Shown here: in pieces, positions 1 to 52,047 of the stretch | How positions within the stretch are numbered: the first letter of the stretch is position 1 | Layout: each line of letters begins with the position of its first letter | Origin: Chloroflexota bacterium | Lineage (GTDB): Bacteria; Chloroflexota; Dehalococcoidia; SHYB01 | DNA length: 52,047 nucleotides | NCBI GenBank assembly: GCA_016875535.1 | Contig: VGPF01000011.1 | Location: 1 to 52,047 of the forward strand | Direction: 5' to 3' | The notes under the pieces: model-generated | Databases searched by the model: none | What the model saw: the letters and a program-made list of their open reading frames with translations, nothing else | Told to the model about the DNA's origin: nothing | Position numbers and translations under genes: made by a program

Positions 1-67
1 CAAACAAGGTTTGCATTGCGCACCAGGCGCATACTGCCTGGAAGTTGCGAGGGATTAAGGAGGCTCA

Positions 68-844
68 ATGGGGTACGAGAAGCCGCTTAAATATCTCTGG
101 GCGGAGTTCCGCGACCTGCTCGAACTCACGATGGAGGTAACACGACCTTCTTCCACACAGGAAACGAGTGCCAAAGTTACTGTGACAGTGACTAATAGGG
201 CCGTACCAGACATCGATTCGCCGCGAATCGAATTCGAGGACGTGACAGTCACATTTTCTTCTGGCAATCAAGAAGAATCCTTTCGCGTAGACCATAACCG
301 ACTTGCACCCGGAGAATCAGCGCGCATGCAGTACGAAGTAAAGTATTTGAACCTAGCCCTGTGCAAAGCCACCGTTCAAGGTCGAGTTGCTCTTGAGACC
401 TTCGCGCAAGTCCATTCTCAGTCAAAACCTATGTCAGGAAGATTGAATCCGTCTTCTTATTTTGCTGCCATCCGAGAACTCGATCTCCCTGGTTGGCTTG
501 CTCGTCTGCGAGGCGTGCCTCAACCAACCACCGCGACTACCCTTGGCCAATTGGAGTCTTTGAGGCAAGCCTTACGGGCCGAATTAGCTAATATCCGTGC
601 GACTGCCGAGCGGCTCCAAGGCGTCGTCAGTCTTAGTCTTTTGGAGGTGCGGGGCCCCGCGCGGGAAGCTGTCTTAAATCATCATGAACGCGTTACTGTC
701 TTCTTTCGAGAGTTGGGAGCTTCGATCAGCCGATTCATGGAGAAACTTGGGGTGGCGGGAAGACCAGCGACTTGGGATCTCAAACAATTCGAAGCGACGG
801 TTCTGGCTATAGACGACGCGGCGGCCAAATTGAACCTCACATGA
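68..844 (+). CDS. Hypothetical protein of 258 residues
   Basis: I do not recognise this protein. A strong Shine-Dalgarno sequence (AAGGAGG) lies 5-6 bases before the ATG, which supports both the start and real expression. Residues 1 to about 115 are rich in alternating Val/Thr and read as beta strands, ending in a GESARMQYEVKY stretch like a beta-sandwich (CARDB-like) domain; that is a weak inference. Residues 155-258 are mostly helical and rich in Ala, Leu, Arg and Glu. There is no signal peptide or membrane segment, so it is probably cytosolic. Its GC content is lower than that of the catabolic genes downstream, and it sits next to a toxin-antitoxin pair, which hints at an accessory region. 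Confidence 0.6.
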   Translation: MGYEKPLKYLWAEFRDLLELTMEVTRPSSTQETSAKVTVTVTNRAVPDIDSPRIEFEDVTVTFSSGNQEESFRVDHNRLAPGESARMQYEVKYLNLALCKATVQGRVALETFAQVHSQSKPMSGRLNPSSYFAAIRELDLPGWLARLRGVPQPTTATTLGQLESLRQALRAELANIRATAERLQGVVSLSLLEVRGPAREAVLNHHERVTVFFRELGASISRFMEKLGVAGRPATWDLKQFEATVLAIDDAAAKLNLT

Positions 845-1157
845 GCACCCCAAACAGACAAAACCATCTCGCATGATTACGTCGAACCGCCACCAAGGCA
901 GGCCATGTCTGTGAGGGCGTGAAGGCCTAGGCCGCCACCAAGATCCGTGTTCGCGCTAGAGAGCGACTCCCCCCCCGTCTCCACCTGGAACACAGGGGCC
1001 TTCCGGAAAGCGCCGGGGCCCCTTCCTGTATCAGCTCGATACTCGAATTAACCTTCGTAGTCGCCACCAACATCAGCAGTCGGAAAGAGGTGGCTCCATT
1101 TCTCTGAACAGTCCGGAGCAGGTGGCCTTCGCGCTGCGGGAACCATTGGCATAGCCC
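845..1157. other. Intergenic stretch without a gene
   Basis: Only short overlapping frames occur, and none looks like a protein. A run of eight C residues is present near 970. I see no tRNA, terminator or repeat here. Confidence 0.5.
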
Positions 1158-1186
1158 TTGACGCCTAGCGTGAAGCGCTATAGAGT
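1158..1186 (+). promoter_or_regulatory. Probable promoter of higBA
   Basis: A TTGACG box at 1158-1163 is followed by 17 bases and TAGAGT at 1181-1186; an alternative -10, TATAGA, sits at 1179-1184. Transcription would start about 7 bases on, almost exactly at the GTG at 1193, so the toxin mRNA may be leaderless. The match is by eye only. Confidence 0.45.
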
Positions 1187-1192
1187 TTGGTT

Positions 1193-1474
1193 GTGATCAA
1201 GTCCTTCAAGGATCAGGACACGGAGAGGATCTACCGGCGTCTCTATTCGAGGGGGTTCCCACCCGACATCCAACGGACAGCCTTACGGAAACTCCGCATG
1301 TTGAACAATGCGCGCTCGCTACAGGATCTTCGGTCGCCTCCGGGCAATCGCTTGGAGAAGCTATTCGCGAATCGCAGGGGACAGCATTCAATTCGTGTTA
1401 ACGACCAATGGCGGATTTGCTTCGTCTGGCGCGAAAGCGCCGCATTTGAGGTCGAAATCACAGATTATCACTAG
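1193..1474 (+). CDS. higB: HigB-type toxin (RelE/ParE superfamily mRNA interferase)
   Basis: Predicted toxin of a type II toxin-antitoxin pair; HigB proteins cleave mRNA on the ribosome. The sequence has the family hallmarks: an initial IKSF strand, a helical FPPDIQRTALRKLRML stretch, LRSPPGNRLEKL, then SIRVNDQWRICF and a C-terminal EVEITDYH. The length, about 93 residues, is normal. A TTG at 1187 would add two residues, but the GTG at 1193 gives the typical MIKSF start and coincides with the predicted transcription start. The antitoxin gene follows 12 bases after the stop. The toxin-before-antitoxin order is typical of higBA. The family call is secure; activity is inferred. Confidence 0.9.
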   Translation: MIKSFKDQDTERIYRRLYSRGFPPDIQRTALRKLRMLNNARSLQDLRSPPGNRLEKLFANRRGQHSIRVNDQWRICFVWRESAAFEVEITDYH

Positions 1475-1486
1475 GAGTCCCGAGCA

Positions 1487-1792
1487 ATGGTAGAAGGAAA
1501 AATGGCTCCCCTTCACCCGGGAGAGGTCCTCCAGGAGGAGTTCTTAAAGCCCTTGGGTCTCAGCCAGCATCGACTGGCGCTGGACATCAGGGTTGACCCG
1601 CGACGGATTAATGAAATCGTCTTGGGGAAGCGGGGGGTGACCGCCGATACAGCGCTGCGCCTGGCCCGCTATTTCAACACGTCTCCAGAGTTTTGGCTTG
1701 GGCTCCAAGCTCAGCATGACCTCGATGCTGAAGCGGACAAGCTAGGCGCCCGATTAGAACAAGAAGTGAAGGTCTTCGCCAAAGCCCGTTGA
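1487..1792 (+). CDS. higA: HigA-type antitoxin (XRE-family HTH regulator)
   Basis: Antitoxin that binds HigB and normally represses the shared promoter. The 101-residue protein opens with the HigA signature HPGEVLQEEFLKPLGLSQ (residues 9-26). A helix-turn-helix follows (LALDIRVDPRRINEIVLGKRGVTADTALRLARYF), then SPEFWLGLQAQHDLD, which is diagnostic for HigA/VapI antitoxins. The ATG at 1487 lies 12 bases after the toxin stop, so the genes are almost certainly cotranscribed. A second ATG at 1502 is possible. A broken amidohydrolase gene lies on the opposite strand just downstream. Confidence 0.92.
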   Translation: MVEGKMAPLHPGEVLQEEFLKPLGLSQHRLALDIRVDPRRINEIVLGKRGVTADTALRLARYFNTSPEFWLGLQAQHDLDAEADKLGARLEQEVKVFAKAR

Positions 1793-1988
1793 TTCGTCTT
1801 GCGAAGCGGGGACAAGCGGATTTTGGAGGAGTTTGGCGCGTCAACCGGAGCGAAAAGCGCCCCCAATCCACTTCAGTCGCATACACGCTTCACGCCGCTA
1901 CCAGCACCCGTGCTCGCGGCAGAGTTCGGAGCCCCCTCTCTCCGCCAAGAATTTAGGGGCAGTGCGGAAGTCTCCGACAAGAGGATTT

Positions 1989-2525
1989 CTAGCGTTTGGA
2001 CTTTTTGGCCTGAGCCTTCGTTTTGGGGTTAGTTCGGAAAAAGCGGGCGGCGTTTTCGGCTAGAATTTTTGACTTGCTCGCCTCAGAGATATCCTTTCGC
2101 TCGGCCATCTCGGCAACAGCGCCGGGGAATATGCCATCTGGGTGGGGATAGTCAGAAGCGAAAAGGATATTTGTATCACCAATGACCTGAACGATTCCAG
2201 GAATCATGACTTCGTCTGGGTCAGCGGAAATACAACACTGCCGTTTGAAGTACTCGGAGGGCAGGTGTGGCAGCTTCACGCTTGTATGTCCCCAATTCTT
2301 CACATGGTTGTCTAAGCGTTCAAGCCACGAAGCGATCCAGCCACAGCCAGATTCCATAAACGCGACCCTAAGCTTTGGATGCCGCTCGAGAACGCCGCCA
2401 CAGAGCATCTCCAGGCATGCCATCTGTTGTTCGTGAGCATGCGAGACTACGTGACGAAAAAGATAGTTTTCATATCGGTCCAAGCCGGCTGCCGGCGCAA
2501 GGGGCCCATTTCGGTACTGCAGTAC
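1989..2525 (-). pseudogene. Amidohydrolase (metal-dependent TIM-barrel hydrolase), 3' remnant
   Basis: This is the C-terminal half of an amidohydrolase-2 family protein. Recognisable blocks are LERHPKLRVAFMESGCGW, WLERLDNH and NILFASDYPHPDG, with the conserved metal-site Asp in the last, and a closing AARFF. Reading frame homology continues upstream of the first usable start (TTG at 2483) to 2525, where a stop codon cuts it. The N-terminal half, with the metal-binding HxH motif, is absent: the next 300 bases upstream show no amidohydrolase sequence in any frame. Full-length relatives are roughly 350-400 residues and only about 175 remain. It is best read as a gene relic beside the HigBA pair. 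Confidence 0.75.
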
Positions 2526-2851
2526 TTACAGAGGGGAATAGATACAGGACCTCAAGGGGGCTTTCTTAGGGGAAGAGTTGCGATAGTGACGGAAAAGGGC
2601 GCTGACGACAGGCGGAGGGCCTCTGACATGCTCGCTCCATCTGGAGCGAGAGCGCCGACGGGGCGGCCTGGATGCTGAAGGCCGAAGGTCTACGGATGCG
2701 CCTCCCCCGGTCGGGTGACGACGCCATCGCGGGTTACGAGCGCCAGCGTTGACATGGCCGCGTAGGCAAGCGACACTTGCCGTGGCAATCCATAATTCGA
2801 ATCGAGAGCACCTCCGGCGACGTACCCTGACCATAGAGCGAGGCGAACTGC
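2526..2851. other. Intergenic stretch between amidohydrolase relic and monooxygenase
   Basis: No convincing gene is present; open frames here are low-complexity Arg/Pro-rich shadows. The inverted sequence GCTCCATCTGGAGC near 2634-2647 is a short perfect palindrome of unknown role. Confidence 0.4.
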
Positions 2852-4684
2852 ATGACACCGTCCGATAATCCGGCGCCCGGCTTTGACCGCGACGGCGTCC
2901 GCCGGAGGTACGCCCAAGAGCGAGCCAAGCGAATGACCCCCTCGCGCGGCGTCATCCACGACCTCAGGCGCGAGGAGGCGTTCGCGGGGTACCTGAAGGA
3001 CCCATTCACGCCATTCATCGAGCGCAAGCCCGTGAGAGACGAGGTTGACGTCGCCATCGTCGGCGCGGGCCTGGCTGCCGTGGTCGTCGGAGCCAAGCTG
3101 CGGCAGGCCGGCGTTCGCCGCATCCGCCTCATTGACAAGGCGGGAGGCATCGGCGGCACCTGGTACTGGAACCGCTATCCCGGGGTGATGTGCGATGTCG
3201 AGTCGTATATCTACATGCCGATGCTCGAGGAGATGAACTACATCCCGACGACGAAATATGCGCCCGGGGATGAGATCCGCCGCCACCTTGAGTCCATCGC
3301 GATCAAGTACGGCCTAGTCAAAGACACCCTCTTCCACACCGGCGTCGAGGAGAGCAGATGGGTTGAGGCCGGACAGCGGTGGATCGTGCGCACGGACAGG
3401 GGCGACGAGGTGCGAGCGCGCCGACTGATCATGGCCACCGGCATCCTGAACCTCATGAAGCTGCCTGCGATCCCGGGCATGGAGCACTTCCAAGGCCGGG
3501 CCTTCCACACCGCCCGCTGGGACTACGAGTACACGGGCGGCGGGCCCAACGATCCTCACCTCGCCAAACTGACAGATAAGGTTGTGGGCGTCATCGGGGC
3601 CGGGGCCAGCGCCATCCAGGCCGTGCCGCCGCTCGGAGAGTCCGCGAAGCATGTGTATGTCTTCCAGCGCACCCCCTCGGCAATCAGCGAGCGCGGAAAC
3701 CGGCCTACCGACGCCGACTTCTCGAAGCACCTCCACCCAGGCTGGCAGAAGGAGCGGATGGAGAACTTCAGCGCCGCTATGCTGGGGCTTCCAGTGAAGC
3801 GCGATCTGGTGGACGATGGCTGGACCAAGTACCAGGCTAGGCTCATCCCTCCCAGCGGCCCGGAGATGACCCCTGAGGAGATCGCGGCACGGGTGGAGCA
3901 GTCCGACTACGGCGTCATGGAGGAGCACCGAAAGCGCATCGAGGCAATCGTGGCCGACCCTCGGGTGGCCGAGGGGCTCAAGCCGTACTACCGCTACTTC
4001 TGCAAGCGCCCGTGCTTCCACGATGAGTATCTGCCGGCCTTCAACAACCCGAAGGTTACTCTTGTTGACTGCCCGGCGGGCGTCGAGCAGATCACCCCGC
4101 GCGGCGCGGTCGCTAACGGCGTCGAGTACCCCCTCGATTGCATCGTCTACGCCACCGGCTTTGAGGCCGAGATCACGCGGTTCGCCCGCCGGGCCGGGCA
4201 CCCGATCATCGGGCGCGGCGGCATCACGATAGAGGAGAAGTGGAAGGACGGCATGATTAGCCTCCACGGCCTCACAACCCGGGGATTCCCGAACCTCTTT
4301 ATCATGCCTGCGCCGTCCCAGCAGTCGGTCACCACAGTCAACTACACACACTTGACAGTTATCGGCGCCGACCACATCGCCGCCACCATCGCGAAACTCG
4401 ATGAGCTCGGCATCGCCGTGTTCGACGTGAGCGAGGCGGCCGAGAGGGCATGGACCGAGGCCATCGTCAACTGCTTCCGCGATACCCGAGACTTCATGGC
4501 CGCTTGCACACCCTCCCGCCTCAACTACGAGGGCCATCCGGAGGCGGCCAACCCCAGAAACGGCTCCTATGGCGGGGGCCGGGGTGACGTCTTCGGGTAT
4601 CAAGAACTGCTCGCCAAGTGGCGGCGGGACGACTTCCCAGGCTGGGAGATCGTCAAAGGGGAAAGGCTCGATCCTCGCGACTGA
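2852..4684 (+). CDS. Flavin-containing monooxygenase, Baeyer-Villiger type
   Basis: Predicted FAD- and NADPH-dependent monooxygenase that inserts oxygen next to a carbonyl (class B, type I). The 610-residue length is typical of the long Baeyer-Villiger group. An N-terminal extension of about 65 residues precedes the FAD Rossmann motif [14 protein letters not shown], where the last Gly of GxGxxG is Ala. [11 protein letters not shown] and CDVESYIY are FAD-contacting blocks of this family. The type I fingerprint FxGxxxHTxxWD is present as [12 protein letters not shown] near residues 212-223, followed by a second nucleotide fold [13 protein letters not shown]. The ATG start lacks a strong ribosome site. 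The substrate is unknown; the SDR-rich neighbourhood suggests oxidation of cyclic ketones formed from alcohols. Confidence 0.9.
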
Positions 4685-5173
4685 GCACCCCAGGTGAAGG
4701 GGGATTTATGCTGTTCCGCGCAGCCAATGACTGCCAGGCCGCCAGCGCCCGTTCGCTTGACTGGAAGCAGGCGGGGCGAGCCAGCTATTGAGGAATCAGC
4801 CTGAAGATGCTAAAGACATCTTTGCAGGCTGGTTATGACAAGCCTTCGATGCTTTTTCGCATCTAGTCAATGATCGGATGCGCCAGTTTCTTTTTGACCT
4901 TCATCGAAGGGCTGGTCTTCGCAACCGCCATGGCTGTCTCCTTTAGCCGCTTCTGCCGCTGCCCCGGGTGCTTATGGCGTGTCTATATGCCCGTCAAGCG
5001 ACCAGGGCTGCATGAGCCGTCTATCCCGGCGTATCTGTTATGTAAGCCTCACAGGCGGATCGCATTATCCCCACTGAGAAAATCTAGCTGCACATGGGGC
5101 CTCCGGTATTAGGGACAAGCTCAAGCTGCAATTGGGAGAGAGTGCCGGGATGCCCGCCTGATAGATAGAGGGC
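4685..5173. other. Gene-free region with a stable hairpin
   Basis: No supported gene. An imperfect hairpin lies at 4797-4831: CAGCCTG (4797-4803) pairs with CAGGCTG (4825-4831), and directly inside AAGATG (4804-4809) pairs with CATCTT (4817-4822), with a two-base bulge. No T tract follows, so it may be a transcript-end structure for the monooxygenase or a structured RNA. A smaller hairpin, GATGC-TTTTTC-GCATC, follows at about 4849-4864. The rest shows nothing clear. Confidence 0.45.
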
Positions 5174-5743
5174 CTACCGAATAGCCTGAGCAAACTCCGC
5201 GGCAGTCAACACTATGCCGTGGCGCGGGAAAATCTTCTCCACCAGTACCCGGTGCACCTCTTGATCATTGTCCACACAGGCATCTGCTATCACTACGAGA
5301 GAGTAGTCCTTATCGAACGCCTCTCGGTACGTGGACAGGACAACGCCGCTCGTTGAGATGCCGGTCAGGATCAGCAGATCGCGGTTGAGCCCTCTCAGGA
5401 CCACCTCGAGGTCTGAACCGGCGAAGGAGCTGATCCGCCTCTTTGTGACGATAATATCGTTTGTTTTTGGGGCTATCGCCGGGTGTACCATGACCTCGGG
5501 GGTTCCCGAGATCAGCTTCCCGGACTTTTTCACGTCGGCAAAGTAGCCTCGGTCAACGACTTCGGGCAACCCGGGACGAAACTCAACAACAATGTAGAGC
5601 ACCGGGATAGCAGCAGCCCTGGCGTGCTGGATAACCCCACTCAGACGAACGAGAAATTGCGGGTCGCTTGGCAGAAACCGCCTCACCATATCGTTCTGAA
5701 CGTCCATCACAAGTAGCACGGCCTTTGCGAGATCTATCTTCAC
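5174..5743 (-). CDS. Isochorismatase-like cysteine-hydrolase family protein lacking the catalytic Cys
   Basis: An alpha/beta hydrolase of the isochorismatase-like superfamily, 189 residues, normal length. The family Asp is in LLVMDVQNDM (Asp14) and the Lys in VTKRRISSFAG (Lys101). The position that normally holds the nucleophilic Cys (GxxTxxCV) reads GISTSGVV, so Val134 replaces it. True isochorismatases also lack this Cys, and a large uncharacterised subgroup has the same TSGVVLST motif, so this need not be inactivating, but amidase chemistry of the nicotinamidase kind is unlikely. The start is GTG at 5743 with GGGAGG seven bases upstream. It stands alone and convergent with the monooxygenase. 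Confidence 0.85.
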   Translation of the reverse strand: MKIDLAKAVLLVMDVQNDMVRRFLPSDPQFLVRLSGVIQHARAAAIPVLYIVVEFRPGLPEVVDRGYFADVKKSGKLISGTPEVMVHPAIAPKTNDIIVTKRRISSFAGSDLEVVLRGLNRDLLILTGISTSGVVLSTYREAFDKDYSLVVIADACVDNDQEVHRVLVEKIFPRHGIVLTAAEFAQAIR

Positions 5744-6138
5744 CTGAACGCCTCCCGTAACCAGTCAAACGACTTATCCGTACGCGGGCATCCCAGAGGG
5801 GAAACCGCTAGAGCCTTCCATCCCAAACTTCATCCGACTTCTTGGAGCCTGCTAAGTATAGGTTAGGCGGGAGGCGGCTTGAGAGACGATGCCCGTAGGT
5901 CCAGCCAAGCGTGTATTGTTGTTGCCCGTTTACAAGTGTGCTAGACTCGCGCACAATCCATGAGGCGCTGCAGGGAGCCGGACCTCATTATCAGGATTCC
6001 AACCGGGCATCCCGCGTAGTTCCCGTCCGAGATGATTTCCTGACAGCCCCTTTGTCACCATTGGCCGTGCGACCGCCTCTCCTTAGAGCCTCTCCCAATG
6101 GGCGAGAGAACTACGTTGAGCAATCGTAGGTAGCATCC
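5744..6138. other. Intergenic region with candidate promoter for the SDR cluster
   Basis: No gene is supported; a 72-codon frame at 5911-6129 has no ribosome site or recognisable content. A weak promoter candidate is TTGTTG at 5919-5924, 17 bases, then TAGACT at 5942-5947, reading toward the three SDR genes with an untranslated leader of about 190 bases. Confidence 0.35.
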
Positions 6139-6891
6139 ATGCAATTGCAGGGCAAGGTAGCGATGGTGACGGGCGCAGGCTCCGGAATAGGACGCGCCAT
6201 CGCGGTACGCTTTGTTCAAGAGGGCGCTAAGGTCGCTGTCCTGGATGTCAATCAGGCAGGCGGTGAAGAGACGGTCCGCCTGGTGCGCGAACGCGGGGGG
6301 GAGGCGGAGTTCATCAAATGCGATGTCTCGCGGCCCGCGGACGTAAAAGAAGCCGTCACCGCCATCACCCTTCGATTCGGCATGCTACATATCCTGGTGA
6401 ACGATGCCGGCATCCTCAAACTGGAGGATGCATTGGTGGAAGAAGTGCCGGAAGAGATATGGGACGCAGTCATCGGCGTCAATCTGAAGGGCGTTTTCTA
6501 CTGCTCCAAGTACGCCCTTCCTGCGATCATCGCGTCCGGAGGCGGCGCGGTCGTGACGATCGCTTCAACGGCAGGCGCGATCGCCTTTAACCGCCCTGCA
6601 TATGCCGCTTCGAAAAGCGCGGTTATCCCGATGACGCGCGCCCTTGCCCGCCAGCATGCCAAAGACAACGTGCGCGCGAACGTGGTTTGCCCCGGCGGCA
6701 CGGATACGCCGCTAACCCACAGCCAAGGCGTGCCTCCCGCCGGTCAAGGCCCGGCAAAGATACCGGCCATGATTAAGCGCAGGGCCCAGCCGGAGGAGAT
6801 CGCAGCGGCCGTGACCTTCCTTGCCTCCGATGAGGCCTCGTATATCACCGCGGCCGTATTCCTCGTAGACGGGGGGCTGACGGCGTTATGA
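6139..6891 (+). CDS. Short-chain dehydrogenase/reductase (classical SDR), cluster gene 1
   Basis: Predicted NAD(P)-dependent alcohol/ketone oxidoreductase of 250 residues. The cofactor motif TGAGSGIG is at residues 11-18; Asp36 at the end of the second strand favours NAD(H). The structural NNAG motif reads NDAG (88-91), an unusual Asn to Asp change. Ser143, Tyr155 and Lys159 complete the catalytic set, with Asn115 in VNLKG. The C-terminal VDGG motif is present. Its last four bases overlap the next SDR (ATGA), so the two are translationally coupled. The substrate is unknown; relatives include 3-oxoacyl-ACP/CoA reductases and cyclohexanol-type dehydrogenases. Confidence 0.92.
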   Translation: MQLQGKVAMVTGAGSGIGRAIAVRFVQEGAKVAVLDVNQAGGEETVRLVRERGGEAEFIKCDVSRPADVKEAVTAITLRFGMLHILVNDAGILKLEDALVEEVPEEIWDAVIGVNLKGVFYCSKYALPAIIASGGGAVVTIASTAGAIAFNRPAYAASKSAVIPMTRALARQHAKDNVRANVVCPGGTDTPLTHSQGVPPAGQGPAKIPAMIKRRAQPEEIAAAVTFLASDEASYITAAVFLVDGGLTAL

Positions 6892-7664
6892 CAGCAGCGC
6901 AGCGGAGGCGGTTCGAAGGCAAAGGAGTCATCATCACCGGCGGGGGCTCAGGGATCGGGCGCGCGACGGCGCTCGCATTCGCTCGCGAGGGAGGGAATGT
7001 TGCGATAGGAGACATTTCCGAAGCAGGCATGACCGAGGTGACACAGACAATAGAACGGGAAGGCGGCAAGGCGATCTTCGTGAAGGCGGACGTCTCCAAG
7101 GCAGCCGATGTGCAGAACCTTGTGAACCAAGCAGTGAAAAGCTTCGGCGCTGTCCATATCCTCTTTAGCAACGCCGGCATCTATGCGCAGAGTGACACCA
7201 GGGTCATGGATCTGGATGACGATGTCTTTGCCAGAGTCATAGATGTCAACTTGAAAGGGATGTTCCTCTCGGCGAAATATGCGTTGCCCCACATCGTAAA
7301 AAGCGGAGGCGGGGCTGTTGTGATGACTTCCTCCATCGGCGCGCTTGCCGCGGCGTCAACGACGGCATATTCATCAAGCAAGGGGGGAGTATTGGCGCTG
7401 ATGCGCACCATCGCCGTCGAATATGCGGCTAAAGGCGTGCGCGCGAACGCGATCCTGCCCGGGCCTGTGGATACGCCCATCATGACGGACGTGCGCGCCG
7501 CCATGGGCCTTCCGCCAGACGGCAAGATGCCAAAGGGGAACATGCAGAACCGGTGGGCGAAACCCGAGGAAGTAGCCAGCCTGGTCCTATTTCTCTGCTC
7601 GGAAGATGCCTCATACATGACCGGCGGGTCGTTCACTGTGGACGGCGGACAATCGGGGATGTGA
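6888..7664 (+). CDS. Short-chain dehydrogenase/reductase (classical SDR), cluster gene 2
   Basis: A 258-residue classical SDR. TGGGSGIG lies at 17-24, Asp42 points to NAD(H), SNAG at 94-97 replaces NNAG, and the catalytic residues are Ser149, Tyr161 and Lys165. PGPVDTP and TVDGG at the C-terminal end are standard. It overlaps the preceding SDR by four bases and is followed by a third SDR 48 bases on, forming one transcription unit. It resembles its upstream neighbour in the LKGxFxxxKYALPxI stretch, which suggests an old tandem duplication. The substrate cannot be read from the sequence. Confidence 0.92.
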   Translation: MTAAQRRRFEGKGVIITGGGSGIGRATALAFAREGGNVAIGDISEAGMTEVTQTIEREGGKAIFVKADVSKAADVQNLVNQAVKSFGAVHILFSNAGIYAQSDTRVMDLDDDVFARVIDVNLKGMFLSAKYALPHIVKSGGGAVVMTSSIGALAAASTTAYSSSKGGVLALMRTIAVEYAAKGVRANAILPGPVDTPIMTDVRAAMGLPPDGKMPKGNMQNRWAKPEEVASLVLFLCSEDASYMTGGSFTVDGGQSGM

Positions 7665-7712
7665 CCTGAGGCCGTCCGCAGCGTCCCGTAGCGACGGCAT
7701 TGGAAGCACGTG

Positions 7713-8612
7713 ATGCAGAGCCTGTTGGAAGGAAGAGTAGCGGTCGTCACGGGTGCAGGCAGGGGCATCGGTCGAGCGGTTGCCCATAGGCTTTCGGAGA
7801 TGGGCGCGGCCGTCGTCATTAATGACCTTGGGACATCAACGGACGGCACGGGCGCGGATACCTCTCCCGCCGACCAGGTTGTCGGGGAGATACGGGCAAA
7901 AGGTGGTCAAGCTGTCGCGAGCTACGATAGCGTCGCCGATTTTGAAGCGGCAGGGCGAATCATCGGGACTGCCGTAAAGACCTTCGGCAAGATTGATATC
8001 CTCATCAACAACGCCGGCGTCAATATCAGCGCTCCCATCTACGAAATCACGCCAGAGACGTTCGCCACCGTCGTTGGCGTCCACGTCTCCGGGACGTACA
8101 ACTGCACCCGCCATGCTTGCGTCTACATGAAAAACCAGAAGTGGGGACGCATCGTCAACATGGTCTCCCGCGCGAGTCTCATCGGCAGTGTGGGGAACTC
8201 TGCCTATGGAGCCGGCAAAGGCGGGATATTCGGCTTCACGAACGTCGTAAGCCGGGATCTCGCCCCCTTCGGCATCACCGTGAACGGCGTCAACCCGGAT
8301 GCTGCAAACACGCGCATGGTCACCGAAAGCCGGGCACGCTGGAAGCAGGCGGGCCCGAATCCCACTGAAGCCAAACGCATGAAGACCGTGCCGCAAGACC
8401 CCGACAACATCGCGATTGTTGTGACCGCTCTCTGCACCCAGGAGGCCGCACACATCAGCGGCCAGTATTTCCTTGTCCAGGGAAGCCTTGTGGGCCTCTT
8501 TCAGCCGCTAACTATCACAAAGCATATCTACAAGGATGGCATGTGGACCCCAGAAGACCTGGCAAAGGCAATGAATATGATGGGAATACCTCATCTCCCT
8601 GTGGCTTACTAG
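7713..8612 (+). CDS. SDR with C-terminal extension, 3-hydroxyacyl-CoA dehydrogenase-like
   Basis: A 299-residue SDR. TGAGRGIG is at 13-20, NNAG at 99-102, and Ser152, Tyr165 and Lys169 form the active site. The insert VINDLGTSTDGTGADTSPAD after the second strand is the one found in SDR domains of multifunctional beta-oxidation enzymes and related (3R)-hydroxyacyl-CoA dehydrogenases, so an acyl-CoA substrate is plausible. The last 45 residues (QPLTITKHIYKDGMWTPEDLAKAM) extend beyond the usual SDR end. A GTG at 7710 directly before the ATG could also serve as start. It is the third gene of the SDR transcription unit and runs toward the selenoprotein gene on the other strand. Confidence 0.88.
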   Translation: MQSLLEGRVAVVTGAGRGIGRAVAHRLSEMGAAVVINDLGTSTDGTGADTSPADQVVGEIRAKGGQAVASYDSVADFEAAGRIIGTAVKTFGKIDILINNAGVNISAPIYEITPETFATVVGVHVSGTYNCTRHACVYMKNQKWGRIVNMVSRASLIGSVGNSAYGAGKGGIFGFTNVVSRDLAPFGITVNGVNPDAANTRMVTESRARWKQAGPNPTEAKRMKTVPQDPDNIAIVVTALCTQEAAHISGQYFLVQGSLVGLFQPLTITKHIYKDGMWTPEDLAKAMNMMGIPHLPVAY

Positions 8613-8672
8613 GCGGTGCAACAGGGTGCTCTCATCCGGCTCCCGCCGTTGCGGGCCACAGGCGGAACTCCA

Positions 8673-8698
8673 AAGGGCCTCCAGGTTCGGAGGCCTTT
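8673..8698. terminator. Bidirectional hairpin between convergent genes
   Basis: AAGGGCCTCC (8673-8682) pairs with GGAGGCCTTT (8689-8698) around a six-base loop, with one G-T wobble. It lies between the stop of the third SDR and the stop of the selenoprotein gene, the right place for a shared terminator. The flanking T/A tracts are short. Confidence 0.6.
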
Positions 8699-8701
8699 CA
8701 C

Positions 8702-10405
8702 TTACCGGGGCCTCTTGATCTGACGAGTGATCGAGAGGGAGCCGCCGAAGTGGTAGAGACTACGCCCAGCATCGCCGCCAACGACGAAGATATCGAAATA
8801 ATCAGGGTTGCGGAACATGGATATCTCCGTCTCAGGACGGTCCCAGAGCCACTGGAGATGCGGATGCGCAACCTGAAAGGCCTGCTTTGGCTTGTTGAGC
8901 ATCAGGGTGCGGAAGGGCAGGCGCGAACGCTTGTACAAAGCCGCTTTCACATCATGGAGGCTCCAACCGGCGTTACGAAAGACGGTGGCGTGGTCGGGAC
9001 AGAGCAAGATAAGGTTTTGGCGCTCACCATGGAGAGGGCCACCTTCATCCGAGGTGCCGAGCAGCCAGTTGGCTGAGCCTGTTTGCGCGCCGTTCCGGAT
9101 CGCGGAACAGAAAGATTCAATGAGAAGATTCGGGTCGTGGTTCTGGAAGTCGAAGAGCTCACACACGCCGTAAGGGACGTTGACAGTCACGGTGGAGGAG
9201 TCCCGCGGATACCCGCGCGCCACGCGATACGGCTCCCAAGGGTTCGCAGCCTCGTTCTCGGCGACGCAGGCGCTGAACTTCATTGCGCTTCCGATAGTAT
9301 CCATATCACTCACGCCAGGATACGAATGGCCGATATTCATCAATATGAGCCTCAACGTCCGGCCGATGCTCACATTAACGGCTGATATGGAGCCGGGGCC
9401 CAAGGCGCATACGCCATGGTTCATCCCGATCTCCTCCGTAATCGGCCCGCTGACCATAACTACAGGCGCTTGGGGGCCGGTGGACATGGCAAAGGAGCGA
9501 AGCCCTATCAAGGGATCCAGGATGCATTCGGCCATGGCAAGTATGACGGGCATGACCTGGGGCTTGCATCCGGCCATGACCGCATTGACAGTGATCTTCT
9601 CAACGGTCCCGATGCCAAAGCCGGGATCGAAGGTACCAACGATCTCGTCGCCCTTGCGTCCGGAAGCCGCGACCATCGCATCCACCTTCTCTCGGGTCGG
9701 TGGCACAAGGGGCATCCCGTCGCTCCACCCAGCCTTGATGAAGGCGGTGTTCATCTCGTCAAAGCATTCGAGCAAGTCACGGCCCGTGTAGACGAGTTCA
9801 GGGCTTGTGGCAGGGGTAACATGCTTGAAGACCAGTGCCCCGGTGATGGGCTGCCGCTTTTGCGTCAGGGCGGCCAGGACCTGCGGCATCGCCGCATCAA
9901 CCATGGTATGGATGTGCCCTGGATCCTGATTCGTGAAGGGAAGCGGGACCTCTGCTATGGGCATTTCAGGGCAGCCGAAGACGTTGGCGCTCCAGTGGGC
10001 ATCTTCGACAAAGCCCTTGGCCGTCCAAACCACCGTCGCGACGCCCCGCTTCTCCAATTCGCTCATGTCACGCATGAGCACAGACGTGCAACTGCCTCAG
10101 TCGGCGGTTGCGCCGACCACAGCAGCGCATTCGGCCATGCTCTTGAATTGGGCAGGCGACGCTCTGCGAATGAAGGACACCCCTAACTCGCCGAAGAAGT
10201 CGCGAAACTGCGCCTTCGGGAAGAGGCGCTGAAGCTGCTCCCTGGTGCGCGCGAGTCCGATCTCGCCGCCGGCTTTCGCGTTCCAGAAGAACCCGACCGT
10301 CTTTCCATCGAGGGTTGTTGGGCGCGCGGCGGGCGGGAAGCGGTTTGCTCGCGCAGTTGTGGACCTCGCCTCTGCGATTGGGTTCACGATGCGCAGTTCA
10401 GCCAT
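8702..10405 (-). CDS. UGSC-family selenoprotein with in-frame TGA (selenocysteine)
   Basis: A single 567-residue gene interrupted by TGA at 10097-10099. The codons after it read Gly-Ser-Cys, giving U103-G104-S105-C106, the motif that names the UGSC family of (seleno)proteins. Both sides match the family: KTVGFFWNAKAGGE and FIRRASPAQF before it, CTSVLMRDMSELEKRGVATV after it. A large second domain, from about residue 205, begins WSDGMPLVPPTREKV and carries VNAVMAGC. A SECIS-like hairpin starts 17 bases after the TGA. The ATG at 10405 has AGAGGAG at good spacing. Translation restarting after the TGA would lose the first domain. Function is unknown; a thiol/selenol redox role is a guess. No selenocysteine machinery genes lie in the window. 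Confidence 0.88.
10061..10079 (-). promoter_or_regulatory. Bacterial SECIS-like hairpin downstream of UGA
   Basis: On the coding (minus) strand, GCTCATG (10079-10073) and CATGAGC (10067-10061) form a perfect seven-base-pair stem closed by the loop CGTGA. The stem begins 17 bases, and the loop 24 bases, after the TGA, inside the spacing known for bacterial SECIS elements (loop roughly 16-37 bases after UGA). The loop contains G and GU-like residues that SelB recognises in known examples. It lies within coding sequence, as bacterial SECIS elements do. Confidence 0.75.
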
Positions 10406-10429
10406 GATGACTCCTCTGTGCCACCTGAA

Positions 10430-10470
10430 GAAGAGGGGTATCGGCGAGTGCTTCGCCGATACCCCTCTTC
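10430..10470. terminator. 18-bp perfect hairpin, probable terminator
   Basis: The arms 10430-10447 and 10453-10470 are perfectly complementary over 18 bases with a five-base loop. It lies just downstream of the minus-strand solute-binding protein gene (stop at 10490) and 25 bases before the selenoprotein start, so it should end the upstream transcript or act as a strong processing signal. No T tract follows on the minus strand, so classical intrinsic termination is uncertain. Confidence 0.6.
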
Positions 10471-10489
10471 GGTTCTAGAACAATCCGTG

Positions 10490-12199
10490 TTAGGCAGAAA
10501 GCCAGACCCGCTCGAATCGGTACCCGTTCGAATTGACTCCCACGGCTTGAAGAGGGAAGTCCTTTACCTCGCGCGAGAGGGCCTGAAACCGTTTTGTCTC
10601 CGCGGCGGTAATCCACCATGCGAGCTCAACAGACTTTCGCTGAAGCTCCCGGAGCTTTGCTATACGCACTGCACGATCACCAGTCTCGTCCTGCTCTTTG
10701 TACAGGCGGTTGATATCCGGCAGGTCGTATTTCGCGTAATTCTCGGCAACCCCAGGGAGGTAGAACCGTCCATAGTAGCCCGCCGGGTCATCAACGACAG
10801 GCGCGATGCCGCTGAAGTGCGTCGCAAAGGCGCCCGTGTTCCTTCGCTGCAAGATGGTCGCCATATCAACACCCTCGACGGCCATGTCTATGTATATCGC
10901 TCTCAATTGGGTCGCTAAGACTGTTGCCTGATCGCCGTATTGAGCGGCGCTGACCATTACTGAGGTCTTGAGCGGGTTCCTTTCACTGAACCCGGCTTGT
11001 TCCATTAACGACTTGGCTTGCGCAAGGTCCTGAGTCTTCGGAGTCCTCCACCCCGGCAATGTCTTGACTTCGTCCGCAGGCATCGCCCAGATAGTGGCCG
11101 AGGGCAAGCCGTCAACGGCATAGGGATTGCCGGAACCGAAGAGCGCGACTTGCACGTAGGCGGGGCGGTCGAAGGCGAGTTGTATGGCCTGCCTAACCCT
11201 CGCGTCAGTGAAAGGCGCTTGGGTATTGATAAAGAGAATCCCCATGCCGCCAGCCGATTCCAGGATTTGAACTCCAGGAACGGCAGATTTGAGTTGCGGC
11301 GCGTTCAACGCATTCACAATCTGGGTGGAGACGTTGGTCCAATGCAATCGCCCGGTTTGGAAGGCGGCAAGGGCGGCCGCGTTATCGGCAATGACGTAGG
11401 AGTCTATCTGGTCGAGATAGAGCGCCCCTTTAAGGTAAAAGTCGGGGTTCTTTGTCAAGGTCACAACGTTTCCGGGCCTCGCGACGGCATATTTGAAGGA
11501 GCCTGAGCCGATGCGCTTAGACCCCCACTCCTCGCCTATGTGCTTGGGCAACACGACTGCATGAGTGCTGAGAAGGCCGCTGAGAAAGACCAGGTTCGGC
11601 CTTGTGAGCTTCACCACAACGGTTGAAGAGTCGGGCGCTGTGACGGTATCAACAGTGGCTAAGAGCGAACCCAGGAGAGGGGAAAAGGCAGGTTGGCGCT
11701 TGGACATGCGCAGCAGGCTGTAGACGACGTCGTCAACGGTTAAGGGTGCGCCGTCGTGCCACTTCACGCCCTGGCGAATCTTAAAGGTCCACGTTGTGCC
11801 GTCGGCGCTCTGCGTATAGCTCTCGGCGAGGTCCGGCTCGATGGCTGTCTCGTTATAGGCGCCGTATCGGATCAGGTTGTTCACAAGGGGTTGGAGCGGC
11901 AGAATAAAGGAGTCCGCCGAACGCGCCTTGTGAAAGTCGTTGTTTGGATTGGGGTCCGAACTTACCCGGGTGGCGAATGTTCCGCCCAGGCGTGGCGAGG
12001 GCGTCGGCGTCGGAGGGATAGGGGTTGCTGTCGGAGTAGGCTGTAGGGGGGTCGCCGTTGGGGCCGGTGTGTTAGTAGGAGCAGGTCTGCTCGTGGCAGT
12101 CGGAGGCGTCTCATCGTCGCCACCACAGCCACTCAGTACCAGAGCCATCACCAGAAAGCACGCGAAAATCGTTACTATTGGGCGATTCAAGAACTTCAT
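10490..12199 (-). CDS. ABC-type peptide/nickel-family solute-binding lipoprotein
   Basis: Extracytoplasmic family 5 (DppA/OppA/NikA-like) solute-binding protein, 569 residues. A lipoprotein signal peptide ends in VLSGC with Cys25 as the lipidated residue. A linker of repeated Thr-Pro (residues about 30-70) follows, then the mature domain starting at GGTFATRVSSDPNPN. The family block WTFKIRQGVKWHDGAPLTVDDVVYSLLRM is clear. I chose the ATG at 12199 (GAGGA eight bases upstream, clean signal peptide) over an upstream in-frame start at 12283. It is a close paralog of the gene at 14644-16320. No permease or ATPase genes are adjacent, so its transporter must lie elsewhere or it has another role. Confidence 0.93.
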   Translation of the reverse strand: MKFLNRPIVTIFACFLVMALVLSGCGGDDETPPTATSRPAPTNTPAPTATPLQPTPTATPIPPTPTPSPRLGGTFATRVSSDPNPNNDFHKARSADSFILPLQPLVNNLIRYGAYNETAIEPDLAESYTQSADGTTWTFKIRQGVKWHDGAPLTVDDVVYSLLRMSKRQPAFSPLLGSLLATVDTVTAPDSSTVVVKLTRPNLVFLSGLLSTHAVVLPKHIGEEWGSKRIGSGSFKYAVARPGNVVTLTKNPDFYLKGALYLDQIDSYVIADNAAALAAFQTGRLHWTNVSTQIVNALNAPQLKSAVPGVQILESAGGMGILFINTQAPFTDARVRQAIQLAFDRPAYVQVALFGSGNPYAVDGLPSATIWAMPADEVKTLPGWRTPKTQDLAQAKSLMEQAGFSERNPLKTSVMVSAAQYGDQATVLATQLRAIYIDMAVEGVDMATILQRRNTGAFATHFSGIAPVVDDPAGYYGRFYLPGVAENYAKYDLPDINRLYKEQDETGDRAVRIAKLRELQRKSVELAWWITAAETKRFQALSREVKDFPLQAVGVNSNGYRFERVWLSA

Positions 12200-12614
12200 C
12201 CTTGTCCTCGCTTTCCCCAACAGAATCCTTCGCCGATCGGTGAATCGAGTGCCCAGATTCGCGCCTGGCCCCAATTCTCTCACCTGCTGTCTATGGCTCC
12301 GAGTGTGACCACAGCCTCTGAATCAGGAGGAGGCCATACATGGCACGATATGCATCCGATGCAATCTCTACCTACGACGCTGGCAGCAATGCCAGAATTG
12401 TCGCTGGCTTAGCACCCGGGATCCATCGCGATGGGGCATCCGGCATGCTCCGTCATATCTGGGACATCCCGCCAGGTGATTCGAGGTCCTTCCTTAAGCA
12501 GGGGGTAATCGTCAGAAATGCGGGCTAGTCACAGCGGTATCCAGGCATCCCAGGGCGATAGTATTATGACCAACGTTCCTGTAGACGGTGTGCCTCATAG
12601 AGAAGGGAGCGGCC
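12200..12614. other. Intergenic region between divergent genes
   Basis: The region separates the solute-binding lipoprotein (minus) from an SDR (plus). It contains one small frame with a strong ribosome site, listed separately. No clear consensus promoter was found by eye. Confidence 0.4.
12340..12528 (+). CDS. Possible small protein, 62 residues
   Basis: The only support is an excellent Shine-Dalgarno run (AGGAGGAGG) ending six to seven bases before the ATG. The sequence matches no family I know. It is mostly polar, with GLAPGIHRDGASG in the middle and no membrane segment. It could be a genuine small gene, the truncated start of a lost gene, or a chance frame upstream of the SDR at 12615. 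Confidence 0.3.
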   Translation: MARYASDAISTYDAGSNARIVAGLAPGIHRDGASGMLRHIWDIPPGDSRSFLKQGVIVRNAG

Positions 12615-13448
12615 ATGTTGGATCTCACTGCGGTTTCACTCAAGGGCAAAGTTGCGATCGTGACCGGAGGAGGCGGAGGCATAGGACGGAGTGTCTCTGA
12701 AACGTTCGCTGCCTATGGGGCGAAGGTGGTCGTCGCCGAACGGGATGCCGGTCGCGCGCACGAGACCGTCGCCGCCATTGCAAAACGAGGCGGGCAAGCC
12801 TTGGCCTCAGTAGTGGATGTCCAGGAAAAAGAACAGGTGGCCCAGATGAAGGCTGCCGCGGTCAAAGAGTTCGGAAAGGTTGATATCCTCGTGAATAACG
12901 TCGGCGACTTTCTGGGCATCAAAAAGAACTTCATCAGAACGTCAGAAGAGGACTGGGAGGCGCTCTACCGTATCAACCTGAAGCAAGTCTTCTACTGCAC
13001 CCATGCCATCGCGCCGCTCATGATCGAGCAAGGAAAAGGCGGCAGCATCATCAACGTCTCCACCATAGAGGCCTTTCGCGGCATCCCGGGCGGCTCTATC
13101 TATGCCACGTTTAAGGGGGGCATCACTCAGTTCACAAAGAGCATTGCGTTGGAGCTGGCGAAATACCAGATCCGCGTCAACGCGATCGCGCCGGAGACAA
13201 CCGAAACCCTGCAGGTGCAGGCTGTCGAGCGTGTTCCCCCGGAGCAACGGTCGTTGATCCCCTACTGGATACCCCTGGGCCGCTACGGCGATCCGGACGA
13301 CCTCGCAGGGGTGGCTGTCTTCCTGGCATCGGACCTCTCCCGATGGGTGACGGGCATCACCGTGAACCTTGATGGCGGCGCCTATGCTGCGGGAGGCTTT
13401 TACCGCCAACCAAGCGGCGGGTGGACCAGTCGTCCCCCTCTCGCATAA
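12615..13448 (+). CDS. Short-chain dehydrogenase/reductase (classical SDR)
   Basis: A 277-residue SDR with TGGGGGIG at 17-24, NNVG (94-97) in place of NNAG, Ser149, Tyr163 and Lys167 (YATFK). A C-terminal extension beyond VNLDGG ends in an aromatic/Pro-rich tail (GGFYRQPSGGWTSRPPLA), longer than usual. A GTG at 12588 would add nine residues, but the ATG at 12615 has AAGGGAG at the right distance and aligns with the usual SDR start. It is monocistronic as far as visible, divergent from the solute-binding lipoprotein. The substrate is unknown. Confidence 0.9.
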   Translation: MLDLTAVSLKGKVAIVTGGGGGIGRSVSETFAAYGAKVVVAERDAGRAHETVAAIAKRGGQALASVVDVQEKEQVAQMKAAAVKEFGKVDILVNNVGDFLGIKKNFIRTSEEDWEALYRINLKQVFYCTHAIAPLMIEQGKGGSIINVSTIEAFRGIPGGSIYATFKGGITQFTKSIALELAKYQIRVNAIAPETTETLQVQAVERVPPEQRSLIPYWIPLGRYGDPDDLAGVAVFLASDLSRWVTGITVNLDGGAYAAGGFYRQPSGGWTSRPPLA

Positions 13449-13677
13449 GCAGTGATTACTTGACGGTAATCCTTGTCTGACCAACTTCATCCCTCGGTAG
13501 GTCACCTATTTCTTCGAGGTAAGAAGCGGCAACCACCCACGGTCAACAGGGCCCATTGATGGCGACCAGTGGGTGAAGAGCGCGTAGGAGTCTTCATCAC
13601 CGATGGATGTTTCATCGGTGTCCGGGAATCAATTGGGGGCGGTATACAGGCAATCGAGCATTGCTTTCCCCCTGCCG

Positions 13678-14418
13678 TTATGAGCCCATCTTGTGCATGG
13701 GCCGAACGGCACCGACGGGGCTGACTCGCTTGAAGGTGTTGACGTACCACATCTCCCTGGAGGGGTGTTTCGCCCATTCCTTGAACATCGGGGTCTCCTC
13801 ACCCAGCAACCGCCTTACCGTCGCCACCATCTGGCGAACGTCGCTATCGGGGTCCTCGCTATCAAGCTCGTAAAGGTGCAGCCAAAGGGGTCCTTCCGTT
13901 TGGGAGAGGGCGTTCTCATAGCGCGTGATCATGGTGAAGCCCTTGGGCATTGCCTGGACGATGTAGCGGATATGGATATGCTCCGCCCACCGGGTGAAGT
14001 CCTTATCGCCGCGAATCATGACTAGCGATATGCCGTTGATCGGCTTCTCGGACGTGTGGCCCTGGGCCGGTTCCGGCCTGCGCCAGAACATCGTTTGGAA
14101 GGTGCACTGGAAGGCCGGGTGGAGCTCCCCTGTCTTCTCCCACTCCTGCCAACGGCGTTGCATCGCATCATAGGCTTTGCGGGTATCCGGCCAATTCGTT
14201 TCGTAGATCGTGCAATAGATGGCCTCGGGGACACGTCGCTCGTACTCAGGGCGGTTCGGGGCGGTGTTCCTGAACCGGATGCCGTTATAGAGCGCTCCTG
14301 TCCCAATCATCTTTGGGATATGCACCTTCTCGTACCATTCGTTGAAGGCCACTTCGGCCTTCGGGTCGGTGCAGTTGGCCATCTCGATCAGCACGCCTGT
14401 GGGTGTCCTATCTTCCAT
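13678..14418 (-). CDS. Uncharacterised protein, two ferredoxin-like (dimeric alpha/beta barrel) halves
   Basis: 246 residues, no signal peptide. Two half-repeats are visible. The first (residues 8-110) carries FNEWYEKVHIPKMIGTGALYNG and the second (about 130-230) carries FTRWAEHIHIRYIVQAMPKGF. The pattern of Trp then His-x-Pro/Arg in the first helix of each half is that of dimeric alpha/beta barrel proteins such as EthD-like and DUF-type enzymes found beside SDR and CoA-transferase genes in catabolic clusters. The assignment of fold is an inference from these motifs; no reaction can be named. It lies downstream of, and on the same strand as, the second solute-binding lipoprotein, but a strong hairpin separates them. 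Confidence 0.7.
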   Translation of the reverse strand: MEDRTPTGVLIEMANCTDPKAEVAFNEWYEKVHIPKMIGTGALYNGIRFRNTAPNRPEYERRVPEAIYCTIYETNWPDTRKAYDAMQRRWQEWEKTGELHPAFQCTFQTMFWRRPEPAQGHTSEKPINGISLVMIRGDKDFTRWAEHIHIRYIVQAMPKGFTMITRYENALSQTEGPLWLHLYELDSEDPDSDVRQMVATVRRLLGEETPMFKEWAKHPSREMWYVNTFKRVSPVGAVRPMHKMGS

Positions 14419-14557
14419 GCACTTCCTCCGTTGGTACTGCCGGGCATCCGAATTCTACTGAAGTGAGACATGCCAGGCACGCTGTCGCAAGGCGTGGGCT
14501 ATAGGCAGCATCTGCCAAATATGGATTCCCAGCCCGCTCGCGTTGCCGTAAAACGCT

Positions 14558-14590
14558 GCACGGGCCTCCGGAGAAACCGGAGGCCCGTGC
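14558..14590. terminator. 14-bp GC-rich hairpin terminator
   Basis: GCACGGGCCTCCGG (14558-14571) and CCGGAGGCCCGTGC (14577-14590) form a perfect stem with an AGAAA loop. On the minus strand it follows the stop of the solute-binding protein (14644) by about 55 bases. No long T tract is present, but the stem is strong and well placed. Confidence 0.65.
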
Positions 14591-14643
14591 CCAATTCAAC
14601 GCTATGGTCGGCCAGGTCGCTCTGACCCTTGGAGCAACGGCTT

Positions 14644-16320
14644 CTAGGAGGCCAGCCAAACCTGCTCAAAGCGGAAGAGGTTCGCGTTCACGCCCAGGAG
14701 TCCAGGCGGGAACTGCCGCACCTGTGGTGGTACGGGGCTGACCCGCTGTGTCTCTCCCAGCATGGTCCACCACCCCAGCTCGATGGCCGCGAGCTGCAAC
14801 TCTCTCACTTTCCTTACACGCGCATTGACATCTATGATCCTGTCTTGCTCATCGTACAAGCGGTTGATGTCCGGCAGGTCAAACTTAGACCAATTGTCAG
14901 TCACGCCGGGAAGATAGAACCGAGCGTAGGTCCCGGCCGGGTCATCAATGGTGCCGGCGGCGGAGAGGAAGATGATCTCGAAGTCGCCGGAGGCTCTCCT
15001 TGCCGCGGAGGTGGCGCCGTCCAATGCTTCCACCCGCGCATCAATGAATATCTTCCGCAGCTGGGTTGCCGCCACCGCAGCCTGCTGATCGAAGTTCGGA
15101 GCGAGGGTGTGCATCCTGGTCACGAGCTTGTTGGAATCGCTGTACCCTGCCTGCTGCATGAGGGAACGCGCTTCCGCTAGGTCTTGATCCTTCGGCAGCC
15201 TCCAGCCGGGGAGAAGCTTCGCCTCCTCAGCGGGCATGGCCCAGATGGAGCTGCTGGGCAAAATGTCCACGTTGTAGGGGTTGCCATCGCCGGCCAGAGC
15301 CACCTGCACGAATTCGGGCCGGTCGTACACCAGCCGTATCGCGCGCCTCACTCTGGCATCAGTGAACGGTGCGGTCTGCTTAAGCAAGGAATAGTAGGTG
15401 CCGCTCGGCGCCTTGTTGAGGGTGACCCCAGGGATCGCGTCCCTCACCTGCTTTTCGTTCGAGGGGTTGACGACCGCAGGCGCGACGCCCGGCCAGTGGA
15501 GTCTTCCCGTGATGAACGCTGCCACCGTTGCCGCATTATCGGCGATCGTATAGTAGTCAATCTGGTCCAGGTAGGGCATGCCCTTGGCGTAATACTCCGT
15601 ATGCTTCACCAGGGAGGTGACGTTCGAGGGCTTTATTGATCCCAACTTGAACGGCCCCGACCCTATCGGCGTCTTATCGAAGTTGTCCCCCAGATGCTTC
15701 GGCAGCACCACGGCATGAGTGCTGAGTAAACCGTTGAAGAAAACCAGCGTCGGCTTGCTGAGCTTCACCACAACCGTCGAGCTGTCAGGGGCCGTCACTG
15801 TATCAACGCTTGCGAAGACGCCGACTAGCAGCGGCGTGAACGAAGACCTCTTCGACATGCGCAGCAGGCTGTGCACCACGTCGTCCGCCGTGAGCGCCGT
15901 TCCATCGTGCCACTTCACTCCCTGGCGGATCTTGAACGTCCAGGTCGTGCCGTCGCTGCTTGTCTGGTAGCTCTCTGCGATATCCGGCTCGATGGATTTC
16001 TCGTTATATGCTCCAAACCGGACCAGATTGCTGATCAGAGGTTGGGAGCGGGTCAGCGTGTCATTGGAGCGCCGGATATGGGGGTCCCAGTTCACCGGAT
16101 CGGTAGGCAGGCGCGTATTGAACGTGCCGCCGACACGCGGCTGAGGCGTTGGAGTGGGAGGAACGGGTGTGGGGGTTGCTGCGACAGTGGGCGCCGCAGG
16201 GGGTTGAGCGGGAGCCTTCGTTGCCGCTGGTTCTGAATCGTCCCCGCCGCACGCGGTGACGATAAACGCCAGCACCACAACGAGCGCGAAGAGTCTTACA
16301 TAGCGATTGACGATTTTCAT
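14644..16320 (-). CDS. ABC-type peptide/nickel-family solute-binding lipoprotein (paralog)
   Basis: A 558-residue family 5 solute-binding protein. The signal peptide ends VTAC, lipidated at Cys24, followed by an Ala/Pro/Thr linker to about residue 62 and then the mature domain from GGTFNTRLPTDPVNWDP. WTFKIRQGVKWHDGTALTADDVVHSLLRM is nearly identical to the paralog at 10490-12199, and similarity runs along the full length, so the pair arose by duplication. The ATG has GAGGAG five bases upstream, and a near-consensus promoter lies 75 bases upstream of it. No transporter membrane genes are adjacent. The ligand is unknown; peptides, opines and metal chelates are all bound in this family. Confidence 0.93.
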   Translation of the reverse strand: MKIVNRYVRLFALVVVLAFIVTACGGDDSEPAATKAPAQPPAAPTVAATPTPVPPTPTPQPRVGGTFNTRLPTDPVNWDPHIRRSNDTLTRSQPLISNLVRFGAYNEKSIEPDIAESYQTSSDGTTWTFKIRQGVKWHDGTALTADDVVHSLLRMSKRSSFTPLLVGVFASVDTVTAPDSSTVVVKLSKPTLVFFNGLLSTHAVVLPKHLGDNFDKTPIGSGPFKLGSIKPSNVTSLVKHTEYYAKGMPYLDQIDYYTIADNAATVAAFITGRLHWPGVAPAVVNPSNEKQVRDAIPGVTLNKAPSGTYYSLLKQTAPFTDARVRRAIRLVYDRPEFVQVALAGDGNPYNVDILPSSSIWAMPAEEAKLLPGWRLPKDQDLAEARSLMQQAGYSDSNKLVTRMHTLAPNFDQQAAVAATQLRKIFIDARVEALDGATSAARRASGDFEIIFLSAAGTIDDPAGTYARFYLPGVTDNWSKFDLPDINRLYDEQDRIIDVNARVRKVRELQLAAIELGWWTMLGETQRVSPVPPQVRQFPPGLLGVNANLFRFEQVWLAS

Positions 16321-16401
16321 ACATCTCCTCCCCCTAGCTTAACGACATTTGCACGATATTCGCATTCCGAATGTCTGAAATCGCCCCTTATGGAGTGCTA
16401 G

Positions 16402-16430
16402 ACATTAGCCAATGCATCCACAAATGTCAA
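16402..16430 (-). promoter_or_regulatory. Near-consensus sigma-70 promoter
   Basis: On the minus strand TTGACA (16430-16425) is followed by exactly 17 bases and TAATGT (16407-16402). It points at the solute-binding lipoprotein gene starting at 16320 and predicts a leader of about 75 bases. Confidence 0.7.
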
Positions 16431-16525
16431 CGCTGGTGAATTCACGTCAAGGGACAGGCTTTCCCCCTGGAATTCCCTCACATCGCTAGAAGGACTGCAC
16501 ATCCCGGCCAGCCGGAGAACGCCCG

Positions 16526-17323
16526 CTATGGGAAGACGGCTTGCCCCTTCCCTCCCGTGGCTCCGATCACCTCGCCCGTGACCGCGATGCTTTTTGGAGA
16601 GGCAAGAAAGACGACGACGTGGGCAACCTCGGAGGCATCCACCAGGCGGCGCGTCGCGTTATCCATCGCCATCTGCTTCATGATTTCGCCAGGAGTGGCG
16701 CCGGACGCCTTGGCCCGCTGCTCAGCAGAGCGGTCAATGTGCGGCGTACGGGTTATGCCGGGGTGCACTACGTTGGAGGTGATGCCGTATGGGCCGAGCT
16801 CGTCCGCCAGCGTCTTGCTGAGGTGGACGATGGCGATGTTGCGCGCCCCGGTGCTATAGGTCCCGGACCTCCGCGCGGAATTGCCACCGATATGGATCAT
16901 TCGTCCCCACTGACGCTCCTTCATCAAGGGCGCTACGGCTCGCGCGCAGCGGAGATAGCCCATGTACTTCACGTTCAGGTCGCCCAACATGGCTTCATCC
17001 GTGACATCCTGAAGCGGGCCGTTGGCAAGGCCTCCGGGCTTACCGGCGTTATTGATCAAGATATCAATGTGCCCCAGCGCGGAAGCCGCGGCGCGCACCA
17101 TGGCTTCCACGTCAGCCTGGCGGCCTACGTCGCAGGTGAGCGGCACCACTTTCCGGCCGGTCGCTTTGCTGATCTCTTCAGCCGCCGCGGTTAGCGCCTC
17201 CTTGCCGCGCGCGCAGATGGCAACGTCAACGCCCTCCTGCGCAAGGCCCAGCGCGATGGCCTTGCCGATCCCGGAGCTTCCTCCAGTGACGATGGCCGTC
17301 TTCCCTCGCAACTCCAGATCCAT
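16526..17323 (-). CDS. Atypical SDR lacking the catalytic Ser and Lys
   Basis: A 265-residue protein with an intact SDR cofactor fold: TGGSSGIG at 13-20, NNAG at 91-94. The active site is altered. Tyr156 is present in TYSTGARN, but the Lys expected four residues on is Ala160 (Arg161 follows), and the Ser expected about 12 residues before Tyr lies in HIGG. A group of SDRs with the same xxxGARN pattern exists, so this is a subfamily trait and not a mutation, yet normal SDR catalysis is doubtful. It may bind NAD(P) with another role, or Arg161 may substitute. It is divergent from the SDR at 17416 with about 90 bases between. Confidence 0.87.
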   Translation of the reverse strand: MDLELRGKTAIVTGGSSGIGKAIALGLAQEGVDVAICARGKEALTAAAEEISKATGRKVVPLTCDVGRQADVEAMVRAAASALGHIDILINNAGKPGGLANGPLQDVTDEAMLGDLNVKYMGYLRCARAVAPLMKERQWGRMIHIGGNSARRSGTYSTGARNIAIVHLSKTLADELGPYGITSNVVHPGITRTPHIDRSAEQRAKASGATPGEIMKQMAMDNATRRLVDASEVAHVVVFLASPKSIAVTGEVIGATGGKGQAVFP

Positions 17324-17415
17324 GTAGCACCCCCTTGCCCTGGCGAGTCACATCCTAACACTTGACAGCCCGACCATATACTACGGCTGCAGCATAAAAC
17401 GAAAGAGGTCCCGAA

Positions 17416-18177
17416 ATGAAGCTCCAAGGCAAGGTCGCCATCGTCACCGGCGCAGCGCAAGGCATAGGTGAGGCCTACGCACACGCACTGGCGGGAGAAG
17501 GCGCGGCGGTCGTCGTCGCCGATATCAATGTGGCGAAGGGCAAGAGCGTCGCCGACTCCATCAATCGCGCAGGCACGGGCGGGAAAGCAACCTGTCTCAA
17601 GCTTGACGTGGCCGATGAAAAGAGCTGCGCCGAGCTCGTCGCGCAGGCTGAGCAGCTCTACGGCGGTGTGGATATCCTGGTGAACAATGCGGCGATCTAC
17701 CACAGTATGCGGATGGACACCCTGATGAACGTGCCCCTGGACTATTACAACCGCTTCATGGCGGTGAATCTAACGGGACAGATGCTGATGACCCGAGCGG
17801 CCGTCCCCGCGATGCGCAAGCGGGGCAAGGGCAAGATCGTCTTCCAGGCCTCCGCCGTCGCCTATTCCGCCTCCAGCACGCCTTACGCGATCGCAAAGCT
17901 GGGGATCGTGGGGATGATGCGCGGCTTCGCCTTCCAGCTCGGCAAGCACAATATCAATGTCAACGGCATCGCCCCGGGGCCGATTGATACGGAGGCGACG
18001 ATGGTCACGGTGCCGAAGCATTTCATTGACCACCTGCTGGAGTCGCAACCGCTCAGGCGCATGGGCCATCCCTCTGACCTCGTCGGCGCGCTTGTCTACC
18101 TCTGCTCAAGCGAAAGCGACTACGTTACGGGCCTGATGATGGTGGTTGACGGCGGCAACACCGTCAGCCGATTGTAG
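17416..18177 (+). CDS. Short-chain dehydrogenase/reductase (classical SDR)
   Basis: A 253-residue SDR with TGAAQGIG (11-18), Asp36 favouring NAD(H), NNAA (90-93), Ser146, Tyr157 and Lys161 (YAIAK). PGPIDTE and VVDGG close the fold. A ribosome site (AAAGAGG) lies nine bases before the ATG. A TTGACA at 17362 and TATACT at 17377 are present upstream but only nine bases apart, too close to act together. It is transcribed away from the atypical SDR and converges on the acyl-CoA dehydrogenase gene. The substrate is unknown. Confidence 0.9.
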   Translation: MKLQGKVAIVTGAAQGIGEAYAHALAGEGAAVVVADINVAKGKSVADSINRAGTGGKATCLKLDVADEKSCAELVAQAEQLYGGVDILVNNAAIYHSMRMDTLMNVPLDYYNRFMAVNLTGQMLMTRAAVPAMRKRGKGKIVFQASAVAYSASSTPYAIAKLGIVGMMRGFAFQLGKHNINVNGIAPGPIDTEATMVTVPKHFIDHLLESQPLRRMGHPSDLVGALVYLCSSESDYVTGLMMVVDGGNTVSRL

Positions 18178-18194
18178 CCCTGGGGAGCGCGAGG

Positions 18195-19355
18195 TTACCT
18201 AGGCAGCCCCAAGCCGCGCTGGGCGATGATGTCACGCTGGACCTCTGACGTGCCGCCGACGATCGTCGAAGAGACCATCCCGAGGTAGTAGTCGCTCCAT
18301 GCCCCGTTGTTCGGCGCGCGCCGCTCTTCAAAGGAGAGCTGCCCCAGCATCCCCAGCATCTCGATCGCCGTCGCGGAGACTCGTTTGCGCAGCTCCTCCG
18401 TGAAAAGCTTGCCCACCGAGGCCTCCGCCGTTGGGAGGCGCCCCTGTTCCTGTATCCACGCGATGCGGTAGTTGAGGAGGACGGCGGCGCCGGCCTCGAT
18501 CCGCCTATCGGCCAGCCGGTGGCGCATCATCGCCGTGGCCTTATGCCCCTTCACGTAGGCGGTAAGGTCGTCAACGGCGCGGGCGGCGTCCGCGGCAAAC
18601 ATGATGCGATTGCGCTCGTAGTCCATCGTCCTCATCATCTGGTAGAAGCCCTTGTTCTCTTCGCCCATCAGGCACGACTTGGGAACCCGGACCTGCTCGA
18701 AGAAGATGCGCGTCTGGGCGCCGTATTTCGGGATGGTCGGCATCAACTCCACCCGGATACCGGGAGAGTGCATATCCACCAGGAAGAGGCTCACACCTTT
18801 GTGCTTGGGGGCTTGCCGGTCCGTGCGGGCGGCGAGGATGCACCAATCGGCACGATGGCCCATGCCGATGAGGTGTTTCATGCCATTGACCAGGTAGTCG
18901 TCCCCATCCCGCTGGGCGCTTGTCTCAAGGGCCGAGAGATCCGATCCGGCGATAGGCTCGGAGAAGCCCTGGCACCAGATAAGGTCGCCGCGGGAGATCG
19001 GGGGGAGGTGCTGCGCCTTCATGGAGGCGCTGCCGTAGTGCATGATCGTCGGCCCGACGAAGACGGGGCCGTGGGCCCAGCCGCCGCCGTTCGGAGCGCG
19101 GTGGTAGCCCATCTCCTCCAGGAAGATGGCCTGCTCCATGGGCCCGCGCTGCTGGCCGCCGTACTCCTTAGGCCACGTGAGCGTGAGCCAGCCCGCCTTC
19201 CCCAGCTTCCTATCGAACTGGCGGGCAGTGCGCCACTCCTCCTCCGTCATCCAGATGAAGTGGCGGCCACGCCAGCCGGAAGGGATCTCGCGTGCAAGGA
19301 AGCCGCGAAGCTCCTGCCTCAAGGCGTTCTGCGCAGGGGTGAAGCCAAAGCGCAT
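18195..19355 (-). CDS. Acyl-CoA dehydrogenase family protein
   Basis: FAD enzyme introducing a trans-2 double bond into acyl-CoA thioesters, 386 residues. FSEPIAGSDLSAL (131-143) is the FAD/substrate signature, and GGTSEVQRDIIAQRGLGLPR closes the protein. The catalytic Glu of medium-chain enzymes (YEGT) is Gly here, but MDYER at 244-248 aligns with the LDLER motif of isovaleryl-CoA dehydrogenase, so Glu247 is the likely base; that points to branched or bulky substrates. It lies 36 bases downstream of the CoA-transferase gene on the same strand, and the pair form an operon for activating and oxidising a carboxylic acid. Confidence 0.92.
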   Translation of the reverse strand: MRFGFTPAQNALRQELRGFLAREIPSGWRGRHFIWMTEEEWRTARQFDRKLGKAGWLTLTWPKEYGGQQRGPMEQAIFLEEMGYHRAPNGGGWAHGPVFVGPTIMHYGSASMKAQHLPPISRGDLIWCQGFSEPIAGSDLSALETSAQRDGDDYLVNGMKHLIGMGHRADWCILAARTDRQAPKHKGVSLFLVDMHSPGIRVELMPTIPKYGAQTRIFFEQVRVPKSCLMGEENKGFYQMMRTMDYERNRIMFAADAARAVDDLTAYVKGHKATAMMRHRLADRRIEAGAAVLLNYRIAWIQEQGRLPTAEASVGKLFTEELRKRVSATAIEMLGMLGQLSFEERRAPNNGAWSDYYLGMVSSTIVGGTSEVQRDIIAQRGLGLPR

Positions 19356-19391
19356 GGGGGATTACGTTGGAACTGTTAGGCGGGAAGGGCC

Positions 19392-21836
19392 TTAATGGAT
19401 AACCTGACTTTTCGTCAGTTGCTCGATACGCTCACTCCCTAAGCCAAGGAGGGACATGAGCACATAGTCGTTATCCGCCCCCAGAAGAGGGGCGGGAGTT
19501 GCGGTCTTCGGTCGGCCGGATGACAGGTGCCAGGCGAGGCCTGTGGTGAAATGAAGCCCTGCGACAGGGTGATGGTCTTCGATGGCGAAGTCCCGAGCCT
19601 TTAAGTGCTCGTTCGAAATCAGGTCGTGCTCGTTGAAGACCGGGCCGCAGAGCACCCCCTGGCTTTGCAGATGCTTCGCGATGGCCCACCGGCTTTGCGG
19701 CTTTGTCCAGGCTGTGATGATTGCATCGAGCGTCTCCTGATTTCTGTGCCGCAACGCTTCGGTCTTGAACCTTGGGGCGTTCATCAGCTCCGGTCTCCCC
19801 ATGGCGCGGCACAGGGCCGCCCATTCCGATTGGGAGCCGATGGAGATGGCAACCCAGGAATCCGGGCCATCGGCCCGGAACATGTTATGGGGCGCTTTGT
19901 GCGCGTGCCAGTTGCCGATCGTCTTCGGCTCCTGCCCGGTCAGTGAGAGGGAGGCTATCGCATCAGGCAAGAGACTTTGGATCGCCTCCACCATGGAGAC
20001 GTCAATCTTCGAGCCTTCCCCTGTTAACCGTCTCTTGAACAGCGCTTGGCTAACGCTCAGCATAACGAAGAGCGCAGAGACAGGATCCGGCAGGACGCTT
20101 CCCACCAGGCGCGGGTGGGAGTCCCGGTAACCGGTAATCGCCGCCAGTCCGCTAGAGGCGATTACGCCGGTATGGAAGGCGGAATATCTGCTCCACGGGC
20201 CGGTGCTTCCGAAGGCGCTCATGGAGACGACGATGATGTCCGGCCGGATCGAGCGGAGCGTCTCGTACCCCAACCCGATCTTCTCCAGGGTGCCTGCGGA
20301 GAAGTTCTCTATGACGACATCGGTAGATGCGATGAGCTGCTTGGCTAGGGCTAGTCCTTCCTGCGTGCGGAGATTCACGGTGCAGGAGCGCTTGCCGCGA
20401 TTGACCGAGTTGAAGATCGAAGAGTTGTTCGGCGGTTCACCGGAGAATGGACCGAGGGCTCGAGAGTTCGGGTTCAGGCGGCTCTCCAATAGGACGACTT
20501 CCGCCCCCAATTGAGCCATCCACTGGCCGGCTAGGGGAGCCGCGATCATCTGGCCAAGGTCCAGCACCCGGATGCCTTCAAAAGGCAAAGAAGCCGATGT
20601 TCGCCCCCTCCCCTGCTTTGGCTGGAGCGCCCGTGTATCCGGTGCTTTCTCTTGCCAATGATCCGTAACTTCTTGCGCAGGCCTCTTGATGAACGGCGGA
20701 AGCGGCGCGGCATTGTGCAGGCGCTCCCTGTTCAGCACCACAGCAGAGCCGGGCAGCCTCCCGGAGGCATCGCCTTTGACGCCGGTGCCCTGCAGGAAGC
20801 CCCGGTCGGCGCTCTGCTCATTGAAGAAGGCCTCTCGGATGGAAAGGAGTGGCGCAGACGGCACACCCCGTTCCTGCGTTTTCCGAAAGAGCTCGTTTTT
20901 CCGTTGCTCAACAAGCCAGGAGACGATAAGCGGCTCAAGCTCATCCCAGTGGGTGCCCCGGCTGGGGCCGGTTGCGAACTCCGGCCTGGACGCCCATTCG
21001 GGGTTTCCCATGATCTCGACCAGTTCCTTCCAATGCTTATCAATGAAGGCGACAAGGACAAACCAGCCGTCCGAGCACGGCAAATAGTGGTTCGGCGCCT
21101 GCCGTGCCTTGAGTTGAGCGCGCCCCACGAGATTCCCGCTATAGCCGGAGACTCCCGTGAACCACACCATCAGGCTGGCCAGCGCCTCATGCTTCGCCAA
21201 GTCAACGGCGCACCCTCTCCCGGTGTTTTCCTTGACGAGCAGGCCCAGCATGGCCCCGACTGCGGCTGAGAGTCCACCGATGAACTCGCCGATATAGCCG
21301 TTGGAGCGCAGGGGAGGCTCGGCATCGAGATCCGAGGCGTAGTCCGGAAAGCCGGGCGTGCAGTTCGCGATGCCGCTCACCGCCATCAGGACAAGGTCGT
21401 CCGCCTTCCATGAGGCATAGGGGCCGTGCTGTCCGAACGGAGTTACGGAGATGACAACCAGTCCTGGGTATGCCTTCTGCAGATCTTCCTGGGAGATGCC
21501 GAGAGGCGAATGTTCAAGAGCGGCAAAGTCATGGATAAGAACGTCGGCACGGCCCAGAAGCCGCATCCTTTGCTGTTTCGATGCTGAAGCCGTCAGGTCA
21601 GTGGCAATCGCCCTCTTCCCTCGGTTCAGATAGGCGAACATGGCGCTGGTATCCAAGCCGGGAGTCCCGGCAAACGGCCCAAGCCGCCGGGCTGTATCGC
21701 CCGTTGCAGGCTCGATCTTCAGCACGTCGGCGCCCGCATCCGCCAATAGGCGAGCGGCGAACGGAACGGAAATGAAGTCGCCAAGCTCCAGGACTCGTTT
21801 GCCCGCTAAGGGGCGCTGCTGAGGAGTGGGTGCCAT
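19392..21836 (-). CDS. Double-domain CaiB/BaiF (family III) CoA-transferase
   Basis: 814 residues holding two complete class III CoA-transferase modules in tandem. Module 1 begins GKRVLELGDFISVPFAARLLADAGADV (12-38) and has its catalytic Asp in AVDLAKHEA (Asp212). Module 2 begins at about 420 with GIRVLDLGQMIAAPLAGQWMAQLGAEV and has IDVSMVEA (Asp612). Both Asp residues that form the acyl anhydride are kept. Single-module relatives are about 400 residues and dimerise as interlocked rings, so this fusion may build the dimer within one chain. I chose the ATG at 21836 (GGGGAGG upstream) over upstream starts to 22034. It is the first gene of an operon with the acyl-CoA dehydrogenase. Confidence 0.93.
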   Translation of the reverse strand: MAPTPQQRPLAGKRVLELGDFISVPFAARLLADAGADVLKIEPATGDTARRLGPFAGTPGLDTSAMFAYLNRGKRAIATDLTASASKQQRMRLLGRADVLIHDFAALEHSPLGISQEDLQKAYPGLVVISVTPFGQHGPYASWKADDLVLMAVSGIANCTPGFPDYASDLDAEPPLRSNGYIGEFIGGLSAAVGAMLGLLVKENTGRGCAVDLAKHEALASLMVWFTGVSGYSGNLVGRAQLKARQAPNHYLPCSDGWFVLVAFIDKHWKELVEIMGNPEWASRPEFATGPSRGTHWDELEPLIVSWLVEQRKNELFRKTQERGVPSAPLLSIREAFFNEQSADRGFLQGTGVKGDASGRLPGSAVVLNRERLHNAAPLPPFIKRPAQEVTDHWQEKAPDTRALQPKQGRGRTSASLPFEGIRVLDLGQMIAAPLAGQWMAQLGAEVVLLESRLNPNSRALGPFSGEPPNNSSIFNSVNRGKRSCTVNLRTQEGLALAKQLIASTDVVIENFSAGTLEKIGLGYETLRSIRPDIIVVSMSAFGSTGPWSRYSAFHTGVIASSGLAAITGYRDSHPRLVGSVLPDPVSALFVMLSVSQALFKRRLTGEGSKIDVSMVEAIQSLLPDAIASLSLTGQEPKTIGNWHAHKAPHNMFRADGPDSWVAISIGSQSEWAALCRAMGRPELMNAPRFKTEALRHRNQETLDAIITAWTKPQSRWAIAKHLQSQGVLCGPVFNEHDLISNEHLKARDFAIEDHHPVAGLHFTTGLAWHLSSGRPKTATPAPLLGADNDYVLMSLLGLGSERIEQLTKSQVIH

Positions 21837-22142
21837 CGTGTTGAAGCCTCCCCTTTGGGTCATAGGAACCCCAGTCCGGCCTTTGGGGAAGGATAGCCGA
21901 ACGGTGCTGTGTGTACCACCTTCCGTTTCACTTCGGCAGAGTCGGCAGCCAAGAACCACTTCAGGATCGGCTGCCGATTCCCCCAGCTTCGGCCTGATGC
22001 GCGCAAGCCTGCGCATCAAAGCAGATACAGGCATACCCTACGGTAGACAGCCTCCTATAGAATGCACCCCATCCATCTGCTTAGTAAGCAGCACACGAGC
22101 GAAGCTGCGGGCTGTTTGGCCCAAAGGGCAAAGGAGACGACT

Positions 22143-22910
22143 ATGGCAGGGCGTTTGGCGGGCAAAGTCGCGATTATCACCGGGGGGGCGCAGGGCATCG
22201 GCCTTGCAGGGGCAAGGATGTTCCTGCGTGAAGGGGCGCATGTCGTCATCGCTGACAAGAATGCTGAGGCGAGCGAGACGGCGATGAAAGAGCTGCAAAC
22301 CCTGGGTGCGGTCAAGTCCATTGTGACGGACGTCCGCAACCCGCAACAGGTGGAGAAGATGGTTGCCCAGGCCGTCGCCGCCTTCGGGAAGCTGGACATC
22401 CTCTATAACAACGCCGGGTATTCCATCGTGGAACGGGTCGGCGCCGCCGATGTGCCTCTGGACGTTTGGCATGAGACGATTGACGTGAACCTGAACGGTT
22501 CCTTCTACTGCACCAAGTACGCCCTGCCGCACCTGATCAAGAATGGCGGCGGCTCCATCATGTACACGGCCTCCGTCGCCGTGGACGGCAACGTCAATCA
22601 GAACGCCTATGCCGTGGGCAAAGGCGGCCTAGTGCCGCTGATGCGCACCATCGCGATGCAATACCTGCCCGACAAGGTCCGGGTGAATCTCCTGGTACCA
22701 GGAGGCACAGCAACGCCGCGACTCCAACAGCGGTACGCCGCTCAAGGAGGCTTCGGCCCGGTCTACCAGTCCAAAGGCCTGCTGGGGATAAACGACCCGG
22801 ACGATGTGGCCTACGCCGCCGTCTTCCTAGCCTCGGACGAATCGCGGCACATCACCGGGCAATCCCTATGGATAGATTCCGGCTTTAACCTCCACTACAC
22901 GCCCAAGTAG
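22143..22910 (+). CDS. Short-chain dehydrogenase/reductase (classical SDR)
   Basis: A 255-residue SDR with TGGAQGIG (13-20), Asp38 favouring NAD(H), NNAG (89-92), Ser144, Tyr156 and Lys160. The ATG at 22143 has AAAGGAG six bases upstream; earlier in-frame starts lack this and would add an unrelated stretch. Its LNGSFYCTKYALPHLIKNGGG stretch resembles the SDRs at 6139 and 6888, so they are probably paralogs. It is divergent from the CoA-transferase operon, which may share its substrate pathway. Confidence 0.91.
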   Translation: MAGRLAGKVAIITGGAQGIGLAGARMFLREGAHVVIADKNAEASETAMKELQTLGAVKSIVTDVRNPQQVEKMVAQAVAAFGKLDILYNNAGYSIVERVGAADVPLDVWHETIDVNLNGSFYCTKYALPHLIKNGGGSIMYTASVAVDGNVNQNAYAVGKGGLVPLMRTIAMQYLPDKVRVNLLVPGGTATPRLQQRYAAQGGFGPVYQSKGLLGINDPDDVAYAAVFLASDESRHITGQSLWIDSGFNLHYTPK

Positions 22911-23061
22911 CCTAAGGGGTCGGGCATACCTTTCCCAGCGATGGGGGCTATCCTGCACGCGTCATTCGTCATACGCCACGTTAGGTAGCTGGCCAGGGTT
23001 CGGCCGCGGGTCTCATGCGGTTGACGCGCTTCGAGTGGCTGTCTCTTGAGCATAGGGTTGT

Positions 23062-23247
23062 TATACTGCCCCAATGCCAACACGAGTAGTGGCTCTTGGA
23101 GCAGGCTTCGGCGGCCTAGAGCTGACAGCACTCCTATCAGAACATCTAGGCGATCAGCTTGATCTTGTCCTCATAGACAAGGCTGATGCCTTCGTCTTCG
23201 GCTTCTCAAAGCTCGATATGATGCTCGGGAAGCGGCAGCAGGGCTGA
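23062..23247 (+). pseudogene. NAD(P)/FAD-dependent oxidoreductase, N-terminal fragment
   Basis: A 57-codon frame from ATG 23074 to TGA 23247 reads VVALGAGFGGLELTALLSE then LDLVLIDKADAFVFGFSKLDMMLG. This is the first Rossmann fold (GxGxxG) of a sulfide:quinone reductase/NADH dehydrogenase-like flavoprotein, whose full length is near 400 residues. The rest is missing. The frame ends right at an eight-base inverted repeat at 23249-23272. An extended -10 box (TGT then TATACT at 23062-23067) sits so that transcription would start at the ATG, a leaderless arrangement. The gene seems to have been decapitated by a deletion or insertion. Confidence 0.6.
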
Positions 23248-23248
23248 T

Positions 23249-23272
23249 CTGCCCGCCGGATCAAGCGGGCAG
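23249..23272. repeat. Inverted repeat at the break of the flavoprotein fragment
   Basis: CTGCCCGC (23249-23256) pairs perfectly with GCGGGCAG (23265-23272) around an eight-base spacer. It begins two bases after the premature stop. It could be a terminator-like hairpin or a scar of the event that removed the rest of the gene. Confidence 0.5.
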
Positions 23273-23339
23273 GCAGGAATGTGGGACGAACGTTGAGTGA
23301 AGAGGCGGCAGAAGCGGGCGATTGCCTGTGACCTGTTCC

Positions 23340-24164
23340 TTACCCGTTTGCATCCCCGCGCGCCTCATGGATGCGCACGGAGGCGGGCACGCTCACAAGA
23401 GTTGAGCCGCCGTCAACATAGATCGTGCTGCCCGTCAGGTAGGCGCCCGCGGCGGAAGCCACAAAGATGCAGGCGTAGGCAACCTCTTCCGGCTTGGCGT
23501 AACGACCCGCCGGGATCGCCTGCAGGTACTTCCTGTCCGAATCCGGGTTCTGCCACAATTGCTGCCGGACGCCCTCCGTCTCCGTCTGCCCCGGCGCCAC
23601 GCACATCACGCGGATGCCGTGCCTGGCCCACTCCAGCGCCAGGGTGTGCGCCATGGCCACCACGCCGCCTTTGGCAGAGGCCGAATGAACGTTCCCAGGC
23701 GAGCCGGTGAGGGGCGTGTTGGAGGTGATATTAATGATGACGCCTCCCTTTTTGGCAGCGATCATCTCCTTGCCGACGGCCTGGGAGCAGTTCCACGTGC
23801 CGTCAAGGACGATGCGCACCACGGCGTTCCACCCGTTCTGGGAGAGGCCCTCCGCCGGAACGTTGAAGTTCCCGGCGGCATTATTCACCAAGACGTCTAT
23901 GCGCTTGAACTCCTTCACCGCCGCCGCCGTCATCGCCTCCACCTGTGCGCGCTCCCGAACGTCGCACTGGGCCACAAGAGCCTTTTGTCCTAGGCCCCGC
24001 ACTTCTGCGGCTACCTTCTCCAGGTTCTCCACTTTGCGACTGGCAAGGACAATGTCGGCCCCAACTTTGGCGAACTCCAAAGCAATGGCGCGCCCGATGC
24101 CGGTGCCGCCGCCGGTGACGATGGCCACCTTCCCGGCCAGGGCGTCTGGAGCAAACGTCGGCAT
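23340..24164 (-). CDS. SDR of the 2,4-dienoyl-CoA / trans-2-enoyl-CoA reductase type
   Basis: A 274-residue SDR. TGGGTGIG is at 17-24, and ASRK (41-44) after the second strand favours NADPH. NNAAGNF (94-100) is diagnostic for dienoyl-CoA reductases. The usual Tyr of YxxxK is His160, followed by Lys165 in VHSASAK; this same replacement (VHxxxAK) marks that family, which uses another Tyr for proton transfer. It would reduce polyunsaturated enoyl-CoA thioesters, which fits the acyl-CoA dehydrogenase and CoA-transferase nearby. It is divergent from the CMD-family gene. Confidence 0.88.
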   Translation of the reverse strand: MPTFAPDALAGKVAIVTGGGTGIGRAIALEFAKVGADIVLASRKVENLEKVAAEVRGLGQKALVAQCDVRERAQVEAMTAAAVKEFKRIDVLVNNAAGNFNVPAEGLSQNGWNAVVRIVLDGTWNCSQAVGKEMIAAKKGGVIINITSNTPLTGSPGNVHSASAKGGVVAMAHTLALEWARHGIRVMCVAPGQTETEGVRQQLWQNPDSDRKYLQAIPAGRYAKPEEVAYACIFVASAAGAYLTGSTIYVDGGSTLVSVPASVRIHEARGDANG

Positions 24165-24299
24165 GGTACTTCACCTTCTTTTCACAACTGCGCTCCCGGC
24201 ATTGTACGCCAGCGCAACTCCACGTCGTACACCTTTTGTCTATGCGTGGCGCAATAGTCGCCGCGAGAGCAGGGAAACCACACAAAGGAGCCTCCATCC

Positions 24300-24635
24300 A
24301 TGCGTTATGAACCGCTGAAGCCCTCCTCCTACGAATCGCTCGCCCCGCACTTCGGCGAGTTCACCCGCAATGTCCCTTTTGGCGATATCTGGGAGCGCCC
24401 TCAGCTCACCAAGCGTGAGCGGAGCCTCAATACCCTAGCGGCGCTGATGGCGATGGGCAAAACCCCGCAGATCTACGGCCACGTCCAGGGGGCCCAAGCT
24501 AACGGCGTGAAGAAGGAGGAGATCGGAGAGGTCTTCATGCATCTCGCCGTCTATTGTGGCTGGCCCGCCGCCATCAACGCTTTTGACGCAGCCAAAGAAG
24601 CCCTTGACGCCCCGCAGGCCAAGCGCCCGGCATAA
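24300..24635 (+). CDS. Carboxymuconolactone decarboxylase (CMD) family protein
   Basis: A 111-residue all-helical protein of the CMD/AhpD-like family. LTKRERSLNTLAALMAMGKTPQIYGHVQGAQANGV followed by HLAVYCGWPAAINAF is the classical PcaC-type signature with the YxGWPxA motif. There is no CxxC, so it is not a peroxiredoxin-type AhpD. PcaC decarboxylates gamma-carboxymuconolactone in protocatechuate breakdown, but most family members beside SDR genes have no proven reaction. AAAGGAG lies eight bases before the ATG. Confidence 0.88.
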   Translation: MRYEPLKPSSYESLAPHFGEFTRNVPFGDIWERPQLTKRERSLNTLAALMAMGKTPQIYGHVQGAQANGVKKEEIGEVFMHLAVYCGWPAAINAFDAAKEALDAPQAKRPA

Positions 24636-24677
24636 CCCACACCCGCATCGTATGCCAAGAGCCTTAGGAAACCCCAG

Positions 24678-25619
24678 ATGACCGTGATAATCACAGGCAG
24701 GACGGGATTCATCGGCTCCCACATCGCCAGGCATCTTGTGAAAAGGCGCGGCGCAGCAAAGGTCGTTCTCTTTGATGCGAATCCTAACCATCCCAGGGTT
24801 GCGGACATCGAAAAGAACGTCGTCATCGTCCATGGCGACCTGCAGGAGCCGATGGATCTGTTGCAAACCATGCGCGCCCACGATGTTGAGCGCGTTGCCC
24901 ATCTGGCCTACGCCATCGGTTCCCTTGCAAATGCCAACCCGCCGCGCTTTGTGAGTATTGACGCCGTAGGCACCACTAACGTCTTTGAGGCGGCGCGCAT
25001 CCATGGGGTCAAGCGCGTTGTCTATGCCAGCTCCCTGGGCGTCTATCCCACAAGCAACGCAGTGGAATCGAAGGCAGCCTTAGAAGATGAATTCCCGAAG
25101 CCGAACACGATCTACGGCGCATGCAAGGTGCTTAATGAAGTAACGGCGGAGGTCTACCGTACGCAGTTCGGCCTGGACACCATCGGCATCCGACTGCCGA
25201 GGGTCTTCGGCCACGAGCGCCTTTCGCGGAACCTCGGCTCCGCCTCTATGTGGGGCGATGTTCCCGGGATGGTTGCGCTGGGCCGGCCGGCTGAGCTGCC
25301 GCCTCTGAACCAGCTTGTGGACTGGGTGCATGTTGAAGACGCTGCATAGGCTTTCGCCCTAGCGCTCGAAGTAGCAGAGCCTACCCACCGCCTCTTCAAT
25401 TTGAGCGCGGGGAACATCCGGGTGGCAGAATGGCATGCTGCCATCAAGAAGGCCATGCCGGAGGCTGAGATCGCCATTCACTCCGATCCTGCAGAGGCCG
25501 GGCGTCCCCTCAACAACACCCGCATCGTGGCCGATTTAGGCTTTCACCCAAAGTACAGCACCGAACGCGCCATCGCTGAGTATGTTCAGGCTGTTCGCGG
25601 CGGCACAAGAAAGCCCTAA
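24678..25619 (+). pseudogene. NAD-dependent epimerase/dehydratase (extended SDR) interrupted by an in-frame TAG
   Basis: One reading frame of 313 codons encodes an extended SDR: TGRTGFIGSHIARHL at the N-terminal end, YASSLGVYP and the YGACK active-site motif (Tyr and Lys kept), then QLVDWVHVEDAA. A TAG at 25347-25349 follows, and the same frame continues without shift as AFALALEVAEPTHRLFNLSAGN to a stop at 25619. The junction fits the usual VHVEDAARAF exactly, so one codon has become a stop. The truncated 223-residue product would lack the C-terminal substrate domain. It is either a recent pseudogene, a sequencing error or a suppressed stop. It lies 42 bases after the CMD gene on the same strand. 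Confidence 0.85.
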
Positions 25620-25643
25620 CTCACAAGAGGGACACCTCGCAGC

Positions 25644-26375
25644 TTAACCGCCGGGCGCCTTCCCCCGTTCCCCGAACATGTACTGGTACGTCACTCCCGC
25701 GATCGCGGCGCCGATGAGCGGGCCGAGCCAGTAGATCCAGTGCGCGTTCCATTCGCCTCCGATAAGCGCCGGGCCGAAGGTGCGCGCAGGGTTCACCGAG
25801 ACTGTTGTGAACGGGATGCCCACCAGGTGCACCACGGCCAGAGTAAGGCCGATGGCGATGGGCGCTATGGGAAAACCCGGGCCGCGCTTGTCCACAGCTA
25901 CGGCGAAGATGACCCAAACGAACATGAAGGTGAGGACGACTTCCATCCCAAAGCCGCGAAGCTCTGTGAAGCCCTCCGCCCGCGCCGCTTGGCCGATGGA
26001 ATTCGCCCCAAGCTCATACTCCATCACCGCAGGAATCAGTATCCGGACAAGACCTGCGGCGATGACTGCGCCCACCAGCTGCGCCAGGACATAGGCGACC
26101 GCCTTCTCTTTGCCGATCTTCCCTGTGAGAAGCGCCGCAAAAGTCACGGCCGGGTTGATATGCCCTCCGGAGATCCGCGCCGTCGCCGCGACGACGGCCG
26201 CGATTGAGATGCCGAAGGCCAGGGAAATCGTCAGCAGACGCGCCGCATCCATCCCGCCGCCCGTTACGTTGGCCGAGGCAACAGCCGTTCCCAGCACAAG
26301 GAAGATGAAGATGAACGTCCCAACGGCTTCCGCACAGATCGCGCGCATCGTCTCCGGTTTCTTCAACTCCTCCAT
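25644..26375 (-). CDS. aqpZ: Aquaporin (MIP family, AqpZ-like)
   Basis: Inner-membrane channel of 243 residues with six predicted transmembrane helices. Both half-helix motifs are intact: SGGHINPAV in the first half and SVNPARTFG in the second, with the pore Arg after NPA. HLVGIPFTTVSVNPAR matches the water-selective AqpZ group, where His of helix 5 narrows the filter, so water rather than glycerol is the likely substrate. The C-terminal tail is short and charged. It stands alone, convergent with the broken epimerase. Family certain, selectivity inferred. Confidence 0.9.
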   Translation of the reverse strand: MEELKKPETMRAICAEAVGTFIFIFLVLGTAVASANVTGGGMDAARLLTISLAFGISIAAVVAATARISGGHINPAVTFAALLTGKIGKEKAVAYVLAQLVGAVIAAGLVRILIPAVMEYELGANSIGQAARAEGFTELRGFGMEVVLTFMFVWVIFAVAVDKRGPGFPIAPIAIGLTLAVVHLVGIPFTTVSVNPARTFGPALIGGEWNAHWIYWLGPLIGAAIAGVTYQYMFGERGKAPGG

Positions 26376-26465
26376 CTGCGCCTATCCCTCCTGCCGGCCT
26401 TTCTCCGATCAAGCCGGCGAAAATTTCGCGTATCATACACCTCCCTACAACAGATGGGGGGAATC

Positions 26466-27215
26466 ATGCACGCCACGACGATTGACGACGTCATCCACCA
26501 GCTCACGGCTATCGTTGAGCGCTCCAGAGAAACCACGAGCCGCCAGGGGTATTTCGCCGCCCTCTACCGGCGCGTCACCATCGCGGTGAAAGAAGGCATC
26601 GCCGCCGGGCGCTTCCAAGACGGCCCTCGGATGGAGCGGTTGGACGTCATTTTCGCAAATCGCTATCTAGAGGCCTATGCCCAGTACCAAGAGGGCCGGG
26701 CCTGCTCGCAATCGTGGCGCGTCGCCTTCCACCAATCATCCCGCTGGCGGCCTATCATCCTCCAGCATCTCCTCTTGGGCATGAACGCCCACATCAACCT
26801 CGATCTCGGCATCGCCGCGGCGCAAACGGTGCCAGGCAGCGCCCTGCCGGGACTAGAGCGCGACTTCAAAGAAATCAACATGGTGCTGGCAGAAATGACA
26901 GATTCGGTAAAGGCTGGCTTGAACAGGGTATCGCCGCTACTGGGATGGGCCGACCGCGTTGGGAACAGGGCTGACGACGCAATCGTGAACTTCAGTATGA
27001 AGAACGCTCGAGACGCCGCCTGGGCGTTCGCCCGGAAGCTCGCTCCATTGGATGAGGGCGCTCAGGCCGCCGCTATCGCCGCCCGCGACCAGGAAGTGGC
27101 CCGATTCGCCCGTCTGATCAGCAACCCCGGCCTCTTCGGCGATAGCATCACCTTCGCCATTCGCCTCCGAGAGTCAGGCGATGCCTCTAAGGTCATCGCT
27201 GCCCTCACCGCCTAA
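26466..27215 (+). CDS. DUF5995-like protein
   Basis: A 249-residue, mostly helical soluble protein. GRFQDGPRMERLDVIFANRYLEAYAQY and FHQSSRWRPIILQHLLLGMNAHINLDLGIAAA match, as far as I recall, the conserved core of the DUF5995 family, which has no known activity. The run of conserved His and Asp residues (HLLLGMNAHINLDL) could bind a metal; that is a guess. The ATG at 26466 has GGGGGA five bases upstream; an ATG at 26454 would add four residues. It is monocistronic and lies just before the sulfur-operon leader. Confidence 0.7.
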   Translation: MHATTIDDVIHQLTAIVERSRETTSRQGYFAALYRRVTIAVKEGIAAGRFQDGPRMERLDVIFANRYLEAYAQYQEGRACSQSWRVAFHQSSRWRPIILQHLLLGMNAHINLDLGIAAAQTVPGSALPGLERDFKEINMVLAEMTDSVKAGLNRVSPLLGWADRVGNRADDAIVNFSMKNARDAAWAFARKLAPLDEGAQAAAIAARDQEVARFARLISNPGLFGDSITFAIRLRESGDASKVIAALTA

Positions 27216-27280
27216 GCCATCCAGCGAGGCTGTTACGTAAACCCGTCTCCTTTGCGCCTCAGGGAAAGAGCATCCCCCCC

Positions 27281-27309
27281 TTGACGATTCCTCTCTTGAT
27301 CGATACTGT
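27281..27309 (+). promoter_or_regulatory. Promoter of the sulfur-assimilation operon leader
   Basis: TTGACG (27281-27286), 17 bases, then TACTGT (27304-27309). The predicted start at about 27316 leaves only some six bases before the ATG of the leader peptide, so the leader would be translated as a nearly leaderless message. Confidence 0.6.
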
Positions 27310-27321
27310 ACTCAGACTTCA

Positions 27322-27393
27322 ATGAGCATCCACTCCACCGCCTGCTGCATGTGCTGTGACAACCCCGGCCCGGGAGGGATACGCGCGCAGTAG
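27322..27393 (+). CDS. Cysteine-rich leader peptide of 23 residues
   Basis: ATG 27322 to TAG 27393 encodes MSIHSTACCMCCDNPGPGG and four more residues. Four of five consecutive codons (8, 9, 11, 12) are Cys. It lies between a promoter and an intrinsic terminator, directly upstream of genes that make sulfide for cysteine synthesis, which is the architecture of ribosome-mediated attenuation: slow decoding of Cys codons during cysteine shortage would prevent termination. There is no ribosome-binding site, but the predicted transcription start is so close that leaderless initiation is likely. Cys-rich leaders of this sort are known upstream of sulfur genes in Actinobacteria; the role here is inferred. 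Confidence 0.72.
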   Translation: MSIHSTACCMCCDNPGPGGIRAQ

Positions 27394-27450
27394 TCGGCTC
27401 GAAGAGACAAACGTCGCGAAGCCCCCCGGTGAAAATGGGGGGCTTTTTTT
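27370..27450 (+). terminator. Attenuator: antiterminator arm and intrinsic terminator
   Basis: Terminator: AAGCCCCCC (27419-27427) pairs with GGGGGGCTT (27437-27445) around a nine-base loop, followed by seven T residues (27444-27450). Antiterminator: CCGGGAGGG (27370-27378), inside the leader-peptide frame just after the Cys codons, can pair with CCCCCCGG (27422-27429), giving eight pairs with one bulged A and removing the terminator's 5' arm. A ribosome stalled on the Cys codons would leave 27372 onward free; one that reaches the stop codon would cover or clear it and allow termination. Confidence 0.8.
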
Positions 27451-27481
27451 GTGACCAGGCAAAGGAAGAAGGGGAACCAGG

Positions 27482-28537
27482 GTGAGGCGTAGTGGAAACA
27501 TCAGATGGGTGACCGTTGGAGTGGCAGGCGCCGCTCTGCTGGCCCTCGTCACCCTCCTCTTTGGCTGCGCCTCAGCGGACGCCTCAACAGAGGCCACACG
27601 AGTTCGCGTCGGCTATTTCCCCAACGTGACGCACGCCCAGGCGCTGATTGGACTGAGCCGGGGAGACTTTCAACAGGCTCTTGGACCGGGAGTCAAGACT
27701 TTAGAGAAGCGCTTCAATGCCGGCCCCGCCGTCATCGAAGCGCTGTTCGCGGGGGAGCTTGATCTGGCCTATGTTGGGCCAAGCCCCGCCATCAACGGGT
27801 ACGTCAACTCAGGTGGAGAGGCCCTTCGCATCATCGCAGGCTCTGCGAGCGGCGGCGCGGCGCTCGTGGTGCGCAAGGATGCGGGCATCCATAGCGCGAG
27901 CGACCTGAAGGGAAAGCGCATCGCCTCTCCACAGCTCGGCAACTCACAGGATGTGGCCCTGCGCTGGTACCTGAAGCAGGAAGGTTTCAAGACAAAGGAC
28001 CGGGGCGGCAGTGTGACGGTCCTCCCGGCCAAGAACCCGGATATCTTCACCCTCTTCCGCGATAGGCGCATTGACGGCGCTTGGGTGCCTGAGCCCTGGG
28101 CATCGCGCCTCATCGCTGAGGCCGGGGGTGAGCTCTTTCTGGACGAGCGCGAGCTATGGCCTGAGGGCGAGTTCGCTAACACCATCCTTATTGCCCGCTC
28201 GGGATTCCTGAAGCGGAACCCAAATCTAGTGAAGCGCTGGCTCGCCGCCCATGTGGAAGTCACCACTTGGCTCAACGGCCACCCGCAAGAGGCGCAGTCC
28301 CTCGTCATCCGCGTGATCCATCGCCTCACAGGTGTCAGCTTGAATCCCGCTATCGTCGCCGATAGCTTCGACCGCCTCACCTTCACCCACGACCCCATCG
28401 CCGCCAGCATCTCCCAGGTGGCCGAGCGCAACCACACCCTTGGCTTTTTCACGTCAAAGCCAACGGTCGCCGGGATAACCGATCTCAACCCCCTCAACGC
28501 CGTCTTACGCGAGCAAGCTCTGCCGGAGGTGCGCTAG
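27482..28537 (+). CDS. ABC transporter solute-binding lipoprotein, SsuA/TauA type
   Basis: Periplasmic-face binding lipoprotein for sulfonates or related anions, 351 residues. The signal peptide ends LLFGC, lipidated at Cys29. VRVGYFPNVTHAQALIG, LDLAYVGPSPAINGY and DLKGKRIASPQLGNSQDVALRWYL are the conserved SsuA/TauA/NMT1-like blocks. GTG start at 27482 with AGAAGGGG upstream, 32 bases after the attenuator T tract. ATPase and permease genes follow at once, then sulfate-activation genes. The context favours a sulfur compound; taurine, alkanesulfonate or sulfate cannot be told apart. Confidence 0.9.
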   Translation: MRRSGNIRWVTVGVAGAALLALVTLLFGCASADASTEATRVRVGYFPNVTHAQALIGLSRGDFQQALGPGVKTLEKRFNAGPAVIEALFAGELDLAYVGPSPAINGYVNSGGEALRIIAGSASGGAALVVRKDAGIHSASDLKGKRIASPQLGNSQDVALRWYLKQEGFKTKDRGGSVTVLPAKNPDIFTLFRDRRIDGAWVPEPWASRLIAEAGGELFLDERELWPEGEFANTILIARSGFLKRNPNLVKRWLAAHVEVTTWLNGHPQEAQSLVIRVIHRLTGVSLNPAIVADSFDRLTFTHDPIAASISQVAERNHTLGFFTSKPTVAGITDLNPLNAVLREQALPEVR

Positions 28538-28539
28538 CT

Positions 28540-29355
28540 ATGGCAACCCAGCGCAACGGCAGCAACGGCAACGGTACGCCGAAACTCAGCTTCCGCAACG
28601 TCGTGAAGTCCTTTGAGGGGGAACGGCAGAACACCCTCGCCCTCTCCGGCTTCGATCTGGATGTTTATCCCAGCGAGTTCGTCTGCCTTGTGGGGCCATC
28701 CGGCTGCGGCAAGACCACAGCCCTCAACCTCGCCGCAGGCTTCATCCGGCCGGATAGCGGCCATGTGCTTTTGGACGGCAAGCCCATCGAACGGCCCGGT
28801 CCCGATCGCGCCATGGTCTTTCAAGAGCATGCCCTCTTTCCATGGATGACCGTGCGGAAGAATCTGGAGTTCGCCCTGGAGATGATCAAGAAGCCGAAGA
28901 CGGAGCGAACCATCGTGACGAACTTTTACCTGAAGCTCGTTCACCTGGACGCCTTTGCCGATAGCTACATCCACGAGCTCTCCGGCGGCATGAAGCAGCG
29001 CGTCCAGATCGCACGCTCTTTGGCTCTGGCGCCCGCCGTCTACCTGATGGACGAGCCCTTTGCCGCGCTGGACGCCCTCACTCGCGATGAGCTCTACGAC
29101 GAGATCCAGCGCATCCTGGCCCAGACCAAACAGACCGTCCTCTTCATCACGCATAACATCCGCGAGGCCGTCATCCTGGGCGATCGCGTAGTGGTCATGG
29201 GCGGCGCGCAACCCGGCAGGATACGCAGCGATTTCACGGTAGACCTCCCGCGCCCGCGCAGCTTCGAATCGCCCGGTGTGAGCGATCTGATCTCCAAGAC
29301 GATGGCCGTCTTGAAAGCCGAGCCCGGCGCTGCGGAGGAATCGCTTCATGGGTAG
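28540..29355 (+). CDS. ABC transporter ATPase, SsuB/TauB type
   Basis: Cytoplasmic ATPase subunit of the importer, 271 residues. Walker A GPSGCGKTT (about 51-59), Q-loop in MVFQEHALFPW, signature LSGGMKQRV, Walker B VYLMDEPFAALD, and switch His in FITHNIREAV are all intact. The sequence belongs to the nitrate/sulfonate/taurine ATPase group. It starts two bases after the binding-protein stop and overlaps the permease start by eight bases, so the three transporter genes are coupled. Confidence 0.95.
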   Translation: MATQRNGSNGNGTPKLSFRNVVKSFEGERQNTLALSGFDLDVYPSEFVCLVGPSGCGKTTALNLAAGFIRPDSGHVLLDGKPIERPGPDRAMVFQEHALFPWMTVRKNLEFALEMIKKPKTERTIVTNFYLKLVHLDAFADSYIHELSGGMKQRVQIARSLALAPAVYLMDEPFAALDALTRDELYDEIQRILAQTKQTVLFITHNIREAVILGDRVVVMGGAQPGRIRSDFTVDLPRPRSFESPGVSDLISKTMAVLKAEPGAAEESLHG

Positions 29356-30178
29356 CATGGTCCAAGAGCCCAAAGAGACCCTGCCGGCCAAGCCTCGCTC
29401 CCATTGGCGCGGTTGGCGTGGCGTCTTCATCTCCCTCGCGTTCCTCGCCGCTCTGGGGCTCGTGTGGGAGGGCATCGTCCGCGCGGGCATCTGGCCCTCC
29501 TATTCGCTTCCTTCCCCCGCCACCGTGCTTGACCGCCTCTGGGTCGGAATCAAGAACAATACCATCCCCATCGCCATCGGCAGCAGCATGAAGCGGATGA
29601 TTGTCGGCTATGCCATCGCCGTTGTTATCGGCATCGTCCTGGGCATGGTGATCGCCCGCTATGAGCTGGCGGAACGCACCATCGGCCTTGTGGTCTCCGG
29701 CCTGCAGTCGCTCCCCAGCATCACCTGGCTCCCTCTGGCGCTTATCTGGTTCGGCCTAAACGACCGCGCCATCATCTTTGTCGTCATCATGGGCTCCCTT
29801 CTGGCGGTAAGCCAGGCCGCCGCCGATGGCGTCCGCAACATCCCCCCGCTCTACCTCAGGACAGCCCGCAACTTGGGCGCAAGCGGCCCCACGTTATTCA
29901 TACGGGTTATCTTTCCTGCCTCGCTTCCGAGTTTGATTACAGGCATGAAGCTCGGCTGGGCCTTTGCCTGGCGGGCCCTGATGGCCGCTGAACTGCTCTT
30001 CATCACCCCCGGGTTGGGCCATCTGTTGGAAGTGGGCCGGGAATTCAACGATACCGCCCGGGTTATCGCCGTCATGGCGGTCATCGTCTTCCTCGGCATC
30101 GTCGTGGATCGCCTCGTCTTCTCGCCTGCTGAAAAAGTCGTTCGCAAGCGCTGGGGCCTCACGGGCCTCCAGGCCTAA
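29348..30178 (+). CDS. ABC transporter permease, SsuC/TauC type
   Basis: Membrane subunit of the importer, 276 residues with about six transmembrane helices. The inner-membrane EAA-type loop reads DGVRNIPPLYLRTARNLGASGPTLFIRVIFPASLP, which docks on the ATPase. The central helices match the binding-protein-dependent transport family (SsuC/TauC/NrtB). It ends 26 bases before the ATP sulfurylase-APS kinase gene, placing import and activation on one message. Confidence 0.94.
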   Translation: MGSMVQEPKETLPAKPRSHWRGWRGVFISLAFLAALGLVWEGIVRAGIWPSYSLPSPATVLDRLWVGIKNNTIPIAIGSSMKRMIVGYAIAVVIGIVLGMVIARYELAERTIGLVVSGLQSLPSITWLPLALIWFGLNDRAIIFVVIMGSLLAVSQAAADGVRNIPPLYLRTARNLGASGPTLFIRVIFPASLPSLITGMKLGWAFAWRALMAAELLFITPGLGHLLEVGREFNDTARVIAVMAVIVFLGIVVDRLVFSPAEKVVRKRWGLTGLQA

Positions 30179-30204
30179 TATGAGATTGATTGAAGGAGTA
30201 CCTA

Positions 30205-31944
30205 ATGTCTGGCAAAGCAACAACGGCTGACGGGCTGGTGGCCCCACACGGCGGCGCCCTCAGGAACCTGGTGGCGGATGCCTCCAAGGCCGCGGCGCTG
30301 AAGAAAGAGGCTTTGGCCCTCCCAAGCTGGGACCTGACGGCAAGGCAGGTCTGCGATATCGAGATGCTCCTCAACGGCGCCTTCTCCCCCCTTGCAGGCT
30401 TCCTTGGGGAGCAGTCCTACCTGCGGGTCTGCAAAGAGATGCGCCTCGCCTCCGGCGCCCTGTGGCCTATGCCCATCACGCTGGATGTGACGGAGGAGTT
30501 CTCGAGCAAACTCACCAAAGGGCAAAAGATCGCCCTGCGCCATCCGGAAGGCATGGTCCTGGCCGTTATGACCGTCGGCGATATGTGGAAGCCGGATCGC
30601 GAGCAAGAGGCCCTCCGGGTCTTCGGCACCAAAGACACCCTGCACCCCGGCGTCTTCACCCTGCTCAAGCAGAGCAACCCCGTCTACCTCGGCGGGCCCA
30701 TCGAAGGCATCGAGCTGCCGCCGCAGTACACCTTCAATGAACTGCGCCACACCCCGACGGAGCTGCGCGCCCTCTTCCAGAAGCGCGGCTGGCGCAATAT
30801 CGTCGCCTTCCAGACGCGCAACCCCATGCACCGCGCCCACGTGACCCTCACCCAGCGCGCGCTGGAAGTCTCCAAGGCCGATGCCCTGCTCTTGCATCCC
30901 GTCGTCGGCATGACCAAGCCGGGCGATGTGGACTACTTCTCCCGCGTGCGCTGCTATCAGGCCATCATGCCCTACTACCCGGAGCAGAGGCGCGCCCTCA
31001 GCCTCCTGCCCCTCGCCATGCGCATGGGCGGCCCCCGCGAGGCTCTCTGGCACGCCATCATCCGGAAGAACTACGGCGCCAACCATTTCATCGTGGGGCG
31101 GGACCATGCAGGCCCGGGCAACGACTCTACAGGCAAGCCCTTCTACGGCCCCTATGACGCCCAGACGCTCACCCAGAAGCATCAGGCCGAGCTCGGCATG
31201 ACCATCCACATGTTTGAAGAGATGGTCTACTTGGAGAACCAGAAGACTTACGTCCCCCGCTCGGAAGTGCCTACGGGCGCCAAGATCGGCAACGTCTCCG
31301 GCACGGAGCTGCGCAACCTCCTCAACAGCGGCGGCGATATCCCGGAGTGGTTCTCCTACAAGGAAGTAGTCCAGGAGCTGCGGCGCACCTACCCGCCGAA
31401 GGCCGCCCAAGGCTTCACCGTCTTCTTCACCGGCCTGCCCAGCTCCGGCAAGTCCACAGTCGCCAACGCCTTGCTGGCCAAGCTCATGGAGCGCAGCGGC
31501 AGGCCCGTCACCCTGCTGGACGGCGACCACGTCCGCAAGATGCTCTCCAGCGAGCTGGGCTTCTCCAAGGAGCACCGCGACCTGAATATCCGCCGCATCG
31601 GCTATGTGGCGAGCGAGATAACCAAGCATCGCGGCATAGCCATCTGCGCCCCCATCGCGCCCTACGCCTCCATCCGCCGCGAGGTGCGGGAGATGATCGC
31701 CCAGTACGGCGCCTTTGTGGAGGTCTACGTCTCCACCCCCGTTGAAGTCTGCGAGACCCGGGACCGCAAGGGGCTCTACGCCAAGGCCCGCGCGGGTCTC
31801 ATGAAGGGCTTCACCGGCGTGGACGACCCCTACGAAGTGCCGGAGAAACCCGAAATCACCCTCGATACGTCTAAACTGCATGTGAAGGATTCCGTCCAGA
31901 AGGTCGTTGATTACCTGAAGGCCCAGGGCTTGTTGGAGGCCTAG
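30205..31944 (+). CDS. sat/cysC: Bifunctional sulfate adenylyltransferase / adenylylsulfate kinase
   Basis: A 579-residue fusion that makes APS from sulfate and ATP (residues 1 to about 395) and can phosphorylate it to PAPS (about 400-579). The sulfurylase part has QTRNPMHRAH (203-212) with the HxxH motif and GRDHAGPG (298-305). The kinase part has Walker A GLPSSGKST (410-418), DGDHVRKML and an FSKEHRDLNIRRIGYV block. The ATG at 30205 has AAGGAG six bases upstream; an earlier TTG at 30190 overlaps that site and is unlikely. The kinase looks intact although the reductase downstream is of the APS type, so PAPS may be made for another use. Confidence 0.95.
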   Translation: MSGKATTADGLVAPHGGALRNLVADASKAAALKKEALALPSWDLTARQVCDIEMLLNGAFSPLAGFLGEQSYLRVCKEMRLASGALWPMPITLDVTEEFSSKLTKGQKIALRHPEGMVLAVMTVGDMWKPDREQEALRVFGTKDTLHPGVFTLLKQSNPVYLGGPIEGIELPPQYTFNELRHTPTELRALFQKRGWRNIVAFQTRNPMHRAHVTLTQRALEVSKADALLLHPVVGMTKPGDVDYFSRVRCYQAIMPYYPEQRRALSLLPLAMRMGGPREALWHAIIRKNYGANHFIVGRDHAGPGNDSTGKPFYGPYDAQTLTQKHQAELGMTIHMFEEMVYLENQKTYVPRSEVPTGAKIGNVSGTELRNLLNSGGDIPEWFSYKEVVQELRRTYPPKAAQGFTVFFTGLPSSGKSTVANALLAKLMERSGRPVTLLDGDHVRKMLSSELGFSKEHRDLNIRRIGYVASEITKHRGIAICAPIAPYASIRREVREMIAQYGAFVEVYVSTPVEVCETRDRKGLYAKARAGLMKGFTGVDDPYEVPEKPEITLDTSKLHVKDSVQKVVDYLKAQGLLEA

Positions 31945-31957
31945 GAAGGACGCGACG

Positions 31958-32692
31958 ATGGCGACTGTGGAAAAGATCACGCAAGAGAACATCGGCGGAT
32001 ACGCCAAGCGCATGGAGAAGGCGGAGCCTCAGGAGCTGCTCTCCTGGGCTATCAACCGGTTCCATCCCCGGCTGCTCCTCGCCTGCTCCTTCGGCGGCGC
32101 ATCAGGCATGGTGCTACTGGATATGGCGGTGAAGCTCAAGCACGATGTCCGCGTCTTCTACCTGGACACAGACTTCCTCTTTCCTGAGACGTACGAGACG
32201 CTCCGCAAGGTGGAGGCCAAGTACGGCATCAAGGTGGAGGCCTATAAGTCCGAGTACACGCCGGACCAGCAGGCGGCCAAGTTCGGTCCGGAGCTGTGGA
32301 AGCGCGACCCGGACAAGTGCTGCGACCTGCGCAAGGTGGAGCCCAACCGCAAGGCCATGGCCACGGTGGACGCCTGGATCACCGGCCTCCGGAAAGACCA
32401 GTCTAAATCGCGCGAGGCCACGCCCGTCCTCCAGTGGGATGAAGGCTTTGACGTGGTGAAGGTGAACCCCCTGGCCTCCTGGACGGAAGACCAAGCCTGG
32501 CACTACGTTCGCGACCACAAAATCATCGTGAACCCGCTTCTTGGCCGGGGCTTTAAGAGCATCGGCTGCACCTACTGCACCCGAATCACCAAGCCGGGCG
32601 AAGATGCCCGCGCCGGGCGCTGGGAAGGGTTCGAGAAGGACGAATGCGGCCTGCACGTGGCCCCAAAAGCAAAAGCGCCGAAGGCGAACTAG
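31958..32692 (+). CDS. cysH: Adenylylsulfate (APS) reductase, 4Fe-4S type CysH
   Basis: Assimilatory reductase releasing sulfite from APS, 244 residues. SFGGASGMVLLDM is the phosphosulfate-binding loop. The iron-sulfur cluster ligands CC (121-122, KCCDLRKVEP) and CxxC (204-207, IGCTYC) mark the APS-using bacterial group; PAPS reductases lack them. The catalytic Cys lies in ECGLH (Cys230). It needs thioredoxin or glutaredoxin as electron donor. It follows the sulfurylase-kinase gene by 13 bases and precedes the sulfite reductase by 45. Confidence 0.95.
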   Translation: MATVEKITQENIGGYAKRMEKAEPQELLSWAINRFHPRLLLACSFGGASGMVLLDMAVKLKHDVRVFYLDTDFLFPETYETLRKVEAKYGIKVEAYKSEYTPDQQAAKFGPELWKRDPDKCCDLRKVEPNRKAMATVDAWITGLRKDQSKSREATPVLQWDEGFDVVKVNPLASWTEDQAWHYVRDHKIIVNPLLGRGFKSIGCTYCTRITKPGEDARAGRWEGFEKDECGLHVAPKAKAPKAN

Positions 32693-32737
32693 ACCATATC
32701 ACCGCCGTCTCTCACGGCTAGAAGAGGCAAGAGTCCC

Positions 32738-34561
32738 ATGGCAGAAACAGCGCAACCCAGGCACCAGGCAGACATCCACCGCGAAAGCCTCACCCTGGCG
32801 AAAAAGATGAAGAACGGCATCATCCCCTACATGGAGGATGAGATCCAGACCCTGGAGTCCAACATCGCCAAGTTCCGCGCCGGGGAATATGAGGAGAAGG
32901 TCTTTATCCCCCTGCGCCTGCGCCAGGGCACCTACGGCCAGCGCCAGCCGGACCGCCAGATGATCCGCGTGAAGCTCCCCGGCGGCATCATCACACCGGA
33001 GGCATTGGAGGCCTTTGGCGAAGCCATCGAACAGTACGCGCCCCTCAAGAAGGGCCACCTGACCACCAGGGAGAATCTTCAGGTCCATCACATGAAGCTG
33101 GAGGACTGCTCCGGCTTCATGCGCGTCATCGCCGAGGCAGGCCTCAGCAGCCGCGAAGGATGCGGCAATACCGTCCGTAACGTCACCGGCTCGCCCCTCG
33201 CGGGCATCTGCCCGGATGAGACCTTCGACCCCACACCTTACCTGGCGGCCTATGTGCGCTTCGGCCTACGCCACCCCGTCACCCAGAGCTTCCCCCGCAA
33301 GTGGAAGACCTCCTTCTCCGGGTGCGGGAAGCACGATGAAGTCGTCACCCTGATCAACGACTTCTCCTTCGTCGCCAAGATCAAGGACGGCAAGAAGGGC
33401 TTCAAGGTCTACATCGGCGGCGGCACCTCCATCATGCCCCGCCTGGCCAAGACGCTCTATGAGTTCATCCCGGCGGAGGATATCCTGCGCGTCTCCCTGG
33501 CCTCCTGGACCGTCTTCAACAAGGCGGACATGCTGCGCAAGAACCGCATGATGGCCCGCATCAAAGTCTTGGTGGACAAGATCGGCATCGAGGCCGTGCG
33601 CGCTCAAGTGGATGAAGAGCTCAAGAGCATCGGCCCCATTGACCCCACTCCCTACATGGGCGTGGACGATATCTACAAGGAGACGCCCCCAGCGGTCTCC
33701 AAGAACGGCCACCAGCACCACGAGCCGGACTTCGCCGCCTGGAGAAAGACCAACGTCGTCGCCCAGAAGCAGAAGGGCTACTACGCCGTCTACGCCAACA
33801 TCCCCTCCGGCGATATCCACACCCACCAGTACAAGCCCCTCGCCGAGCTCCTTCGCAGATACACAGGCGGGCGCGGCATCGTCACGCCGGAGCAGAACAT
33901 CCTCCTGCGCTGGATCCCGGAAGCGAACCTCTACGATGTCTGGAAGGGCCTCAAGGCCCTCGGCTTCGCGAATCCGGGCGTCAACGCCGTCACGGACGTG
34001 ATCACCTGCCCTGGAACGGATAGCTGCAAGCTCGGCATCACGTCAACCATGGGGCTCGGGCGCGCCCTCATGGATGCGATGAAGTCCTGGGGCGATCTCC
34101 TGAACGATCCCCTGATCCAGAAGGTTCACATCAAGGGGAGCGGCTGCCCCAACGGCTGCGGCCAGCACCACATCGCCAACATCGGCTTCCACGGCGCGGC
34201 CATGAAGGGTCCCGGCGGCCAGCAGGTCCCCTCGTACGAAGTCTTCCTCGGCGGCAACTACGGCATGGAGACCCACGTGGACGGCCTCACCTTCGGCAAG
34301 CGCCTCTCCGGCGTGAAGGTTCCCTCCAAGCGCACGCCGGACTTCGTGAAAGACGTCCTCACCTACTACAAGGAGAACCGGAACCCTGGCGAAGAGTTCA
34401 ATCCCTTCGTAGCGCGCGTGGGCCTCAAGCCCTTTGAAGCCCTTGCCGCCAAGCACAACGAGATTCCCGCCCTTGGCCCCCAGAGCATCACCATGTACAT
34501 GGATTGGGACAAGACCATCCTCTACAAGGTGGAGCGCGGCGAAGGCGAGTGCGCGGTCTAG
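32738..34561 (+). CDS. sir: Siroheme/4Fe-4S sulfite reductase (nitrite/sulfite reductase family)
   Basis: A 607-residue hemoprotein for six-electron reduction of sulfite to sulfide. Two ferredoxin-like half repeats are present. The cluster/siroheme ligands are Cys424 and Cys430 (TCPGTDSC) and Cys470 and Cys474 (SGCPNGC), in the C-x5-C-xn-C-x3-C order of the family; the last Cys bridges to siroheme iron. RENLQVHHM and VRNVTGSP are conserved substrate-side blocks. Length fits the ferredoxin-dependent single-subunit enzyme. Nitrite reductases share these motifs, but the position after cysH and before siroheme genes favours sulfite. Confidence 0.93.
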   Translation: MAETAQPRHQADIHRESLTLAKKMKNGIIPYMEDEIQTLESNIAKFRAGEYEEKVFIPLRLRQGTYGQRQPDRQMIRVKLPGGIITPEALEAFGEAIEQYAPLKKGHLTTRENLQVHHMKLEDCSGFMRVIAEAGLSSREGCGNTVRNVTGSPLAGICPDETFDPTPYLAAYVRFGLRHPVTQSFPRKWKTSFSGCGKHDEVVTLINDFSFVAKIKDGKKGFKVYIGGGTSIMPRLAKTLYEFIPAEDILRVSLASWTVFNKADMLRKNRMMARIKVLVDKIGIEAVRAQVDEELKSIGPIDPTPYMGVDDIYKETPPAVSKNGHQHHEPDFAAWRKTNVVAQKQKGYYAVYANIPSGDIHTHQYKPLAELLRRYTGGRGIVTPEQNILLRWIPEANLYDVWKGLKALGFANPGVNAVTDVITCPGTDSCKLGITSTMGLGRALMDAMKSWGDLLNDPLIQKVHIKGSGCPNGCGQHHIANIGFHGAAMKGPGGQQVPSYEVFLGGNYGMETHVDGLTFGKRLSGVKVPSKRTPDFVKDVLTYYKENRNPGEEFNPFVARVGLKPFEALAAKHNEIPALGPQSITMYMDWDKTILYKVERGEGECAV

Positions 34562-34648
34562 AGGAAAAGGATCAGGGTTCCAGGAGCAAGGGTGAGGGTG
34601 AGAACAAGGCCCTGCTCCACGCTTCCTGAACCCTGGACCGAGGCAGCT

Positions 34649-35014
34649 ATGGCCCCCAGCAGAAAAAAGGCTCTGGAATACGGCGAGCGCCTCATCGCTC
34701 ATCCGAGGGCGCGCCTGCCTGTCACCCTGCGCCAGACGAAAAATGGCGTCACGCTTCTGCATAATGGGAAGGCGGTGACCCGCTGCTATCTCACGCCCTC
34801 CGGCCTCCGGGCAGCGACGCTGATGGCCCGGGCCCTTGGCGTGAAAGTGCCTCCCTTGGGCAAGTCCGTGGATGCCCAGGTCTCCACAGGCATCGTCTGG
34901 AGGGCCATCTCCCTCTCGGCCCTGGACTATCGGAAAGAAGAGTCGTACCCGCTGGCGGAGCGCCTCCTGGAAGAGGCCGAAGCCATGCGCACCAGCGAAA
35001 GTGTGGAGCTGTGA
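34649..35014 (+). CDS. Uncharacterised protein in the sulfur operon
   Basis: About 121 residues, soluble and basic at the start. I do not recognise the family. Readable features are ALEYGERLIAHPRARLPVTLRQTKNGVTLLHNGKAVTRCYLTPSGLRAATLMARALGVKVPP, which suggests a small alpha/beta fold, and a helical end rich in Glu. The ATG at 34649 is preferred because the 19 residues before it (from 34592) look like read-through of non-coding sequence. Its stop overlaps the start of the next unknown gene (GTGA), so the two are translationally coupled and probably act together in sulfite or siroheme metabolism. Confidence 0.65.
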   Translation: MAPSRKKALEYGERLIAHPRARLPVTLRQTKNGVTLLHNGKAVTRCYLTPSGLRAATLMARALGVKVPPLGKSVDAQVSTGIVWRAISLSALDYRKEESYPLAERLLEEAEAMRTSESVEL

Positions 35015-35361
35015 GCCGGTACATCGAAGTGAACGTGGAGGAAGGGGCGAATAGCCCCATGACGGTGAACCGGATGTTCAGCGTGGCCGAACAGCCGCGC
35101 CCCGTGCGCGCCGTCTGGACCTCCCTCCCCACGGGCAAGGACGCCTGGTGCGAAGTGGTGGGCTGGTCACGCGAAGGGGTGTGCCAGGCCTACGCCGCCA
35201 CCGTGGAAGACTCCGGCGATGGCACCGCCCTCCTCGTCTTCGGCGGCAACGACGGCATCCGCCTGAAGCCCGAGGGCGAGCCGACGGCCTGGAGCCTGGG
35301 TACCAGAGAGCAGTGGGGCGAGCCGTGCCTCCTTCTTCCCCATGGGACGGAGGTGCGCTGA
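35011..35361 (+). CDS. Uncharacterised protein coupled to siroheme synthesis
   Basis: 116 residues from a GTG start, rich in beta-type sequence (RAVWTSLPTGKDAWCEVVGWSREGVCQAYAATVEDSG). No family recognised. It overlaps its upstream partner by four bases and shares its last base with the start of the precorrin-2 dehydrogenase (TGATG), so it is locked into the siroheme cassette. Three Cys residues are present but not in a metal-site pattern. A small accessory or chaperone for sulfite reductase would fit the context, but this is speculation. Confidence 0.65.
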   Translation: MSRYIEVNVEEGANSPMTVNRMFSVAEQPRPVRAVWTSLPTGKDAWCEVVGWSREGVCQAYAATVEDSGDGTALLVFGGNDGIRLKPEGEPTAWSLGTREQWGEPCLLLPHGTEVR

Positions 35362-36011
35362 TGCCCAGGAACTACCCCGTCTTCCTCACCCTTCGGGGGC
35401 GCAAGTGCCTTGTCATCGGCGGCGGCGAAGTGGCGACCCATAAGGCGCTCGGCCTGCTGGAGTGCGATGCGAACGTGACCGTCATCAGCCCCTCCGCCAC
35501 GCCTGCCCTGCGCGACCTGGCGAAAAGCGGCGCGATAACCCTTATCCAGCGCCCCTATCTCCCCGGCGACCTGAAGGGCGCCTACCTTGCCATCGCGGCG
35601 ACGAGCGCCGCCGATGTGAACCGGGACATCGCGAAAGAGGCGGAATCGCGGCGCGTGCTCTTGAACATCGTTGACGTGCAAGATCTCGGGGATTTCTTCA
35701 CCCCTGCCGTAGTCCAGCGCGGCCAGGTGACTATCGCTATCTCCACCAGCGGGGCAAGCCCGGCCCTGGCCCGCAAGCTCCGGGAGGAGCTTGCCACGGC
35801 GAACGCCCTCCAGTGGGCAGACCTGTCCGACGTCCTCTCCGCCGCACGCCTCGAGCTGCGCAAGCGCAAACTCAAGGCCATCCCCAAGCGCTGGCAGGAG
35901 GCCATCACGCCTGACCTGCTCGCCCTGGTTCGATCAGGCGAATCCCAAAAGGCCCTTGCCAAGGTGCTCCATGCGCTGACCAAAGAGACGGTCAAGGAGG
36001 CGGCGCGATGA
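35361..36011 (+). CDS. Precorrin-2 dehydrogenase / sirohydrochlorin ferrochelatase (CysG N-terminal type)
   Basis: A 216-residue protein equal to the N-terminal half of CysG (Met8p/SirC-like). VFLTLRGRKCLVIGGGEVATHKALGLLE holds the NAD Rossmann motif GGGEVA, followed by IAATSAADVNRDI and LNIVDVQDLGDFFTPAVVQRGQVTIAISTSGASPALARKLREEL, the family's conserved core. It oxidises precorrin-2 to sirohydrochlorin and may insert iron to make siroheme. The start is the ATG overlapping the previous stop. Earlier in-frame codons back to 35148 read through another gene and are rejected. Confidence 0.93.
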   Translation: MPRNYPVFLTLRGRKCLVIGGGEVATHKALGLLECDANVTVISPSATPALRDLAKSGAITLIQRPYLPGDLKGAYLAIAATSAADVNRDIAKEAESRRVLLNIVDVQDLGDFFTPAVVQRGQVTIAISTSGASPALARKLREELATANALQWADLSDVLSAARLELRKRKLKAIPKRWQEAITPDLLALVRSGESQKALAKVLHALTKETVKEAAR

Positions 36012-37534
36012 CGGCCACACATCCCGCCTCTCCCGGCACCGTCTATCTCGTCGGCGCAGGCCCCGGCGATCCCGGGCTTATCACCGTGCGCGGCCGGCAG
36101 CTCCTCCAGCAGGCCGACGTGGTTATCTATGACCGCCTGGTGGACTCCAGGCTCCTGCGTTATGCCAAGCCCGGCGCCGAGCGCATCAGCGTCGGCAAGG
36201 CCCGCGGCGCACACTCGGCGACTCAGGAAAGCATCAACGACCTCCTGGTCCGGAAGGCCAAGGAAGGGAAGGTTGTCGTCCGGCTCAAAGGCGGCGACCC
36301 TTTCGTCTTCGGAAGAGGCGGTGAGGAGGCGGAGGCGCTGGCCCAGGCGGGCATCCGCTTCGCCATCGTCCCCGGCATCAGCTCGGCCATCGCGGCTCCC
36401 GCCTATGCCGGGATCCCCGTCACGCACCGGGAGGCGTCATCCTCCTTTACCGTCGTCAGCGGCACCGGCCTGCCCAACGCCACAGACGCTCGCAGGCGCT
36501 TCACCACAGCCGATGGCACCATCGTGGCCCTTATGGCCTGGGAAGGGCTGGAAGAGCTTACAGCGGCGCTGCTGCGCGAGGGCCGCAGCCCTGAGACACC
36601 GGCGGCCCTGGTCCAGTGGGGCACGGAGCCGCACCAGCGTGTTGTGACGGCCACCCTGGGGGACATCCGACAGCGCGGGCTGGAGGCGAATCTGACCGCG
36701 CCCGTCGTCCTCGTCGTCGGGGAAGTCGTCCGCCTTCGCAAGCGCCTCGCCTGGTTCGAAGAGCGACCGCTGTTCGGCAGGCGCATCCTGGTCACGTCAT
36801 CGCGGCAACAGGCGAGCGGCCTCATCCAGCGCCTGGAAGAGGCGGGCGCGATGGCGGTGGACGTGCCTCTGCTGGAGTTCACGCTTCTTGAGAAGAATCC
36901 CATCCTCGATCGCGCCATCGCCGAGCTCTCCCGCTACGGCTGGCTCGTCTTCTCCAGCCCCGTCGGCGTGGAGTTCTTCTTCGCCAGGCTTAAGGCCCTT
37001 GGCAAAGATAGCCGCGCCTTGGCGGGAGCAAAGGTCTGCGCCATCGGCTCAGCGACGGTTGCGGCGCTGAACGCCCGAGGCATCGAGCCTGACGCCGTGC
37101 CCGCCGATTTCAGCATCGCAGCGGTGACGGCCGCCGTTCAAGAGCACGCTACAGCAGGGGAACAGGTCCTGCTGCACCGGGCGGAAGAGGGAGGCAAGAG
37201 CCTAGGCGAGGCCTTTGCCCAGATGGGCGCGCGGGTACGGGAAGTGGATCTGTACGCCACCAAGATTCCGCCGGGGGTTGAGGCTGACCTGAAAGCAGCA
37301 TTGGCGAACGGGGTAGACGCCGTGACGCTTACAAGTTCGGCGGCCGTCTACAGTCTCACATCGCTCGCGGGCAGCGGAGGCCTCTCCCTAGGGAAGTCGC
37401 TCCTTGCATGCCTCGGCCCGGCCACGGCGCAGAGCGCGAAACAGCAGGGGCTCCAGGTGGACGTCCTTCCGGAACGCCACACGACCCAGGCCCTAGTTGA
37501 GGCGCTTTCGGCCCGCTTCAAGAACCGGGACTAG
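36008..37534 (+). CDS. cobA-hemD: Uroporphyrinogen-III C-methyltransferase / uroporphyrinogen-III synthase fusion
   Basis: A 508-residue fusion. Residues about 10-245 are the SAM-dependent methyltransferase: VYLVGAGPGDPGLITVRG, VVRLKGGDPFVFGRGGEE and VPGISSAIAAPAYAGIPVTHR are textbook CobA motifs. Residues about 260-505 are a HemD-type synthase with weak but recognisable lobes (ILVTSSRQQASGLIQRLEEAGA, VFSSPVGVEFFF, AVTLTSSAAVYSL). It turns hydroxymethylbilane into uroporphyrinogen III and then precorrin-2. It overlaps the dehydrogenase gene by four bases. Together they supply siroheme to the sulfite reductase. Confidence 0.94.
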   Translation: MTATHPASPGTVYLVGAGPGDPGLITVRGRQLLQQADVVIYDRLVDSRLLRYAKPGAERISVGKARGAHSATQESINDLLVRKAKEGKVVVRLKGGDPFVFGRGGEEAEALAQAGIRFAIVPGISSAIAAPAYAGIPVTHREASSSFTVVSGTGLPNATDARRRFTTADGTIVALMAWEGLEELTAALLREGRSPETPAALVQWGTEPHQRVVTATLGDIRQRGLEANLTAPVVLVVGEVVRLRKRLAWFEERPLFGRRILVTSSRQQASGLIQRLEEAGAMAVDVPLLEFTLLEKNPILDRAIAELSRYGWLVFSSPVGVEFFFARLKALGKDSRALAGAKVCAIGSATVAALNARGIEPDAVPADFSIAAVTAAVQEHATAGEQVLLHRAEEGGKSLGEAFAQMGARVREVDLYATKIPPGVEADLKAALANGVDAVTLTSSAAVYSLTSLAGSGGLSLGKSLLACLGPATAQSAKQQGLQVDVLPERHTTQALVEALSARFKNRD

Positions 37535-37540
37535 CCGGGT

Positions 37541-37735
37541 TTAGATCGGCGCGTAGACGACTGTCCAGTGGGGCGTGCCCATCGTGATCTGCCCTATCGG
37601 CACCGTCATCTCGATGGTTTCAGACGTCGCGGCAGACATCGGCGGGTTGCCCACCTTGTCCAGCGCCAGACGAAAGAGCGTCGCGACCTCCGCGTCGCTA
37701 TCCGTAAAGCCACCCCTGCGAACCTCATGTCTCAT
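37541..37735 (-). CDS. Small hypothetical protein, 64 residues
   Basis: On the opposite strand just after the siroheme genes. GGAGG lies five bases before the ATG, which is the main support. The sequence (MRHEVRRGGFTDSDAEVATLFRLALDK at the N-terminal end) has no family I can name. It may be a real small gene or a lucky frame. Confidence 0.4.
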   Translation of the reverse strand: MRHEVRRGGFTDSDAEVATLFRLALDKVGNPPMSAATSETIEMTVPIGQITMGTPHWTVVYAPI

Positions 37736-38000
37736 GGCGTCCTCCTTGGCCTCACTCCCCGCCGTTCCGAGGATAGAAACTTCGCACCCTTAGCCTCTCA
37801 CCTCGTGCTTCAGCGTGCATGGGTGGGGACACCTATCGCTCCTCCTGGACAGCACGAACGTAAGAGTTCCGTGGGGCATCTAGTTTTGGGGGCTTTCACC
37901 GATGTGTCACAATACCGGAGGCGTTAGGCTAACGTTCACTTGCAACGAGGGCAGCTTCTCAGATAGGACATAACCGCAGGTCTGTTGGAAGGGGCAGAGG

Positions 38001-39815
38001 TTGCGCTGGCTACCCAACTTCCTCTTTGACCGGAAGTACCGGCTCATCCATGCCGTCATCGTGACGACGGCGGTAGTCGTCCACGGGATGCTGCACTATC
38101 TTACGTATATCCCTGATTTCCGTCAGGTGATCGGCAGCCTGCCGTATTTCCGCCTCCACATCCTGCATGAGGCCGAGTTCCTCCTGATCATCGTCTATGC
38201 CGCGCTGACGCTCCGGTGGAAGGGCGGCGCGGTAGTCACCATCGTCACTGGGCTGACCTCTATCCCTTTCATCCTCGCCCCATATATCTTCGGTCGGGAC
38301 CCGCGCCCGGATGAGCTGCGTGATAACTCCATCCAAGTGGCCTTTATCCTGGGCATGGCGACGCTGATGGTCCTCTTCATCGAGACGGCCCAACGAGATA
38401 GAGAGCGGGTAGCCGCCCATGCCCGCCGCCTGACTTCGCTGGCGGCGGTGTCACGAGCCAGCGCCGAATCGCCGGAGACCAAAGTGGCAGTGGGCCATGC
38501 CGTGGCGGTGATCCAGCAGACACTGCCCAAGTCAGCCATTCTGGCCTATCTTTTCAGCCAGCAATCACCGGATAGGCTGACGCCCGCCGGCATCGCGGGG
38601 GGCAGCGGCACGTGGGAGCGCGGCGCCCCTTCGCTCAAGATTGACGCCGCCGGTGTGCGCACCCTCCGAAATGAGCAGTCGCCGCCCCTTGAGGCGCTCC
38701 CGGAGCCACTCGCCGACCTGCGCGCCGCCTTCCCAGCGGGAACGAAGCGGATCGTCACTATGCCGATGAACGCGCATGATGAGTTCATCGGCCTGCTTAT
38801 CGCCGGGCTGCCGCAAGGAGCGCCGCCCCGGACGGACCTGGACTTTCTGCGCTCTGCGGCCGGTCAGATGGCGCTGGTGGTGCGCAATACCCAGCTGTAC
38901 GAAGACGAGCGACGCGCTCACCGCCAGGTGGTCAAGCAGGAGCGCTTGACCGCGTTGGGCCAGATTGCCAGCGGGATCGCCCATGACATCAACAACGCCC
39001 TCTCCCCGGTGCTGGGCTTCAGCGACCTGATGATGAGCAACCCGGAGGACCTTCAGGATCAGGAGATGGCGCTCCGCTACCTGAAGTCCATCAACACCAA
39101 CGCCAAGGATATCGCGGCCATGGTGCGCAGGCTCCGGGGCTTCTATGTCAACACAGAGTCCGAGGATGACTTCGACGCGGTGGAGATGAAGAGCCTGATT
39201 GACGAGGCGATCCTGACGACACAACCCAGGTGGAAGGACCAGGCGCTGGCCGCAGGGATCGAGATACAGGTCACGCAGGCGGTGGAAGAGACGCCGCCGG
39301 CGTTCGGAGACCCATCGGAGCTGCGGGAAGTCCTGGTGAATCTTATCCTAAACGCCACAGACGCCATGCCCAAAAGCGGCTCAATTACAGTCTCCCTGCG
39401 GCCTGAAGGATCCTGGGTTGTGCTTGAGGTTGCGGACACCGGGAAAGGCATGTCCGAGGAGACGCGGATGCGCTGCTTCGAGCCCTTCTTCTCGACGAAG
39501 GAGGGTCGCGGGCGCGGCCTGGGCCTAGCGGTGACCTACGGCATCATCAAGCGCCACAAGGGGAAGATTGACGTGGCAAGCGCGCCAGACGAGGGGACGA
39601 CGTTCACAATCCGCCTGCCCACATACCAGAGGAGCGCCGAGGAGAACGTTATGAAGTCCCTAGGAACCTCCGCACGACCACTCTCGCTCCTTGTGGTGGA
39701 GGACGAAGAGGACATCAGGTTCATGCTTTCGCAGTTCATCTCGAGGGACGGGCATACGGCGGTGACGGCGAAGGACGGGCGCGAGGGGTTCGACCTCTTC
39801 CGGAGCCGGGCGTAA
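38001..39815 (+). CDS. Membrane sensor histidine kinase with receiver domain cut by a stop codon
   Basis: 604 residues from a TTG start. About four transmembrane helices lie in residues 17-130, then a GAF-like region (150-300), then a complete transmitter: H-box GIAHDINN with His328, N-box NLILNATDAM (Asn451), G1 VADTGKGM, F-box CFEPFFSTK and G2 GRGLGLAVTYG. A receiver domain begins at about 560 with VVEDEEDIRFML but the frame stops at TAA 39813-39815, just before the phosphoacceptor Asp. The kinase should work on an external partner; its own receiver cannot be phosphorylated unless the stop is suppressed or is an error. It is followed by mobA on the other strand. Confidence 0.88.
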   Translation: MRWLPNFLFDRKYRLIHAVIVTTAVVVHGMLHYLTYIPDFRQVIGSLPYFRLHILHEAEFLLIIVYAALTLRWKGGAVVTIVTGLTSIPFILAPYIFGRDPRPDELRDNSIQVAFILGMATLMVLFIETAQRDRERVAAHARRLTSLAAVSRASAESPETKVAVGHAVAVIQQTLPKSAILAYLFSQQSPDRLTPAGIAGGSGTWERGAPSLKIDAAGVRTLRNEQSPPLEALPEPLADLRAAFPAGTKRIVTMPMNAHDEFIGLLIAGLPQGAPPRTDLDFLRSAAGQMALVVRNTQLYEDERRAHRQVVKQERLTALGQIASGIAHDINNALSPVLGFSDLMMSNPEDLQDQEMALRYLKSINTNAKDIAAMVRRLRGFYVNTESEDDFDAVEMKSLIDEAILTTQPRWKDQALAAGIEIQVTQAVEETPPAFGDPSELREVLVNLILNATDAMPKSGSITVSLRPEGSWVVLEVADTGKGMSEETRMRCFEPFFSTKEGRGRGLGLAVTYGIIKRHKGKIDVASAPDEGTTFTIRLPTYQRSAEENVMKSLGTSARPLSLLVVEDEEDIRFMLSQFISRDGHTAVTAKDGREGFDLFRSRA

Positions 39816-40058
39816 GACCTGGTAATCACCGACCGGGCCATGCCGGGGATGAACGGGGACGAGCTCGCCGCCCGGGTGAAAAAGGTCTCCCCAAAGACGC
39901 CGGTCTTCTTACTCACGGGATTTGGGGACATCCTGAACGCCTCTGGGGAGAAGCCTACGAACGTGGATATGGTGCTGGGCAAGCCGGTTACGATGGCCGC
40001 TTTGCGCGAAGCGGTGGAGAAGGTGACAAAGAGGAAGTTGGCGCCGGTGGCCGGGTAG
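39816..40058 (+). pseudogene. Detached second half of the receiver domain
   Basis: This continues the kinase frame without shift: DLVITDRAMPGMNGDEL carries the phosphoacceptor Asp, then VFLLTGFGD (conserved Thr) and VLGKPVTMAALREAV (conserved Lys). With the stop codon changed, the joined reading FRSRA-x-DLVITD is the normal receiver sequence, where a Tyr is common. An ATG at 39840 could restart translation but would miss the Asp. Its end overlaps the mobA end by about 70 bases. Confidence 0.85.
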
Positions 40059-40665
40059 CGCCGCGGGCTTTTCCCCAGGCACGGGAGAGGTCTCCAGGGG
40101 TGTTGACGTTGGCGAATGAGTCGCGCCACCGGGGAAGACGGGACAGGTCGGCTTCGCGAACCCACCGGACATCTAGGAGCGCCAGCAGGCTCTGCATACT
40201 ACGTGTCCCTGAGGTAAGCGCCTGGAGGCCGGCTTTGGCGGCGGGGGTTGCGCGGTAGATGGCATGGAGCGGCTGGGGACGGCGCGAGATGACGGGAACG
40301 GCGGCCTCATGGAGAGGGGTGAGCAGCCCGGTGAGAGCGTCCAGCACCTGGGGCGAGACGAGGGGGAGATCGCAGGAGAGGATAGCGGCGACAGGGTAGC
40401 GCGCCTTTCGCAGACCGGCGACGGCGGCAGAGAGGGGCCCTTGGCCGGGGAAGAGGTCCTTGACGAGTCGCACCCCTTTGGGGAGAGGCACGGGCGCGCG
40501 GCCATCCCTGGTGACGACGATGCAATCGTCGGTCAGGCCGGAGAGGCGAGCGAGGATATGGGTGAGCATGGGCCGGCCCTGGAATGGGAGAGCGGCCTTG
40601 GGGCGGCCCATGCGGCGCCCTTGGCCGCCGGCCAGGATGACCAGGCTCAGCTGTGATTTCGGCAT
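39988..40665 (-). CDS. mobA: Molybdenum cofactor guanylyltransferase
   Basis: A 225-residue nucleotidyltransferase that adds GMP to molybdopterin to make the bis-MGD cofactor. The signature LAGGQGRRMGRPKAALPF (11-28) is clear, as are LVKDLFPGQGPLSAAVAGL and SCDLPLVSPQVLDAL with the metal-binding Asp. The C-terminal tail after residue 200 is Pro/Ser/Arg-rich and overlaps the receiver-domain remnant on the other strand. Its client is probably the formate-dehydrogenase-like molybdoenzyme downstream. Confidence 0.92.
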   Translation of the reverse strand: MPKSQLSLVILAGGQGRRMGRPKAALPFQGRPMLTHILARLSGLTDDCIVVTRDGRAPVPLPKGVRLVKDLFPGQGPLSAAVAGLRKARYPVAAILSCDLPLVSPQVLDALTGLLTPLHEAAVPVISRRPQPLHAIYRATPAAKAGLQALTSGTRSMQSLLALLDVRWVREADLSRLPRWRDSFANVNTPGDLSRAWGKARGATRPPAPTSSLSPSPPLRAKRPS

Positions 40666-41429
40666 GCGCCTATGGTACGCGCATCATCTCGGGTTTGCTT
40701 ATCGAGCGGGGTTCCTTTCTTGGAGATTCGCGGTGGGAGAGGGCGCAGGCGGCGGACGGCGGTCCCTTCATGACGGGACGAGTGAGGCGCGGGTGCGAGA
40801 ATGGAGCGTCCGCCGGAGGCGGACTGGGAATCTTGCCGAGGCAAGAGCAGCCTACGTTCCCATGGCGACAGTTGTCTGCCAGCCAATCCCGCTTGTGAGC
40901 CTGCGGTAGTTCGAAGAGACGCACAGCCCATCGGCGCAAGCGCCTTATGGGCGGCGGCCGTTCACCGGGAGACCGCTGGGCAGCCGATGAACCCACGTGC
41001 CACATCCGGATCGATCCTCCTTTGCCTCCGCCGTTTCATGGCGCGTCGCGGCTTCCCTGGCCAGGGGAAGGGCTACGCGCCATTGCCGCCTATACCCTTC
41101 ACTTTCAGTATAAGCATCAGCGTCAAGAGCGGGAGGTCAGGATGTTTATCCACAGATTACACAGATGAAGAAGATTGGGAGGAAAGGAAAGATAATCCGC
41201 CGAAGGCACGGAGAGCACAGAGATGGGAAGGGAACATGGAAACTGAGGAACGCAGGAACGAGGGGGAGGCAGGGGGATAGAGGGTGCAGGCGGATGCGGT
41301 GGTGTAGAATCTAGGCGATTTCCCCTGGGAAGAGGGATGGTGAAGTAGGGCAGGGACGGATAGCGAAGACGAGCGGGACGGAGCTACGACAGCATTGAGG
41401 AGCGTTCGTTCTCCGAACGAGCATAAGCG
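40666..41429. other. 764-base gene-free region with hairpins and repeat-like sequence
   Basis: No frame here looks like a protein. Two adjacent perfect hairpins occur at about 40807-40850: GTCCGCC-GGA-GGCGGAC and TCTTGCC-GA-GGCAAGA. At about 41148-41175 the text TTATCCACAGATTACACAGATGAAG contains a DnaA-box-like nonamer (TTATCCACA) and resembles degenerate dispersed repeats seen in many bacterial genomes, continuing with GGCACGGAGAGCACAGAG. I see no tRNA. The end leads to the molybdoenzyme start. Confidence 0.45.
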
Positions 41430-43646
41430 ATGAAGTTCACGATGTGGCGGCCTTCGCGGTGGGCGGGACTGATGCCCAACGGCGCGGGCCAGGTGAAGCC
41501 GAACCACTATAAGGACATGGTGAAGGCGGCATGGGCGAACCGGGATTCGCTGCCGTACGCCTGGCGCGTGCTCTCCAAGGGGGTATGCGACGGGTGCGCG
41601 CTGGGGACGACGGGCCTCCACGACTTCACGATGAAGGGGCTCCACCTGTGCACGGTGCGCTTGAATCTCCTGCGCCTGAACACGATGGGGGCGATGGACA
41701 TCGGCAAGCTGAAGGACGCGGCGGCGCTGAGGGGCATGAGCTCCAAGGAGCTACGCGACCTGGGGAGACTGCCGTACCCGATGGCACGTCGAAGGGGCGA
41801 GGCGGGCTTTTCCCGGGTGACGTGGGATGAGGCGCTGACGCTGATCGCAGAGCGCATCCGGGCGACGGACCCGCGCCGCATCTCGCTCTACCTGACTTCG
41901 AGAGGGATCACAAACGAGGCCTACTACGCGGCGCAGAAGGCATGGCGGTTCATGGGGAGCAACAACGTAGACAACTCATCGCGGATCTGCCACGCGCCCA
42001 GCACGACGGCGCTGAAGGAGACGATCGGGGTCGGCGCGACGACGTGTTCGTACAACGACTGGATGGGGTCTGACCTGCTGATCTTTGTGGGGAGCGACGT
42101 GCCGAACAACCAGCCGGTGACGACGAAGTATCTCTTTTATGCAAAGCAGCAGGGCTCCAAGGTGCTGGTGGTGAACACGTATAAGGAGCCCGGGCTGGAG
42201 CGGTACTGGGTGCCCTCCGTGATGGAGAGCGCGGTCTTCGGCACGAAGCTGACGGACCGGTTTTTCCTGATCCACACAGGCGGAGACATCGCCTTTTTCA
42301 ACGGCGTGCTGAAGCACCTGATCGAGCAGGGGTGGGTGGAGGCCGAGTTCATCGCGAAGCACACGGCGGACTATGGACAGGCGAAGGCGGCGGTGGAGGG
42401 GCAATCGTGGGAGATGCTGGAGCGGTTCTCAGGGTCGTCGCGGGAGGAGATGCTGGCCTTCGCGAAGGAGTTCGCCTCGGCGAAGAGCGCGGTGATCGTA
42501 TGGAGCATGGGGATCACGCAGCATCGCTTCGGCGTGGAGAATGTGAAGTCGCTGGTGAACCTGATGCTGGCGAAGGGGTTCGTGGGGAGAGAGAAGTGCG
42601 GGCTGATGGCGATCCGGGGGCACAGCGGCGTCCAGGGGGGCGCGGAGATGGGCGCGGTGCCGTGGGACTACCCCGGCGGCATGGCGATGAACGAAGAGAA
42701 TGCCTGGGCGCTGGAGCGGCTGTGGGGTTTCCCGGTCCCAACGTGGCGGGGGCTTTCCGCCGTGGAGTCCATTGACGCGGCGCACGCGGGGAAGCTGGAC
42801 GTGCTCTACTCCGTAGGCGGGAATTTTCTGGAGACGCTGCCGGAGCCGCAGTTCGTGGAGGAGGCGCTGGCGCGAGTGCCGCTTCGCGTGCACCAGGACA
42901 TCGTGGTGACGACGCAGATGCTGACGGACCCAGCGGAGACGGTGGTGCTGCTGCCGGCGCAGACGCGGTATGAGCAGCGCGGAGGAGGGACGGAGACGTC
43001 TACGGAGCGTCGGGTTTATTTCAGCCCGGAGATACAGGGCAGACGGATCGGCGAGGCGAAGGCGGAGTTCGACATCTTTATGGAAATCGCCAAGGGCGTG
43101 CGGCCGGAGATGGGGCATCTGATTGACTTTAAGGACTGCCAGGCGATACGAGACGAGATCCCCAAAGCGGTGCCGTTCTATGAGGGCATCCAGCACCTGA
43201 AAAAGCAGGGGGATGCCTTCCAGTGGGGCGGTGCTCGATTGTGCGAAGGAGCTTTGTTCCCGACAAAGGATGGAAAGGCGCACTTTGCATCGCTGAGGCC
43301 GCCGGAGATGGTGATACCCGAGGGGTGGTTCCTCCTCAGCACGCGGCGGGGGAGGCAGTTCAACAGTATGGTGCAGGCGGAGCGGGACCCGCTAACGGGG
43401 GCAAAACGGGATGACGTGCTGATGAGCAAGGCGGATGCGGAGTCGCTCGGGCTGAAGGAGGGGGATGCGCTACGGCTTATTTCCGATGTGGGGGAGATGG
43501 CGGGGCGGTGCAAGATTGCGCCGGTGAAGGAACGCAACATCCAGGTGCATTGGCCGGAGGGGAATGTGCTGCTGCGCCGAGGAGCGACGGACCCCGTGTG
43601 CGGGATACCGGATTACAACACGACGGTGCGGGTGGTGCGGGGGTAG
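41430..43646 (+). CDS. Formate-dehydrogenase-like molybdopterin oxidoreductase (FdhF/YdeP family)
   Basis: A 738-residue bis-MGD enzyme, length typical of the YdeP-like group. The N-terminal iron-sulfur region is reduced to CDGC (Cys53, Cys56) and Cys74. RICHAPS at 185-191 matches the RV(C/U)HGPS motif that holds the molybdenum ligand in formate dehydrogenases, here Cys187. [25 protein letters not shown] and the C-terminal molydopterin dinucleotide domain ([11 protein letters not shown]) are present. FdhD, which sulfurates formate dehydrogenases, is the next gene, so formate oxidation or CO2-linked redox is likely though not certain. The ATG lacks a strong ribosome site. Confidence 0.88.
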
Positions 43647-43740
43647 GGGCGACCTAACCCCTGGCCCCTTCCGTAGCTCGAAGACGAGCACGCGAAGGAA
43701 GGGGTAGGGGTTGCGGGAGCAACCCGGACAGCGTAGCCAG

Positions 43741-43845
43741 TTCGTCGTGGCGATGAGAAGCATCGCCGCTCCTTAGGGCAGCAGAGGGGGAGGGCTGGCC
43801 TCTCCGATGTATCGGAGCCCTGCGGGAAGGCCAGCCCCTACCGGA
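43741..43845. repeat. 105-bp structured repeat, copy 1
   Basis: Nearly identical to 44013-44117 (one difference seen, T/C at 43808). It can fold into three stems: GGCGATG-AGAAG-CATCGCC (43749-43767), GGGCTGGCCT (43792-43801) with AGGCCAGCCC (43828-43837), and nested CTCCGAT-GT-ATCGGAG (43802-43817). Confidence 0.85.
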
Positions 43846-44012
43846 AGACGGTGCGAGGGTTGCGGGTGCAACCTGGGGGGTGGGGTTGGAGAGGGGCGCT
43901 CCGGTGCGACACACGGAGTGAGGACACGCGCCGCGTTCGCCCGATGGTATCGGGCCGCCCCTACGCCAGATGGGGATTTGGGTTGCGAGGCAACCCAGTT
44001 GGCGTAGGCCCG

Positions 44013-44117
44013 TTCGTCGTGGCGATGAGAAGCATCGCCGCTCCTTAGGGCAGCAGAGGGGGAGGGCTGGCCTCTCCGACGTATCGGAGCCCTGCGGGAA
44101 GGCCAGCCCCTACCGGA
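44013..44117. repeat. 105-bp structured repeat, copy 2
   Basis: Second copy in direct orientation, 272 bases after the first. Similarity continues more weakly beyond the copy (GGTTG..GGGTGCAACCTGGGGG in both). The compensating T/C change sits in the inner stem and keeps a wobble pair. No open frame is inside. Confidence 0.85.
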
Positions 44118-44228
44118 GGCGGAGGGTGGGTTGAGGGTGCAACCTGGGGGAGAGGGGATGCGGGAAGGAGGCGTATAAGCGGGATAAGATAGATAGGATT
44201 GCAGCGGACTACTATGCGTAAGAGGGCC

Positions 44229-45110
44229 ATGATGACGAAGACGGTGGCGATAGGCCGCGTGACGGGCGGGCGGCTGCGCGCGGCCAAGGATGCGGCGACG
44301 ACGGAGGAGCCGCTGGAGATCCGGGTGGTGACGCGAGGGAAGGGAGGGCGGCAGGCGCATAGCGTGGCGGTGACGATGCGGACGCCAGGGCATGATGCCG
44401 AGCTTGCCGCAGGATTTCTGCTCACGGAGGGGATCATCGGCGGAGGGGGAGCCATCGAAGAGGTGACGGAGGCGCTGCCGGGCGATGCGAAACTTCCGGT
44501 GCTGCGGATGCGGAGTGAGCCGCTCCCTTTTGAGGATGACAACGTCATCCACGTGTGCCTGAAGGCTGGGGTGCCGTTCGATCCGCGCTTGCTGACGCGC
44601 AATTTCTATATGACGTCCAGCTGCGGGGTGTGCGGGAAGGCATCGCTCGATGCGCTGCGGGTACGGGGAGTGCAACCGATTGCGGGCAAGGGGCCGATCG
44701 TGGGAGCTTCGGTCATCTCCGGGCTTGGCGAGAGGTTGGTAAAGGCGCAGTCGGTCTTCCGGAGGACGGGGGGACTGCACGCGGCGGCGCTCTTTGATGC
44801 CAAGGGCAGGCTGTTGGCCCTCCGTGAAGACGTGGGGCGGCACAATGCGATGGACAAGCTGATCGGCTCGTATGTGCTGAAGGGGACGGCGCTGCCGGAG
44901 GGGTCCATCGCCGTTCTAAGCGGACGCGCGAGCTGGGAGCTGATGCAGAAGGCGCTGGCGGCGCGGATCGCGATGGTTGTGGCGGTGGGCGCGCCCTCCA
45001 GCCTGGCGATCGAGCTGGCGCGGGAGTTCAAGATGACGCTGGTTGGGTTCGCGCGGGGCGAAAGCTTCAATATCTATGCCGGGGCGGAGCGGATCGCGGT
45101 GAAGGTCTAG
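44229..45110 (+). CDS. fdhD: Formate dehydrogenase accessory sulfurtransferase
   Basis: FdhD passes sulfur from a cysteine desulfurase to the molybdenum cofactor of formate dehydrogenase. About 293 residues. EEPLEIRV, MRTPGHDAELAAGFLLTEGII, the YMTSSCGVCGKASLDAL block with the essential CxxC, and REDVGRHNAMDKLIG are all family motifs. The start is uncertain: AGAGGG stands just before ATG 44229 and 44232, while in-frame ATG 44214 and TTG 44199 lie further upstream. The stop overlaps the convergent AarF-like gene by four bases. Confidence 0.93.
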   Translation: MMTKTVAIGRVTGGRLRAAKDAATTEEPLEIRVVTRGKGGRQAHSVAVTMRTPGHDAELAAGFLLTEGIIGGGGAIEEVTEALPGDAKLPVLRMRSEPLPFEDDNVIHVCLKAGVPFDPRLLTRNFYMTSSCGVCGKASLDALRVRGVQPIAGKGPIVGASVISGLGERLVKAQSVFRRTGGLHAAALFDAKGRLLALREDVGRHNAMDKLIGSYVLKGTALPEGSIAVLSGRASWELMQKALAARIAMVVAVGAPSSLAIELAREFKMTLVGFARGESFNIYAGAERIAVKV

Positions 45111-46804
45111 CGGCGGCGCTGATGGGAGAGTCGCCAGGCTAGGTAGAGGCCCATAGCCAAGACGAGAGCAAAACCCACCACGAAGAATATGACGAGCCAG
45201 TGGTGCTTGCCGGGCAGGTTCGTGGCCGCAAGGACCACAGCAAGGCCAACCACAAAGGCGGCGGCCAAGACGCCGACGATGAGGCGGTTGACGGAGCGTT
45301 CGATACGGGCCACGGCATCCTCCAGTCCGGCGTGGCGGACGTTGACGCCGATGCCGCCGCGCTCGATATCGCCCAGGATGCGACGCAGGCGGACGGGGAA
45401 CTCTGTGGTGAGGGCGACCATATCGCGGCCGGCCTGGAAGAACTTGCCGGCCTGACGCTTGAAGGACTTATCGCCCCAGAGGAAGCGTTTGACGTAGGGG
45501 CGCAGGCGCGAGGTGAGGTTGAATTTGGGGTCGAGCTGGGCGCCGACGGCTTCCGCCATGGCGAGGGCCTTAAAGAGCATGGCGATACGGGATGGGACGC
45601 GGAGGTAGTGCTCACGGGCGACGGCCATGAGGTCATTGACGAGCTCGGCCATGTTGATCTCGTCGAATCCGTGGGTCTTAACCTTCTCCGTGAGGAAGGC
45701 GATATCTTCGCGAAGGGCGACGCGATCGGAATCGGTGGCGGTGGCGCCGAGGTCTTCCAGGGCGTCCACGAGGCGGTCCGGGTTATCTTCCAGGTAGGCC
45801 TGGAGGAGGCCCATGAGGCCTTCGAGGGTACCGGGATCGAGGGTACCGACCATGCCGAAGTCCACGATGCCGATGCGGCCGCCATCTTCGACGAAGAAGT
45901 TCCCCGGGTGCGGGTCGGCGTGGTAGAAGCCTTCTTCGAAGACCATCTTCAGGAAGGCGTTGACGGCGGCATCGGCGACTTTGTGGGGGTCTATGCCCGC
46001 CTTTTCGAGGGCGGCGCGGTCGGCAATCTTGATGCCGCGGATGCGCTCCATGGTGATGATTTCATCGGTGCAAAACTCGGGGAAGATCTTGGGGATATGG
46101 ATATCGCTCGAGCGCCCGAACATGAGGGCGAAGCGCTGGGCGTTGCGGGCCTCCAAGCGGTAGTCCAACTCGCGCTTCATGGTCTCGGAAAACTCGCGGA
46201 CGAGGGCTTCCAGGTCGTAGCGCTCGGCCCAGTCCCAGGCGCGCTGGGCACGGCGGGCGATGGACTGGAGAATCTCCAGGTCGAGCTCGACCTTTTCCAC
46301 GACGTGGGTCCTCCGCACCTTCACGACGACTTCCGTGCCATCGTGCAGGGTAGCGGCATGGACCTGGCCGATGGAGGCAGCTGCGAGGGGACGATCATCG
46401 AAGGTGGCGAAGAGCTGGGAGGCCGGCTTGCCGAGGGATCCTTCGATCACTCGCCTAATCTCGGCGGCGGGCACCGGCGGGGCGGTGTCCTGGAGCTTGG
46501 TGAGCTCGGCCTGGTAGGCAGGAGTAACCAGGTCGGGACGGGTGGAGAGAATCTGGCCGAGCTTGATGAAGGTGGTTCCCAACTCCTCGAGAGCTTTCCG
46601 GATCTCCTCGGGTTTGGTATCGGCCAGGGGAGGGCGGCCGCGCCGGAAGAAGCGGGCGGGCGTGAATCTATTGGTGACCATGTGCAGCAGATGCACGAGG
46701 CCGCGTCGGGAGAGAACGGTGGCGATCTCCCGATAGCGGCCAAGGTGGGAACCTTTTGCGGCAGGCGGCGAGGGTGTCGGCTTATTTGAGGTCGCGGAGG
46801 TCAC
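45107..46804 (-). CDS. ABC1/AarF (UbiB-like) atypical protein kinase
   Basis: A 565-residue membrane-anchored UbiB-family ATPase/kinase, associated in other bacteria with isoprenoid quinone or lipid metabolism. Motifs: the KxGQ motif in TFIKLGQILSTRPDL, the Ala-rich loop AAASIGQVHAA, catalytic HADPHPGNFFV and metal-binding VDFGMVG. Two transmembrane helices close the protein (about 505-530 and 535-560). It starts with GTG, overlapping the Hsp20 stop (GTGA), so the two are coupled. It has no quinone-synthesis neighbours here. Confidence 0.92.
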   Translation of the reverse strand: MTSATSNKPTPSPPAAKGSHLGRYREIATVLSRRGLVHLLHMVTNRFTPARFFRRGRPPLADTKPEEIRKALEELGTTFIKLGQILSTRPDLVTPAYQAELTKLQDTAPPVPAAEIRRVIEGSLGKPASQLFATFDDRPLAAASIGQVHAATLHDGTEVVVKVRRTHVVEKVELDLEILQSIARRAQRAWDWAERYDLEALVREFSETMKRELDYRLEARNAQRFALMFGRSSDIHIPKIFPEFCTDEIITMERIRGIKIADRAALEKAGIDPHKVADAAVNAFLKMVFEEGFYHADPHPGNFFVEDGGRIGIVDFGMVGTLDPGTLEGLMGLLQAYLEDNPDRLVDALEDLGATATDSDRVALREDIAFLTEKVKTHGFDEINMAELVNDLMAVAREHYLRVPSRIAMLFKALAMAEAVGAQLDPKFNLTSRLRPYVKRFLWGDKSFKRQAGKFFQAGRDMVALTTEFPVRLRRILGDIERGGIGVNVRHAGLEDAVARIERSVNRLIVGVLAAAFVVGLAVVLAATNLPGKHHWLVIFFVVGFALVLAMGLYLAWRLSHQRRR

Positions 46805-47316
46805 TGGGCGTTCACCTTGATGGTGGTGCCGCCGGAGGCGCGCTTGGGACCGAGGGGGATGCGTACCTCCAGGACGCCATCCTTATAAGAGGCGGTGATG
46901 GCGTTGGCATCTATCCCACCGGGGATGGAGACGGCGCGCCGGAAATCGCCGGAGATGCGCTCGGCGACGTGGTAGTCCTCGTCATGCACGTCGGGGTCTT
47001 CCTGGCGCTTGCCTTCGATGATAAGGGAGGTCTCCTTGGCGGAGACCTTGACCTCTTCCAGCTTCACGCCGGGAAGATCGGCGCGGATGGTCATGACGCC
47101 GTTCTTTTCGATGACGTCTATGGGCGGAAGCCAGGCGCCTTCATCGTAGGCCCATTCACGGAGGGCCCAGGGAGAGAAGGCCCAGTGGCGGAAGGCGGAG
47201 GGCTTGCGGCGCAGGAAACGAGGAAGGGGCTCATCGAGGAGCTCTTCAAGCCTGCGCGGCATGCGGAAGGGATCGCGGCGAGCCTCTTTCGCAGAACCGG
47301 ACGATTCACCAGCCAT
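46801..47316 (-). CDS. Hsp20/alpha-crystallin family small heat-shock protein
   Basis: A 171-residue ATP-independent chaperone. The alpha-crystallin domain spans about 62-165: PPIDVIEKNGVMTIRADLPGVKLEEVKVSAKETSLIIEGKR, then ISGDFRRAVSIPGGIDANAITASYKDGVLEVRIPL, with the conserved A-x-x-x-n-GvL motif. The N-terminal arm is Arg/Pro/Trp-rich. The ATG at 47316 has GGAGG six bases upstream; an earlier start at 47352 is unlikely. It is the first gene of a two-gene unit with the AarF-like kinase. Confidence 0.93.
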   Translation of the reverse strand: MAGESSGSAKEARRDPFRMPRRLEELLDEPLPRFLRRKPSAFRHWAFSPWALREWAYDEGAWLPPIDVIEKNGVMTIRADLPGVKLEEVKVSAKETSLIIEGKRQEDPDVHDEDYHVAERISGDFRRAVSIPGGIDANAITASYKDGVLEVRIPLGPKRASGGTTIKVNAQ

Positions 47317-47433
47317 GGCACACCTCCACCAAGTTTCGATTCTCTCATACACTAGGAACGGCGTGTGAACGGGACGTGAAGGAGCAATCCACGGTTGTGA
47401 GGAAGGCGTGAAGCCGCAGCCGGGATTTGTCCG

Positions 47434-47565
47434 AATCTGATATACTGAATGAAACTCCTGGAATCTGAGTGATAGCTCCCTGGCTTAACGCTCCCAGTCA
47501 CTGGTGCCGAAAGCGGGGGCGGGCTAGCCGAGAAGACGGGAGCAGAACGACTAAGGAGCGACGGG
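47434..47565 (+). promoter_or_regulatory. Promoter and long leader of the RNA-binding protein gene
   Basis: An extended -10 (TG-A-TATACT, about 47437-47445) stands some 120 bases before the start codon, implying a long untranslated leader, as is common for cold-induced RNA-binding proteins. No defined riboswitch was recognised in it. Confidence 0.4.
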
Positions 47566-47859
47566 TTGAATATCTACGTTGGGAATCTTTCGTACGAGAT
47601 GGCAGAGGCGGATCTGCGCCAGGCGTTCGAGGCCTTCGGCCAGGTGACATCGGTGCGGCTGATCATGGACCGGGAGACGGGACGCTCGAAGGGGTTCGCG
47701 TTCGTTGAGATGGCGTCCGACACCGAAGGGAATGCGGCGATCCAAGGGCTGAACGGGAAGGCGCTGAAAGGGCGCGCGGTGACCGTGAATGTGGCCCGGG
47801 CCCGAGAAGATCGCGGCCCCGGCGGCCCCCCACGCGGCGGCGGACGGTTCTCCCGTTAG
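47566..47859 (+). CDS. RRM-domain RNA-binding protein
   Basis: A 97-residue protein with a single RNA-recognition motif: RNP2 IYVGNL (3-8) and RNP1 KGFAFVEM (about 43-50), then an Arg/Gly-rich tail (GPGGPPRGGGRFSR). Such small Rbp proteins in cyanobacteria and other bacteria bind single-stranded RNA and often rise in the cold. The start codon is TTG with AAGGAG nine bases upstream, giving the standard MNIYVGNL opening. The fatty-acid desaturase downstream, also a classic cold-response gene, supports a shared role. Confidence 0.94.
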   Translation: MNIYVGNLSYEMAEADLRQAFEAFGQVTSVRLIMDRETGRSKGFAFVEMASDTEGNAAIQGLNGKALKGRAVTVNVARAREDRGPGGPPRGGGRFSR

Positions 47860-47934
47860 CAGCCCCACTTCGCCCGCAATACGGACGAAGCGGAACGCGG
47901 CTCCATCGCCTGGTCTCCCAATCGGCCTGCGAGC

Positions 47935-48948
47935 ATGACCACGGCACAGGCACAAGCCCCCGGCGGCGCGGACTACGCGGAGCTGCGCCGCCTGATCTCC
48001 CAGAGCGGACTGAAGCCCAAGCCGCTCTACTACCCAGTGAAAATCACGGCGACGCTGGCGGCCTTTGGGCTTGCCATCTTTCTCGCCATCGCATTCAACC
48101 ATCCGGCGATCCTGATCCTGGACGCCATTTTCATGGGAGTGGTGTGCGGGCAGATCGAGCTGATCGGCCATGACGCGGGCCACAACCAGCTCTTACGCAA
48201 GGGGCGCATCGTCCATCCGGCGCGGTGGCTGCTGGGGAACGTGTTCCTGGGCATCAGCTACAGCTGGTGGGTGAAGAAGCACAACCAGCACCACGCAACG
48301 CCAAACCACCTGCAGGAAGACCCGGACGTGGACTACCGGATGATCGCCTTCTTCGCGCCGCAGGCGAAGACGCGGCCGAAGCTGTTACGACCGCTGATCG
48401 CGATCCAGGCCTACATCTACATCTTCTGGCTGATGCTGCAGGTGCCGAACATGACGTATTACGGCATCAAGCATATCCGGAAGGGGTTCGCGAAGTACCC
48501 GGTGGCGGAGATGGCGGGAATCGCGGTGCACTTCGCGCTCTACGTGTTCCTGATGCTGCAACTGCCGAGCTGGCATATGGCGGTGGTCTTTGGGGTCGTC
48601 CATCATGTGACGCTGGGGCTGTATAACGGGATGATCTTTTCGCCGAATCACGTGGGGATGGCGCACATCAGCAACGAGGAGCGCTCGGACTATGTGCGTG
48701 AGCAGGTGGTGACGGCCCGGAACCTGGTGAGCCACCCGGTGACGGATTTCTGCTACGGCGGGCTGAACTACCAGATCGAGCATCACCTTTTCCCGAACAT
48801 GCCGCGCTACCAGCTGAAGAAGATCCAGCCCACGGTGCGGGCCTTCTGCAAAGAGCGGGGCATCAGCTATTACGAGACGGGGGCGTTCACCTCTTTCAAA
48901 GAGGTCTTTGCGCACCTGCACCGGGCGAGCGCGCCGCTCCGGCCGTAG
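47935..48948 (+). CDS. Membrane fatty-acid desaturase
   Basis: A 337-residue integral membrane di-iron desaturase. The three His boxes are GHDAGH (78-83), HNQHH (116-120) and QIEHH near residue 275. The Gln in the last box is typical of front-end (delta-5/delta-6-like) desaturases and of the acyl-lipid group; no cytochrome b5 domain is fused, so it should take electrons from ferredoxin or a separate carrier. Four or more hydrophobic segments surround the boxes. It follows the RRM gene by 75 bases on the same strand. Confidence 0.93.
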   Translation: MTTAQAQAPGGADYAELRRLISQSGLKPKPLYYPVKITATLAAFGLAIFLAIAFNHPAILILDAIFMGVVCGQIELIGHDAGHNQLLRKGRIVHPARWLLGNVFLGISYSWWVKKHNQHHATPNHLQEDPDVDYRMIAFFAPQAKTRPKLLRPLIAIQAYIYIFWLMLQVPNMTYYGIKHIRKGFAKYPVAEMAGIAVHFALYVFLMLQLPSWHMAVVFGVVHHVTLGLYNGMIFSPNHVGMAHISNEERSDYVREQVVTARNLVSHPVTDFCYGGLNYQIEHHLFPNMPRYQLKKIQPTVRAFCKERGISYYETGAFTSFKEVFAHLHRASAPLRP

Positions 48949-48972
48949 GCCTCCGACCGCTTTCCCACCCTC

Positions 48973-48991
48973 TCCCCCAAAAGAAGGGGGA
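48973..48991 (+). terminator. Weak hairpin after the desaturase gene
   Basis: TCCCCC (48973-48978) pairs with GGGGGA (48986-48991) around AAAAGAA. It lies 25 bases after the stop codon. No T tract follows, so its function is uncertain. Confidence 0.35.
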
Positions 48992-49069
48992 ATCGTCAGA
49001 GTCTCACATCTTGCCATCTCGCTTTGGCTTCTGCATAGTTGCGCGTAGCTTGGCAGGAGGAGTGTCCCG

Positions 49070-50005
49070 ATGGCAAAACTCACGTTCGGCTTTCAACTGG
49101 CCTCGGAAGGCGTGCAGTGGCGGGAGTTTTTGGAGACGTGGAAGAAGGGCGAGGAGTTCGGGTACGAGAGCGGGTGGTCGGCGGACCACTATGTGAGCAC
49201 GACGAGCACGCTGGTGACGGACCCGCAGACGGACTTTCTGGACGGCTGGCAGACGCTGGGGGCAATCGCGCAGGCGACGAAGAAGATACGCCTTGGACCC
49301 CTGGTAAGCGGCAACACGTTCCGCCACCCGGCGATCCTGGCGAAGATGGGGGCGACGCTGGACCATATCAGCAATGGACGGCTGGAGTTCGGGATCGGCG
49401 CGAGCTGGTTCAAGTATGAGCACGACGCGCTGGGGATAGCGTTCCCATCGCCGGGGGAGCGGCTGAAGCGGCTTGATGAGGCGGTGCAGATCATCAAGGG
49501 GCTTTGGACGCAACGGGAGGTGACATTCCAAGGTGCATACTACCAGCTGACCAAGGCACCGGCGATGCCGAAGCCGATACAGAAGCCGCATCCGCCGATC
49601 ACGATCGGGGCATTCGGCGAGAAGGTGGCGCTGAAGATCGTGGCGAGGCATGCCGACCACTGGAACTCGACGGCGACGCCGGAGCGCTACGCCTCCAAGG
49701 CGGCGGCGCTGGAGGCGCATTGCGCGGCGGTGGGGCGCGACCCAAAGGCGATACGGCGCTCGGTGATGATCCCCTTTTACCCGAAGGAGACGCCCGAGGT
49801 GAAGCAGTGGATCGAGCAGCGGGCGACGATGGCGAAGACCTCGCTGGAGGCGGCGCGTGAGTGGTTCCTGGTGGGGGACAAGCGCGAGATACAGGATAGG
49901 ATGGACCGCTTCGCGAAGCAGGGAGTGAGCCTTATCATCATCCAACTGCAGGAGCACGGGCGAAATATCGAGACGATGAAGGCGTTCGGGAAGATGCTTC
50001 TGTAG
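49070..50005 (+). CDS. Luciferase-like (LLM class) flavin/F420-dependent oxidoreductase
   Basis: A 311-residue TIM-barrel oxidoreductase. LGPLVSGNTFRHPAILAKMGATLDHISNGRLEFGIGASWF is the characteristic LLM block, and PPITIGAFGEKVALKIVARHADHWN the second. This subgroup usually uses F420, but FMN-dependent members exist and the cofactor cannot be decided here. ATG at 49070 with AGGAGG nine bases upstream. The substrate is unknown; such genes are common in Chloroflexota and Actinobacteria catabolic regions. It is probably monocistronic. Confidence 0.92.
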   Translation: MAKLTFGFQLASEGVQWREFLETWKKGEEFGYESGWSADHYVSTTSTLVTDPQTDFLDGWQTLGAIAQATKKIRLGPLVSGNTFRHPAILAKMGATLDHISNGRLEFGIGASWFKYEHDALGIAFPSPGERLKRLDEAVQIIKGLWTQREVTFQGAYYQLTKAPAMPKPIQKPHPPITIGAFGEKVALKIVARHADHWNSTATPERYASKAAALEAHCAAVGRDPKAIRRSVMIPFYPKETPEVKQWIEQRATMAKTSLEAAREWFLVGDKREIQDRMDRFAKQGVSLIIIQLQEHGRNIETMKAFGKMLL

Positions 50006-50090
50006 AGGGCACATCACGCAGAAACGGGTCGAGTCCAAAGCGCCTACCGCCCGATCCGGCATTCACTTCAGCGACAGGCCGCCCTTCCCC

Positions 50091-50137
50091 TTGACATCCC
50101 TTTTCTAGAATGAGAACATCTGTTCTCATTCTAGAAA
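50091..50137 (+). promoter_or_regulatory. Promoter overlapped by a LexA-type SOS box in a 36-bp palindrome
   Basis: TTGACA (50091-50096), 17 bases, then GAACAT (50114-50119) as -10. The -10 is the first half of GAACATCTGTTC (50114-50125), which fits the GAAC-N4-GTTC LexA box of Gram-positive-type regulators. The symmetry runs much further: 50102-50117 and 50122-50137 are perfectly complementary. Transcription would begin at about 50126, 23 bases before the ATG at 50149. Confidence 0.7.
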
Positions 50138-50148
50138 GGACGTGGGAG

Positions 50149-50391
50149 ATGCTCGTTCAGCACACCCCGGATCGGTATGAAAAGCTTCAGCACTTGGGAG
50201 GGATGGCGGGCGATGACATCCTCGGCGGGCCCGAGCCGGGGAGCGGCGCCTACACCACGCGCCCTCGGGCGGCCGCCGATACCCGGCGCAACCCCGTCGC
50301 GGGTGTCTACCGGACGGCCATGCCCAACGGCAAGTTCATCAACCTTATGCGCGTCATGTTCACGGACTTCTGGATGATTGTTCGAGTGTGA
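50149..50391 (+). pseudogene. Radical-SAM DNA repair-type protein, 5' part split by a mobile element
   Basis: Codons 1-74 read as the N-terminal end of a radical-SAM protein resembling those found with uracil-DNA-glycosylase-like partners: DRYEKLQHLGGMAGDDI, then YRTAMPNGKFINLMRVMFTDF. In relatives the next residue is the first Cys of the iron-sulfur motif (FTDxCxxxCxYC). Here codon 75 is TGG at 50371 followed by unrelated sequence and a stop at 50391. Homology stops where the recombinase-bearing element begins, so the break is probably the attachment site; codon TGC would share TG with it. The SOS-type promoter agrees with a DNA-repair role. The family call rests on memory of the motif. Confidence 0.6.
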
Positions 50392-51904
50392 TAAAAGCGG
50401 GGATGGCGACGGGGAGGACACCCTTTACGGTGCCGGAGTTTCTGTCAGCCCGGAGGCTGATCTGGAGGCCCTCTAGGACGGCTAGGCGCTGGTTGGCGTC
50501 CGCCTTGTCCAGCCATGCGGCGACGGCCTGGCAAGCCTTGGTCAAGCGACCGGTGTCTATCGCAGGGACAGGCATTGAGGCGCTGGCGAGTTTCGCAAGG
50601 CGGTCGTTCAAGGCCGATTTCTGACGGCGGACCTCGGCTAGCTCCTTCTGAATGATTTCTTCGCTGGCTTCACCCGTCGCGTACAGGCGTACAAGGCGGT
50701 GTTCTTGTGCTGCTAGACCCTGTAGCTTCTTCTCTAGCTCAGCCTTCGGGTCAGCCTGGCCGCTGTTATGCGAGCGAAGCTTCACCGCGCCTGGTATGAC
50801 CATGGGGTTCATGAGAATCTTTCTGATCTCGCCCCACATGGCCGTTTCCAGCTTATCAGCCGGAACGTATCGTGAATCACATGTGTAGCCTAGCCACTTT
50901 GCCCAAGCGTGGCGGCAACGATAGTAGCGGTACGGTCTGCCGCACGAATACAGCATCTGGCCTACGAGTGAGCCGCCACATACGCTGCATCTCGCCCGTC
51001 CGCGCAAAGGGTAGGAGTTGGTTGTTTTGCGGACGAATGAGCGTTCAGGGTCGTGGAGTATCTCCTGCACCCGATTCCACGTGGCATCGTCGATGATGCG
51101 CGGCGACGCTCCTGCAACCTCCATCCATTCCTCGGCAGGCCTTTGGACAAGGCGACTCCTGCGCCGTCGCCGTTGGGAAGGCGGGGCAGGAACGCGCTGT
51201 GTGCGCCGGAACATGTAGCGCCCGATGTAAGACTGGTTGGAGAGTATTCGCCGCAGGACGATAGGGGCCCATCGTCCGACAGCGAAGGACGGGATTCCTT
51301 CATCGTTGAGCTCAGTCGCGACGGTCACCAGGCTTCGAGTTTCAGCGAACCTCTTGAAGATGCGCTCCACGACCGATGCTTGGGCGTCGTCTACCTCTCG
51401 AACGCCGGTCGCCTTGTTGTATTTGTACCCGTAGCACCCCTTGCCCGATCCTGACGGGATGCGTCCCTTCCTGGCGCGTTCAAGCCTTCCGCGAGTCGTG
51501 CGTTCGACGATCTTGTCCCGCTCAACCTCAGCGACGAATGCACGCGCAGCCAGGATGAAGCGGCCAACGGCGGTGTCCTCAAAGCGCTCGGTAACGAATT
51601 CAAGGCGAGCTCCGGCCTGCTGGACTTCGTCGAACAGAACGCCAATGTGATTTTGGTTCCTAGACAGTCTGTCCACGGCATGAGCAATGACGACGTTCCC
51701 GACGCCTTGCCGCAGAAGGCTGCGAACACGCTCAATTCCTTGCCTTTCGAGAGTGAACCCACTCGCTGAGTCGCGCACACACTCGACTACATGCCAGCCG
51801 TTGGAACGGGCAAAATCTACGCAGGCCTTCTCTTGGGTTTCCAAAGAGGTCCCGTCGCGTTCTTGAGCGTCAGTCGAGACCCGACAGTAGACAACTGCTT
51901 TCAT
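50360..51904 (-). CDS. Large serine recombinase (site-specific integrase)
   Basis: About 514 residues. An N-terminal resolvase domain has the catalytic Ser in YCRVSTDAQ (Ser10) with VVIAHAVDRLSRN and the Arg-rich ERDKIVERTTRGRLERARKG helix. A recombinase domain starts near 150 (GKGCYGYKYN), then a zinc ribbon with CSVCGG and CRHAWAKWLGYTC, and a coiled coil (AELEKKLQGLAAQEHRLVRLY). This order is that of phage and ICE integrases. The ATG at 51904 has AGAGG eight bases upstream; one two codons earlier (51910) is also possible. Its stop lies in the disrupted radical-SAM gene. Confidence 0.93.
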   Translation of the reverse strand: MKAVVYCRVSTDAQERDGTSLETQEKACVDFARSNGWHVVECVRDSASGFTLERQGIERVRSLLRQGVGNVVIAHAVDRLSRNQNHIGVLFDEVQQAGARLEFVTERFEDTAVGRFILAARAFVAEVERDKIVERTTRGRLERARKGRIPSGSGKGCYGYKYNKATGVREVDDAQASVVERIFKRFAETRSLVTVATELNDEGIPSFAVGRWAPIVLRRILSNQSYIGRYMFRRTQRVPAPPSQRRRRRSRLVQRPAEEWMEVAGASPRIIDDATWNRVQEILHDPERSFVRKTTNSYPLRGRARCSVCGGSLVGQMLYSCGRPYRYYRCRHAWAKWLGYTCDSRYVPADKLETAMWGEIRKILMNPMVIPGAVKLRSHNSGQADPKAELEKKLQGLAAQEHRLVRLYATGEASEEIIQKELAEVRRQKSALNDRLAKLASASMPVPAIDTGRLTKACQAVAAWLDKADANQRLAVLEGLQISLRADRNSGTVKGVLPVAIPAFITLEQSSRSP

Positions 51905-52047
51905 GGTCATTACCTCTGGGTGTCGATGATGTTGAAGTCACGCGCCGATAGCCATAGCGTCCGAACTGCGTGGCGAACTGGACGACTGCGGTCGTCAGAG
52001 GCGCCTCGCCCTCCGGCGTGGTGGGCGCATAGCGCTGTGTTGCTCTG
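50371..52047. mobile_element. Integrated element, left end with serine recombinase
   Basis: From about 50371 to the window end the sequence belongs to an element whose first gene is a serine recombinase reading away from the interior toward the broken host gene. The recombinase's last three codons and stop (50360-50370) appear to lie in host sequence. The right end and any cargo are outside the window. Confidence 0.6.
51911..52047. other. Window end, interior of the mobile element
   Basis: Only 137 bases upstream of the recombinase are visible. No complete gene can be supported. Confidence 0.4.

Follow-up and report, generated by a model that had tools for sequence, protein, structure and literature searches.

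A fused UGSC-family selenoprotein from a Chloroflexota bacterium and the pairing of its two domains

A gene from a Chloroflexota bacterium that appears as two open reading frames encodes, with very little doubt, one selenoprotein, in which SelB and tRNA-Sec, aided by a downstream SECIS hairpin, insert selenocysteine (Sec) at the UGA of codon 103. The protein combines a UGSC domain with a conserved second domain, and the two very probably work as a single functional unit, since elsewhere they occur either fused or encoded by neighbouring genes. Here, we describe this gene, which lies in a stretch of 52,047 nucleotides (hereafter the window; contig VGPF01000011.1), together with its homologues, its predicted structure and a proposed mechanism.

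A single TGA (10099-10097, codon 103) separates two minus-strand frames of the same phase, 10405-10097 and 10081-8702. The joined frame has 567 residues, is interrupted nowhere else and ends with TAA; the codons GGC AGT TGC, which directly follow the TGA, encode Gly-Ser-Cys. The Pfam model PF24696 covers residues 6-182 in one match of 100.6 bits (gathering score 25; model positions 2-172 of 172), while the separate halves score 26.8 bits (6e-6) and 37.4 bits (4e-9). The UGSC domain is thus whole in neither half, which counts against the TGA being a real stop. The NCBIfam equivalog NF041046 gives 88 bits across its full model (1-147 of 147), which is below its cut-off of 125 bits, and the protein is therefore filed only under the wider family PF24696. 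The first-pass annotation, made from the sequence letters, had joined the two frames into one gene on the strength of a U-G-S-C motif at the TGA and of family-like sequence on both sides of it, and these points are borne out. The splitting that it expected from a standard gene caller is seen in a Sec-type homologue from Acidovorax (NZ_CP021650), deposited as a 97-aa 'hypothetical protein' that ends at the TGA. Upstream, between the end of the SBP_bac_5 gene (10490) and the start of the selenoprotein, there is a perfect 18-bp hairpin with a 5-nt loop (10430-10470, minus strand, z -6.45); it is terminator- or attenuator-like, yet its T run is short. Rfam gave only sub-threshold matches at the selenoprotein locus.

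Table 1 Features of the selenoprotein gene and of its neighbourhood in the window.
Feature	Positions	Strand	Remarks
Whole CDS, ATG 10405-10403 to TAA 8704-8702	8702..10405	-	567 residues, Sec at 103
Shine-Dalgarno-like AGGAG, 5 nt upstream of ATG	10411..10415	-	read from sequence
UGSC domain (PF24696), residues 6-182	9860..10390	-	profile match E 1.4e-28; Rossmann/flavodoxin-like in model
TGA codon 103, read as selenocysteine	10097..10099	-	frame, homologues, dN/dS
Cys106 codon, second of the U-x-x-C pair	10088..10090	-	95% conserved in fused homologues
SECIS-like hairpin (bacterial)	10060..10080	-	8 bp, apical loop CGUGA, -9.5 kcal/mol
Second domain ('CTER'), about residues 187-566	8705..9847	-	conserved; unclassified in Pfam/NCBIfam
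Cys280 codon (NAVMAGC)	9566..9568	-	invariant: 38/38 fused, 60/60 domain sequences aligned
SDR cluster	6139-8612	+	
SBP_bac_5	10490-12283	-	
SDR	12588-13448	+	
Gene	13678-14418	-	
Second SBP_bac_5	14644-16320	-	

The genome from which the window comes (G000; 2.5 Mb, 98% complete) holds the machinery for Sec, for which the first-pass annotation had proposed a search. A tRNA-Sec with anticodon UCA is present, as are selA (541.8 bits), selB (334.3 bits) and selD (370.6 bits), the last of which itself carries an in-frame TGA. There are seven UGSC domains in this genome; six of them, the window gene included, have TGA at the Sec codon and one has Cys. Across about 116 homologous sites that were fetched, the position is occupied by Sec in 108, by Cys in 7 and by Ser in 1, so that the Sec or Cys predicted for residue 103 was found with a single exception. 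The recurrence of the same TGA in six of seven copies within the genome and at 108 sites, against 7 with Cys, indicates that the TGA is not there by chance. The rest of the motif is less strict: the middle residue varies among homologues (N, G, T, A or D), and the Cys at +3 is Ser in several of them.

Purifying selection acts on both sides of the TGA. Against four orthologues or paralogues, in all of which the TGA is unchanged, dN/dS (Nei-Gojobori) is 0.13-0.21 before the TGA; after it, the ratio is 0.06-0.22 for the remainder of the UGSC domain and 0.05-0.11 for the second domain. A pseudogene or a real stop was rejected on these values, which are well below 1 on both sides. The reading of the TGA as a real stop, giving two separate proteins or a decayed gene, agrees with the standard code and with the mechanical list of open reading frames, which contains two. 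The retained TGA, the selection on either side of it, its presence at the 108 homologous sites with Cys elsewhere, the complete Sec machinery and the division of the UGSC domain between the halves make that reading exceedingly improbable.

The nearest Cys forms come from two Nonomuraea, an Actinomycetes MAG, Sphingomonas, Oryzicola and an alphaproteobacterial MAG, and together with the window protein they fall in one starred clade of 11 rows in the tree of the second domain. A selA gene over the cut-off is missing in 3 of 6 genomes of these close Cys relatives and present in 13 of 16 Sec-type genomes. Nonomuraea harbinensis (G150, L031) carries a Cys-type fused UGSC gene despite two selA-like genes that score over the cut-off. 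Variants of the motif were also seen. Four loci (L068 5389-5895, L069 3921-4424, L073 5360-5863 and L091 2262-2732) read U-G-S-S, with Sec kept and the second Cys lost. The fused homologue with Ser at the Sec position (L103 5428-6852, SGGS) is possibly an inactive or non-redox copy. In the Cys paralogue of the window's own genome (L027 1495-2019, minus strand, contig C10), C-W-G-T replaces U-G-S-C, and a separate second-domain gene adjoins it.

In the bacterial SECIS model, a hairpin lies 16-37 nt after the UGA, with a loop of 3-9 nt, a G in loop position 1 or 2 and a minimum free energy of -7.5 or lower (PMC13188914). The hairpin of the window gene, ugcucaug-CGUGA-caugagcg, starts 17 nt past the UGA and lies within these published limits: its loop, CGUGA, begins 24 nt past the UGA with G at position 2, and its 8 bp give -9.5 kcal/mol. 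Four relatives have the identical loop, and their stems differ by wobble changes only. A hairpin by the strict definition is present in 61% of the Sec homologues, in none of the 7 Cys homologues and in 11% of background coding stretches; about 39% of the Sec homologues are without one. By itself, the window hairpin does not stand out from what its composition would give: 128 of 2000 shuffled sequences fold as well or better, and z for the 56-nt stretch is -0.21. The comparative result therefore carries the weight.

The second domain comprises about 360 residues (approximately 187-566) and has no significant match in Pfam-A, NCBIfam or the PDB sequences; the conserved domain of this size that the first-pass annotation described is real and is absent from both family libraries. 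An alignment of 60 rows shows D229, N274, C280, T309, N344, R349, N357 and E383 to be invariant and H472 to be nearly so. The domain is widespread: at least 575 stretches in genome contigs were confirmed, and it occurs in 43 of 148 related genomes. When copies at contig ends are left out, 123 copies remain: in 49 a UGSC domain is fused in front, and a further 66 have one on the same strand no more than 1.5 kb away; 115 of the 123 are therefore fused or adjacent. All seven UGSC genes of the window's own genome have a second-domain partner, fused in two cases and neighbouring in five. Changes between the fused and the split state number at least eight on the tree, four of them forced by starred branches. 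The pairing extends to haloarchaeal plasmids (L170 5965-7660, from Natrinema, and L171 5932-7536), where a Cys-type UGSC gene stands directly before a second-domain gene annotated as 'hypothetical protein'. The homologue on the IncP plasmid of Acidovorax sp. T1 (L172 5923-7600) is a Sec-type fused gene on a conjugative plasmid, near transposase genes of the IS91/IS1071 type. An orphan C-terminal fragment of the second domain (L169, G000:C27:1232-1936; 235 residues), close to the fused type and with its front part out of frame, lies about 8 kb from the second fused gene; it is either a decayed third copy or the product of an assembly break.

The joined protein was modelled with AlphaFold2 at a pLDDT of 91 and a pTM of 0.91, and this high-confidence model speaks for a definite packing of both domains. 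The UGSC domain is predicted to consist of alternating strands and helices, with the Sec at the start of the helix that follows the third core strand. The folds in its best structural rows are of the Rossmann, flavodoxin, cobalamin-binding and receiver types, with Z up to 11.2 over 131 residues. The domain is thus modelled as Rossmann-like, unlike the thioredoxin-like fold suggested in 2008; none of the 50 best rows is a thioredoxin fold, although a missing row does not exclude that fold. The second domain alone was modelled at a pLDDT of 91.7. Foldseek searches of the PDB with the full model and with the second domain alone returned nothing at E <= 0.001 (best E for the second domain, 0.24), and VIA-align gave the second domain a best Z of 5.3 over 93 residues, which by the tool's own note is chance level. 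With rows this weak we name no fold for the second domain, and their absence is no proof of a new one.

The selenoprotein gene is preceded in coordinate order by the SDR cluster and followed by the SBP_bac_5 gene, an SDR gene, the gene at 13678-14418 and the second SBP_bac_5 gene. Both binding-protein genes are therefore on the same side, with the SDR cluster on the other, and the placement of the gene between two lipoproteins given in the first-pass annotation has to be corrected. The neighbours in the window include SDRs, SBP_bac_5 proteins, an isochorismatase and a CoA transferase; near the homologues, TctC, CoA transferase, acyl-CoA dehydrogenase, MmgE/PrpD and molybdopterin dehydrogenase genes were found. 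Together, these neighbourhoods point to organic-acid catabolism with no one substrate named, and the catabolic redox step suggested in the first-pass annotation is plausible.

A mechanism can be proposed on the analogy of GrdB and PrdB, that of a reductive-lyase-like enzyme with Sec as its nucleophile. In glycine reductase, substrate binding and release of the amine are the work of GrdB (PMC13188914). For fluoroacetate, the C-F bond has been proposed as the point of attack for a GrdB-like selenoprotein (PMC10838667). In the window protein, the Rossmann-like UGSC domain would present U103 where a helix begins and C106 three positions later, and the partner domain of about 360 residues, with its invariant Cys280, would hold the substrate, which may be bound at the domain interface. 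As in GrdB/PrdB, the selenolate of U103 would then attack or polarise the substrate; the step so performed in organic-acid catabolism would be a reductive cleavage or an elimination, and either the U-x-x-C pair or C280 could resolve the selenium intermediate. The data show the open frame, the exchange of Sec and Cys, the SECIS-like hairpin, the Sec machinery, the pairing of the domains and the sequence link to GrdB/PrdB. We infer the chemistry, the identity of the substrate and what C280 does, and such a GrdB/PrdB-like selenolate mechanism is offered tentatively, as a possibility that leans somewhat to the doubtful side. The explanation taken whole, a selenoprotein whose two domains act as one unit with GrdB-like chemistry, is the best we have and comes just short of an even chance.

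The same residues could serve other chemistries. The protein may be a thiol-disulfide or peroxide oxidoreductase in which U103 and C106 pass through a selenenylsulfide cycle, the second domain being a redox partner or a substrate-binding part. The UxxC motif and the invariant Cys280 of the second domain would suit such an enzyme, and the 2008 survey groups UGSC proteins with thiol-redox or thioredoxin-like proteins and notes conserved Cys in the fused domains (PMC2398784). However, an obligatory selenenylsulfide fits poorly with the Ser at +3 in several homologues, with the UGSS forms and with the CWGT paralogue, which has no second Cys; the model is Rossmann- or flavodoxin-like, with the thioredoxin fold absent from its 50 best rows; and seven paralogues with different catabolic neighbours in one genome are more easily reconciled with substrate-specific enzymes than with a general reductant. 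We consider a thiol-redox function somewhat unlikely. It has also to be considered whether the Sec, Cys and acidic or His residues bind a metal or cofactor, so that the chemistry would be hydration, dehydration or sulfur/metal handling and not reductive cleavage. D229, E383 and C280 are invariant and H472 nearly so, and class I fumarate hydratases are among the top, though weak, structural rows of the second domain, with the Fe-S cysteine desulfidase CyuA further down. The best Z of these rows, 5.3, is at chance level, Foldseek gave no match better than E 0.24, and a metal- or cofactor-based function appears quite improbable.

The window gene is ordinary for its family, which is named and widespread. 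In 2008, UGSC selenoproteins were described among the major families in the GOS samples, and the survey's account includes a fusion of UGSC to a domain called 'Unknown_1' with at least one conserved Cys (Fig. S1A) and a 'likely Trx-like fold' (PMC2398784); the novelty implied by the first-pass annotation is accordingly smaller. What is new here is the near-obligate pairing, its broad spread, the link to GrdB and the Rossmann-like model. A 2026 review still lists the function of UGSC as uncharacterised. Because ordinary gene calling ends such a gene at its TGA, annotations of Sec-using genomes can overlook the paired module or divide it wrongly. If both the pairing and the resemblance to GrdB are true, one study of an easily expressed Cys-type form could give a function to an abundant family that has been without one since 2008. 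That UGSC and the second domain constitute a large class of two-component selenoenzymes in Bacteria and Archaea, fused or paired, often with several substrate-specific copies per genome, performing GrdB-like reductive C-X cleavage with a partner fold not yet solved, is a wider proposal that we regard as rather doubtful.

With the UGSC family (PF24696 and NF041046; the 'UGSC-containing protein' of PMC2398784), the window protein shares a match over the whole domain, the U-G-S-C motif, the exchange of Sec and Cys and the SECIS-like hairpin. It differs in its score below the NF041046 cut-off (88 versus 125 bits) and in its fused second domain, which is in neither library. The UGSC/Unknown_1 fusion is alike in that the partner joined to its UGSC domain is conserved and has one or more conserved Cys; by the description in that paper, which is the basis of the comparison, Unknown_1 is limited to a few aquatic organisms, whereas the second domain described here is widespread.

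GrdB and PrdB (PF07355) are the closest functional comparison. An hhalign comparison of the UGSC profile with a 9-row GrdB/PrdB alignment gave a probability of 92 and an E of 6.4e-7 over 72 columns, with Sec aligned on Sec; a single GrdB stretch that ends before the Sec motif gave no match. The alignment spans a common fold type, which counts against reading a mechanism from it. PrdB-like selenoproteins whose motif is U-P-x-C occur as separate small proteins in related genomes from the same class (L142-L156). The window protein has in common with GrdB/PrdB a Sec placed between a hydrophobic strand and a helix, a motif of the U-G/P-x-C/T type and an ExxGIPT segment after it. However, the common region is much smaller, PF07355 has no match in the window's own genome, and the second domain has no similarity to GrdB or, in a single-sequence comparison, to a GrdE-like protein. 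For the last two differences, the absence of PF07355 and a partner domain unlike the GrdE-like sequence, we do not classify the protein as a GrdB.

Follow-up and report, generated by a model that had tools for sequence, protein, structure and literature searches.

In the present study, we analysed a 52,047-nucleotide stretch of DNA from a Chloroflexota (Dehalococcoidia) genome, referred to here as the window, and found that the hairpin at positions 10079-10061 of its minus strand is very probably the bacterial SECIS of a UGSC-family selenoprotein gene. The hairpin was judged to be a genuine SECIS because it is conserved in close genes that carry the UGA, with decay in Cys homologues. The SECIS itself belongs to a known kind of element, and the UGSC selenoprotein family had already been described. 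The features of the gene and the hairpin are collected in Table 1.

Table 1. Positions of the UGSC-family gene, its UGA codon and the putative SECIS in the window
Feature	Position	Strand	Basis
UGSC-family selenoprotein gene, 567 aa, UGA103 read as Sec	8702..10405	minus	Read-through frame, profile matches, relatives
Codons UGA-GGC-AGU-UGC, U-G-S-C motif (UxxC)	10088..10099	minus	Sequence
In-frame UGA (Sec codon)	10099..10097	minus	Almost every relative in the class has UGA at this codon; three Cys homologues have TGC/TGT
SECIS stem, 5' arm GCUCAUG	10079..10073 (+18..+24 after the UGA)	minus	Sequence, folding, relatives
SECIS apical loop CGUGA	10072..10068 (+25..+29)	minus	Invariant in 8/8 close UGA genes
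SECIS stem, 3' arm CAUGAGC	10067..10061 (+30..+36)	minus	Sequence, folding, relatives

In the proposed mechanism, SelB carrying Sec-tRNA(UCA) would attach through its C-terminal winged helices to the CGUGA pentaloop at the end of the 7-8-bp stem. When a ribosome reached the UGA at 10099-10097, SelB would deliver Sec, after which another 464 codons, including the rest of the U-G-S-C motif, would be translated. We infer both SelB binding and actual Sec insertion at this codon.

The selenoprotein gene and the Sec machinery of its host

Previous studies have described the UGSC-containing protein as an abundant selenoprotein family of the Global Ocean Sampling data, with 255 Sec and 21 Cys sequences (PMC2398784), and UGSC is present on the current prokaryotic selenoprotein list (PMC13188914). 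The window protein is a fusion of an N-terminal UGSC domain (about residues 6-182) with a C-terminal region that spans about 350 aa and is conserved. Pfam PF24696 (UGSC) matched residues 6-182 with 100.6 bits against a cut-off of 25 and was also matched by 22 of 22 relatives; the C-terminal region had no match in Pfam. The NCBIfam UGSC equivalog NF041046 was matched over its full length (1-147/147) with 88 bits, which is below the curated cut-off of 125, and the window protein therefore appears from its sequence to be a related but divergent UGSC branch. The protein shares with the Global Ocean Sampling UGSC selenoproteins (PMC2398784) the UGSC motif, the UxxC arrangement and the Sec/Cys exchange at the UGA codon, but differs from them in carrying the fused C-terminal region; in other genomes and in paralogues, this region has a neighbouring gene of its own. 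The genome of the window also has the UGSC and C-terminal halves as adjacent separate genes (L025/L027, L023/L026, L024/L028, L021), and the UGSC gene of a Natrinema plasmid is adjoined by a hypothetical protein.

A confident structural model (pLDDT 89) showed an alpha/beta domain in which residue 103 follows strand 95-99 and stands at the opening of helix 104-119, and this modelled position would fit a redox motif. In fold comparison, the matches over residues 30-195 were generic three-layer alpha/beta folds only, which identify no function (best match with Z 10.6 over 129 residues at an rmsd of 2.9; Foldseek E no better than 1e-3), and no sequence relative of the window protein was found among solved structures. 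The gene neighbours at window positions 5174-16320 included four SDR-type oxidoreductases, two peptide/nickel-type ABC substrate-binding proteins and an isochorismatase-like hydrolase, and gave no clear pathway for the selenoprotein.

The host genome encodes a tRNA-Sec with anticodon TCA, SelA (542 bits), SelB (334 bits, with SelB-wing_2, SelB-wing_3 and the SelB beta-barrel domain) and SelD (371 bits), the last with its own frame interrupted by one UGA. The four genes selA, selB, selC and selD, whose presence in a genome marks Sec decoding, were thus all found. The UGA of selD lies in L092 at codon 1531-1533, in the context TKCGG-U-AAKYGPGDL, and SelD is apparently a selenoprotein too; the hairpin downstream of it is weak (GGUC-CGGGC-GACC, -3.3 kcal/mol).

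Standard ORF calling splits the 567-aa gene in two at the UGA, which is what speaks for taking the codon as an ordinary stop, in a truncated or decaying gene or through an assembly error, with an incidental hairpin. We regard this explanation as highly improbable. Dozens of genes from many families have a UGA at the same codon, with the frame intact before and after it, and homologues carry Cys at the UGA codon. Furthermore, the D-U/C-G-x-C motif (Asp102, Sec/Cys103, Gly104 and Cys106) was invariant in 22 relatives, and the Sec machinery of the host is complete. The reading of the UGA as a Sec codon is retained below.

Geometry of the hairpin and its expectation by chance

The original prediction, made from the letters of the window, described a perfect seven-pair stem with a CGUGA loop, 17 nt from the UGA to the stem and 24 nt from the UGA to the loop, and this description was exact in the sequence. 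The UGA and the 5' arm are separated by GGCAGUUGCACGUCUGU (17 nt). The stem GCUCAUG/CAUGAGC consists of seven Watson-Crick pairs closed by a 5-nt loop, without a bulge, and an extra U-G pair (10080/10060) makes a stem of 8 bp possible. The energy was -9.5 kcal/mol for the stem alone and -13.2 kcal/mol for the first 40 nt. Folding of the sequence after the UGA predicted this stem with a probability of 0.99 in the first 45 nt and of 0.92 in the first 60 nt, the latter being the folding check that had been proposed with the prediction. The E. coli fdhF-type SECIS has a bulged U in the upper stem below its G-U loop; the window stem, in contrast, is perfect and unbulged. No SECIS-like match was obtained in Rfam at the gathering threshold, nor at E values up to 10 on the local stretch.

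According to the bSECIS model (PMC13188914), a bacterial SECIS has a loop of 3-9 nt, a stem of 4-16 bp, a G within the first two loop positions that mostly precedes G or U, a spacing of 16-37 nt from the UGA to the apical loop, and an energy of at most -7.5 kcal/mol. The window hairpin has a 5-nt loop on 7-8 bp, a G at the second loop position (C-G-U-G-A), a spacing of 24 nt and an energy of -9.5 kcal/mol, so that its claimed likeness to known bacterial SECIS elements held for every rule of the model. It agrees with the published consensus (PMC13188914 Fig. 2) in lying in frame directly after the UGA and in having loop G2 followed by U, and none of its values falls beyond the published ranges.

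In the same genome, the loops after other UGSC UGA codons were AGUAU (L027, L028), AGUUU (L026) and AGUGU (L021), and the loop after the SelD UGA was CGGGC; the L026 stem has one mismatch, and the stems of L021 and L026 are short or imperfect. All seven same-genome loops, among which CGUGA occurs twice, read NG[U/G]NN, although the weaker stems were chosen by eye with the consensus known. These loops are consistent with a single SelB that would recognise loop positions 2-3 as G-U or G-G and would work over spacings of 16 to 24 nt.

The frequency of such hairpins by chance was evaluated on the 1542 TGA triplets of the window. The general bSECIS rules were passed after 6-8% of these triplets at -7.5 kcal/mol and after 3% at -9.5 kcal/mol, and an NG[U/G]NN pentaloop on a stem of at least 7 bp followed only 0.1-0.3% of them. 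Among the 25 window TGAs with at least 80 open codons on either side, the hairpin was the sole one below -8 kcal/mol. Dinucleotide-shuffle folding of the 62-nt region was unremarkable and uninformative (z -0.31). When codons were resampled with the protein kept fixed, an energy at least as good was reached with P = 0.033, and all seven pairs formed in 5-18% of cases (P = 0.093 at this place). The hairpin of this single gene, taken alone, is marginal under a protein-preserving null and only suggestive. It had been put forward as independent support for Sec insertion; as a single hairpin it is weak in that role because the protein sequence favours such pairing, and the support comes instead from conservation and synonymous constraint.

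The same resampling result speaks for an alternative in which the UGA is a Sec codon but the stem arises only as a by-product of a conserved peptide, L-[M/V]-R-D-M-S, with Sec insertion driven by another, weaker structure, for example a proximal GCAC-GUCU-GUGC fold or a relic of a nearer hairpin. The proximal fold of the window gene, however, was not common to relatives. The comparison with relatives given below supplies the remaining evidence on both sides of this alternative.

Conservation and synonymous constraint in close UGA relatives

Eight distinct UGA genes in total made up the close set. Two belong to the genome of the window (the window gene and its paralogue), five come from three further genomes of its taxonomic family, and the eighth is L096. 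The set was drawn from the contig scan, from class and phylum samples, from the order of an Actinomycetota homologue and from plasmids. The proteins of the full-length close relatives were 61-83% identical to the window protein. The contig with the full paralogue also carries, about 8 kb away from it, the fragment L020 (G000:C27:1232-1948), which is 68% identical to the window protein in its C-terminal part and is probably a broken copy or a separate gene. L096 (G798:C193:148648-150357) is a UGA homologue, 61% identical and with the same hairpin. It comes from a genome of the order to which an Actinomycetota MAG belongs, and the copy in that MAG (L031) is of the Cys type; this suggests either inter-phylum transfer or a misplaced contig.

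Loss of the stem in relatives that keep the UGA had been named as the result that would count against a SECIS. All seven pairs and the identical CGUGA loop at +24 were kept in all eight close UGA genes, so within this set the stem survived. The distant UGA relatives, in contrast, have another stem 6 nt nearer to the UGA, and the conservation extends to the close genes only. In the seven full-length genes, synonymous identity was 0.93 over the seven hairpin codons and 0.51 gene-wide. The hairpin codons ranked first among 566 windows (P = 7e-5 by permutation of same-amino-acid columns elsewhere in the gene), and nothing remarkable was seen in the codon sets immediately upstream or downstream of the UGA or in the set past the hairpin. 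Among 13 invariant Arg columns, the CGU of the loop was the only one invariant at the codon level. These results demonstrated that an RNA-level constraint falls on the hairpin codons, and RNA-level conservation in UGA-bearing orthologues, in 8/8 genes and with the above P value, can be set beside the rules of the bSECIS model.

A search for compensatory changes in the stem had also been proposed. Four of the seven core pairs never varied, and three varied solely to G-U; the changes were U-A to U-G, C-G to U-G and A-U to G-U, always one-sided. No compensatory double change was found in the seven core pairs among the eight close UGA genes, covariation was not above that of shuffles (118/500), and a two-sided change was seen only in the outer eighth pair. 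In L096, the stem probability was only 0.35-0.39, with a competing fold.

The one-sided core changes and the competing fold in L096 agree with the by-product alternative. Against it, no synonymous sites of the gene are better conserved than those of the hairpin, where the amino acids by themselves would permit drift; the nearer stem is broken in all eight close genes, where 2-5 of its 7 pairs remain; and the window-type stem decays in a Cys homologue nested among these genes. On balance, we consider the by-product explanation improbable, and the hairpin is treated in the following as the putative SECIS of the window gene.

A second hairpin position and the Cys homologues

The distant UGSC fusion genes of the class (L042-L075) keep the UGA and have a hairpin at +12..18/+24..30, with the loop 18-19 nt after the UGA; examples are GUCGUGG-CUUGU-CCACGAC and GUCGUGG-AUGGU-CCACGAC. 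Across 22 genes, including the stand-alone UGSC genes of the genome that holds the window, 93% of cells paired in this nearer stem, three pairs changed on both sides, and covariation exceeded that of all 500 shuffles and all slid controls. The window stem was also tried as a stem common to the distant relatives and was rejected, with 59% of cells pairing, the same as in shuffles. The window hairpin resembles the nearer hairpins (L042-L075; L021, L026-L028) in being a pentaloop-type hairpin straight after the UGA of a homologous gene; it differs from them in lying 6 nt, or two codons, farther from the UGA and in its stem sequence. The loop CGUGA recurs in L078 (G048:C403, minus strand, near position 1461), a very distant UGSC gene with 26% identity; it again lies 24 nt after the UGA and there closes another stem, of 5 bp (CUGCG/CGCAG), by chance or by convergence.

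In the protein tree, L042 and L043, which have the nearer hairpin, formed the outgroup; the Cys genes L032 and L033 branched first, followed by the window clade, and the Cys gene L031 was nested inside that clade. L032 retained 7/7 and L033 6/7 pairs of the nearer stem. L031 retained 6/7 pairs of the window-type stem with a CGGGA loop, and the energy of this stem was down to -1.9 kcal/mol. Cys homologues that retain remnants of SECIS-like structures are known from earlier work (PMC1794560 Fig. 4); the UGSC family differs from those cases in that remnants of both hairpin positions are seen in one family. The simplest history would take the nearer hairpin (loop at 18-19 nt) as ancestral and would involve Cys replacement at least twice.

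In the window branch, a new hairpin two codons downstream would have replaced the nearer one. We lean towards the interpretation that the SECIS was relocated by two codons within one selenoprotein family, with loss of the old hairpin and a new stem sequence, and that one SelB serves both positions. The route may have passed through an intermediate that could form both folds, as in L096, which retains 5/7 pairs of the nearer stem, or possibly through a Cys ancestor, the L032/L033 branch lying between the two types. This change of position within one family would be the least expected part of the finding, and more sequences are needed to establish it.

A survey of 2006 listed three Chloroflexi selenoproteins (PMC1794560), and our literature search found no paper naming both SECIS and Chloroflexota. 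The hairpin provides a well-supported SECIS, with a defined loop and a conserved stem, for a phylum in which few have been described, and the gene shows that a 567-aa selenoprotein is split in two by standard annotation. The two hairpin positions, together with the decayed Cys copies, would form a natural series for how a SECIS moves and for the spacing tolerance of one SelB.

Follow-up and report, generated by a model that had tools for sequence, protein, structure and literature searches.

The leader region described here lies within a 52,047-nt stretch of DNA from a Chloroflexota bacterium of the class Dehalococcoidia (contig VGPF01000011.1). We refer to this whole stretch as the window. 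The leader stands directly in front of a sulfur-assimilation operon on the same strand, and the features of both are as follows.

27281..27309, + strand: putative sigma-70-type promoter TTGACG-N17-TACTGT (-35 TTGACG at 27281-27286, 17-nt spacer, -10 TACTGT at 27304-27309)
27322..27393, + strand: predicted leader-peptide ORF MSIHSTACCMCCDNPGPGGIRAQ, 23 codons, from ATG at 27322 to TAG ending at 27393; Cys-run ORFs are likewise placed in 24 further elements
27343..27357, + strand: putative regulatory Cys codons TGC TGC ATG TGC TGT (codons 8, 9, 11 and 12), also within the 5' arm of the 1:2 hairpin
27370..27378, + strand: predicted antiterminator 5' strand CCGGGAGGG, pairing with 27422-27429 in the terminator 5' arm
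27382..27398, + strand: predicted 3' arm of the 1:2 (anti-antiterminator) hairpin, pairing with the Cys-codon region 27340-27358 in the minimum-energy fold
27418..27450, + strand: predicted intrinsic terminator with an 11-bp stem, a 7-nt loop and U7 (stem-loop 27418-27446, -20.7 kcal/mol; T7 at 27444-27450)
27482..28537, + strand: first operon gene, SsuA-family (sulfonate/nitrate-type) substrate-binding protein (SBP)
28540..30178, + strand: ABC transporter ATPase (28540-29355) and permease (29348-30178)
30190..31944, + strand: bifunctional sulfate adenylyltransferase/APS kinase (PRK05537 equivalog)
31958..32692, + strand: CysH, (P)APS reductase
32738..34561, + strand: sulfite/nitrite-reductase family protein, below equivalog cut-offs
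35148..36011, + strand: ORF whose residues 76-276 (C-terminal part) match the siroheme synthase CysG N-terminal domain; its true start is probably near 35370

Two small ORFs of the operon, 34592-35014 (140 aa) and 35011-35361 (116 aa), matched no Pfam family, and the former matched no NCBIfam family either. The gene directly upstream of the leader (26454-27215) encodes a DUF5995 protein (PF19458).

The promoter and the 23-codon frame with Cys at codons 8, 9, 11 and 12, as claimed in a preliminary description of this DNA, are present in the sequence in every detail. Predicted folds confirm the other elements it had named, a strong terminator with seven T residues and a mutually exclusive antiterminator arm after the Cys codons, and gene annotation confirms their position before a sulfur-assimilation operon.

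A probable near-leaderless start

The promoter matches the consensus at 8 of 12 bases (3 of 6 in the -10 hexamer), which is why a consensus scanner did not report it. Its -10 box lies only 12 nt ahead of the leader ATG, which has no Shine-Dalgarno sequence. Given this spacing, we infer that transcription in the window starts near 27316, leaving a 5' UTR of about 6 nt. About half of the leaders of relatives follow the same pattern: a TANNNT motif ends 6-12 nt 5' of the ATG in 12 of 23 leaders (1.75 expected; 0 of 2000 shuffles), at a distance of exactly 9 nt in seven of them, and a Shine-Dalgarno-like tetramer occurs in only 4/23. Because -10 boxes crowd the ATG and Shine-Dalgarno sequences are rare, these leaders are probably translated as near-leaderless mRNAs, like the polycysteine ORFs of mycobacteria. 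UTRs are longer in some leaders (L174, L175, L180).

The leader is single-copy in its source genome, with four Cys in five codons (27343-27348 and 27352-27357). The Cys-codon pattern TGYTGYNNNTGYTGY matches that genome 11 times, compared with 13 for the reversed control, and by itself is at chance level and no evidence. Only the match in the window combines a short ORF with a strong terminator 61 nt downstream and a position just before a sulfur operon. Since the pattern alone is at chance level, we examined its recurrence in other genomes, and the proof is comparative.

Recurrence before sulfur genes in Chloroflexota

The binding protein and CysH served as search targets in 393 genomes of the class, which gave 98 usable regions, none longer than 18 kb. 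Together with the window, these were scanned on both strands for a short ORF that has three or more Cys codons among six and a terminator no more than 200 nt behind it. This search for short Cys-run frames with terminators before related Chloroflexota operons, proposed in the preliminary description, was strongly positive. The scan returned 18 matches, of which 17 precede sulfur genes and lie on the strand of the operon, and inspection of other near terminators and of terminator-less Cys-run ORFs added L174, L175, L235, L241, L196, L197 and L246. The total is 25 elements in 22 genomes, window included: 24 elements in 21 genomes from 11 families of the class, and one (L315) in another Chloroflexota class. 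The leader of L091 is the same as that of G099. All 25 stand directly before cysH, SBP-ABC, PHO4- or TauE-type permease, or sulfite reductase genes, and in each the terminator follows the last Cys codon by 52-104 nt. Since the same design is found before sulfur genes in 21 other genomes, chance can almost certainly be dismissed in favour of a genuine regulatory switch.

The association also holds without preselection for Cys. Clusters of Cys codons precede 15 of 22 terminators near cysH or SBP genes, versus 8 of 118 elsewhere (p=1e-9); the latter eight include two elements of the same kind (L163, L181) situated further upstream. Cys is the one outlier among the 20 amino acids (p=1e-9); the next, Leu (p=0.0025), probably reflects a frame-shifted reading of the Cys codons. 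Over 22 leaders the Cys codons comprise 54 TGT and 36 TGC.

A genuine small Cys-rich protein, binding metal or acting in redox chemistry and encoded by chance ahead of a constitutive terminator, is very improbable as an explanation. From general knowledge, CCxCC and the longer Cys runs could bind metal. However, outside the Cys run the families share no peptide sequence, the arm that follows the Cys run pairs with the terminator, and the genes downstream act in sulfur assimilation.

Within the class, 19 of 90 CysH regions have the element and most do not. Leader presence on the 90-protein CysH tree requires 5 changes, compared with 12-19 for shuffled labels, and the leader therefore appears to be mostly inherited and not sporadic. 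Further afield, among 80 loci of SBP homologues from other phyla and Chloroflexota classes, no leader with terminator was found near the SBP gene except in one Dehalococcoidia record, and 40 cysH regions from the wider phylum yielded one clear element (L315) and one terminator-less Cys-run ORF (L295). In three genomes the predicted Cys attenuator occurs at two separate places: G031 (L181), G099 (L236, L243) and G156 (L230, L242). In these pairs, one precedes a cysH or permease gene and the other an SBP transporter operon, which would form a small regulon.

Many leader-less relatives have an Rrf2 regulator and/or a YezD-like gene (named by eye) beside the transporter operon. Upstream of the SBP gene in the leader-less loci L015, L018, L019, L025, L027 and L030, an Rrf2-like and/or small YezD/DUF2292-like gene is often present, followed by a dyad, GACCAG-N4-CTGGAGGCC, which is conserved, has a terminator-like hairpin immediately behind it and gave no Rfam match. 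The dyad is weaker in L020, L022-L024 and L026; it is possibly an Rrf2 operator or an RNA element of another kind. The source genome of the window itself encodes an Rrf2-family protein elsewhere. The assertion in the preliminary description that cysteine feedback here operates "without a protein regulator" is thus too strong, given this gene and the Rrf2 genes beside the same transporter operon in some relatives.

A predicted antiterminator arm matched to its own terminator

Antiterminator arms pair with their own terminators at -20.0 kcal/mol, versus -15.7 kcal/mol for foreign ones, and none of 100,000 permutations was as good; the result was again 0/100,000 for the non-redundant 20 and when the window was left out. 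We used this own-versus-foreign permutation because the arms are short and G/C-rich, which makes a shuffled-sequence test of single elements weak. In all 22 elements tested, against 8.3 expected, the best-pairing stretch starts no more than 20 nt behind the last Cys codon, the actual distances being 0-14 nt. The stop codon, at +27 to +78 counted from that codon, generally lies past the stretch. Examples are L163 (CCTGAAGGG with CCCTTCAGG), L172 (CATCCGCCGGGT with GCCCGGCGGATG), L230 (CGCTCGGGGG with CCCTCGAGCG) and L240 (GAGGGGCTG with CAGCCCCTC); in L226, L234, L235, L242 and L243 the preference for the own arm is weak. The refuting outcome named in the preliminary description, a conserved hairpin with unconserved Cys codons, was not seen: conservation lies in the Cys codons themselves, whereas the hairpins differ in sequence and change together with the antiterminator arm.

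The 1:2 hairpin encloses the antiterminator strand and therefore excludes antiterminator pairing. The window and many relatives show it clearly, with moderate support from the family test (p about 0.006-0.008). In the window, the predicted fold without a ribosome consists of the 1:2 hairpin and the terminator; with a ribosome on the Cys codons it is the antiterminator (-25.3), and with a ribosome beyond them the antiterminator pairing is gone. The predicted structures and the co-variation thus describe a mutually exclusive antiterminator suited to a stalled or moving ribosome.

A metabolite riboswitch or T-box, with the ORF a chance reading, would also place a terminator with alternative pairing ahead of a sulfur operon, but we regard it as highly unlikely given the specific enrichment of Cys codons, the lack of conserved aptamer-like sequence between families and the Rfam scans, which gave no family match besides tRNA and tmRNA, even at E up to 1.

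A proposed cysteine attenuator and its relation to known systems

Recurrence and co-variation support the reading of the preliminary description. We consider the element to be a cysteine-responsive, ribosome-mediated transcription attenuator acting via charged tRNA-Cys (probability about 0.9), with a leader ORF that would be translated and respond to cysteine. RNA polymerase would start a few bases 5' of the leader ATG, with a ribosome following it. When Cys-tRNA is scarce, the ribosome would stall on codons 8-12 and open the hairpin that the Cys codons form with 27382-27398. The strand 27370-27378 would then be free to pair with the terminator 5' arm at 27422-27429, and the polymerase would read through into the operon. 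When Cys-tRNA is plentiful, the ribosome would reach the stop codon (27391-27393) and cover the antiterminator strand, leaving the terminator (27418-27446) to fold and stop transcription in U7. On RNA that carries no ribosome, the 1:2 hairpin together with the terminator would keep the operon off.

The alternative that survives best, though still an unlikely one, is translation attenuation or Rho-dependent control in the mycobacterial style, in which stalling gates ribosome access to the first gene or Rho loading, making the hairpin incidental. It would fit near-leaderless starts like those of mycobacteria (PMC9031893) and the similar-looking leaders L244 and L245, which have no intrinsic terminator. 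L245 belongs to G002, a genome of the same family as the window with the same transporter operon. Against it, all 25 elements have a terminator 52-104 nt downstream of the last Cys codon, with a 5' arm that specifically matches the post-Cys strand. In the window, the terminator ends about 36 nt before the start codon of the first gene, which leaves the ribosome-binding site outside the hairpin. Terminator-less Cys-run ORFs before SBP or cysH genes occur in L244 (G338; RICCCLC), L245 (SCACCMCSMC) and L295 (G668; CTCCCCDCTCAC), and could be translational or Rho-dependent variants.

As a transcription attenuator, the element would extend amino-acid leader-peptide attenuation to Chloroflexota and offer these mostly uncultured bacteria a possible way to match sulfate reduction to cysteine supply. 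It also suggests that transcription-translation coupling from near-leaderless mRNAs works in this phylum. The 25 located elements are open to direct testing in a reporter host.

The classical attenuators (trp, his, leu, ilv, thr, phe) share its plan: regulatory codons within a leader ORF, successive arms that pair in alternative ways, an intrinsic terminator and, downstream, genes in the pathway of the sensed amino acid. It differs from them in the amino acid, cysteine, in the phylum and in the apparently near-leaderless start without a Shine-Dalgarno sequence in most members. The preliminary description had placed cysteine attenuation mainly in Actinobacteria. Cysteine leaders have indeed been described there (Seliverstov 2005), but without obvious terminators (PMC1262725), and in M. 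smegmatis polycysteine leaders act by cysteine-responsive translation attenuation (PMC13236596). The leaderless polycysteine short ORFs of mycobacteria (Canestrari 2020, as presented in PMC13236596 and PMC9031893) likewise combine a short Cys-run uORF with downstream cys or sulfate genes. The window element resembles them in its leader, which is probably near-leaderless too; we set it apart from these translation attenuators because it possesses a terminator, with a co-varying antiterminator, and so would supply the complete switch missing from the described actinobacterial cysteine leaders.

In the open-access literature we found no cysteine attenuator for Chloroflexota, in line with the preliminary description, and no terminator-type one for a sulfate-assimilation operon; judged from sequence comparison, both would be new. 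Among described systems of the terminator type, the nearest is the uORFC-8-2 motif, located before cysS in Rhodobacterales (PMC8632094). It too is predicted to act as a ribosome-mediated transcription attenuator, and it has tandem Cys codons as well as a terminator stem. Compared by description, it differs in controlling cysteinyl-tRNA synthetase, in phylum and in having two tandem Cys codons, whereas the first gene here encodes the substrate-binding protein of a sulfur operon. On balance we lean toward Chloroflexota having a cysteine attenuator regulon of their own, independent of both the translational leaders of mycobacteria and the cysS attenuator of Rhodobacterales. In it, near-leaderless polycysteine leaders with a terminator/antiterminator switch would have spread to, or arisen before, several different points of entry into sulfate assimilation: the ABC and permease transporters, cysH and sulfite reductase.
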